From a virus, in IMG/VR virus record IMGVR_UViG_3300021401_000027, positions 1 through 32,005 of that record: 32,005 nucleotides of DNA. The stretch is one strand, 5' to 3'. The notes beneath the pieces are model-generated. The model was not told where the DNA came from and searched no databases. It saw nothing but the letters and a program-made list of their open reading frames with translations. This document shows positions 1 through 32,005 of the stretch, piece after piece. Made by a program: the position numbers and the translations under genes. The stretch's first letter is position 1, and each line of letters begins with the position of its first letter.

Positions 1-170
1 CAGTAACGACAAGTGAATCGGACTTGGGATTCTGCGTCCACCCAAGTGTCGACATCTTTACCATGCAAGGGATGTGGTGTTTGGCAATCGTGACAGCGCA
101 AACACACCAGCAGCGTGCTCTTGAAAGTCAGCAGACTCTTGCCTACAGGAATGACAACCACTGTGTTCAT
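1..170 (-). CDS. Hypothetical protein with CxxC motif, 3' end beyond window
   Basis: An open frame of 56 codons starts with ATG at 170 and runs off the left edge without a stop. It begins MNTVVVIPVGKSLL and contains LRCHDCQTPHPLHG, a CxxC pair with nearby histidines; another cysteine (FTC) lies close to the edge. This could be half of a small zinc-binding site. The start overlaps the stop of the previous gene by ATGA, which supports both the frame and the start. The function is unknown and the C-terminus is not visible. Confidence 0.6.
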   Translation of the reverse strand, partial: MNTVVVIPVGKSLLTFKSTLLVCLRCHDCQTPHPLHGKDVDTWVDAESQVRFTCRY

Positions 171-349
171 TTGATTACTTTCTCAAATCGCAAAATATAC
201 GTTGTGTTATCCAACTGGTAGGAATCAAGTATGTGGTACTTCTTATTGAGGTATTTTGCAATTAACTCGTGTGGCTGCTTGGAAGGGTAAGGAAGGCATT
301 TGACAATGACACGCTCCAAATGCTCAACGTGAATGGAGGGTAATTTCAT
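167..349 (-). CDS. Small hypothetical protein, 60 aa
   Basis: A short basic protein starting MKLPSIHVEHLERVIVKCLP. It is linked at both ends by ATGA overlaps (346-349 upstream, 167-170 downstream), so it is probably translated by coupling within the unit that follows terL. No signal peptide, membrane segment or known motif is visible. The overlap architecture is the main evidence that it is a real gene. Confidence 0.6.
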   Translation of the reverse strand: MKLPSIHVEHLERVIVKCLPYPSKQPHELIAKYLNKKYHILDSYQLDNTTYILRFEKVIK

Positions 350-621
350 GTCAGTAAAGTGGGAGCCGCGGAAGCAGACGGAACTGCGCCTGCCATTCCT
401 GCATCTACTATTTCCACACCATCCACAGGGAAAGGGATGCAGACTTTGCGACCGGGATTACTCATCACCATTATGTGCGTTTCGCTTAATGCTTGGATCA
501 GCTGCTCCAATTTTGTTTTCGTCGAAGCAACATCCCAAGCATTGTCAAACGCCAACTCAACAGTGGAAAAGACTCCGCCGTTCTTATGTTGGCTCTTTGC
601 TGTGCAGATTTGCAACTTCAC
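346..621 (-). CDS. Hypothetical protein, 91 aa, GTG start
   Basis: The gene begins with GTG at 621, nine bases after a GCGATAATA motif that overlaps the terL stop codon. The protein has a mixed alpha/beta-looking N-terminal part (MKLQICTAKSQ, VFSTVELAFDNAW) and ends in an Ala/Ser/Pro-rich tail, SASAAPTLLT. I do not recognise a family. It directly follows terL and ends in an ATGA overlap with the next gene. The short distance from the motif to the start leaves no room for a normal ribosome binding site. Confidence 0.6.
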   Translation of the reverse strand: MKLQICTAKSQHKNGGVFSTVELAFDNAWDVASTKTKLEQLIQALSETHIMVMSNPGRKVCIPFPVDGVEIVDAGMAGAVPSASAAPTLLT

Positions 622-628
622 GTCAATC

Positions 629-637
629 TATTATCGC
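629..637 (-). promoter_or_regulatory. GCGATAATA motif at terL stop
   Basis: The motif covers the last Arg codon and TAA stop of terL (AAG CGA TAA TAG) and lies seven bases before the GTG start at 621. The same overlap with an Arg-stop pair is seen for the clamp-loader gene. Confidence 0.4.
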
Positions 638-2166
638 TTCCCAAACAGCGCACCTACGCGCACCTTGTTAGTAAGCACTGCAAAGGCTCCACTTGCTGCA
701 TCCACTCCGTCTTTCAGCTTTGCCATGGGAAATAGTGAAAGCTGATCGCGCAGATAAGGCCACCATAACGCGCCCTGCAAGGCTCGTACGTTGCCTTCAT
801 TCACTTGTACGCTGAAAGGGTCCGCTCTGAGGATCTTGTCGCCTGTCACCTTGTCTTTGCCGATTGTGTAGCCTGCTAGGTTGCGCACGGTGCCTTGCGC
901 ACTCTCCTTACCGCCGCTACCTGGCTCCTGCTCAACACAAATAATGACATTCTTCCCATCCGCTTCCGCAGTTTGTCTGATAATGCGTTCGCGTTCTCCA
1001 CTGTCCCACCTTCCATGGATAGCGTCAAGGATCCAGAACAAACGGACACTTACTTTACCGCCCGCCCACTCCATATATTCACCCATCTTAACGCCTGCTG
1101 TTTCTGCTCCCTGCCCCATCTCGGAGCCTGCTTTATCCCAATAACGACAAATGCGATGGAATTTTAGTACAGGAGGAGGCGCTCCTATTTGAATGCGATC
1201 CACTTTGAACATACCCCCTTCAGGCGGCACAGGCCACTGCTCAATTTGTCCGCTGTACCCAAAGGGCCCTAGCTTAATTCTCCATTCCTGCAATACGGAG
1301 TAATTGATGCGCACGGGATCTAGCAAGCTGTGTCCGTCTTTGTCTTTGGTATATTTGAGACGCAGGCGCTTAGGCTTGACACGGTCGCTCTCTTCCGCAG
1401 GCAAACAGATATGGCGCAGTTTGATTTGATCAGGATGCAGGCGCGACATTTCCATCATTGCGCCTGCCGGATCCTCCTCGTGCAAACGCTGCATGATAAG
1501 GATGATGACAGACACCTTCTTATCGACCTTGCGCGAGAACAAACTCTCATTCATCCACCTATTTACTTTGCGCAGCGCAGCAGGGGAATGTACCTCATTG
1601 GGATTGATTGGATCATCCACAATAATAAAGTGTCCGTGGAATCCCCCAATGTCTCCCTCACTGCCCACACAATGCCTATCACCTCCTTGGATGGTTTCAT
1701 AAAAAGTTTTGGTGTCTTGATCGTCTCGCAATATGACGCGTTGGTCTTTGTGACCTTTTCCTGGACCTGGAACACCTGCTCCAAATAATCTCTGGTATAG
1801 CTCGCTTTTAATTACTAGGCGGCTCTTGCGCCCAAGCGACAAGGCTAACTCGTGCGTGTAGCTACCGCTAATCGTGCGAATGCTTGACATGCGGCACCAG
1901 CACCACGCAGGAAACATGATTGAGGCTGTCGTGGACTTCGTGGAGCCGGGTGGGACGTTAATAAGGAGATCGTATTCTTTTTCCTCACCTTTGAACACGC
2001 GCTCAGCTACAATTTGAAGTTCTTCACACAGGGTCCTTATGTGCCAATTCCAAACTGGCTCTGTTTCAATCACCACATGCCAAAAGCGTTTCTCAAATTC
2101 GTAGAAGCTTCTGCGGCATATTTCCGCTTGGAGGCTGTCTGGCGTTATATTGGGACTATCTGTCAC
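631..2166 (-). CDS. terL: Terminase large subunit (packaging ATPase/nuclease)
   Basis: A 511-residue protein of normal TerL length. It pumps DNA into the prohead by ATP hydrolysis and cuts concatemers. Visible motifs: Walker A-like VPPGSTKST (about residues 71-79), Walker B FIIVDDP (180-186) with the acidic pair, then an RNaseH-like nuclease with RYWDKAGS (D344), VEQEPGSGG (about 411-419) and the late acidic DGVDA (486-490). The GTG start at 2166 overlaps the preceding small membrane gene by 11 bases; no Shine-Dalgarno is seen. The stop lies inside a GCGATAATA motif. Residues 475-479 read QLSLF, a perfect match to the bacterial clamp-binding pentapeptide. The family assignment is secure; the packaging strategy (cos or pac) cannot be read here. 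Confidence 0.96.
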   Translation of the reverse strand: MTDSPNITPDSLQAEICRRSFYEFEKRFWHVVIETEPVWNWHIRTLCEELQIVAERVFKGEEKEYDLLINVPPGSTKSTTASIMFPAWCWCRMSSIRTISGSYTHELALSLGRKSRLVIKSELYQRLFGAGVPGPGKGHKDQRVILRDDQDTKTFYETIQGGDRHCVGSEGDIGGFHGHFIIVDDPINPNEVHSPAALRKVNRWMNESLFSRKVDKKVSVIILIMQRLHEEDPAGAMMEMSRLHPDQIKLRHICLPAEESDRVKPKRLRLKYTKDKDGHSLLDPVRINYSVLQEWRIKLGPFGYSGQIEQWPVPPEGGMFKVDRIQIGAPPPVLKFHRICRYWDKAGSEMGQGAETAGVKMGEYMEWAGGKVSVRLFWILDAIHGRWDSGERERIIRQTAEADGKNVIICVEQEPGSGGKESAQGTVRNLAGYTIGKDKVTGDKILRADPFSVQVNEGNVRALQGALWWPYLRDQLSLFPMAKLKDGVDAASGAFAVLTNKVRVGALFGKR

Positions 2167-2251
2167 GCGGATTCAGTAGGAAAGATAGTATCGCTACAAA
2201 GACAAGCACAACCATCATCACAATGCGGTATATTTCAATATCACTCATCAT
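2156..2251 (-). CDS. Tiny membrane protein, 31 aa
   Basis: The ORF reads MMSDIEIYRIVMMVVLVFVA and continues ILSFLLNPRDR. It is a single hydrophobic segment of about 18-20 residues with a short charged tail, so it is probably a one-pass membrane peptide. The start at 2251 (or the second ATG at 2248) overlaps the previous stop as ATGA, and its 3' end overlaps the terL start by 11 bases. The overlap chain and the clean membrane profile support it despite its size. The function is unknown; a lysis or membrane-anchor role would be speculation. Confidence 0.5.
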   Translation of the reverse strand: MMSDIEIYRIVMMVVLVFVAILSFLLNPRDR

Positions 2252-2445
2252 TGGTGTTTGATTATTTTCGCAGCGTGAGAAAGTCGTATCAGACAATTAT
2301 GATCCAGATAGCGCAAGAGTTCTTCCACACTTCCAGCGGATGCTAAATCTTGCGCAGTAATAGTAACAGCAGCCACGTCGTATCCCACAAGGGCCGCACC
2401 AACCGCAAATTCAATCACCTCCCCACTTGTCAGTGCCATCTTCAT
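2248..2445 (-). CDS. Small hypothetical protein, 65 aa
   Basis: Start chosen at 2445 (MKMALTSGEVIEFAVGAALV) because it forms an ATGA overlap with the upstream stop; an extended frame to 2460 would break this pattern. The middle is Ala/Val/Thr-rich (GYDVAAVTITAQDLASA), followed by a helical tail with leucines and histidines (VEELLRYLDHNCLIRLSHAA). It belongs to the chain of small coupled genes leading into terL. Family not recognised. Confidence 0.55.
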   Translation of the reverse strand: MKMALTSGEVIEFAVGAALVGYDVAAVTITAQDLASAGSVEELLRYLDHNCLIRLSHAAKIIKHQ

Positions 2446-2606
2446 AAGGTTGTAACACATAGCCGAAGTCGTGCCCAGTGTTCAAATTCCATTAGGAATG
2501 AAGCCTGTTCAGGCAAAGGCAACTTAGTTCTAGTGGTTAGGAATTCCTTAACTAAATGAGAAATCCTGTCCTGCTGCTCGCCAACTGTTTCTGGTGTGGT
2601 TTTCAT
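2442..2606 (-). CDS. Small hypothetical protein, 54 aa
   Basis: Starts MKTTPETVGEQQDRISHLVK and continues to a Leu/Glu-rich stretch LPLPEQASFLMEFEHWARL. It has ATGA overlaps at both ends (2603-2606 and 2442-2445), the same arrangement as its neighbours. The composition suggests a soluble, mainly helical polypeptide. There is no recognisable motif. It is supported by coupling and by leaving no gap between flanking genes. Confidence 0.55.
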   Translation of the reverse strand: MKTTPETVGEQQDRISHLVKEFLTTRTKLPLPEQASFLMEFEHWARLRLCVTTL

Positions 2607-2791
2607 CGTGGTAAGTTCCTAAATTCGTATTTGTCCATGAACTTGGTAATTATTTCCTTTTGTCTATCAGTGAACTCCTTGCGCGTGGAATTGGATTCAC
2701 AGAAAGACTCCTCCCACTCCGTCATGTCAAAGCCCTCAGTAAGCATTTGATCAATGACAGCGGCACAGACGTCGTTGGATGGAATGATCAC
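2603..2791 (-). CDS. Small hypothetical acidic protein, 62 aa, GTG start
   Basis: GTG start at 2791 overlapping the upstream TGA (GTGA). The sequence MIIPSNDVCAAVIDQMLTEG is followed by an acidic, helical stretch (MTEWEESFCESN) and a charged region (FTDRQKEIITKFMDKYE). It is soluble with no membrane segment and ends in an ATGA overlap with the next gene. The family is unknown. Confidence 0.55.
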   Translation of the reverse strand: MIIPSNDVCAAVIDQMLTEGFDMTEWEESFCESNSTRKEFTDRQKEIITKFMDKYEFRNLPR

Positions 2792-3273
2792 AACGCTGCC
2801 CTTTCTGCTTCACACTTCTCAGCATCGATTTGCGCTCTTAACTGTGCTTCCTGATCCGCTTTACTGGGAGGTTCTACATCCACTCCCTCTCTGATCACTG
2901 TGTCTGTCACAACTTCCACCGCCTTGGCTTTTTGCTTCTCTTGGTAGGCCCGCCGATGCGCTGCCATCTTCTCCTTGTCGTACACATCCTCAAAGGGAAA
3001 TCCATTTTGCTCTGCAAAGTCGAAAAAGAACTTCGATTGCGCACAGGCGAGAAGGAATTCTAAACGTTGGTGTCGATGTAGTAAAGCCACCTCTTCTCCA
3101 TTGACCACAGCACATTTAATCCCAGCATTCGCTTCCAACTTCAAAGCTCCCCGCACCATCTGGTCTATTGTCTCATTGCTTTGCTGGCGATAGAACTTCT
3201 TTGCCGTTTCCAAGTACCGCTTCATTTGCATGTGCGGATGGTTGGGATTCCAGTTGGTTAATTTACGGCTCAT
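2788..3273 (-). CDS. Hypothetical protein with charged helical C-terminus, 161 aa
   Basis: First gene after the terminator at 3283-3318. The N-terminal two thirds appears globular (MSRKLTNWNPNHPHMQMKRY, then LLACAQSKFFFDFAEQNGFP). The last ~55 residues are strongly charged and probably helical or coiled (KEKMAAHRRAYQEKQKAKAV, QAQLRAQIDAEKCEAERAA). The start ATG at 3273 has the leader TTGAACATACC with no Shine-Dalgarno. It lies upstream of terL in the same unit. A packaging accessory role is possible by position only; no family was recognised. Confidence 0.6.
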   Translation of the reverse strand: MSRKLTNWNPNHPHMQMKRYLETAKKFYRQQSNETIDQMVRGALKLEANAGIKCAVVNGEEVALLHRHQRLEFLLACAQSKFFFDFAEQNGFPFEDVYDKEKMAAHRRAYQEKQKAKAVEVVTDTVIREGVDVEPPSKADQEAQLRAQIDAEKCEAERAAL

Positions 3274-3282
3274 GGTATGTTC

Positions 3283-3318
3283 AATAAAAACGCCTCACTA
3301 CATTATCGCAGTGAGGCG
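3283..3318 (-). terminator. Rho-independent terminator with GCGATAATG in the loop
   Basis: On the minus strand a perfect 9-bp stem, CGCCTCACT / AGTGAGGCG, encloses a 10-base loop, GCGATAATGT, and is followed by TTTTT at 3290-3286. It lies just after the stop of the 98-aa membrane-anchored protein gene and before the 161-aa gene. The loop carries the recurring GCGATAAT motif. Confidence 0.85.
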
Positions 3319-3341
3319 CTAAGCGATGCATCAAAATAAGC

Positions 3342-3638
3342 TTAAACTTTGTCAGTCAAATTACTTGATCCCGTCTCCACATCCTTTGCCACTTCTGCTG
3401 CCGTAGTTTTGACTACGCTCACATCTTTGCTAACTGTGGCTTGCTCTACAGCGATATGGACAGCAACATCCTTCTCCAATTGGGTGAGTCCTTTACCAAC
3501 TCCGTCAAACCATTGGAAGGTGTTATTTTTGTAGGTGGTGAATTCTGCTTTTAGTGACTTGTGATCCCGATGTGCTTGAATTGCCACGAGCGCCACAATG
3601 ACGAGGAGCACGAGCAAGATGATTTCTACGATGTTCAT
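3342..3638 (-). CDS. Membrane-anchored coiled-coil protein, 98 aa
   Basis: The N-terminus MNIVEIILLVLLVIVALVAI is one strong membrane segment (about residues 4-22). It is followed by a basic turn (QAHRDHKSLK) and a polar helical domain with many Val/Thr/Glu/Lys residues (LEKDVAVHIAVEQATVSKDV). This resembles small phage inner-membrane proteins in general, but no specific lysis motif or lipobox is visible. The gene stands alone between a terminator-like hairpin upstream (3669-3694) and a strong terminator downstream (3283-3318), so it appears to be a monocistronic unit. The A/C-rich leader AACCAACAACAAAACAT precedes the ATG. Confidence 0.7.
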   Translation of the reverse strand: MNIVEIILLVLLVIVALVAIQAHRDHKSLKAEFTTYKNNTFQWFDGVGKGLTQLEKDVAVHIAVEQATVSKDVSVVKTTAAEVAKDVETGSSNLTDKV

Positions 3639-3668
3639 ATGTTTTGTTGTTGGTTGTGGTTACTTACT

Positions 3669-3694
3669 AAAAACGTGCCAGGGGACCTGAACAC
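3669..3694 (-). terminator. Probable rho-independent terminator
   Basis: On the minus strand GTG-t-TCAGG-tcc-CCTGG-CAC folds into an eight-pair stem with one bulged base and a tight loop, followed by G and five T (3673-3669). It lies between the 151-aa gene and the 98-aa membrane protein, only about 30 bases upstream of the latter's start. It may therefore act as a leader attenuator rather than a plain gene-end terminator. Confidence 0.5.
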
Positions 3695-3720
3695 ACTACC
3701 CTTTAGCTACTCTCATGTGT

Positions 3721-3748
3721 TGTAATCAGTCTCTTCCACTATATTCTA
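3721..3748 (-). promoter_or_regulatory. Degenerate copy of the shared upstream element
   Basis: In the gene-free stretch 3639-3832 the coding-strand order TAGAA - GTGGAAGA - GATTACAA matches the order seen upstream of the 89-aa gene (14751-14799), without the GCTTGCGG block. The match is partial and might be chance. If real, it marks a promoter or control region for the gene starting at 3638. I see no tRNA or further ORF in this stretch. Confidence 0.3.
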
Positions 3749-3830
3749 TCCCCGTTTTCACTTGGTGAGTTTCTGAGACGACGTCTGAGTCCCTAACCCT
3801 GCCAAGTTACTGATACGGAGCCTAACAAGA

Positions 3831-3839
3831 TATTATCGC
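3831..3839 (-). promoter_or_regulatory. GCGATAATA motif at a stop codon
   Basis: GCGATAATA overlaps the last Arg codon and TAA stop of the 151-aa gene (CAG CGA TAA TA). The downstream gene starts almost 200 bases later, so this copy is far from any start codon. Confidence 0.4.
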
Positions 3840-4288
3840 TGCTTCCGTTCCTGACGGCATTTGTTGAAGTCCTTGATCGCGTTGGTTAGAGCATGGTGGA
3901 CGCTAAGGCCTGTGTACTCTTTGTCTTCCCATCCTGTGTATTCATTGGAAACGATTACTTTGGATTCCACTCCACCCATGTGCGGATCGGGATTGTCACA
4001 CACCAGCGTTACCATGTTGCCTTCATCCGCTCTCATTGCCTCCACCATCTGCCAGCACTCCATCATTACACATAGCGCAGCGCGAGCGGGAAGGATTTCA
4101 GTGACGTGGAAGTCTTCCGCATTCACCCACCATATTTGCGGCATGGGCTCCACTGTGGAAAACTTAACACTGGTGCCTTTGGGAGATACCTCGATTACAA
4201 TCACCTCGCTTGTCCCCTCTTGGCAAACGTCGGTGGCTTTAATCAGTACACGTCCACCTACCATTTCCTTCCAATTGGTTTTATTCAT
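3833..4288 (-). CDS. Hypothetical protein combining domains of two neighbours, 151 aa
   Basis: Start chosen at 4288 (MNKTNWKEMVGGRVLIKATD) because it makes an ATGA overlap with the small membrane gene upstream. The N-terminal half (VGGRVLIKA, EVIVIEVSPKG, VTEILPA) parallels the N-terminus of the 170-aa protein (IGKRVLLSG, EAIIVEVSNTG, IVDVLPA). The C-terminal half (MVTLVCDNPDP, SKVIVS) parallels the 106-aa protein (SVTLVCDDPFL, SKILVA). It therefore looks like a fusion of two domains that its neighbours carry separately. The function is unknown. The stop overlaps a GCGATAATA motif. Confidence 0.65.
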   Translation of the reverse strand: MNKTNWKEMVGGRVLIKATDVCQEGTSEVIVIEVSPKGTSVKFSTVEPMPQIWWVNAEDFHVTEILPARAALCVMMECWQMVEAMRADEGNMVTLVCDNPDPHMGGVESKVIVSNEYTGWEDKEYTGLSVHHALTNAIKDFNKCRQERKQR

Positions 4289-4383
4289 TTGAGTTTCATT
4301 ATTAACAAACCTATAAGCGCCAATAGTAGTAATCCACACACTACTAAAAGAACATCGCAGATGAGTATAAACAAACGAATCAT
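4285..4383 (-). CDS. Tiny membrane protein, 32 aa
   Basis: MIRLFILICDVLLVVCGLLL is followed by LALIGLLIMKLK: an almost uninterrupted hydrophobic helix bracketed by Arg3 and a terminal Lys-Leu-Lys. ATGA overlaps at both ends (4380-4383 and 4285-4288) tie it into the operon between two paralogous proteins. The membrane profile and coupling make it credible. Its function is unknown. Confidence 0.5.
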   Translation of the reverse strand: MIRLFILICDVLLVVCGLLLLALIGLLIMKLK

Positions 4384-4892
4384 GTATGTTCTAGCGTTGG
4401 CGGAGTTGTGACAGCAGGAACGTGAACACGGTCTGGATGTGATGCACGAGTAGGCAGGGAGGGATCAGGCAAACCTACTTTGGAAGCAATGGGCATCTTG
4501 CTGTTTAAGACATCAACTTCAGTTTGGTGCGCTGCTTTGAGCAACAAGAGTTCGTTTGCGTGTGTTGCCTTTAAAGCCTCGTGAGCTTTTTCAGCCGCTA
4601 CTTTCGCGTCTAAGTGCTTCCCCGCCTCCTCTTGCGCCTGCTGCGCGGCATCTTGCGCTAGTTGTATGGGTCCTTTAGCGGGCAGAACGTCCACAATAGC
4701 AATACTGCCAAAGTGAGTCCAACGAGTCGAGGCAGGCCGTCCATCATGCGTTAGCTCTGTCCATTTGACTTGGCCGGTGTTTGAGACCTCCACAATAATA
4801 GCTTCTGTGGAAGCTGAGTTGGAAGCGGTGCCGCTGAGCAGAACTCGCTTGCCGATGTTGTCAATAAAGTCCTGTGGTGTGGAAGTTGGCAT
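4380..4892 (-). CDS. Hypothetical protein, small beta domain plus coiled coil, 170 aa
   Basis: The N-terminal ~70 residues look beta-rich (IGKRVLLSGTASN, EAIIVEVSNTGQVKWTEL, SIAIVDVLPAKG) and are paralogous to the N-terminus of the 151-aa protein downstream. Residues ~75-135 form a long Ala/Glu/Lys helix typical of a coiled coil (DAAQQAQEEAGKHLDAKVAA). The tail is Pro/Thr-rich (VPAVTTPPTLEHT). It starts seven bases after the 106-aa gene ends, with the A-rich leader TAATAAAAT. No family was recognised. Confidence 0.65.
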   Translation of the reverse strand: MPTSTPQDFIDNIGKRVLLSGTASNSASTEAIIVEVSNTGQVKWTELTHDGRPASTRWTHFGSIAIVDVLPAKGPIQLAQDAAQQAQEEAGKHLDAKVAAEKAHEALKATHANELLLLKAAHQTEVDVLNSKMPIASKVGLPDPSLPTRASHPDRVHVPAVTTPPTLEHT

Positions 4893-4898
4893 ATTTTA

Positions 4899-5219
4899 TT
4901 ATCCGCCCATCATTTTGAGCAGTTGTTGGAGTTGTTGTTTGATTACGACGTGAGCTGCGCCTAAGTCTCCGCCAAATATAGTCGCTACTTTGCAGCCTGC
5001 AACGAGAATCTTTGAATCAGGTTGCACGGACTGCCATAGCTGCTGACTAAGAAAAGGGTCGTCACAGACCAGCGTCACGCTAAACACGTGGCCTTTCTTG
5101 GCAGAGTTCTTGAAGTAGTTTTCAATATACTCCCTGTCTCCGCTTGCCATGCGTTTGTTATGCTCCGCTTCTGGATTAAACGAAGCAGGAGGAGTAATGT
5201 CTATAACGTCGTCAGGCAT
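4899..5219 (-). CDS. Hypothetical protein, 106 aa
   Basis: Starts MPDDVIDITPPASFNPEAEH, then a charged region and a globular end with VFSVTLVCDDPFLSQQLW, SKILVAGCKVATIF and a Gln/Leu-rich helix (VIKQQLQQLLKMMGG). The last ~60 residues resemble the C-terminal half of the 151-aa protein at 3833-4288. It starts one base after the preceding stop (TAA C ATG). The function is unknown. Confidence 0.6.
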   Translation of the reverse strand: MPDDVIDITPPASFNPEAEHNKRMASGDREYIENYFKNSAKKGHVFSVTLVCDDPFLSQQLWQSVQPDSKILVAGCKVATIFGGDLGAAHVVIKQQLQQLLKMMGG

Positions 5220-5220
5220 G

Positions 5221-5433
5221 TTAATTGGCAGTAGGATTAAGAAGTTCGTGGCATTGCTGGATGAAGATTTCGCGTGTCATCCCTTCTTTCCCATTATCCC
5301 ATGCACGCACAATGCTGTTTGACTGCACTAACCCTACCAAACAAAGGATAGGGAGTCTGTGTTTTTGGCAATGAACTTTCAAATCGAGCACCATCTTTGC
5401 AGCCTGCTCTTCTGCGGTGAAAGGTGAATCCAT
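5221..5433 (-). CDS. Small hypothetical protein, 70 aa
   Basis: Start placed at 5433 (MDSPFTAEEQAAKMVLDLKV) since the upstream gene stops at 5435 in TAATATG; the longer frame to 5466 would overlap it heavily. The sequence has a helical N-terminus and a hydrophobic core segment (LPILCLVGLVQ) too short for a secure membrane helix, then WDNGKEGMTREIFIQQC. No family was recognised. Confidence 0.55.
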   Translation of the reverse strand: MDSPFTAEEQAAKMVLDLKVHCQKHRLPILCLVGLVQSNSIVRAWDNGKEGMTREIFIQQCHELLNPTAN

Positions 5434-5434
5434 A

Positions 5435-5743
5435 TTAGTCGGTGTGTTGAGCAGGGAATGAATCACGAGGATCCAGTTCCCTTGGTTTATTTATATTCGC
5501 GGGTCCTTCTTGTGGACGATCAAGCAACGTCAAAGCCGCTACCGCTTGTAACCGCGCATCGCTATCCAAGCGTGACATCATTCCAAGTTTGATGTTAGGA
5601 CTGTTGGGATTGATGGCCGCTGCAAAGCGCACCACAAGCAAAGGGTGCTCCATTAGAACCCAAAGCTCCGCGGTGCTCGTAAGTGGATTGGATGCCTTGT
5701 TAAGGGCATTCCAGATTACTGTTTCGTTTGGTGTTAGGTTCAT
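5435..5743 (-). CDS. Hypothetical protein with HEAT-like helical pattern, 102 aa
   Basis: Start at 5743 (MNLTPNETVIWNALNKASNP) chosen over a TTG at 5830, because ATG at 5743 forms an ATGA overlap and the longer version would bury two coupled small ORFs. The middle (HPLLVVRFAAAINPN, LDSDARLQAVAALTLL) repeats a helix-turn pattern with Asn-Pro and Asp turns like HEAT or Armadillo-type units. That reading is an inference from pattern only. The C-terminus is charged and Pro-rich. Confidence 0.6.
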   Translation of the reverse strand: MNLTPNETVIWNALNKASNPLTSTAELWVLMEHPLLVVRFAAAINPNSPNIKLGMMSRLDSDARLQAVAALTLLDRPQEGPANINKPRELDPRDSFPAQHTD

Positions 5744-5793
5744 AAATTTGGTGCGGGCTGGCCTGCGGGTTGGATGGGGGTTGGGTCGCTCAT
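5740..5793 (-). CDS. Possible 17-aa leader-type ORF
   Basis: MSDPTPIQPAGQPAPNL lies between two ATGA overlaps (5790-5793 and 5740-5743). It is proline-rich and far too short to recognise. It may be a real micro-ORF that passes ribosomes to the 102-aa gene, or simply a spacer that happens to be open. The perfect overlap at both ends is the only support. Confidence 0.3.
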   Translation of the reverse strand: MSDPTPIQPAGQPAPNL

Positions 5794-5933
5794 TTGCGTG
5801 TCCTCGCGTATTTGTAAACCTTTGCGGCAATCTGGAAAAGTTCTCTCTGTTGATATTTTGGAAGCAGATGAATTGTGCCGTTAACTGTTTGGCAACGTAG
5901 GATGAAACGAACTAAGTGCTTAGGCGTGCTCAC
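5790..5933 (-). CDS. Small basic hypothetical protein, 47 aa
   Basis: GTG start at 5933 overlapping the upstream TGA (GTGA), and ATGA overlap at the 3' end. The sequence MSTPKHLVRFILRCQTVNGT, then IHLLPKYQQR and AAKVYKYARTRK, is strongly basic and could bind nucleic acid, but no fold is recognisable. It fills what would otherwise be a 140-base gap. Confidence 0.45.
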   Translation of the reverse strand: MSTPKHLVRFILRCQTVNGTIHLLPKYQQRELFQIAAKVYKYARTRK

Positions 5934-6388
5934 GCTCCACCCGCTTTCTGTGTGGCGGCGTGCGCTGCGATGGACTGCACAAGCGCGTGCGCTCCGTGCG
6001 GGTCTTTTATTTCTCCATCAGAATTCGACCATAACGGGTGTCGGTCGCTGTAGTAATGCGCAAAAAAGGCAGCCTCGTTCAGCAATCGAGCCAGCTCAGC
6101 GTTCGCGCTGCTCAGGGCAGCCTCTCTATCTACTCCGCGCTGAACCATATCAGCGGACACTCTAGCGCGCTGTTCGGAAGCTGCGGATAAATTGTCGAAA
6201 GCCGCCACCATCGCGGCGTTCTCGCGCTCGAGCTTGGATCGTAGGTGGTTGCTCGACCTCTCTAAATCTCGCATCCGATCTTTAACATACTTTAAACCAC
6301 ACTCTCGTAATTCATACGACTCGAATGCATCATCCGTAATGGGCGTTCTCGGCGTCGGCACGCTGGCGGGGGGGTTGTCGGTAGTCAT
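5930..6388 (-). CDS. Coiled-coil hypothetical protein, 152 aa
   Basis: After a Pro/Thr-rich start (MTTDNPPASVPTPRTP), the protein has a long charged helical region (LKYVKDRMRDLERSSNHLRS, KLERENAAMVAAFDNLSAAS) typical of a coiled coil, then a globular end with aromatic residues (NEAAFFAHYYSDRHPLWSNS) and an Ala/His-rich tail. The start overlaps the upstream stop as ATGA. The function is unknown. Confidence 0.6.
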   Translation of the reverse strand: MTTDNPPASVPTPRTPITDDAFESYELRECGLKYVKDRMRDLERSSNHLRSKLERENAAMVAAFDNLSAASEQRARVSADMVQRGVDREAALSSANAELARLLNEAAFFAHYYSDRHPLWSNSDGEIKDPHGAHALVQSIAAHAATQKAGGA

Positions 6389-6549
6389 TTCAGTTTGATG
6401 TTTACCTTGCGTTCGTTCCTTCGCTTAGAGCGGTAGTTTCTGTAACGATGCGAATGCTCCGCCGCATAATCACTTAACTGTTGGCGCTTGCTCCACGACA
6501 AAATAAGCACAAGCAGGAAATGGATAAAGTCGTGGATGGACTCTTTCAT
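6385..6549 (-). CDS. Small basic protein, 54 aa
   Basis: MKESIHDFIHFLLVLILSWS gives a short hydrophobic helix (about residues 8-19). It is followed by a very basic tail with many Arg, Lys and Tyr (YRNYRSKRRNERKVN). It could be a membrane-bound basic peptide. ATGA overlaps at both ends support it. Confidence 0.5.
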   Translation of the reverse strand: MKESIHDFIHFLLVLILSWSKRQQLSDYAAEHSHRYRNYRSKRRNERKVNIKLK

Positions 6550-6677
6550 TTCTCTTCCTTGTCTTTCCTATTGGACATCATCCTGCAAAAATTACCCCAC
6601 ATATTATCAATGATACACAGCACCATAAAAACAATAACACAGGTGCAAATAGGGTGGGCTGTGCAAAAGTCTTTCAT
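6546..6677 (-). CDS. Tiny Cys-rich membrane protein, 43 aa
   Basis: MKDFCTAHPICTCVIVFMVL contains three cysteines and leads into a hydrophobic helix (about residues 10-24, ending LCIIDNMW), then a basic tail (MMSNRKDKEEK). Its start at 6677 overlaps the stop of the candidate small terminase as ATGA, and its stop overlaps the next start as ATGA. No family was recognised. Confidence 0.5.
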   Translation of the reverse strand: MKDFCTAHPICTCVIVFMVLCIIDNMWGNFCRMMSNRKDKEEK

Positions 6678-7453
6678 ATTGGAATAGCCTGCTTCATTAC
6701 ATTATCGCTTGATCCATTAGTCAGCTGCTTCTGCGCTTCCTCCGCTTGTTGGAGCTCCTTCATTGCTGTCTCTATTTCGAGAAGGCACTCTACGGACAAC
6801 TTCAATTTATGGAGCGGAAGCACGTTGTGATTTATGGTCCCTGTGTGCTCGATTGTCAGCTTGTCAGAATATCCACGTTTCGCGTTATAAGTTCGGTTGG
6901 CAAAGATTACCGCAAGTGGATGGCCTTCCTCCGCAAGCTTCAACAGTCCTTTCTCAAAGAAATTCCCTTTGTGCCACTCCATCTCTCTTATCAGCTGTTG
7001 GAACTTAGGATCCCGTTCTCCCCATCCCTGCAAGATGCCTAATGGTACATTGACAATGCGGCACGCCTCACTCGCATTGAAGTTTGTCGCTATCATGGCA
7101 TGGAGCCATAGTTGCTGTCGTACTCGTGTAGGATATCTGCCTAATAGTGTCTGGGTAAGCTCATGTCCATTCTTTTGATCGGCATTCCATTCTATCTCGT
7201 CCCACAGCTTGCGCATATCCTCAGATAGATGGTTATACACATAATCTGCGTACTTCTCTGTTTTCTCAGTGTCTTTCCTTGCTAAGTCTATCGCATATCT
7301 GAGGGCCTCATGCTTTTGCACCCATCCGTTGAAGTTAGTAATATGGATATTTAGAGCACGCGCTAGCTCCATGTTACTGAGCCCTGTCTTGGCTAAGATG
7401 TATGCATCTACGGGCACTCTGTCGTTATATTTCGTGGGAGTTCCTTTAGCCAT
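6674..7453 (-). CDS. Candidate terminase small subunit / double HTH DNA-binding protein
   Basis: A 259-aa protein with two helix-turn-helix-like segments. The first is GLSNMELARALNIHITNFNG (about residues 24-43). The second is around residues 120-150 (NASEACRIVNVPLGILQGWG followed by RDPKFQQLI), a layout typical of phage small terminases and of phage homeodomain-like proteins. Residues ~205-220 (NAKRGYSDKLTIEHTG) match a sequence often seen near the end of small terminase subunits, which recognise packaging sites and recruit TerL. TerL lies about 4.5 kb downstream rather than next to it, so a regulatory DNA-binding role remains possible. It overlaps the preceding gene by 8 bases. Confidence 0.55.
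   Translation of the reverse strand: MAKGTPTKYNDRVPVDAYILAKTGLSNMELARALNIHITNFNGWVQKHEALRYAIDLARKDTEKTEKYADYVYNHLSEDMRKLWDEIEWNADQKNGHELTQTLLGRYPTRVRQQLWLHAMIATNFNASEACRIVNVPLGILQGWGERDPKFQQLIREMEWHKGNFFEKGLLKLAEEGHPLAVIFANRTYNAKRGYSDKLTIEHTGTINHNVLPLHKLKLSVECLLEIETAMKELQQAEEAQKQLTNGSSDNVMKQAIPI
6700..6708 (-). promoter_or_regulatory. GCGATAATG motif near a gene end
   Basis: GCGATAATG lies inside the last codons of the 259-aa gene, about 24 bases upstream of the next start at 6677. This is the one member of the motif set that falls fully inside a coding region, still close to a gene boundary. Confidence 0.25.
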
Positions 7454-7670
7454 GGGATTTAGTGCTTTCCATCATTTTGCTCCACTCTTGCTCTGTGATA
7501 TTCTCTGTGGGCGCTGAGCAGCAAACAAAAAGGCTGACCTCATTAAATCTACCATCGGGATGATAAGGACCGCACAAACTACCATATCCTTCTTCCTCTT
7601 CAGTGTGGCACGAAGAACAGCATTCAAAAGGCCTGATCTTTTTCAGATCATCACAGTACAGACAAATCAT
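7446..7670 (-). CDS. Cysteine-rich small protein, 74 aa
   Basis: MICLYCDDLKKIRPFECCSSCH carries two close cysteine clusters (CLYC and CCSSC), and further cysteines follow at SLCGPYH and FVCCSAP. The number and spacing suggest one or two zinc sites. The acidic EEEEGYG sits between them. No named family was recognised. The upstream bases 7671-7716 hold no gene. The stop overlaps the next gene by 8 bases. Confidence 0.6.
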   Translation of the reverse strand: MICLYCDDLKKIRPFECCSSCHTEEEEGYGSLCGPYHPDGRFNEVSLFVCCSAPTENITEQEWSKMMESTKSHG

Positions 7671-7716
7671 GGTAGTTCACTGCGCTTATACAACGACAGG
7701 ATGTGGAAATACAATG

Positions 7717-7968
7717 CTAATCCTTGAGGATATTCTGTTTGATTGCTTTCATGCGCCTGCGTTGATGGTTTCGGGCTTGGGTGAGATGATAATCACAAAG
7801 GCTCGCATAAGTTCCGTCGGGATACCGCTTGCGAGCTTTGAGGCAGCGAGGACATTCAGGATGTCCGTCTAAGGTTACTCGCTGTTGAGGGACAGGAGGA
7901 GGCTCCACAAGGATCAATCCTCGCATTCTGAGTCGCGCACGCTCTAATGGTGTGAGAGCTTGGATCAT
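7717..7968 (-). CDS. Small putative zinc-binding protein, 83 aa
   Basis: The central part ECPRCLKARKRYPDGTYASL is followed by CDYHLTQARNHQRRR, giving CxxC...CxxH, plausibly one zinc site, with a basic helix after it. This is common in small phage DNA-interacting proteins. The start overlaps the DUF3310 gene as ATGA. It is followed by a 46-base gap. Confidence 0.6.
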   Translation of the reverse strand: MIQALTPLERARLRMRGLILVEPPPVPQQRVTLDGHPECPRCLKARKRYPDGTYASLCDYHLTQARNHQRRRMKAIKQNILKD

Positions 7969-8282
7969 TTGCGCAGAAAAGCTTTCTTATTGATTACAAA
8001 CAAAGGTTTCTTTTTAGCCACAGCCTTTGCACACACCTCTTTGAGAATGTTCTCATATCCTATTTGCTGCGCTTCCTCTATCATCTTGATTTCGTCGTCC
8101 AAGTAGTAGCGAGCCTTCTTGAGATCCTTGAGCGAAGCGTCTTTGAGTCCTGCTCGCCACAAATACTTAATGACGTTGCCAATGTTGAAGCTATGATGGC
8201 GCACGACAGTGATGCACTCCACGCCACTTGGATGTTGGTTGTAGTGCGCGGCTTTTTGGATTTCGTCGAATTGTTTTTTCAT
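7965..8282 (-). CDS. DUF3310-family protein (SaV-like)
   Basis: The 105-aa protein contains the family hallmark HYNQHPSGVECITVVRHHSF followed by NIGNVIKYLWRAG and DLKKARYYLDDEI. Members are widespread in phages and often sit among nucleotide-metabolism genes; their biochemical function is not established. Here the next two genes upstream are a 53-aa ORF and a MazG-like gene, which fits that pattern. The start follows the previous stop by one base. Confidence 0.85.
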   Translation of the reverse strand: MKKQFDEIQKAAHYNQHPSGVECITVVRHHSFNIGNVIKYLWRAGLKDASLKDLKKARYYLDDEIKMIEEAQQIGYENILKEVCAKAVAKKKPLFVINKKAFLRK

Positions 8283-8283
8283 G

Positions 8284-8445
8284 TTAAGAGTTCTTTATTT
8301 CCTCCTCCAGATTGTCTAATTGGATGGCAAGCTGATCTCGCTCAGCCATAACCATCGCCACATCACGAATAACCTTTTCAGTTGGAACGCCCACCTGGTT
8401 GATGATTTTAAGTGCCTCGGTTATTTGTGCAGCAGTGGGTTCCAT
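8284..8445 (-). CDS. Small helical protein, 53 aa
   Basis: MEPTAAQITEALKIINQVGV is followed by VMAERDQLAIQLDNLEEEIK: an N-terminal helix and a C-terminal heptad-like helix that could form a short coiled coil. The start shares one base with the MazG-like stop (TAATG), and the stop lies one base before the DUF3310 start. The function is unknown. Confidence 0.55.
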   Translation of the reverse strand: MEPTAAQITEALKIINQVGVPTEKVIRDVAMVMAERDQLAIQLDNLEEEIKNS

Positions 8446-8837
8446 TACGCTTTGTCAGCTCGCTCTTGCGCAGCTTTATCCGTGTAGGTTAGTGAAGCGT
8501 ATCGTTTGGAGAGCTTGGCGATGTTTCCTTCTATTGTCACTTCGCGCTTAACGCCAAGCGAGGCGCGAAGTCCCTCCATGTAGAACTCCAAGTCTCCGAG
8601 CTCCTCAATGACATTCTCGATGTCGATGCCTTTTTGGTATATCGCTGCTTTCTTTATTGCGTCAAGCAACTCCCCTGCCTCCCCACAAATACCCAAAGCC
8701 ATATGAAGCCGGTGTGCGTTCTCGGGGGTTAAACCCATAATGATTGACTGTCCTGATTTAGCAAGAGCTTTGACAAGCTCTGGGTGTGTTATTTGATTTG
8801 GTTCCATAAAGTAATTTGTAGTTGCGAGCGTAGTCAC
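8445..8837 (-). CDS. MazG-like nucleotide pyrophosphohydrolase
   Basis: The 130-aa protein shows the all-alpha NTP pyrophosphohydrolase pattern: GICGEAGELLDAIKK, giving the ExxE metal site, and ENVIEELGDLEFYMEGL, giving the ExxD site about 25 residues later. Such enzymes hydrolyse NTPs or dNTPs to monophosphates. Phage copies may clean the nucleotide pool or lower (p)ppGpp. I chose the GTG at 8837, which overlaps the upstream TGA (GTGA); an ATG at 8807 (MEPNQITHPELV) is an equally reasonable start. The family is secure, the substrate unknown. Confidence 0.85.
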   Translation of the reverse strand: MTTLATTNYFMEPNQITHPELVKALAKSGQSIIMGLTPENAHRLHMALGICGEAGELLDAIKKAAIYQKGIDIENVIEELGDLEFYMEGLRASLGVKREVTIEGNIAKLSKRYASLTYTDKAAQERADKA

Positions 8838-9016
8838 GCATGTAATTGGGATTTCGTTTGCGCCATTCGGCTCCGTATCGTTTCCAATAGGCTTTGATAT
8901 CCTTTGTTTTGGATCCCCACGGCGCTTTCATAAATTATAGTGAGCAGTTTCACCACATGCTCAGGTGGTCCAGCTTCAACTAACAATTCCTGCGAATCGA
9001 CGCGCAGGAAATTCAA
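8834..9016 (-). CDS. Small hypothetical protein, 60 aa, TTG start
   Basis: It begins with TTG at 9016, overlapping the queC stop (TTGA), and ends in a GTGA overlap. The sequence MNFLRVDSQELLVEAGPPEH, then VVKLLTIIYESAVGIQ, suggests a small helical soluble protein. The rare start codon lowers confidence, but both overlaps fit the general pattern of this genome. Confidence 0.5.
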   Translation of the reverse strand: MNFLRVDSQELLVEAGPPEHVVKLLTIIYESAVGIQNKGYQSLLETIRSRMAQTKSQLHA

Positions 9017-9741
9017 GTTTGGTTTTCGTAGGTGAGTTTGAAGTTATTCTTAACGAGGAGCTCCAGCGAGGGAGCGTCTGCGGCGTACTCAGTGGGGTCA
9101 GGGATGCCTGCGAGGTAGAATGCCTCTCTGCGCTCGATGCAGGTACCACAGCGCCCACAATGCAGAGGACCCCCAACATAACAACTCCAAGACTCGCGCA
9201 AGTCAACACTAAGCTCCGCAGCTCGCTTGACAATATCGGCCTTGCTCATGTGAATGAACGGACGAATAAGTTCGATCTGGCGATAAGTGCCTTTGTGGAT
9301 GGCGCCTGCCATGTTGATCATGAAATCCTCACGGCAATCAGGATAGATCGCGTGGTCGCCGGCGTGAGCTGCAATGACAACACCATCCGCCTCGAGGCTC
9401 TCGGCAAGGCCTGCTGCGATCGACAGCATGATGCCATTACGAAACGGCACCACCGCGTGCTTCATCACATCCGCCTCATAGTGGCCAGGAGGGATCGTGC
9501 CGCCTGACATGAGCAAGTGACTCTTGAAGTAGTGGCCGATGAAGCCCAGCGGGAGCGTGTAATGCGGCAGCTTGAGCTTGTCCGCGTGCAATGCTGCAAA
9601 AGGAAGCTCTTTCGGGTTGTGCTTGCTGTTGTAATCAAAGCTAGCAACACCCACCACCTGATAGTCGTTGTGAGCTGCGATATGGTGTAGTGCTGTGACT
9701 GAATCCATTCCGCCTGAGCAGAGGACGATGACTTTTTTCAT
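9013..9741 (-). CDS. queC: 7-cyano-7-deazaguanine (preQ0) synthase QueC
   Basis: QueC converts 7-carboxy-7-deazaguanine to preQ0 using ATP and ammonia. The 242-aa protein starts MKKVIVLCSGGMDSVTALHH, with the PP-loop SGGMDS at residues 9-14. It ends with the zinc knuckle CYVGGPLHCGRCGTC (C187, C195, C198, C201), both diagnostic. I chose ATG 9741; the frame is open further upstream but would run into queF. It lies about 50 bases after queF and about 14.6 kb from folE/queE/queD, so the pathway is split between two loci. The leader CAACTCAAATATACATCAA lacks a Shine-Dalgarno. Very likely functional. Confidence 0.96.
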   Translation of the reverse strand: MKKVIVLCSGGMDSVTALHHIAAHNDYQVVGVASFDYNSKHNPKELPFAALHADKLKLPHYTLPLGFIGHYFKSHLLMSGGTIPPGHYEADVMKHAVVPFRNGIMLSIAAGLAESLEADGVVIAAHAGDHAIYPDCREDFMINMAGAIHKGTYRQIELIRPFIHMSKADIVKRAAELSVDLRESWSCYVGGPLHCGRCGTCIERREAFYLAGIPDPTEYAADAPSLELLVKNNFKLTYENQT

Positions 9742-9791
9742 TTGATGTATATTTGAGTTGGAGAGGTTGAGCAGCACTTTCTCCTTCGCTG

Positions 9792-10199
9792 TTAAAATCC
9801 ACTCTTGGAAGTGTCCGCAGAGGCGCAAGCAACGATTGACACCCCACCTCGAGCTTTCTGTGTGATCTGCACATGGACACGGTGAGCGACGAGGGCTTTC
9901 TGAATGTCGTGTGCAATAATAGAGGCAAACTTCTCACAGAAGTGACCCTGGTTGCGGAAGTGCTGGAGATAGAGTTTGAGACTCTTGCTTTCCACGCACA
10001 GCTCGGAAGGCTGGTATTCGATTTCCACTTTGTACCAATCCGGTTGATTAGTGACGGGACAGTTCGCCGTGACTTCGTCGCTAATGCACGTGACACGATG
10101 CACGCCCTTGGGTGTTTTGAACGTGTCAAATTGAGTGAAGCGAGTCACCTTGCGGCCAAGTGCTGCGGTGGAAGGCAGAGGTTGTTTTTTCATTGTCAT
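9792..10199 (-). CDS. queF: NADPH-dependent preQ0 reductase QueF
   Basis: QueF reduces the nitrile of preQ0 to the aminomethyl group of preQ1. The 135-aa, short (type I-sized) protein has the catalytic cysteine in TANCPVTNQPDWY (C47, with D54) and the NADPH-site signature ESKSLKLYLQHF starting at E70. This signature is what separates true reductases from QueF-like amidinotransferases, which lack it. Start ATG 10199 (M-T-M); ATG 10193 is possible. The start lies three bases after a GCGATAATA motif and behind a terminator, so the mRNA may be almost leaderless. No Shine-Dalgarno is seen. Confidence 0.93.
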   Translation of the reverse strand: MTMKKQPLPSTAALGRKVTRFTQFDTFKTPKGVHRVTCISDEVTANCPVTNQPDWYKVEIEYQPSELCVESKSLKLYLQHFRNQGHFCEKFASIIAHDIQKALVAHRVHVQITQKARGGVSIVACASADTSKSGF

Positions 10200-10201
10200 T
10201 A

Positions 10202-10210
10202 TATTATCGC
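10202..10210 (-). promoter_or_regulatory. GCGATAATA motif directly before queF
   Basis: GCGATAATA ends two bases before the queF ATG at 10199, in the gap after the terminator at 10217-10260. The GATAAT core resembles a -10 hexamer, but no convincing -35 is present. If it is a -10 element, queF would be leaderless. Confidence 0.4.
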
Positions 10211-10216
10211 TGTGTT

Positions 10217-10260
10217 CATAAAAAGAGCGCCGCAGGATAATCCAATAACCTTTGGCGCTC
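10217..10260 (-). terminator. Rho-independent terminator
   Basis: On the minus strand GAGCGCC at 10260-10254 pairs perfectly with GGCGCTC at 10231-10225 across a 22-base loop, followed by TTTTT. It separates the 148-aa gene (stop at 10282) from queF. Confidence 0.7.
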
Positions 10261-10281
10261 TGATTGTACTTACCCGAAGGG

Positions 10282-10728
10282 CTAGGTACAAAAGTATTCG
10301 CGGTTGTCAATGCACGCTGTCACGCGACCTACTCGCAATTGATCGAAATCATTTTGAGTGGAAGGCCACGGAGCAGGAGGGCAGTGACGACTATTCCTGT
10401 CGTATGCTGGTCCACCTGGTCCTGCGGGAAAGAAGATTGCAGGCGCTTTTGTGCGCTGTGTGACTTTGTGTGAGATCAAAGTCAGATGCTTACCCCGAAC
10501 CTCAAAGGTGGATTCAACACAATGATCCGATCCCGTGTGTGCTTTGTCAAAGCCAACAACCCTGGATTTGCCTTCAGCTGCAATTGTAGGCGCATTACGC
10601 ATCGCTAGCGTGTGCGGCAGCGTTGCGACGTTGGTTTGTGCGGGCTTTGCAGCAGCAGGAGCTAGCTTTGCGGCTGCTTCGGCACGAGCTGCACGATTGC
10701 GGGCTTTGTTTTCTTGGCGTTTATTCAT
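10282..10728 (-). CDS. Hypothetical protein with basic Ala-rich N-terminus, 148 aa
   Basis: It starts MNKRQENKARNRAARAEAAA, a highly charged and disordered or helical segment to about residue 40. A possibly globular part with CVESTFEVRGKHLTLISHKV follows, then a Pro-rich section and VGRVTACIDNREYFCT. There is no recognisable family. The leader AAACAATAAAATCCA fits the AAATCC pattern. Upstream is the AAA+ gene (stop 7 bases before the start); downstream is a terminator. Confidence 0.55.
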   Translation of the reverse strand: MNKRQENKARNRAARAEAAAKLAPAAAKPAQTNVATLPHTLAMRNAPTIAAEGKSRVVGFDKAHTGSDHCVESTFEVRGKHLTLISHKVTQRTKAPAIFFPAGPGGPAYDRNSRHCPPAPWPSTQNDFDQLRVGRVTACIDNREYFCT

Positions 10729-10734
10729 TGGATT

Positions 10735-12459
10735 TTATTGTTTGGTTGGAGTGACGTTCTTAACTGTCGGGAAGGTAACAAAGGGAGCCACGCGGCGGAT
10801 TAGCTCGATTCCCTTTTTCTCTTGATGGAAGTTGCTGATAGAAACCGCTGTGGCGAGTTTGAGGAGTGTTTTGACATTGCGACCTGAAATGCAAGGAAAC
10901 TCTTTGATTAGAGTTTCGATTTCTTTGTCAGTGAGATCCACGTCGTAGTTGTCAGACAGCACACGCCAGATTTGCTTGAGGCTGTTCGCATCAGGCAAAT
11001 CATATTTGATGTGAGCAATAGCACGAGACATGATGGCGTCGTCAATAGCGTCAGGGCGGTTGCTTGTCATGAACAACACACCTTGGAAGCGTTCGAGCAT
11101 ACGCAGGAACACTCCGACAATGGCGTTCTGCTGGAGATCGTTTTCACGCGCTCTCACATAGACGTCAGCCTCGTCAATAAGAAGGATGGCGTTCCAGCGG
11201 GTGGCTCGTTTGAGCACGACACCTAACTGCTCCTCCAACTTTTCTTCTTCCGTACCAAGCTGGGCGCATTGGATAACGTACAGCGGGCGTTTGATTTGCT
11301 CGCTGTACACCTCTGCGGTGAGCGTTTTGCCAGTGCCAGGCAAGCCTGTAGCAATCACAATCACGCCACCTACTTTTCCTGTCACAATGTCTTCCATGTG
11401 ATGCGCAGCTCCCTCGATCAGGACGGTGACAAGCTCCTTAACTGCGGCAGGAAGGATCAACTTGCTCTCTAGATTCGTCTTGTAGACATAGGGCTTGAGT
11501 GCTGTGACGTGCGCAGTGATGAATTCGTGAGAGTCAAGCGAGAAGATTTGGATATAAGGATGGATTGGTTTGATAAACGTGTATTTCTTTATCAAATCTG
11601 TTGCCTCCGAATCTTCAGGCTCGTCGTCTTTATCGTTCTTATTGTTCTTCCACCAAGCACAGTAACGCTGCGTGCGCTCGTGTTTGTCGTCGTCATCCCG
11701 TTCCTTCTCGTCATCAGGATCACCATCATTGTCAATAACGACACGAGTAGGAACACCATCACGAGTCAAGGAGATCGTTTTTTCGTTTGAGCTGCGCCAC
11801 CAGTTGCTGCTTTCTCTTTCAGCAAATCCGTAACCAGAGGCAAGAAACTGAGTGCCTGTCATTGTAAGGAGCTCTTTATATCGAGATAGATGCTGCTCCC
11901 ACAAAGCGAAGCTTTCAGGCGTCTCGCGGTACAGTTCTTCGTCTTCCATTACTTCCGAGACCTTGCGCCGTCCCAGCACCGTGTCTTCGCCAAACCTTAC
12001 ACTTTTTTCTTGTGCTTCACCGTCAAAAATAGCTTCCATCTTTAGATAGACAAATGCAGGATGGCGATACCCGTCTCTGTAATACGCTGCATGATACTCA
12101 CAATGTACGAGCAAGTAAGGCACGAGCACACCATCGTCATTGTGCGTGAAGACAAAGCGATGCTCAGCCTTGCGGATATACTCAGTGATAGCGACTTCGA
12201 GTGCAGCTAGCGTCTTGACAGATTCTCCTTCGGGGTTGCGCTTAAGGATTAAATAACTTGACAGCTTCGCGTGCAACGCATGGTTCGCATTAGCCGCGTG
12301 TTGAAGTATTTTTGCCGTGTTCTCTTCGCTGAGATCCTCAGCGTTAAAGGCGACACGTTGTCCGCCTGTCTTCCATCTGAGATCCTCAAATAGTTTCTTA
12401 GCGGCTTCAAGTGAGCCAAACGCGGTTTCGAGGAATTGTGCTGATGCTGTTAATTTCAT
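10735..12459 (-). CDS. AAA+ ATPase
   Basis: A 574-aa protein with a C-terminal AAA+ core: Walker A GLPGTGKT (372-379), Walker B ILLIDEADVYV (about 424-434), a sensor-1-like FMTSNRPDAIDDAIMSRA with arginine, and a small helical lid containing ISGRNVKTLLKLA. The ~360-residue N-terminus is unrecognised and has an acidic insert (DDGDPDDE-type region near residues 245-260). Such ATPases remodel proteins or complexes; the substrate here is unknown. It may act as a helicase loader or a regulator, but nothing in the sequence proves that. The leader ACCACAAAAATCCAAAGTC precedes the ATG. Confidence 0.9.
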   Translation of the reverse strand: MKLTASAQFLETAFGSLEAAKKLFEDLRWKTGGQRVAFNAEDLSEENTAKILQHAANANHALHAKLSSYLILKRNPEGESVKTLAALEVAITEYIRKAEHRFVFTHNDDGVLVPYLLVHCEYHAAYYRDGYRHPAFVYLKMEAIFDGEAQEKSVRFGEDTVLGRRKVSEVMEDEELYRETPESFALWEQHLSRYKELLTMTGTQFLASGYGFAERESSNWWRSSNEKTISLTRDGVPTRVVIDNDGDPDDEKERDDDDKHERTQRYCAWWKNNKNDKDDEPEDSEATDLIKKYTFIKPIHPYIQIFSLDSHEFITAHVTALKPYVYKTNLESKLILPAAVKELVTVLIEGAAHHMEDIVTGKVGGVIVIATGLPGTGKTLTAEVYSEQIKRPLYVIQCAQLGTEEEKLEEQLGVVLKRATRWNAILLIDEADVYVRARENDLQQNAIVGVFLRMLERFQGVLFMTSNRPDAIDDAIMSRAIAHIKYDLPDANSLKQIWRVLSDNYDVDLTDKEIETLIKEFPCISGRNVKTLLKLATAVSISNFHQEKKGIELIRRVAPFVTFPTVKNVTPTKQ

Positions 12460-12484
12460 GACTTTGGATTTTTGTGGTTGTCGA

Positions 12485-12913
12485 TTACTTTAGTTTCTGG
12501 ATGAAGGCGATGGCCTCGTCAACACGCTCTTTCGGCATGAGGTCGCGACGGGCCACGCTCTGCGTGATATGCATGGAGTAATTGTAGCAGAGCAAGTCAT
12601 CCCAGTCTTTCCCCATCTTATCGAGGATCAGAATGCGCGACTCACCGTAGGAGGTTGAGATGGCAAAGTGCCCGTCGGGGACAGAACACTCGGGAAAGAT
12701 GCGCGAGGGCACAGCGGATTTGGCTTTGATATTGCGCAAGATAGCTGCATCCGTATGGCCATCTAGTGAAGCTTCCATAACAGCTTTCTTTTCCTTGGGC
12801 TTGGCGTCTGCAAAGAAATCATCGTCATCGTCTCCGAAGTCAATGAGTGGTTTGGTGGACTTGAGCATCTTGGAAACTGCTGCCGTGCGTCCAGGTTTTG
12901 GTTCTTGTTTCAT
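12485..12913 (-). CDS. Hypothetical protein with acidic patch, 142 aa
   Basis: Start placed at ATG 12913 (MKQEPKPGRTAAVSKMLKS), which has the leader ACAATCAAATCCAA seen in neighbours. The longer frame would cross a GCGATAATA-type motif. Features: an acidic run FGDDDDDFFADA (about residues 26-37), then a globular portion (FAISTSYGESRILILDKMGK, DDLLCYNYSMHITQSVARRD). The acidic stretch is reminiscent of protein-interaction tails of replication proteins, but the function is unknown. Confidence 0.6.
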   Translation of the reverse strand: MKQEPKPGRTAAVSKMLKSTKPLIDFGDDDDDFFADAKPKEKKAVMEASLDGHTDAAILRNIKAKSAVPSRIFPECSVPDGHFAISTSYGESRILILDKMGKDWDDLLCYNYSMHITQSVARRDLMPKERVDEAIAFIQKLK

Positions 12914-12933
12914 TTGGATTTGATTGTTGGTGT

Positions 12934-12942
12934 TATTATCGT
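12934..12942 (-). promoter_or_regulatory. ACGATAATA motif between genes
   Basis: The motif starts immediately after the stop codon of the 106-aa gene (CGC TAA CGATAATAA) and lies 21 bases upstream of the ATG at 12913. It is the clearest member of the set with room for a short leader. Confidence 0.4.
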
Positions 12943-13262
12943 TAGCGGTTGACTTTGCGGATGTCACGCGCCAGCTTTTGCTCGCGTGCGTACTTGTCTT
13001 TGGCGGCTTTGCGCTCTGCCATCTTTTCTCTGTCTGCTTTGTTGAGACGGCATTTCATAGCGTAGGTGTAGACGTCAATGACAGTCATTTGCTCAGCGCG
13101 GTGACCGCGAGCACGAGCAGGACGAATGCTAATGATGTCTTGGATATCACTTCCATTGCCGGGAATGAGCGTAACAGCGAGGCGCTTGCCGCTGTCGGGT
13201 CCGTAGAACCGTGACAGCGGAGTAAGGGCGAGGCGATGGACTTGTTTCTTTAGTGGTGTCAT
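12942..13262 (-). CDS. Hypothetical basic protein, 106 aa
   Basis: MTPLKKQVHRLALTPLSRFY is followed by a central beta-like stretch (SGKRLAVTLIPGNGSDIQDI) and a long, strongly basic helix (NKADREKMAERKAAKDKYAR then EQKLARDIRKVNR). A nucleic-acid contact is plausible from the charge. It has an AAAATCC-type leader before ATG 13262, overlapping the end of the 290-aa gene upstream region. No family was recognised. Confidence 0.6.
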   Translation of the reverse strand: MTPLKKQVHRLALTPLSRFYGPDSGKRLAVTLIPGNGSDIQDIISIRPARARGHRAEQMTVIDVYTYAMKCRLNKADREKMAERKAAKDKYAREQKLARDIRKVNR

Positions 13263-13274
13263 TTTGTTTGGATT

Positions 13275-14147
13275 TTAACTGACCTGGAGTTGCTTAACAG
13301 CTGAAACTGATTTGATGACTGGGCGCTTTCCGAAGGCGAACGAGGGATCGTCTTTGGAGGGCTCAAGTGTAACAGCAAAGGTAATTTTATCGCCGATGCG
13401 CCGATCCTGAACATGCTCAGACGGTATCGTGCAATACACTTTCGCACCGGATTCAAGTTCGACAATCATCTTGAAAGTGTCGCCGTAGAACTCGCTGTGT
13501 TGGGTTTTGAATTTGACGATGGTCCCTGTTACGGTGACACGGCCGCTAGGAGCGATTGCAGCCGGGTTCGCAACGCGCTGCGCACGCTCTGCGGCCCACT
13601 TACGATCCCGTTCCATGCTCGTGAGTACGCAAGAGATTTGACGCTCGCTCAGCTCGCCGTAGGTTTCCAACTTGCTGAGCACGTCTTGCGCGAAACCGTT
13701 CTTGGCGTGCTCAGGCTTGGAAATGTCATTCACCGCTTGCTGGATGTCAGGATGCGCTTCGAGGAACGCAAGACGCTTCTTGAATAGCGCGACACGCTTT
13801 GCCTCTGTGCTCGCTTTGCTGCGGATGCACTTCATCCTGAATTCGCTCGCGTTGGGAATTGACAGACGATGGACGCAGATATCGCCGAAGCAGACGCGCT
13901 GGCCGGTAGGGATGTGATCCGCTGCGACAACGTAGCGAACGGTTCCATTTCCGCAATGCGTGCAACGATGCGCAGAGCAGTTTTTGGAAAGGAACAAGGC
14001 TTCCATTTCCCTGCGATGCGCTTCCCTCCACCGTTGCCAAACTTCCAAGTCCATTCCCAAGACATACTCGGGCGGCTTATTGTCAAAGTAGTCAACAATG
14101 ACATACTGCGTCGGATCAAAGTTGACGGGATTGTGGATGGTGCTCAT
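13275..14147 (-). CDS. Putative zinc-binding/OB-fold-like phage protein, 290 aa
   Basis: Residues ~57-95 contain CSAHRCTHCGNGTVRYVVAA and CFGDICVHRL: a CxxC plus CxxxxC pair that could form one zinc site. A helical charged middle (about 100-190) is followed by a beta-rich end, SGRVTVTGTIVKFKTQ, FKMIVELESGAKVYCTIP, IGDKITFAVTLEPS, whose spacing resembles an OB-fold with a basic core. This arrangement would fit a DNA- or RNA-binding protein, but the family name is not known to me. ATGA overlap at its start. Confidence 0.6.
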   Translation of the reverse strand: MSTIHNPVNFDPTQYVIVDYFDNKPPEYVLGMDLEVWQRWREAHRREMEALFLSKNCSAHRCTHCGNGTVRYVVAADHIPTGQRVCFGDICVHRLSIPNASEFRMKCIRSKASTEAKRVALFKKRLAFLEAHPDIQQAVNDISKPEHAKNGFAQDVLSKLETYGELSERQISCVLTSMERDRKWAAERAQRVANPAAIAPSGRVTVTGTIVKFKTQHSEFYGDTFKMIVELESGAKVYCTIPSEHVQDRRIGDKITFAVTLEPSKDDPSFAFGKRPVIKSVSAVKQLQVS

Positions 14148-14407
14148 GACGTGAGCTTTCCTTTGATGTGTTTGCAGACGAGGGTTTCGATCGTGTACTG
14201 ATTGGGAAGCAGGCCTGTCATTTCTTGGACATATTTATCGAGGCCTGCGCGAACTTGGAAACGAGCAGCTTGGTCGATGCTCGTCCATTGGATTTGTGGA
14301 ACTTTGCGAGTGTGGACGACATCTATAACGAAAGTGACTTCTTTGAAGTAGAGGTCGCGCTCGGCGTCTTTGACAACGTAGAGTAGGAACTTTTTATCGG
14401 AGGGCAT
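14144..14407 (-). CDS. Hypothetical protein, 87 aa
   Basis: Start at ATG 14407 (MPSDKKFLLYVVKDAERDLY), selected because of the leader ACAGAAAATCCAAATAAC; the open frame continues upstream without a good start. It is an alpha/beta-looking small protein (KEVTFVIDVVHTRKVPQIQW, FQVRAGLDKYVQEMTGLLPN). It ends in an ATGA overlap with the 290-aa gene. No family was recognised. Confidence 0.6.
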   Translation of the reverse strand: MPSDKKFLLYVVKDAERDLYFKEVTFVIDVVHTRKVPQIQWTSIDQAARFQVRAGLDKYVQEMTGLLPNQYTIETLVCKHIKGKLTS

Positions 14408-14438
14408 GTTATTTGGATTTTCTGTTGTGGTTGTTCGT

Positions 14439-14708
14439 TTACGAAACAAAAGGAGCGAGATGAGAAATTGGAAAACGCTCCCGATTAGGAATTCTACCTA
14501 CGCCGTATTTTGATCCCCACATATGGTGGACGGAACGCGAAGTGATATGCACCGCATGGAGTTGCCCTCCTGCGGTCCAGCACACGCTTTTAACTCCTGA
14601 TTTTCCTAATCCTAAAAGGACCGCGGTGCGCTCCCAAATGGAAGCTGTGACTAGTCCTGTTTCTTTGTTGTGCCAGTTGCCGTTGATTGAATAGTTGTCG
14701 ATTTTCAT
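14439..14708 (-). CDS. Hypothetical protein, 89 aa
   Basis: MKIDNYSINGNWHNKETGLV is followed by ASIWERTAVLLGLGKSG and a His/Ser-rich end (LHAVHITSRSVHHMWGS). There is no known motif. It is the first gene after a 135-base gap that holds an inverted repeat (14734-14759) and an element shared with the gap at 28.0 kb, so it likely begins a transcript. The leader AAAACAAAATCCAAA has no Shine-Dalgarno. Confidence 0.55.
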   Translation of the reverse strand: MKIDNYSINGNWHNKETGLVTASIWERTAVLLGLGKSGVKSVCWTAGGQLHAVHITSRSVHHMWGSKYGVGRIPNRERFPISHLAPFVS

Positions 14709-14733
14709 TTTGGATTTTGTTTTTAACTTAACT

Positions 14734-14759
14734 GATTACAAAAGCATAAGTTTGTAATC
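14734..14759. promoter_or_regulatory. Perfect 9-bp inverted repeat, operator or hairpin
   Basis: GATTACAAA and TTTGTAATC flank an 8-base centre, AGCATAAG. It lies 26 bases upstream of the ATG at 14708, in the only gap of this neighbourhood. There is no T-run after it, so it is not a terminator. It fits a repressor-type operator or an RNA leader hairpin. Confidence 0.5.
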
Positions 14760-14764
14760 CAAAA

Positions 14765-14799
14765 CCGCAAGCAAAATCTTCCACCTTCTAACATTTTTA
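14765..14799 (-). promoter_or_regulatory. Shared upstream element, copy B
   Basis: On the minus strand TAAAAATGTTAGAA (14799-14786), GTGGAA (14784-14779) and GCTTGCGG (14772-14765) occur in this order. The same three blocks appear in the same order at 28013-28049, in another gap upstream of a gene. Blocks this long, repeated in two gaps, suggest a promoter or regulator site. Confidence 0.5.
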
Positions 14800-14843
14800 G
14801 TTGCCGTGACTGCCAACGACTTACAAAATCTCCAAGTCGCTTG

Positions 14844-15437
14844 TCAGGAAAAGTGCTCAGGATTTACCACCTCAAAGAAGTTTGCGAGCGTAGTCCCCCA
14901 GATGTCTAGCGGTACAACTCCTGCAATCATTCCCTTGCCTTTGAACCTCACCGCAACCTTCATCCGCATGAGAGGAGTGGTGGCATAAAGTTTGCTGCCT
15001 GACTCCTTGAGCAGTGAGAACAAGCCGCACGACATAAAAACAAAAGGCTGGCGCTTGTCGCGTTTCGTAATAAGCATCCATTCCGTATTCGCTTCGTGTG
15101 CGGCTTCGTGCGCTTGCTCAAGGAACGCTTCAAACATTTGCTGCACCGCACCCTGTGGCTTGTCGAGCAAATGAGTAACTGTGGAAGAATCGTTTTTGTA
15201 TCCGCACTTCAATTCCAATGTAACTTTGTCAAGCAGTCCGCGTCCGCTGGGATGCACCGCAGCAATGTCTCCGTAGGATCCGTAAGTGCCCTTTCCTCGT
15301 GCGCTGTTGTTTGTGGCACGCCCTCCGCTTGCTGCGCTGCGCCAAAACACATTGCTTTCAGTACCACGCGACCACCACATGGACAGTTGACGGCAAATCT
15401 CCCTTTCAAAATCTTGTCCTTTGGTGCGTCCACTCAT
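14844..15437 (-). CDS. Putative PD-(D/E)XK nuclease (resolvase-like)
   Basis: A 197-aa protein starting MSGRTKGQDFEREICRQLSM. A conserved-looking Glu lies in the first helix (FEREI). A Gly/Ser-rich loop leads to YGDIAAVHPSG (acidic Asp) and then KVTLELKCGYK, the ExK strand. Together these give the E...D...ExK layout of Hjc-like and other PD-(D/E)XK enzymes. Its position after the recombinase and 5' nuclease genes fits Holliday-junction or recombination nuclease work, which is an inference. Start ATG 15437 overlaps the upstream stop as ATGA. Confidence 0.65.
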   Translation of the reverse strand: MSGRTKGQDFEREICRQLSMWWSRGTESNVFWRSAASGGRATNNSARGKGTYGSYGDIAAVHPSGRGLLDKVTLELKCGYKNDSSTVTHLLDKPQGAVQQMFEAFLEQAHEAAHEANTEWMLITKRDKRQPFVFMSCGLFSLLKESGSKLYATTPLMRMKVAVRFKGKGMIAGVVPLDIWGTTLANFFEVVNPEHFS

Positions 15438-15793
15438 TTTATTTCCTTCCAATGCGTGCGAATGCTCTGTGGATTACGAAGCAAAATCTTTGAGCAAGCA
15501 ACAGCATCACGTTTTAGTGCTACCATGCGCCTCAAAATATCGTCTTCTCTTTTGGTCCAGTTCCTCTGCTTGTCGAATCCATAAATTCCACTGAGGGTGT
15601 AGTCTGTGAACTCAACGTCTCCCGAAAGCACTCGCAGGATTTGATCTCTGATCCCTGCATGAGACCTATCGAGCATGTAGCCAATCTGGTCAATTAAAGC
15701 CCCGCGCAAAAACAACCACAATAAGGAGTCCGTGTCTTTGAGCGTCCACGAATCCTCTTTAAAGTCCAAATGTTGCTGTTTTTCTTTTGGCAC
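15434..15793 (-). CDS. Tandem SANT/Myb-like protein, 119 aa
   Basis: Two similar segments, each beginning with a tryptophan: SWTLKDTDSLLWLFLRGALI (about residues 15-34) and NWTKREDDILRRMVALKRDA (about 77-96), each followed by a helix-turn-helix-like end (RSHAGIRDQILRVL; RNPQSIRTHWKEI). This is the layout of SANT/Myb or phage HTH-like DNA-binding repeats. It overlaps the 5' nuclease gene by 35 bases, so the start is not certain. The N-terminus has QQHLDF, fitting the QxxLxF hexapeptide of clamp-binding peptides. The function is not known. Confidence 0.55.
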   Translation of the reverse strand: MPKEKQQHLDFKEDSWTLKDTDSLLWLFLRGALIDQIGYMLDRSHAGIRDQILRVLSGDVEFTDYTLSGIYGFDKQRNWTKREDDILRRMVALKRDAVACSKILLRNPQSIRTHWKEIK

Positions 15794-16634
15794 GGTGAGA
15801 AATAGGATCTTTGTCGCGCAAGCTTTCGATGCCTAGCGTGTCACAAACTTCACGCCAGCCCTCTTGCGAGATGCTGTCTTGTTTGAATTCAAATGTGGGA
15901 GTCCCTTTGTAAGGGAGTTGGACTAAGGATTTATTGCGACGAGCTGTTTCGCGCCCTTCTTTTCCGCAGATGGCTTTGTAGGATTTGAAATGAGGGGGCA
16001 GCGTGTTGTTGATAAACTTTATCGCGGTTTCTTCTCCCACTCCTTTGATACCCGGCACTTCGTCGGTGTGACAACCTGCTAGAGCCCGCACACGCGCCCA
16101 TTGCTCTGGTTTTACGCCCCGATCCTTGCAAAAGCCGGCGTAGGTCGTGATTTTGTGCTTCGTGGGATTGTAGAGGCTTACGTTGGAGTCAAGGAGCTGG
16201 TAGAGGTCTCCGTCTGCGCTGATGATGATGGCTTCGTCGTCTCGTGAGAGCGACTGTGTAATGCTCGCAATAATGTCGTCCGCCTCGTACCCCTCGCAGC
16301 CGCAGATATTATGATAGCCAATCTTTGGAAGGTACTGAGTGCGCAGGAGGTTGACTTGCTCGTGGAGGTGTTGGCGAATATCTTGTTTTTCTTTGTCGTC
16401 GGGAGCATGACGTTTTTCTTTGTAGGAAGGTAGGAGCGTGCGGCGCTTAGGTACGCCTTGGTCAAAGCAAAAAATAATGTTGTCGGTGCCAAACTGATCT
16501 TGGAATTGAGTGATGGAGCTGAGGAACCCAAAGACCACACCTGTCTTTATCGCACCGTGTGACAGCTCGCCCATCGTGTGATATAGCCTGTAGGCCAAAA
16601 AATTACAATCCAAAATCAAAAACGTCTTTGCCAT
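15759..16634 (-). CDS. FEN/PolI-type 5'-3' exonuclease
   Basis: A 291-aa protein matching stand-alone phage 5' nucleases. It carries FLILDCNFLAYRLYH with the first metal Asp (D9), then a helical-arch section with SYKEKRHAPDD, the metal cluster EGYEADDIIAS and IISADGDLYQLLD, and the helix-3-turn-helix motif VPGIKGVGEETAIKFI. It removes RNA primers and flaps during replication, supplying the activity missing from the separate polymerase gene. The ATG shares one base with the recA-like stop (TAATG). Secure call. Confidence 0.93.
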   Translation of the reverse strand: MAKTFLILDCNFLAYRLYHTMGELSHGAIKTGVVFGFLSSITQFQDQFGTDNIIFCFDQGVPKRRTLLPSYKEKRHAPDDKEKQDIRQHLHEQVNLLRTQYLPKIGYHNICGCEGYEADDIIASITQSLSRDDEAIIISADGDLYQLLDSNVSLYNPTKHKITTYAGFCKDRGVKPEQWARVRALAGCHTDEVPGIKGVGEETAIKFINNTLPPHFKSYKAICGKEGRETARRNKSLVQLPYKGTPTFEFKQDSISQEGWREVCDTLGIESLRDKDPISHRAKRKTATFGL

Positions 16635-17710
16635 TATTGGTAGCGGGATTTGCGATGGACTTCACACGCGGCTTCAATCTCTGCCCACACCTCACCGACA
16701 AGCGCACGGATGTCTTGCTCTTTGTTCTGCTTCTCAATTTGGCTGACTACTTGCTCGCGTGTGCCTTGTCCTCCTAACTCCTCAGCGTATATTTCTCCGT
16801 CTTTCACTTTCCAGTGCTTCTCCTGCACTAAGTAATCCACACACGCGCCAATGTCGTCAAATCCCACGCTGTGGTAGATAGGAATTGTCACGGAGCGGTC
16901 TTTTCCCGTGAAGCGATTCTTACGGATGCGGACTTCGGCGACGATACCAATGTCGCGTGCCGTGCCTTTCACTGTGCGCTTCATGTGCTCTTTCACACTG
17001 CTCCACATTTCAAGCATAGCGTAGAACTTGAGCGCCTTGCCGCCGCTCCTTGTTTTCTTCTCAAAGCCAAATCCCAAGTTGTCCCGCGTCTGGCTGATCA
17101 CAATCAAAATGGAACCAGTGTCTTGTAGCAGCGCCACAACGCTCGGAAGGTTCTGTGAATGGATGCGAGCTTTTTCCACTCCATAGCTGCCTGCGGCATC
17201 TTTTCCTTTCTCAAATGCTTCCTTCTGCTCCTCAAACTTGTCGGTGGCGGCTTTGCTCCCTAAAGCATTTTCACTGTCGAGCACATAGACACAAGGCTTG
17301 TCCGCTTTGAGGCAGTCGGACAAATTGTAGTAGAATTCCTCCACGGTGCGGCTGCACACAGGGTTTCCTTCTTTGTCGTAGCGAGGTGCTTGGATGCGGG
17401 CGCTGATCTTCTCGCCAAAGAACTTTTCAAACATGAGTGCGCCTCCTTCCGCATTGTCAAAAATGAGTTCGTAATCGTCGAACTTGGTGTTGATGGCAGC
17501 TTCCGCGAAGCAGGTGCCCGCCAGGACCGTCTTGCCGCTCGTGCTGTCGCCTACCACTAAGTAGAAGCCGCCTCGAGCAAATGCACCGTTAGGGCGCCCG
17601 CTGCACGCGCAATTAAGAAGCGTACTCCCCGAACTCAGCATCCCACGATAAGGGTTTACCTTTTCAGGTTTGGCGCGCATTGCGGATTTGATGTCTTGAG
17701 CTGTTGCCAT
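16634..17710 (-). CDS. RecA/UvsX-like recombinase
   Basis: A 358-aa RecA-fold ATPase: Walker A GDSTSGKT (54-61), Walker B CVYVLDSEN (about 140-148), and the RecA-typical SGGKALKFYAMLEMWSSVKE (from 222). It should catalyse homologous pairing and strand exchange, probably for recombination-dependent replication or repair. The region ending in the FEN, SANT and nuclease genes forms a recombination group. It begins after a 71-base gap following the SSB gene. RecA and UvsX lineages are hard to separate by eye. Confidence 0.92.
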   Translation of the reverse strand: MATAQDIKSAMRAKPEKVNPYRGMLSSGSTLLNCACSGRPNGAFARGGFYLVVGDSTSGKTVLAGTCFAEAAINTKFDDYELIFDNAEGGALMFEKFFGEKISARIQAPRYDKEGNPVCSRTVEEFYYNLSDCLKADKPCVYVLDSENALGSKAATDKFEEQKEAFEKGKDAAGSYGVEKARIHSQNLPSVVALLQDTGSILIVISQTRDNLGFGFEKKTRSGGKALKFYAMLEMWSSVKEHMKRTVKGTARDIGIVAEVRIRKNRFTGKDRSVTIPIYHSVGFDDIGACVDYLVQEKHWKVKDGEIYAEELGGQGTREQVVSQIEKQNKEQDIRALVGEVWAEIEAACEVHRKSRYQ

Positions 17711-17781
17711 AAAATAAGGAGCCGCCTTGCACAGCTCTGGGAGTTCCTTGCCACTCCTAAGTAGTCACAGTTCGTTGTCGA

Positions 17782-18930
17782 TCAATCCCAATCGTCATCC
17801 GCTGCGGCTTTTTTCTTTGCCGGCTTTTCCTCAGGCTCTTCTTCCTCTTCCACTTTCTTTTTCTTAGCGGGAGGAGCCTCTTCCTCTTCTTCGTCCGCGG
17901 CAGGCTTCTTTTTGGACTTAGGCGCTTCCTCTTCGTCCCAATCCGCATCAGCTTTCTTGCGGTCAGGCTTTTCCTCTTCCTCTTCATCAGCCGCGGCTTT
18001 CTTTTTTGCGGGCTTCGCATCCCAGTCGTCATCGTCATCATCCGCTGCGGCTGCTTTCTTTTTCGCAGGAGGTGCTTCTTCCTCTTCTTCGTCCGCAGGA
18101 GCGGACTTGCGCTTGGGTGGCGTTGCATCCTCATCGTCATCCGCTGCGGCTTTGCGTGAGGGCTTTTCTTCGTCCGCATCAGGCGACTCAGCATCTTCGG
18201 CCTCGAGCAGGATCGCCCGGAGCTTGTCGTAAGACAGAACTTTGAGCACGTCATCCAAATTGAACGCTTCGTCGACGATCGAATCCTCGTGCTGGCGTCC
18301 GCGTTCCTTGAAGTCGATGGAGGTGGTTTCGTAGAATGTCGCTTTGCCGTATTTCTTTTCACGGAACGTCACGACAAGCGTCATGCCGTTAGAAGGTGAA
18401 TGGAATCGCTTCCACTCTTTGGTTGCTTGCTCTGAATTGATCCGCTCGTCAAGCAGCTTGCCGAACAGATGGAATGAGACATCCCAGAGCTGGATGCTGG
18501 CTTCGGGGTTCTTGCGATCGAACACGTTGAAAAGCTGACGCTCTTTAGCGCCCATCTCTTTCACCACCTCCTCATCCGCTCCCTCTTGTTTGGCGAGCTT
18601 GGCACGGTATTCACAGATCGGGCAGCGTTCGCCAGCCGTCTTTTTCGGACAGACGTAAGTGCCGCCTTCGGCTCCGATACCTTTGTGGACAAAAAAGGTG
18701 CGTTCGTAATGCAAGTCACCTTTTTCCGCATAAGGATTACCATCAGGCAGGTCCTTGCCTTTCTTAACTTCGTAGGGGATGATGTCGAGGTACATCGTGC
18801 CCGCTTTGGGCTCAAATAGCTGAGCACCTTTGGGAAGGTTAATGCTGTTGCTCGTGAACCCTCCTGTGTGATTTTTAGCGCGGTCGCTCGCATCAGTAAC
18901 TCCGCGGCGTTCTCTCTCTTGTCGTGACAT
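17782..18930 (-). CDS. Single-stranded DNA-binding protein with acidic repeat tail
   Basis: A 382-aa protein. Start ATG 18930 (MSRQERERRGVTDASDRAKN). The core has the gp32-type zinc segment YVCPKKTAGERCPICEYRA (C94, C103, C106 with nearby H74 and H82), followed by sequence rich in aromatics (FNVFDRKNPEASIQLWDVSF). From about residue 240 onward the tail alternates acidic (DDDDDWD, DEEEEE) and Lys/Ala/Pro cassettes (PPAKKKAAA) and ends DDDWD. Acidic tails of SSBs recruit partner proteins. The exceptional length and repetition of this tail are unusual. It is in frame throughout, with no frameshift seen. Confidence 0.88.
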   Translation of the reverse strand: MSRQERERRGVTDASDRAKNHTGGFTSNSINLPKGAQLFEPKAGTMYLDIIPYEVKKGKDLPDGNPYAEKGDLHYERTFFVHKGIGAEGGTYVCPKKTAGERCPICEYRAKLAKQEGADEEVVKEMGAKERQLFNVFDRKNPEASIQLWDVSFHLFGKLLDERINSEQATKEWKRFHSPSNGMTLVVTFREKKYGKATFYETTSIDFKERGRQHEDSIVDEAFNLDDVLKVLSYDKLRAILLEAEDAESPDADEEKPSRKAAADDDEDATPPKRKSAPADEEEEEAPPAKKKAAAADDDDDDWDAKPAKKKAAADEEEEEKPDRKKADADWDEEEAPKSKKKPAADEEEEEAPPAKKKKVEEEEEPEEKPAKKKAAADDDWD

Positions 18931-18935
18931 ATGAT

Positions 18936-19079
18936 TTATGTGGTTGGTGGTTGCTTTTTCTTTTGTTGTTCTGCGAAAAGTTGATTGGCGGCTAGGTAGC
19001 CGTAGCGGGAAAACTTCACAATGAAGTAAGCCGCGGCGGGAGACAGTATAATAAGTAAAAGTAGTTTTAAGAATTCCAT
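18936..19079 (-). CDS. Small membrane protein, 47 aa
   Basis: MEFLKLLLLIILSPAAAYFI and VKFSRYGYLAANQ give one hydrophobic helix after a short start, then a Gln/Lys/Pro tail (EQQKKKQPPTT). The Pro-Ala-Ala-Ala region could be a helix break or a signal-like cleavage site. It sits between the mediator-like gene (5-base gap) and the SSB gene (5-base gap). The position and hydrophobic profile support it; the role is unknown. Confidence 0.55.
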   Translation of the reverse strand: MEFLKLLLLIILSPAAAYFIVKFSRYGYLAANQLFAEQQKKKQPPTT

Positions 19080-19084
19080 ATTGC

Positions 19085-19588
19085 TCAATCCTCGTCGTCG
19101 GCGAGTAAATCCTTGACGGTGGTTTTGCCTGCGCTGCGTGCGGCTTTCTTGTGCTCCTCGGCCATAGACTCCCGCGCATCCGCAGACGCTGAGTTCTTGG
19201 GATCAGCAAAGTATCCGCAGCGATGCAAGTCTACGAGCATAGTCAACGCTCGCTTGCGGTGCTCAATAGCTACGACAGCACCTGTCAACACATCTACCTT
19301 GTGACGAGCATTGAAATATACTGCCTGTGCTTCTTTATAGCGAGGGCGGCTAGGTATGGCAGCTTTGATATTGGCCTCGGTAGGTTTGTCCTTGAGTCCG
19401 AACTTGGTGGGATTCTCTCGAATCTTTAATTCAAGTTCAGATTGAGTAAGATCCATTTCAACTTTAGCCGCGTCCGCTTCTTTGCGAGCATCTGCTAGCT
19501 GTTGAGAATACTCAAAATATAGAGTCGCCTGTCCCAGCCACTCTTTGTCTAAGCGGAGCGGATCAATCTTTAAGAAATTGGGATGCAT
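19085..19588 (-). CDS. Hypothetical helical protein, possibly recombination mediator (UvsY-like)
   Basis: A 167-aa protein, mostly helical, starting MHPNFLKIDPLRLDKEWLGQ. The middle is a charged helix (SQQLADARKEADAAKVEMDL), then VYFNARHKVDVLTGAVVAIE and a conserved-looking motif LVDLHRCGYFADPKNS before an acidic end (LLADDED). Such helical proteins beside phage SSB and RecA genes are often mediator-type (UvsY-like) factors. This assignment rests on neighbourhood and overall shape, not on a diagnostic motif. Start ATG 19588 lies ten bases after a GCGATAATA motif. Confidence 0.55.
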   Translation of the reverse strand: MHPNFLKIDPLRLDKEWLGQATLYFEYSQQLADARKEADAAKVEMDLTQSELELKIRENPTKFGLKDKPTEANIKAAIPSRPRYKEAQAVYFNARHKVDVLTGAVVAIEHRKRALTMLVDLHRCGYFADPKNSASADARESMAEEHKKAARSAGKTTVKDLLADDED

Positions 19589-19594
19589 GTAGTA

Positions 19595-19603
19595 TATTAT
19601 CGC
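19595..19603 (-). promoter_or_regulatory. GCGATAATA motif at clamp-loader stop
   Basis: AAG CGA TAA TA: the motif covers the last Arg codon and stop of the clamp-loader gene and lies seven bases upstream of the next ATG (19588). The arrangement is the same as at the terL stop (629-637). Confidence 0.4.
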
Positions 19604-20523
19604 TTCTGGCTTAATACATAACAGGCTTGAACTAATCCTGCTTTTTTGCTGTCCCAGAAGTTGAATTGGAACTCTTTTAGTATTTCGTATGCTCGCGGGG
19701 AGGCGGGACCTGTATTTAGCATCACTGAAGACATATATGTCAACACCATCCACCTTAACGCTTCAGGATCCTCGTCAATAGTTTTTAGCAAAGCCGCAAC
19801 TTTTGTCCAGGGCTGTCGATTAAGCAAAGCACGAGCTAATCCAATTCCTTGCTGCTGGGAGGCATTTCTCTCTATCACGTCCAGCTGCTCCGCAGCATCT
19901 ATGCCTACAATCTTGTTCAGCAACACAAGAGCAGAACGAGCGGAACCTCCTGCACACTCTACAATCTTATTCGCCACCTCTTCTTTGATTGTAATAGAGG
20001 CTTGGGCGCAAACACTTTCTAGGAGCTGCTTTTGATAAGCATCGGTCATCTCCTTAACTTTTATTTCCGTGCAACGGGAAGTCACTGTCTTGAGCATCTT
20101 TGCCGGATCAGTAGTAGCGAGAAAGAAGTAAACGTGCTGTGGAGTGTCTTCTAAGATTTTTAGAAGAGCACTTTGTCCCTCTTTAGAGATAGCATGCGCT
20201 TCATCTACAATAAAGACGCGGCACGTTCCATGCAAGGGATGCAGCATCGCCCGCGTTCGCATACTACGGATCATGTCGATACCATTAAAGTCCGCGGCAT
20301 TGATTTCTTGAAAGTCTCCTTCATTGCATCCCAGCTTCTTTGACACTAAACGAGCCAGCGTCGTTTTACCTGTTCCGCTGGGTCCTGTGAATAACAAAGC
20401 GTGAGGCAGCCGCTTGTCTTGCAGCATTTGTTTAAGCACACTCACGGCCTGCGGCTGCCCTATAACTTCTTTGAATAAAACAGGGCGGTACTTCAAATGG
20501 AGTTCTTTAGGTTCATTGGTCAT
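19597..20523 (-). CDS. DnaX-like clamp loader ATPase
   Basis: A 308-aa AAA+ clamp loader of the DNA polymerase III gamma/tau type: LHLKYRPVLFKEVIGQPQ, Walker A GPSGTGKT (47-54), Walker B VFIVDEAHAIS (about 103-113), sensor 1 FFLATTDP and the SRC arginine finger (149-151). It loads the ring clamp at primer ends. It is shorter than host DnaX, lacks the four-cysteine zinc insert and has no tau extension. No delta or delta' gene is seen in the window, so the loader may use one subunit type or host partners. The stop overlaps a GCGATAATA motif. Confidence 0.92.
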   Translation of the reverse strand: MTNEPKELHLKYRPVLFKEVIGQPQAVSVLKQMLQDKRLPHALLFTGPSGTGKTTLARLVSKKLGCNEGDFQEINAADFNGIDMIRSMRTRAMLHPLHGTCRVFIVDEAHAISKEGQSALLKILEDTPQHVYFFLATTDPAKMLKTVTSRCTEIKVKEMTDAYQKQLLESVCAQASITIKEEVANKIVECAGGSARSALVLLNKIVGIDAAEQLDVIERNASQQQGIGLARALLNRQPWTKVAALLKTIDEDPEALRWMVLTYMSSVMLNTGPASPRAYEILKEFQFNFWDSKKAGLVQACYVLSQKR

Positions 20524-20567
20524 AGTATTTTTAAGCTTGACAAGAAATAGTGTCTACCTCTTATCTC

Positions 20568-20593
20568 TTTTTTTTCGAGAGTTTTTTTCTCGA
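20568..20593. repeat. Inverted repeat with A/T tracts
   Basis: In the 126-base gap between polymerase and clamp-loader genes, TCGAGA and TCTCGA (20575-20580, 20588-20593) form a 6-bp inverted repeat. Flanking runs are T8 (20568-20575) and T7 (20582-20588). The A-tracts could bend DNA. I see no ORF here. Confidence 0.4.
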
Positions 20594-20642
20594 TTAGGCG
20601 GCGGTCAGGTCGCAGTTGCAAGGTGTCGAGGGACCGCTGTGG

Positions 20643-20651
20643 TATTATCTC
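20643..20651 (-). promoter_or_regulatory. GAGATAATA, variant of the recurring motif
   Basis: The motif overlaps the polymerase stop codon (AGT TGA GATAATACC). It differs from the main form at the second base. The next start is 120 bases away. Confidence 0.25.
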
Positions 20652-22152
20652 AACTTGGTAATTCATTTAATTTCCATTTGTTGAGTATCTCTAAAGCAGT
20701 ACCTATAAAGCCGTCTTTGTCTTTGTAGTTATTACTATCTGCGACGGGCTCGATGGGTCGTTTGTCCCACCAGGACTTACCAATCGGACTTAGTTCAAAC
20801 TCAACTGTTAGCGGAACTATAATCCATTTCCAGTGAGCAGGAAGATCCATATTGATAATGCGCCGCACGATTGCATAGAAAGCATCAATCTCATCAATAG
20901 CAATGTCAGCAACCACGGAGTCATGCACTTGTCCCACCAACTTTGTTTTCATCTTCAAGCGGCGCAGCTCTTTTTGGAGCTGGATAATAAACCAAAGCAA
21001 ACAGTGAAACGCAGATCCCTGGACCGGATAGTTGATAACTTCGTTCTTGCGGAAGACTCCGCTAACATCAAAGCCCGTAAGAGTTTTGAAGCAGCCTTTC
21101 TTGAGATAGTCTTCGTACCATTTCTTCTTCCACTCCGTGTAGACACTGAAACGATTGTTCCAAAAGTCGTCCTCTACTTGCTCCACATGGTGTTGGAACG
21201 TGCCTTTGAGTGGATGTCTATCTTCGCCGCCTGGCTCCCAATCTCCTAGGCTCGTGATGCCTTTTTGTTTCAAGTGCTCGCGCAACGACGCACCATCCAC
21301 CACAAGCTTAGAACGATCGATTTCTTCCCATAAGGATTTAGCGCAGGACTGCCACCAGTCTCCATAGAACTCAGGAAACACAAATTTATTCTTTGCTGCA
21401 TGACGGATCTGTTTGCTGACTTGCGCCTTCTTCAGCTTGTATATTTGCATCGCCATGTCACGGTGCATATCTTTCGTGACGTCTGTAATATACTCAATCA
21501 TCACCGGGTCTTTGTGATAGCAAGCACCTACACATACCTCCGCCCCTTTGAAGTCAATTTCGCCTAGTACATGGCCTTCACTCGCTATAAATGAAGTCCG
21601 GATCAACTTTCCCATCTCTGCGTCACGTACCGGCTGGTTTTGAAAGTTAGGAGAGTCACACGAGCTTCTAAAAGTAACTACCAAATGGAGATTATAGACA
21701 GGATGACACCTATCTCCTACTACTTCGCGACGAATTCCTTTTAAGTAAGTGCCTTGCGCCTTCTGCAGTTTCTGATATTTGAGCCAGCCTCGCACACAGC
21801 CCAAGTCAATTACCTCGAGGTCCGCAATTTCAGTTGAAGGTCGCCCGCTCGCTGTTTTAGCTCGAGACTTGAAGCCCATGCCTCCTTTGTCTGTGGGACT
21901 AAATAAGATTTCACCAAGCTGCTCGCGGCTATCTAAATTCATCTTCACACCAAACCGCTTCTGCCACATCCGACCTATGTCGTGTGTACGCAGCTTGTCT
22001 CTCAATGCTTTTATCTTGATGTCAGACGACGCTATCGCTTTGTCAAGGTAGTCGACATCCACTCGAATCCCATCACTCTCCATTTGCGATAGCGCAAGGA
22101 TCCCTTCGTGGAAGAGTTCATATCCTGCATGAGTGGAGGGAGTCAAAATCAT
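20650..22152 (-). CDS. Family A DNA polymerase, polymerase domain only
   Basis: A 500-aa protein with only the polymerase half. Visible motifs: TFRSSCDSPNFQNQP (about 160-174), motif A GEIDFKGAEVCVGACYH with D200, the O-helix pattern R250...K254...YG, NYPVQGSAFH (374-383) and motif C QVHDSVVAD (HDS at 410-412, where classic PolI has HDE). The missing 3'-5' exonuclease is in the preceding gene, overlapping as ATGA, so both chains probably form one enzyme. Only ring-clamp and loader genes of bacterial type are nearby. The call is secure; the biological partner set is inferred. Confidence 0.94.
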   Translation of the reverse strand: MILTPSTHAGYELFHEGILALSQMESDGIRVDVDYLDKAIASSDIKIKALRDKLRTHDIGRMWQKRFGVKMNLDSREQLGEILFSPTDKGGMGFKSRAKTASGRPSTEIADLEVIDLGCVRGWLKYQKLQKAQGTYLKGIRREVVGDRCHPVYNLHLVVTFRSSCDSPNFQNQPVRDAEMGKLIRTSFIASEGHVLGEIDFKGAEVCVGACYHKDPVMIEYITDVTKDMHRDMAMQIYKLKKAQVSKQIRHAAKNKFVFPEFYGDWWQSCAKSLWEEIDRSKLVVDGASLREHLKQKGITSLGDWEPGGEDRHPLKGTFQHHVEQVEDDFWNNRFSVYTEWKKKWYEDYLKKGCFKTLTGFDVSGVFRKNEVINYPVQGSAFHCLLWFIIQLQKELRRLKMKTKLVGQVHDSVVADIAIDEIDAFYAIVRRIINMDLPAHWKWIIVPLTVEFELSPIGKSWWDKRPIEPVADSNNYKDKDGFIGTALEILNKWKLNELPS

Positions 22153-23351
22153 TTGCGGAACATCTTGTCTTGTCTCTTTGCTACTTTGTATTCGAGCAGC
22201 GCATCCATGGCGCAGTAGTGCAGGAGCTGGCGCAAGTCGATTTCACTTTTAGCTAGGTTCGTCTTTTTGTCTTTCACACCTTGCAAGAATTGTTTGATGT
22301 GATCATCGTAGGAAGGAACACCAAGCAGCGCGAAAGCTTGGAACTTCAAACCCGTAATTCCTTCCCTGTTGTCAAGACAGTGAGCCGCCAGCATAGTGTC
22401 CCATGCCCAATGCCTCACTCCTTTTCCAAAGAGGAATTTAGTAAACCTATTTTCATACTTCATGTTGGAAGCGATGAAATGGCAGTTGTCATTCCAAAGC
22501 AGCTCCTTGGTTGCTGAAATAGCTTCACCATGCCAGGGGTATGCGATGGTCTGCTGACCTTGCAGACAAACCGATGCGCAGATAACCTCTGCGCCCTCAT
22601 ATTCTGGCTTTAGCGAGGTGGCTTCGTAGTCAAAGGCTAGTTGACCCCCTCGGCGTGCAAACACTCGTAGAATCTCCGCTGCTTTGTTCGTGTCTATTAC
22701 CACTTCAACATCCTTTTCCCAATCAGGCACTGTTTCCCAAGGTCTCGCTTCGTGCGCAAAAGCTTTCTCGAGATGTGCTGCAAAGAATATGTCAAGAACC
22801 TCGTTGTGTTCACGCAACAAATAAGAAGGGTGGTAGGTGGGACAGATCCACGCATTCAGTTTCTGGCAGGGTATATTCCATCCGACCCAGCGTGACAGCT
22901 CGCCTACACTCTCTTTCCAGATTTCACCGATCACTGATTTAACTGCGGAGCCTCCTAGGAGAATAATCACTCGCGGCTTTAGTTCGCGGATGGCGCGCAT
23001 CACATTCGGGCGGCAGTATTCAATGGCTTTAGGGTCACTTATTTTGTTGTCAGGCGGACGACAGATTAGTGCGTTGGTGACCCAGCAATCTTTGTCAAAG
23101 TCAACTCCGATGGCTTTCAGCGTTGTGCGCAGCAAGTCACCCGCTTTCCCAACAAACGGCCTTCCGCGTTCGTCCTCGTTAGCTCCGGGAGCCTCACCAA
23201 TAACTAAAACTCCTTTTCGTCCTTCACCATAGACAGGCATCTTGGGACTTTTGCATGTTTTGGACAAACCACAAACACCACAACGAGGCAAAAGTGAAGG
23301 CGTGGCTGTGGGTTTTAAAACAGCCGAGGCAGGGAAAAAGCCGCGACTCAT
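22149..23351 (-). CDS. Family 4 uracil-DNA glycosylase fused to 3'-5' exonuclease
   Basis: A 400-aa two-domain protein. Residues ~20-200 are a family 4 UDG: the four iron-sulfur cysteines sit in CGVC (24, 27), ICRPP (97) and YCRPN (113), the active-site segment is GEAPGANEDERGRPF (52-66), and PTYHPSYLLR contains H174. Residues ~210-400 form a DEDD-type exonuclease: FDYEA (D241, E243), SNMKYENRF (position 300 is Glu where many members have Asp), DTMLAAHCLD and YCAMD (379-383). It starts four bases after the sliding-clamp stop and overlaps the polymerase gene by ATGA. Proofreading plus removal of U from DNA in one protein is the natural reading. Confidence 0.92.
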   Translation of the reverse strand: MSRGFFPASAVLKPTATPSLLPRCGVCGLSKTCKSPKMPVYGEGRKGVLVIGEAPGANEDERGRPFVGKAGDLLRTTLKAIGVDFDKDCWVTNALICRPPDNKISDPKAIEYCRPNVMRAIRELKPRVIILLGGSAVKSVIGEIWKESVGELSRWVGWNIPCQKLNAWICPTYHPSYLLREHNEVLDIFFAAHLEKAFAHEARPWETVPDWEKDVEVVIDTNKAAEILRVFARRGGQLAFDYEATSLKPEYEGAEVICASVCLQGQQTIAYPWHGEAISATKELLWNDNCHFIASNMKYENRFTKFLFGKGVRHWAWDTMLAAHCLDNREGITGLKFQAFALLGVPSYDDHIKQFLQGVKDKKTNLAKSEIDLRQLLHYCAMDALLEYKVAKRQDKMFRK

Positions 23352-23354
23352 GTC

Positions 23355-24365
23355 TTATTCTTTGACAGGAGCGAGGCAGGCGATGAAAATCCACTTACCG
23401 CCGTTGACTCTTAATCGACCCTCGGTGATTTCAGCCTCATTAAAGTTCTTGGTGATTTCAATAAGCATGAGCGGAGCAATCATGAACGCGAGTGCGGGAC
23501 CTGTATATTTTAGTTCTTTGCGTTCTTTGTACCAGCCGCTTGCTCCTGTGCCTGTGATGCGCAGCTTTCCCGGGCGCAGCTCGACTAACACTTGCGCCTT
23601 GTCGTCGTTCTCTTGCGCGAATACTGCCGCCTTGTCAGCAGCATCGCCTAAGCCTTTCGGCAAGTGGATAGGCTGTCCTTTCACTTTGAGTAGCGCGGAA
23701 AGGTCGTGGTAGTTCTCAATGAAACGACGACAGGAAAGCATCAGCCCTGCCGGGTTCTTGAAATGGATCCAAGTATCCGTTTCACAGAACTGAGTCATCC
23801 CAAGAAGCGCCACGTGCTTGATCGAATCACGCCGCACAAGGATGTCCTGTTTGATTTCCGTCGCTACTTTGACGCGAGTCATTTTAGAGTTGTCACACGC
23901 CTCCACATAGGTCGGAGTGATGTGGATGCACGTCAGCGCAAATTGGGATTCATCACTCGAGGCGCAATGCTGCACGAGATCAATCGCCTCCTTAAAGGAT
24001 TCGTCCAGCGCAAGCCACTTGCCGGGCTTCTCGACTCCCGAGATCGGAAGCTGGATTTCGGCTTCACAAGTGACACCGCATTCGCGCTTGGTGCCGATAA
24101 TCTTGATTTCACCCTCACCTGCTTGGATTTCAAGCTCCTCTTCAGGCAGCTTGCGCAGAATCGAAAGCAGCGCAGCAGAACGCACCGCGCCTTCAATGCC
24201 GATGTCACATTCTTGTGTGCAAGCAATTTCGTCGTTGAACGTGATCACTTTTCCGTCTTTGAAAACATAGCACGAGCTTTGCTCGATGATCTCTCGACTA
24301 GAGAGACCCGCTTGAACGGATTCAAGCTGAAGGAGAAACTTTTCGCGGTTTATGGTTTTGCTCAT
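23355..24365 (-). CDS. DNA polymerase sliding clamp (DnaN-like)
   Basis: A 336-aa, beta-clamp-sized protein with three domains of similar length (about 110 residues each), a negatively charged middle and a C-terminus ending FIACLAPVKE. Representative stretches: INREKFLLQLESVQAGLSSR, VRSAALLSILRKLPEEELEI and VEACDNSKMTRVKVA, the last resembling clamp domain-2 sequence. The start (24365) was chosen because MSKTINREKF fits clamp N-termini and the leader CCTACCACAAAC fits other genes here. It overlaps the preceding small gene by 44 bases. The three-domain fold is inferred from sequence pattern. Confidence 0.85.
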   Translation of the reverse strand: MSKTINREKFLLQLESVQAGLSSREIIEQSSCYVFKDGKVITFNDEIACTQECDIGIEGAVRSAALLSILRKLPEEELEIQAGEGEIKIIGTKRECGVTCEAEIQLPISGVEKPGKWLALDESFKEAIDLVQHCASSDESQFALTCIHITPTYVEACDNSKMTRVKVATEIKQDILVRRDSIKHVALLGMTQFCETDTWIHFKNPAGLMLSCRRFIENYHDLSALLKVKGQPIHLPKGLGDAADKAAVFAQENDDKAQVLVELRPGKLRITGTGASGWYKERKELKYTGPALAFMIAPLMLIEITKNFNEAEITEGRLRVNGGKWIFIACLAPVKE

Positions 24366-24579
24366 GTTTGTGGTAGGTTCTGAATCGTTGCCAGGCGGTG
24401 CTGCCTTTAGTATTGGTTTTAAGATCGTAGAAGGAAAGCATGATGAACGGATTGTGCTCTTGGATGAGACGCTCCGGGAATACGCCCGCCCCACTCACAC
24501 CTGAAAAGAAAATGCGCGTGTGATCTCCTTCCTCCTTAGGCAAAGGAAGCTTCGGGAGCTTGGGAATAGATTCGTTCAT
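24322..24579 (-). CDS. Small protein resembling N-terminal part of a DpdA barrel, 85 aa
   Basis: After a Lys/Pro/Leu-rich start (MNESIPKLPKLPLPKEEG), the core TRIFFSGVSGAGVFPERLIQ and NPFIMLSFYDLKTNTKGSTA looks like a first beta strand, helix and second strand (IFFSG...; ..IMLSFYDLK), as seen at the start of phage DpdA-like barrels. The adjacent dpdA gene begins directly at what would be the next strand (SLFIDSGAHS). The ATG shares one base with the dpdA stop (TGATG). I infer that it supplies the missing N-terminal unit of the enzyme as a separate chain. A stand-alone small protein is the alternative. Confidence 0.5.
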   Translation of the reverse strand: MNESIPKLPKLPLPKEEGDHTRIFFSGVSGAGVFPERLIQEHNPFIMLSFYDLKTNTKGSTAWQRFRTYHKHEQNHKPRKVSPSA

Positions 24580-25529
24580 CAGTGGACGAGGCCGAAGCCT
24601 TTGTCAGGATTAGTATATTGGAAAGGGCGAGGGTACGGAAGCGACTGCGCGAACAATTGAAAGTACACTACATTCGCACGAGCGCGGGCTTCATAACAAC
24701 TCGTCACGCCCCACACGTCTTTTGTCCCTAAGGGCGTACCGATACGGTCCAGCCACTCCTCCACAATCCTGCGCGTGTCTTTGGTGAGATTGAGAACGTG
24801 TCCATTCTTATCATGGATCGTTGTGCTCTCTTGGCTGACTCCGATGATGTAAGGCGGCTCAGTGAAAACGTACTGACCTTTCCGCTTGTGCGGAATGAGA
24901 ATACGTCCGTAGGCAGCAATCTTGATCCAAGAGGCTGAGTCAACCGACCACCAAGGATAGCGAAGCAATAGCTCCCAGCTTGTCATCGCAAATCCGTGCG
25001 TTCGCACAAGTGGCAGCTTGTGCGGAGCGGGACAGAGGAAATGAAATACTTTGTCAGCCCAGGGCAAAAAGGAACTTTTCGTGATGCCTTGTCCCAATCC
25101 GCCGATGCCTATAAATGTGTGGCCGCGTTCAATATACTTGGCAAACCATTTCAGCTCCGAGTGGCAATGGATAACAGGCAAGGGCTTCAATCCATACTCT
25201 TCTTCGAGCAGCATCGTAATCTCCCAAGTCTTTTCGGGATTGTAGATGGCGTCAAGGGTAACGTAGTAATCTACCGCGTGCTTGTAATGTTGGATGAAAG
25301 AGGCATAGGATTCAAGGAACTTGCGGAACTCGGATCCTTTTTTAAGGTCGAAGAACTTGTACTTATCTGTCAAGCTCAGCGCATCCTTGCGCTTATTGTC
25401 CGTGTCTGCTTCCTTGTTGTACAGCGAATGCGCACCGCTGTCAATGAACAGACTTCCGATGCGTGTAGGAATTCCCTCGCCTCGAAACTTCGGCTTGGGT
25501 CCTAGCTTCTCTTTCTTCTCCTTGATCAT
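24579..25529 (-). CDS. dpdA: DpdA-like DNA transglycosylase (7-deazaguanine insertion)
   Basis: DpdA is the TGT-related enzyme that exchanges guanine in DNA for a 7-deazaguanine. The 316-aa protein shows the family strands and loops: SLFIDSGAHS (D30), DYYVTLDAIYNPEKTW (D93), PLPVIHCHSELKWFAKY, FIGIGGLGQG (139-148) and RTHGFAMTSWELLLRYPWWS with SVDSASW (D197, candidate nucleophile). It lies between folE and the sliding clamp, inside the biosynthetic cluster. The usual N-terminal strand/helix unit is not obvious at its start and may be in the next gene. A tRNA-type TGT is less likely by context. Confidence 0.8.
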   Translation of the reverse strand: MIKEKKEKLGPKPKFRGEGIPTRIGSLFIDSGAHSLYNKEADTDNKRKDALSLTDKYKFFDLKKGSEFRKFLESYASFIQHYKHAVDYYVTLDAIYNPEKTWEITMLLEEEYGLKPLPVIHCHSELKWFAKYIERGHTFIGIGGLGQGITKSSFLPWADKVFHFLCPAPHKLPLVRTHGFAMTSWELLLRYPWWSVDSASWIKIAAYGRILIPHKRKGQYVFTEPPYIIGVSQESTTIHDKNGHVLNLTKDTRRIVEEWLDRIGTPLGTKDVWGVTSCYEARARANVVYFQLFAQSLPYPRPFQYTNPDKGFGLVH

Positions 25530-26098
25530 TTGAGCAGAGAAATGAATTCAGCTCGCGTCTCAGGCTCGTCTTTGAACGCCCCGCGCAGAGCCATCGTGGT
25601 CGTTTCAATGTTATACCGACAGATGCCTCGAGACTCCATGCAAAGGTGACGAGCGCGAACAAACACACCTACACCCAGCGGCTTCAAGTGTTCTTGGATA
25701 GCATCTGCTATTTCTTTAGTCAGGCGCTCTTGTACCTGCAGACGGTGCGCAAAGATGTCAACAAGACGCGAAAGCTTGCTCAGCCCGACAACCTTGCCGC
25801 TGGGTATATACGCGAGCGACACGGTGCCAAAGAACGGCGCTAAATGGTGTTCACAGTGTGAATGGAATGGAATGCCGTGTTGGCAAATCATTTGATCATA
25901 CCCCTCGCCACCGTCCTCAAATACTTTGAACACAGAAGCGACGTCTTTGTGGTAGCCTTCTGTCCAATGCTTCCACGCACGGCAGACCCGTGCAGGTGTT
26001 TCGCGCAAGCCCTCGCGCTGCACATCAGGAGCCAGCATAGACAACATGCTAGCAACTCGTTCTTCAAATGGCTTGCTGCCTTCAGAAATGTCTTCCAT
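25526..26098 (-). CDS. folE: GTP cyclohydrolase I
   Basis: FolE makes dihydroneopterin triphosphate from GTP, the first step of 7-deazaguanine synthesis. The 190-aa protein has the zinc motif HSHCEHHLAPFFG (C82, H85) and RARHLCMESRG with C153, plus SKLSRLVDIFAHRLQVQE typical of the active-site region. It is the third gene of a compact queD-queE-folE-dpdA series: it starts two bases after queE and ends in an ATGA overlap with dpdA. Nothing suggests loss of activity. Confidence 0.96.
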   Translation of the reverse strand: MEDISEGSKPFEERVASMLSMLAPDVQREGLRETPARVCRAWKHWTEGYHKDVASVFKVFEDGGEGYDQMICQHGIPFHSHCEHHLAPFFGTVSLAYIPSGKVVGLSKLSRLVDIFAHRLQVQERLTKEIADAIQEHLKPLGVGVFVRARHLCMESRGICRYNIETTTMALRGAFKDEPETRAEFISLLK

Positions 26099-26099
26099 A

Positions 26100-26801
26100 T
26101 TAGTAACCTAGTTCAGGATTGCCGCCTAGAGGCGCGAGTGGTTGCGTTCTATTATCGAGAGCATCAGCACGAAAGAGTTTGTGGAGTTGATATCCCGCTC
26201 TCCAAGGATCTCCTGTAAATTTGACTTGGTGTGTTATGGCTTTTAGAATAGCAGGATCGTTTCGTTTCGACCACTCAGGATGTAGCCATATAGTTGCTCT
26301 TTTATCCATCCATGCTCCGTTTAACTCGAAAAACAACTTCTCATTCCAATAAGGAATATCAGCCGGTTCTTCAATAATCAATTTGAATTCATTTGCTGCA
26401 CGAACTACAGACTCTAGGGCGGGCTTAGCCCATTTGTCTTTAGGGGATACTGTAATCCATTGAAAAGTTCCTTGAAGGGGATATGCTCCGCTTGTTTCAA
26501 TGTGGAGGGGGATTCCTTTCAGCTCAGCACACACACTCAAAGTTTTAAGATTATGAATAGCGGGCTCCCCTCCTGTCAGAACTATAAACTTGGATTTTGA
26601 GGCTGCGGCTTCATTCACCAATTCAACTTCATTCATCCTCAAAATCTTATCGGGGATATAGTTGGGGTGCCATGTGCCTGCCGAATCACACCAAGGACAA
26701 TGTTGTGGGCATCCAAATGTCCGAATAAAGAATGCTGAGCGTCCCATGTGAATTCCTTCCCCTTGGAAAGAATGGAATCGTTCTGAGATCGGAAGACTCA
26801 T
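26100..26801 (-). CDS. queE: 7-carboxy-7-deazaguanine synthase QueE (radical SAM)
   Basis: QueE converts carboxy-tetrahydropterin to 7-carboxy-7-deazaguanine with a 4Fe-4S cluster and S-adenosylmethionine. The 233-aa protein has SERFHSFQGEGIHMGRSAFF near its N-terminus and the cluster motif RTFGCPQHCPWCD (C31, C35, C38, i.e. CxxxCxxC), followed by the SAM-binding region VLTGGEPAIHN. The start overlaps queD by ATGA. The cluster order and intact motifs indicate a working enzyme. Confidence 0.95.
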   Translation of the reverse strand: MSLPISERFHSFQGEGIHMGRSAFFIRTFGCPQHCPWCDSAGTWHPNYIPDKILRMNEVELVNEAAASKSKFIVLTGGEPAIHNLKTLSVCAELKGIPLHIETSGAYPLQGTFQWITVSPKDKWAKPALESVVRAANEFKLIIEEPADIPYWNEKLFFELNGAWMDKRATIWLHPEWSKRNDPAILKAITHQVKFTGDPWRAGYQLHKLFRADALDNRTQPLAPLGGNPELGY

Positions 26802-27253
26802 GCTTGGATGGAAAAGGTTGCGGAGTTGCGGCTATCTTCGTAAACAGTAACCTTGCAAACTTCCACGAACCGTTTCCCATGCCGGATATTATCTTTGAAG
26901 AAAAAAGTAAGATTGACTTGCTCCAACAGCCACTTCGCAAGCCCCTCAGCGCCGCAGTTCGGCACCACAACAATGGCAGCGAGCTTGGGTTCGCTCAACT
27001 GCGTTTTGAAAAAGGACAGCAAAGGATCCCCTTCATTGAGAACAAGTGTGTGGTCGAACAAGGCAGTAAGCCAATTCTTCAAATCCTTGAGCTTGCCGAA
27101 GTCGACCACGAAGCCATTGTCGTCAAGCTCGACGCAACGGAACGTGAATTTAAAATCCCAATTATGTCCATGGATCAAAGCACAGTGTCCATCGTGACTG
27201 TGCTGGCGATGAGCGAACGGAAATTCTTTGTATTTTTTTGAGCAAGTTATCAT
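26798..27253 (-). CDS. queD: 6-carboxy-5,6,7,8-tetrahydropterin synthase QueD
   Basis: QueD turns dihydroneopterin triphosphate into 6-carboxytetrahydropterin. The 151-aa protein contains the zinc and catalytic region FAHRQHSHDGHCALIHGHNW, with C24 and the HGH pair at 28-30, and VDFGKLKDLKNWL followed by LDHT-like FDHTLVLN. It is the first gene of the queD-queE-folE-dpdA series, starting about ten bases after a terminator, so it probably needs its own promoter or read-through. No Shine-Dalgarno is seen. Confidence 0.95.
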   Translation of the reverse strand: MITCSKKYKEFPFAHRQHSHDGHCALIHGHNWDFKFTFRCVELDDNGFVVDFGKLKDLKNWLTALFDHTLVLNEGDPLLSFFKTQLSEPKLAAIVVVPNCGAEGLAKWLLEQVNLTFFFKDNIRHGKRFVEVCKVTVYEDSRNSATFSIQA

Positions 27254-27260
27254 AGTAGGA

Positions 27261-27292
27261 AAATAAAAAAGGCTGCATTGTTAGTGCAGCCT
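27261..27292 (-). terminator. Rho-independent terminator
   Basis: Perfect 8-bp stem AGGCTGCA / TGCAGCCT with a 7-base loop (CTAACAA), then TTTTTTATTTT on the minus strand. It lies directly after the 206-aa gene and separates it from queD. Confidence 0.9.
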
Positions 27293-27317
27293 ATAATCGC
27301 AAGGACAAACGAAGAGC

Positions 27318-27938
27318 TTATTTCTTGAGAGCCCAACCGTCCGCCGTTTTGACAACGACCTTGTCAACGGAGCTGAGCTTCCAGAGACGCTCCTGCACCG
27401 TGGACTTGAGGCATTTGGACTTCTTGACGATCTCGTCAGTGGTCTGAGGCGTCTTGAGGAGCGCAGCGTTGATGGCGGCAGCGCCGCTACCGATGCGCGA
27501 ACCGAACTTGTCCTTGCCTTCGCCCGTCGAGGGCTTTGCAGCGGGCTTGCTCGCTTTGGCAGCGGGCTTTGCAGCCGGAGCCGGCTTGCCTTTGGCGGGC
27601 TTGGCCGGAGCTTCCTCTTCTTCCTCAGCAGCGGGAGCGGCCTTGGAGGACTTGGTAGGCTTTGCGGCGGGCTTCTCTTCAGCCTCTTCCTCGTCGCCTT
27701 CGTCGATGGTGACGGAGCCACCTTCTTCGAGTTCGGCAGTGATGGATTTGAACAAGCCGCGGATTTTCTTGTCCTCGATGTCTTCGGGCTTGGTGATTTT
27801 CTTAGCCTTTTCAGGATCAGCGAGCATGGCGCCGAGCTTGGTGAACTTAACATTGAAACGCTCAGCGGACCATTTGTCGCAGTCCTCAAAATTGAGGGCG
27901 GCAAAGAGCGCGACGGCGTTGGCGAGTGTGATTTTCAT
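27318..27938 (-). CDS. Ala/Lys/Pro/Glu-rich protein with winged-helix C-terminus, 206 aa
   Basis: The N-terminal ~60 residues (MKITLANAVALFAALNFEDC, FNVKFTKLGAMLADPEKAKK) look like a small folded domain. Residues ~75-140 are a low-complexity linker of KPAAKP, EEEEEAPA and KPAPAAK units. The last ~60 residues (SGAAAINAALLKTPQTTDEI, VKKSKCLKSTVQERLWKLSS) read as a winged-helix DNA-binding domain ending in VVVKTADGWALKK. It is probably abundant or chromatin-like, but this is inference. It is monocistronic between a long gap and a strong terminator. Confidence 0.65.
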   Translation of the reverse strand: MKITLANAVALFAALNFEDCDKWSAERFNVKFTKLGAMLADPEKAKKITKPEDIEDKKIRGLFKSITAELEEGGSVTIDEGDEEEAEEKPAAKPTKSSKAAPAAEEEEEAPAKPAKGKPAPAAKPAAKASKPAAKPSTGEGKDKFGSRIGSGAAAINAALLKTPQTTDEIVKKSKCLKSTVQERLWKLSSVDKVVVKTADGWALKK

Positions 27939-27986
27939 GACTGTGTGTTTTTGTTTTGTGGTTGGTTGATACTTACTGTGACAGGG

Positions 27987-27995
27987 TATTATCGT
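27987..27995 (-). promoter_or_regulatory. ACGATAATA motif upstream of the 206-aa gene
   Basis: The motif lies 49 bases upstream of ATG 27938 in a real gap, downstream of the shared element at 28013-28049. This is the best candidate for a -10 element among all copies, because there is space for a leader. Confidence 0.45.
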
Positions 27996-28012
27996 ATGGA
28001 GTTACCATCCGT

Positions 28013-28049
28013 CCGCAAGCTTTTTCCACACGGATTTCTAACATTTTTA
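28013..28049 (-). promoter_or_regulatory. Shared upstream element, copy A
   Basis: On the minus strand TAAAAATGTTAGAA (28049-28036), GTGGAA (28029-28024) and GCTTGCGG (28020-28013) lie in the gap before the 206-aa gene. The same blocks occur at 14765-14799, with spacing differing by about 2 bases. Confidence 0.5.
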
Positions 28050-28073
28050 TCACGTGGAGCTAGTAAGGACTTA

Positions 28074-29480
28074 TCAAAACAAAGAGCGAATGCACGGAGA
28101 AGCAAGCTCCATGCAGCCTGCCACATGGCAGCATTTATTCTCCGAATACTTAGCCCCGCGGCGAACAATCCAATTGAGTCTAAATCTATTTTCATCTTTC
28201 TCAGTAGCATTTTGATTGATGCCTACCATCCCCGTCACATGAGCTAGCTTTCGCTTGTCCTCGGAAAAGTTACTGCGCAACAAAAGCTCCTGGGTGTAAC
28301 TGGCTGCGTCAGCTTGTGTGGCGGAAATCCCCAGCGCGTGCCAACGCTGGAGCAATCCTCGAAACTCACTCCATGTCGCATTGATGCGGTGTCGTTTTTC
28401 CTCTCCCGGGTTTGACTCTAAAAGAATGTCCATGTAATCCACAATAATGACATCAGGCGTCCAACTATCTCGCGCCCAAGATTCAAGCTGTTGATCCATA
28501 GCCGCAATGGACAAACTCGAGGAGGGATGAACAGACAGCCGCAAAAACTCTTCACTAGATCCCACACTCTCAAGCACCTCTTGGATCGCTTGTTGTGCTT
28601 GAGAGTGTGTCAGTCCTTTTTCAAACTCCATAGCCTCATGCTCCACGCTGATCTTCATCTTATTATCCGAATCTTTTTGCCATTCCATTGACAAAGGAAA
28701 TCGAATTGGCGCCTCCGGAACTTCAATAGGATGCTGCGCGCCGCGCACCGCAAAGCGCAGCATCATTTCTTCTTGGCTCTCATCACCTACGGAAAAGAAA
28801 ACAACGCGGCGACGTTGCAACATGCAGCGCCAAGCCAGCTCAACCATCCATGCTGTCTTGCCTCGCTTCTCAGGAGCAAGGAAAATAATAAATCCCTCCC
28901 GCGTCAACGACTGTCCGAAAAAGACACCCAATCCTCCTTTGAATTGAATAAGCGGCTCCTTGCGCTGTGCAAAGGCTTTCTTTAGAGCCTCCTTGTCTTT
29001 GAGAACATCCACATGCGATCCTGCTCCCATTTCCACAGAAGTAAATTTATCCGCATGGGCTTTTGCTTTGTCTACATCTCCGGCATCGAGCAAGCCTTGT
29101 AACTGCTCCGCAAGGCGCTCTAGTTTTACCCGCGTGAAGTGCCTCGCCGCTGTATCAATGAGGTATGAGCTATTTGATTCTTTTGCTAGAGATTCGTACT
29201 CCTCAGACAAGCCTGAAAGGAAACGCTCCACGAGCGCGACGGTGTCTTTGTCCTTTCCGTCTGACGCCCAGCTCTCGAACATCCCTTCAATGGATTTCTT
29301 AGGCGCTGCGTGATGGCGTTTGAAATACTTAACGCACATCTCCCCCACAATGTTTGCCCACTTGGATTTGAATAAGTTCGGCTCCCATTTGCTCGCAATA
29401 CGTCCCAGCACATGAACATCTACCACCATGGCAGTGACAATGCGCCGCGCCTCTTTTCCGCTGATGCGTTCAATTTTCAT
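28074..29480 (-). CDS. DnaB-like replicative helicase
   Basis: A 468-aa RecA-fold helicase with a helical N-terminal region (to about residue 160) and the SF4 core: FIIFLAPEKRGKTAWMVELA (Walker A 202-209), RRRVVFFSVGDESQEEMMLR (H1a), DVIIVDYMDIL (Walker B about 344-349) and ISATQADAAS. It unwinds DNA at the phage fork. Its start overlaps the initiator-like gene as ATGA, and the stop is followed by the 135-base gap. The first glycine of Walker A is alanine, allowed by the consensus. Confidence 0.9.
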   Translation of the reverse strand: MKIERISGKEARRIVTAMVVDVHVLGRIASKWEPNLFKSKWANIVGEMCVKYFKRHHAAPKKSIEGMFESWASDGKDKDTVALVERFLSGLSEEYESLAKESNSSYLIDTAARHFTRVKLERLAEQLQGLLDAGDVDKAKAHADKFTSVEMGAGSHVDVLKDKEALKKAFAQRKEPLIQFKGGLGVFFGQSLTREGFIIFLAPEKRGKTAWMVELAWRCMLQRRRVVFFSVGDESQEEMMLRFAVRGAQHPIEVPEAPIRFPLSMEWQKDSDNKMKISVEHEAMEFEKGLTHSQAQQAIQEVLESVGSSEEFLRLSVHPSSSLSIAAMDQQLESWARDSWTPDVIIVDYMDILLESNPGEEKRHRINATWSEFRGLLQRWHALGISATQADAASYTQELLLRSNFSEDKRKLAHVTGMVGINQNATEKDENRFRLNWIVRRGAKYSENKCCHVAGCMELASPCIRSLF

Positions 29481-30646
29481 TTACAGTTTACCGAGTTATA
29501 GAATTTCTGCCAAAGGGCGCCGCTTCCACTGTACTCTTGCGAGGCTTGGTAACCTAAAGCTTGAAAATCTGTGTGCTCTTCGCTCACAACGTATGACGCT
29601 AAATGGCCTGACCACTCAGGCCATTTGATTAGTTTTTGATTTATTTTATAAAACCATCCCCACACAAAATTCTCCGTGAATACAGCAGCCTCTAATTTTT
29701 CATAGAACGAATGGTAGTATCTATAATCACGGTGGGGCTTGTCTTTGGAAATAGTTTTCATTAGCTCCCAGCACTTGCGCCGCCAATCAGCATAATTGCG
29801 CTGGGATTCTGAAACGACTTTTGGTAATTGAACGGCAGAGCCTAATGGCCATGTACATTCTTGTTTTAGGCGAGCAACAATCTTTTCCATGAAAGGCGTC
29901 AATACAATCTTTTCCACTTTAGGTTTCTCTTTATCCATCGAAGCATCGAGTTCAATAAACCGCTTATGGAGGGTTTCAGCTGAGTAGATGGAAAGGCAGT
30001 ATTTGGAGCCTAATGTGGAAATATGGTATTGTATGACTTCTTTGATTCGACTATTTGGAACTTGGTAGTCTCGTCGTATCTTGGCAATCCATTTGGACCA
30101 ATTCTTTAAATTAGCATGGACATATAACTTCCGTTTCTTGGCAAGTGCTTCACTAAACTTCTTGGCTGCTATGTCATCAAAAGTAGAAGTTTCAATTTTT
30201 TCAAAGAACCCGTTCCGATCAGTATGTATTACTTCTTTATTACTTCTTGTATTCGCGCGCGTATGGTGACCATCTGTGACAGACGCAGGTGCACTTGTGA
30301 CAGACGCAGGTGCCATCTGTGACAGACGCAGATGGTCATTCCACACTTTATCCAAACGATCCATATTTATTTGGAACTCCAAATGCCCAGATTCTCGATT
30401 GTAATACTCGACAAGAATACCCCGATTCGTAAGCCGGTCCCTGCCTACACGAACCTCCCAGTCAGTCAAAACAGTTGCCTTTTTAATTGCTTCTAAATTC
30501 TTTCGCACCCACTCACCTTTCTTCGGAGTCCAGTACAGTAATTGAACCAACAAAATAGACGCTTCTCTGCTTTTTAATGCAGCTGCAAGCTTGGGAAAGA
30601 TAGCAACAGAATGACCTACATGAGGTATGACTTCAGCGGCTTTCAT
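29477..30646 (-). CDS. Replication initiator-like winged-helix protein
   Basis: A 389-aa protein. Residues ~25-100 (KSREASILLVQLLYWTPKKG, AIKKATVLTDWEVRVGRDRL, NRGILVEYYNRESGHLEFQI) read like the winged-helix region of phage replication initiators. Residues ~104-126 are encoded by three near-identical DNA repeats. The C-terminal half has no recognised fold but contains HRDYRYYHSFYEKLEAAVFT. It sits between primase and helicase, where an origin-binding or helicase-loading protein belongs. Overlaps by ATGA at both ends. The role is inferred. Confidence 0.6.
   Translation of the reverse strand: MKAAEVIPHVGHSVAIFPKLAAALKSREASILLVQLLYWTPKKGEWVRKNLEAIKKATVLTDWEVRVGRDRLTNRGILVEYYNRESGHLEFQINMDRLDKVWNDHLRLSQMAPASVTSAPASVTDGHHTRANTRSNKEVIHTDRNGFFEKIETSTFDDIAAKKFSEALAKKRKLYVHANLKNWSKWIAKIRRDYQVPNSRIKEVIQYHISTLGSKYCLSIYSAETLHKRFIELDASMDKEKPKVEKIVLTPFMEKIVARLKQECTWPLGSAVQLPKVVSESQRNYADWRRKCWELMKTISKDKPHRDYRYYHSFYEKLEAAVFTENFVWGWFYKINQKLIKWPEWSGHLASYVVSEEHTDFQALGYQASQEYSGSGALWQKFYNSVNCK
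30268..30337 (-). repeat. Iteron-like triplet repeat inside the initiator gene
   Basis: Three copies of TGTGACAGACGCAG (plus-strand reading) at 30275-30288, 30296-30309 and 30318-30331, spaced 21 and 22 bases. The outer flanks form a 9-bp inverted repeat, GACCATCTG (30268-30276) with CAGATGGTC (30329-30337). The third copy is read in a different frame (LRLSQM rather than APASVT), so the DNA, not the peptide, is what repeats. Confidence 0.75.
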
Positions 30647-31548
30647 AGACCAAGTGTCTTTCGTATAGTCGCGACTTCGCTATCTGTTGCACAGCCAGGA
30701 TCCTTCGAGTCTATTTGGATATTGAATGTCTCTCCCTCGAAAGCACTCAATAAATCTACTAGCTCTTGTGCTCTGCGCTGTGCTGCTGGCTCCGCGTCGA
30801 AGCACACACCTCTGACGGGGTAGCGGGAGAGCCTGAGCACTTGAGCCTGACTAAATCCCACTCCGCAGCTCGCTACAGCTCCGGGACCAATTCGCATTGC
30901 ATCGAAAGGACCCTCTACGCAGCACACAGCGTGACTGACGAAGTCCTCTCCGTAGAGCAGCGTCTTGTGATTGATTTCCTCACACTCCGCAGGTGCGCTG
31001 ATGTACCGCAAAGCAGCGTCGTCTGAAATCGCACGAGTGGTCCAGCTCACTACTTTTCCATTGAGCTTAATGGGAATGAATACACGCCACGCTAGCTTGA
31101 TTCGCTGCTCAGGACTCACTCTCACACGCGCTAGGTCGAATAAACCCTGCAAATCCCAACGTCGCGCAATCTCAGCGGCATCAGCGAAGCGTTTACTGAG
31201 GTATCTTTGATGCGCTTTCCCGAGAGCCTGCAAAGGGTAGGGCAAGATAAGCTTTCCACGTTTGTTCACAGCCTCGGTAGTGCCGAGGCTGTCAGAATCA
31301 GTGAGCAGCTTTTTAACGTCGCGGTATTCACCGCCTGTTACCTCCATGAGCGTATCAATCACACTGTGCCCGCGGCACCGCCAGCATGAGCAATACTTTT
31401 TTCCAATCGAATACCCCATGTGGTATTTGCCGCTGCCTTTACCACAGAAAGGACAATCAAAATTTATGAAACCAGGTCGAGCGTGATGGTGTTGCCCTGC
31501 TTCGACGACCTCAACACCATTCGCCTCGAGTATTTCCCGGAAGGTCAT
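30643..31548 (-). CDS. DnaG-type primase (CHC2 zinc finger and Toprim)
   Basis: A 301-aa primase, short compared with host DnaG. It has an N-terminal zinc-binding domain with FDCPFCGKG (C32, C35) and CSCWRCRGH (C53-C58) and a Toprim core with CCVEGPFDAMRIG (E212) and RGVCFDAEPAAQRRA (D251). It synthesises RNA primers for the phage fork, probably with the DnaB-like helicase two genes away. It overlaps both neighbours by ATGA. No helicase-interaction domain of host type is obvious. Confidence 0.92.
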   Translation of the reverse strand: MTFREILEANGVEVVEAGQHHHARPGFINFDCPFCGKGSGKYHMGYSIGKKYCSCWRCRGHSVIDTLMEVTGGEYRDVKKLLTDSDSLGTTEAVNKRGKLILPYPLQALGKAHQRYLSKRFADAAEIARRWDLQGLFDLARVRVSPEQRIKLAWRVFIPIKLNGKVVSWTTRAISDDAALRYISAPAECEEINHKTLLYGEDFVSHAVCCVEGPFDAMRIGPGAVASCGVGFSQAQVLRLSRYPVRGVCFDAEPAAQRRAQELVDLLSAFEGETFNIQIDSKDPGCATDSEVATIRKTLGL

Positions 31549-32005
31549 TTCTTTAAAAGAGAATTGAACACTGCAAAATCAGCGCCCGTTGCAGACCCGT
31601 CCAGCACCTTGTCCAGGATCTCTTGCTTGTTCTGGATCATGGAAAACATTTTTTCTTCGATTGTACCTTTAGAGGCAAGATACCAAATGAAGCAAGGTTT
31701 CTTTTGTCCGATTCTGTGGATGCGATCTGCACTCTGCTTTAGAGCACCAGGGGTCCAAGGTAGGTCTGTGTAAGCTACATTAGAGGCGCTCGTGAGGGTG
31801 ATGCCTACTCCCCCGGCAATAGGATTGCACAAGGCGAGGCGCACGCTCTTTACTTTTTGGAAGCGATCCACAGCGTGGTGGCGTTTGATTCCTGTTACAC
31901 TTCCGTCTATGGTTACCGAGCTTCCGTTGAACTTTGAGCCAAGCCAGCTCAGCATTCGCGTGTGTGAAGAAAACACGACAAGCTTCTCATCGCTGTCTGA
32001 TAAGA
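31545..32005 (-). CDS. SNF2-family DNA helicase, C-terminal part (5' end beyond window)
   Basis: The frame is open to the right edge, so the N-terminus lies outside. The visible 152 residues include EKLVVFSSHTRMLSWL, then LCNPIAGGVGITLTSASNVA (motif V) and TDLPWTPGALKQSADRIHRI followed by GQKK (motif VI, with the arginine finger). This is the RecA2 lobe of an SWI2/SNF2 helicase, a frequent phage gene near replication functions. It probably remodels protein-DNA complexes. The stop overlaps the primase start as ATGA. Confidence 0.9.
   Translation of the reverse strand, partial: LSDSDEKLVVFSSHTRMLSWLGSKFNGSSVTIDGSVTGIKRHHAVDRFQKVKSVRLALCNPIAGGVGITLTSASNVAYTDLPWTPGALKQSADRIHRIGQKKPCFIWYLASKGTIEEKMFSMIQNKQEILDKVLDGSATGADFAVFNSLLKK

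Follow-up and report, generated by a model that had tools for sequence, protein, structure and literature searches.

To our knowledge TIM barrels, which are among the commonest enzyme folds, are nearly always made of one chain. The barrel enzyme tRNA-guanine transglycosylase (TGT) has as its hallmark a C-terminal zinc site (CxCxxC...H). In a normal phage DpdA (DNA-guanine transglycosylase) the sequence MNLYLAAVYTN forms strand 1; a helix and strand 2, ILESYHY, come next, ahead of the strand-3 motif VFLDSGAFS. Titles cited in PMC11008142 indicate that known phage DpdAs prefer particular sequence contexts for the guanines they modify: by these titles, a 2020 study by Kot reportedly describes two motifs in CAjan, and for Pseudomonas phages a 2023 study by Olsen reports one motif only, GA. 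Deletion of dpdA in CAjan led to the loss of both modification and restriction resistance (PMC6884629). We analyzed a viral DNA of 32,005 nucleotides (IMG/VR record IMGVR_UViG_3300021401_000027, positions 1 to 32,005), hereafter the window, whose DpdA is very probably a two-chain (2+6) barrel that would insert preQ0-type bases into phage DNA.

The two open reading frames of this candidate enzyme, 25529..24579 (minus strand, 316 aa) and 24579..24322 (minus strand, 85 aa), were found exactly as an earlier note on this DNA had described them, with a one-base overlap within TGATG. The gene order on the minus strand is queD, queE, folE, the 316-aa dpdA, the 85-aa gene and a polymerase clamp gene. 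The features considered here were:

24579..25529, minus strand: dpdA main gene, 316 aa, predicted to supply transglycosylase barrel units (beta-alpha)3-8 and both putative catalytic aspartates
24322..24579, minus strand: 85-aa gene, candidate source of the N-terminal barrel unit that the main gene lacks, (beta-alpha)1-2
24577..24581, minus strand: TGATG stop/start overlap, with the dpdA stop and the start of the 85-aa gene, read from the sequence
25440..25442, minus strand: Asp30 codon (FIDSGAHS), putative counterpart of TGT Asp102
24939..24941, minus strand: Asp197 codon (SVDSASW), putative counterpart of the TGT nucleophile Asp280
24361..24519, minus strand: conserved unit core within the 85-aa gene, from alignment with 28 other units and permutants
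25526..26098, minus strand: folE, GTP cyclohydrolase I (Pfam PF01227, E 3e-66)
26100..26801, minus strand: queE-like radical SAM enzyme (PHROG 2076, E 2e-30)
26798..27253, minus strand: queD, 6-carboxytetrahydropterin synthase (Pfam PF01242, E 7e-25; PHROG 2389)
9013..9738, minus strand: queC, without a fused amidotransferase (Pfam PF06508, E 6e-51)

GTP cyclohydrolase I (FolE) is the first step to preQ0. The preQ0 pathway was complete in the window, with FolE, QueD and QueE encoded beside dpdA and QueC (9013-9738) completing the set. An assembly or sequencing artefact was ruled out, as the layout recurs in a second contig (L001) and in dozens of relatives, and a programmed frameshift joining the two frames was unsupported, as such a join would yield the normal order only if the second gene preceded the first. 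We also observed that folE of the window (25526-26098) and of L001 (422-1015) share just 68% nucleotide identity amid dpdA, unit, clamp and polymerase-exonuclease genes that are 94-97% identical, which suggests recombination. The family A polymerase of the window is divided between two genes (22149-23351 and 20650-22152), one open reading frame holding a uracil-DNA-glycosylase-like domain and a 3'-5' exonuclease domain and the next the polymerase domain.

The 316-aa chain begins with about 27 low-complexity residues followed by LFIDSGAHS, in agreement with the claim that it opens near the strand SLFIDSGAHS. Its match to PHROG 887 ('queuine tRNA-ribosyltransferase', E 5e-32) begins at profile position 57, leaving the first ~57 profile positions without a counterpart; a second profile matched was PHROG 7068 (E 7e-15), and a Pfam search with this chain gave no match. 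Both D30 and D197 were invariant among 36 homologues and, from structural order, would be the equivalents of TGT Asp102 and Asp280. Modeling with AlphaFold2 on the 36 homologues gave a pLDDT of 87.9 and a pTM of 0.81; the barrel strands lay at about residues 28, 88, 118, 139, 176 and 195, that is six strands and not eight. Foldseek alone returned no E below 0.001 for this model, while after VIA re-alignment the best 50 structures were all TGT or the bacterial DpdA 7ui4 (Z 12.8-13.4). In alignments starting past the low-confidence N-terminal stretch, model residue 21 corresponded to residue 93 of Z. mobilis TGT, and the model spanned TGT residues ~93-362 with ~40-92 missing; other alignment rows placed model residue ~16 at TGT ~54, within a stretch with pLDDT below 50. 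The modeling thus confirmed a predicted start at barrel strand 3, without the beta1-alpha1-beta2 of TGT. In the model, units 3-8 show the transglycosylase barrel fold, and the complete one-chain barrel, the outcome that would have spoken against the earlier note, was not what we found. The gap coincides with residues that floor the TGT substrate pocket, Val45 and Leu68-His73 (PMC5395182). A search of the 316-aa sequence for CxCxxC found none, so a TGT zinc site is lacking. The six strands matching TGT 93-362 and 7ui4 argue for a barrel of two chains.

Searches of Pfam and PHROG with the 85-aa protein gave no match, and it scored E 7e-18 against a unit HMM that included it as a seed. The parts of its core are, in order, beta1 (RIFFSG), a helix (PERLIQ), beta2 (IMLSF), and R-F with a basic helix. 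When 19 loose units of the window's clade were compared with 19 fused DpdA N-termini by hhalign, strands 1 and 2 aligned in register with a score of 26.6 (P=5.8e-6), bearing out the proposal that RIFFSG...IMLSFYDLK forms the upstream strand/helix/strand unit. This likeness is beyond chance, since the controls reached at most about half the score: column shuffling (200 rounds) peaked at 13.6, the reversed profile scored 9.4 and main-chain blocks 13.1. By profile comparison, then, the unit and the beta1-alpha1-beta2 segment of single-chain DpdAs are homologous, a second argument for the two-chain barrel. The best-conserved unit positions were S-G past strand 1, M-L-[TS]-[FY] of strand 2 and R-F of the next helix, and the most variable were the loops following the two strands. 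In TIM barrels the loops after the strands face the substrate.

The part of the 85-aa frame that does not overlap dpdA had dN 0.006 and dS 0.24 between the window and L001, a near relative with the identical gene pair, and its dN/dS of 0.03 came from few substitutions. Values of ~0.05-0.4 were obtained for nearly all unit pairs where the ratio was computable. Judged from these substitution patterns the 85-aa frame is under purifying selection, and ratios well below 1 in nearly all measurable pairs favor a functional second chain. They also bear on the reading that something such as a homing endonuclease disrupted dpdA in the window's lineage and that its pieces are decaying. Homing endonuclease genes do adjoin dpdA: one is annotated immediately ahead of it in phage NP1, and in L046 (4930-5703) an HNH-like endonuclease open reading frame, in frame with the unit, sits between dpdA and unit. 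One unit in L057 is divided over two frames, also as decay would have it. We nevertheless hold decaying fission remnants to be highly improbable, because both pieces are under purifying selection and kept across diverged phages, the coupling is tight and the catalytic residues are invariant. Homing or HNH-like endonucleases are possible agents of dpdA rearrangement.

Relatives were gathered as 80 loci with A1 as query and a further 27 via the protein of Edwardsiella phage ZHS (L-numbers are locus labels). Scanning 19,758 six-frame segments with unit HMMs (E up to 0.3) gave 205 hits on the coding strand, seeds counted; the opposite strand and the reversed decoys gave no hit. Among the rows of the dpdA tree, labeled by inspection with 14 left unlabeled, the unit was fused N-terminally in 39, fused C-terminally in 9 (L036, L052, L063, L067, L091, L103, L023, L024, L049a) and absent in cis from 35. 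Fused homologues in the normal order, for which the earlier note had advised a search, were plentiful, e.g. in Queuovirinae (L004-L007) and in the metagenomic L061. The reversed order that it described for this genome is correct in that the main part comes first in the window; the order is not singular, since relatives show several arrangements. Its reading of a two-chain or permuted barrel gained support from the C-terminal, permuted fusions. Whether a frame is fused or made of adjacent cistrons is uncertain in the ZHS and MKIYxAG clades, where a start codon immediately precedes strand 3 in some 'fused' frames. Cis and trans states were interleaved on the tree, with at least 21 changes among the three states.

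Separate unit genes were mostly directly downstream of dpdA, and 35 dpdA genes had a first loose unit that started within 5 nt of their stop. At least one loose unit was found in 63 non-duplicate loci, at least two in 40 and at least three in 27, with a maximum of seven; in L051 one unit precedes dpdA and at least six follow it in a row. The loose units of one genome have diverged to ~35% identity, with means of 23-56%, as against 60-90% for recognizable orthologues across phages, and so are maintained as separate genes, not as recent copies. Several loci showed further variation. A tandem dpdA pair in one phage occurs in L020, L049 and L050, and in L049 one dpdA is C-terminally fused and the other has separate units. 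L022 (3755-4025) has a tandem pair of unit-like segments fused ahead of one dpdA. In four distinct phage lineages the unit just upstream of dpdA is divided between two frames, with an (AG)4-5 tract coding for KERERE at the break (L070 ~2690, L098 ~3903, L109 ~3885, L111 ~3899); slipped-strand phase variation, programmed frameshift and assembly error are possible causes.

A loose unit lay within 4 kb of all 35 dpdA genes lacking a cis unit, of 18 of the 39 N-fused and of 1 of the 9 C-fused. Two apparent exceptions (L072, L084) were ruled out, each having a divergent unit directly downstream of dpdA. This complementary distribution, 35/35 against 1/9, argues for barrel completion in trans. Loose units beside an N-fused dpdA, where the barrel should already be complete, would better suit an accessory factor, derived from the DpdA N-terminus, that binds DpdA or DNA and leaves the barrel uncompleted; the conserved R-F and basic helix at the end of the units would also suit such a factor, e.g. 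a DNA-binding adaptor or a regulator with a basic tail. We consider an accessory role unlikely, as the main chain lacks exactly the piece that the unit represents, no dpdA that lacks a cis unit is without one in trans, and fusions exist in either order, as completion of a barrel permits.

The fusions in both orders, themselves an argument for two complementary chains, include the nearest relative of the window. Its dpdA is sister to the permutant L036 (SH-aLRT 99), a protein of 395 aa from a GTG start that is ~50% identical to the window protein, has the parts in the window's order joined into one chain, and ends in the unit sequence LQIYFSGLSGGGIYPEHMIAEKSPAIMLSF. A circularly permuted single chain is found in L036 and about eight other loci, and not in the window, where a stop and restart give two chains. 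The L036 model, built on alignment A7, had a pTM of 0.80, with residues 19-297 aligned to TGT 92-362 and unit strands at 338-341 and 361-365 followed by helices; confidence across the unit part was moderate (block means mostly 52-84). From the strand assignment and pTM of this model we infer that the unit docks into the barrel gap. A pooled AlphaFold alignment of standalone units and standalone main chains was dropped, as it left the units scattered over the alignment.

Units were tightly linked to dpdA. Whole-contig searches of ten contigs (586 kb) gave 19 unit matches, all 19 at a dpdA locus, and searches begun from units alone gave 31 loci (one already in the set), of which 29 had dpdA nearby, mostly within ~1.5 kb. 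Of the remaining two, L122 is a contig edge and L130 a preQ0 gene cluster with no dpdA in range. In the latter a queE-like gene (5227-6834) has an apparent intein-like insertion past its CxxxCxxC start. Occurrence of units only at dpdA adds to the case for the two-chain barrel and bears on whether the main chain alone already makes a complete six-stranded enzyme, with the unit just a coincidental neighbor. AlphaFold2 does fold the main chain alone with high confidence, but the homology of the unit, the linkage statistics and the coincidence of the gap with TGT pocket-floor residues (PMC5395182) leave this reading with next to no credence.

Among isolated phages, tblastn with the 85-aa protein gave no convincing homologue, and a scan of genome contigs with the main protein gave no match. 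ZHS was the sole isolate with loose units among those examined; of the others, L004-L007 have a normal-order fused unit by reading of the sequence and L145-L148 a dpdA of single-chain length by annotation. ZHS had been taken as simply split, which we revised: its annotated dpdA start (L003:1340-1480) is probably internal, and the upstream open frame, MILWPGGSPDYMKALRATREREVLRWLAPF, reads as a cis unit.

In the mechanism we propose, the phage-encoded FolE, QueD, QueE and QueC would make preQ0, and the two-chain DpdA would put preQ0 or a derivative into the phage DNA. The 316-aa chain would provide barrel units 3-8 with both catalytic aspartates, while the 85-aa chain, made by translational coupling from the overlapping downstream gene, would provide units 1-2 and close the barrel between strands 8 and 3. 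Relatives would carry the same quarter-barrel on the N-terminus, on the C-terminus as a circular permutation, or as several diverged loose units. We infer physical assembly, translational coupling, catalysis and the inserted base from the comparisons above.

Because there are several units per enzyme, the quarter-barrel units may be exchangeable specificity modules, one three-quarter barrel pairing in turn with several diverged units, an idea that we put forward tentatively and with some doubt. Each unit would then alter the nucleotide context, or the base, for placement of 7-deazaguanine in phage DNA. The high variability of the substrate-facing loops, the context selectivity of known DpdAs and the CAjan deletion phenotype are reasons for this idea as well as for the two-chain barrel; we counted against it that loose units are also retained in some genomes whose dpdA is N-fused. 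If true, it would be a natural combinatorial TIM barrel giving wider protection from restriction, which would be categorically new, and with a swappable unit beside the substrate pocket the origin of DpdA context specificity would become directly testable. Within this phage enzyme family a quarter of a barrel is a free, multiplied gene, and split, normal and permuted forms interleave on one tree, so that the unit family offers natural material on how barrels assemble and permute. As the family is unannotated, with no Pfam or PHROG match, many phage genomes hold such open reading frames as unnamed small proteins. The DpdA literature we searched, with incomplete coverage, contained no earlier account of a split or permuted DpdA, and prior notice is possible.

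Compared with known systems, the window enzyme is nearest to the phage DpdA of the 9g/CAjan type (Queuovirinae; PMC6884629), with which it shares the PHROG 887 family, the catalytic aspartate motifs and a genomic setting of preQ0 genes beside a polymerase clamp gene; that DpdA is a single chain of ~300-315 aa with beta1-alpha1-beta2 at its N-terminus, whereas in the window this part is a separate downstream gene. The bacterial DpdA of PDB entry 7ui4, a DNA preQ0 insertase, shares the main-chain fold (Z 13.0, 231 residues aligned) but is a larger single chain in normal order, as against two chains in the window. TGT shares the (beta-alpha)8 barrel and the Asp102/Asp280-like positions, and differs from the window enzyme, which has no CxCxxC in its 316 aa, has two chains and presumably acts on DNA. 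In Type I restriction-modification, HsdS offers a comparison of working rather than of homology, in that interchangeable small parts could each steer one catalytic core towards different DNA contexts. In engineered 6+2 complementation of PRA isomerase, fragments of six and two units reportedly come together as a (beta-alpha)8 barrel, and natural circular permutants of TIM barrels are known. Unlike those engineered fragments and single-chain permutants, the 2-unit fragment is here a natural multi-copy gene family.
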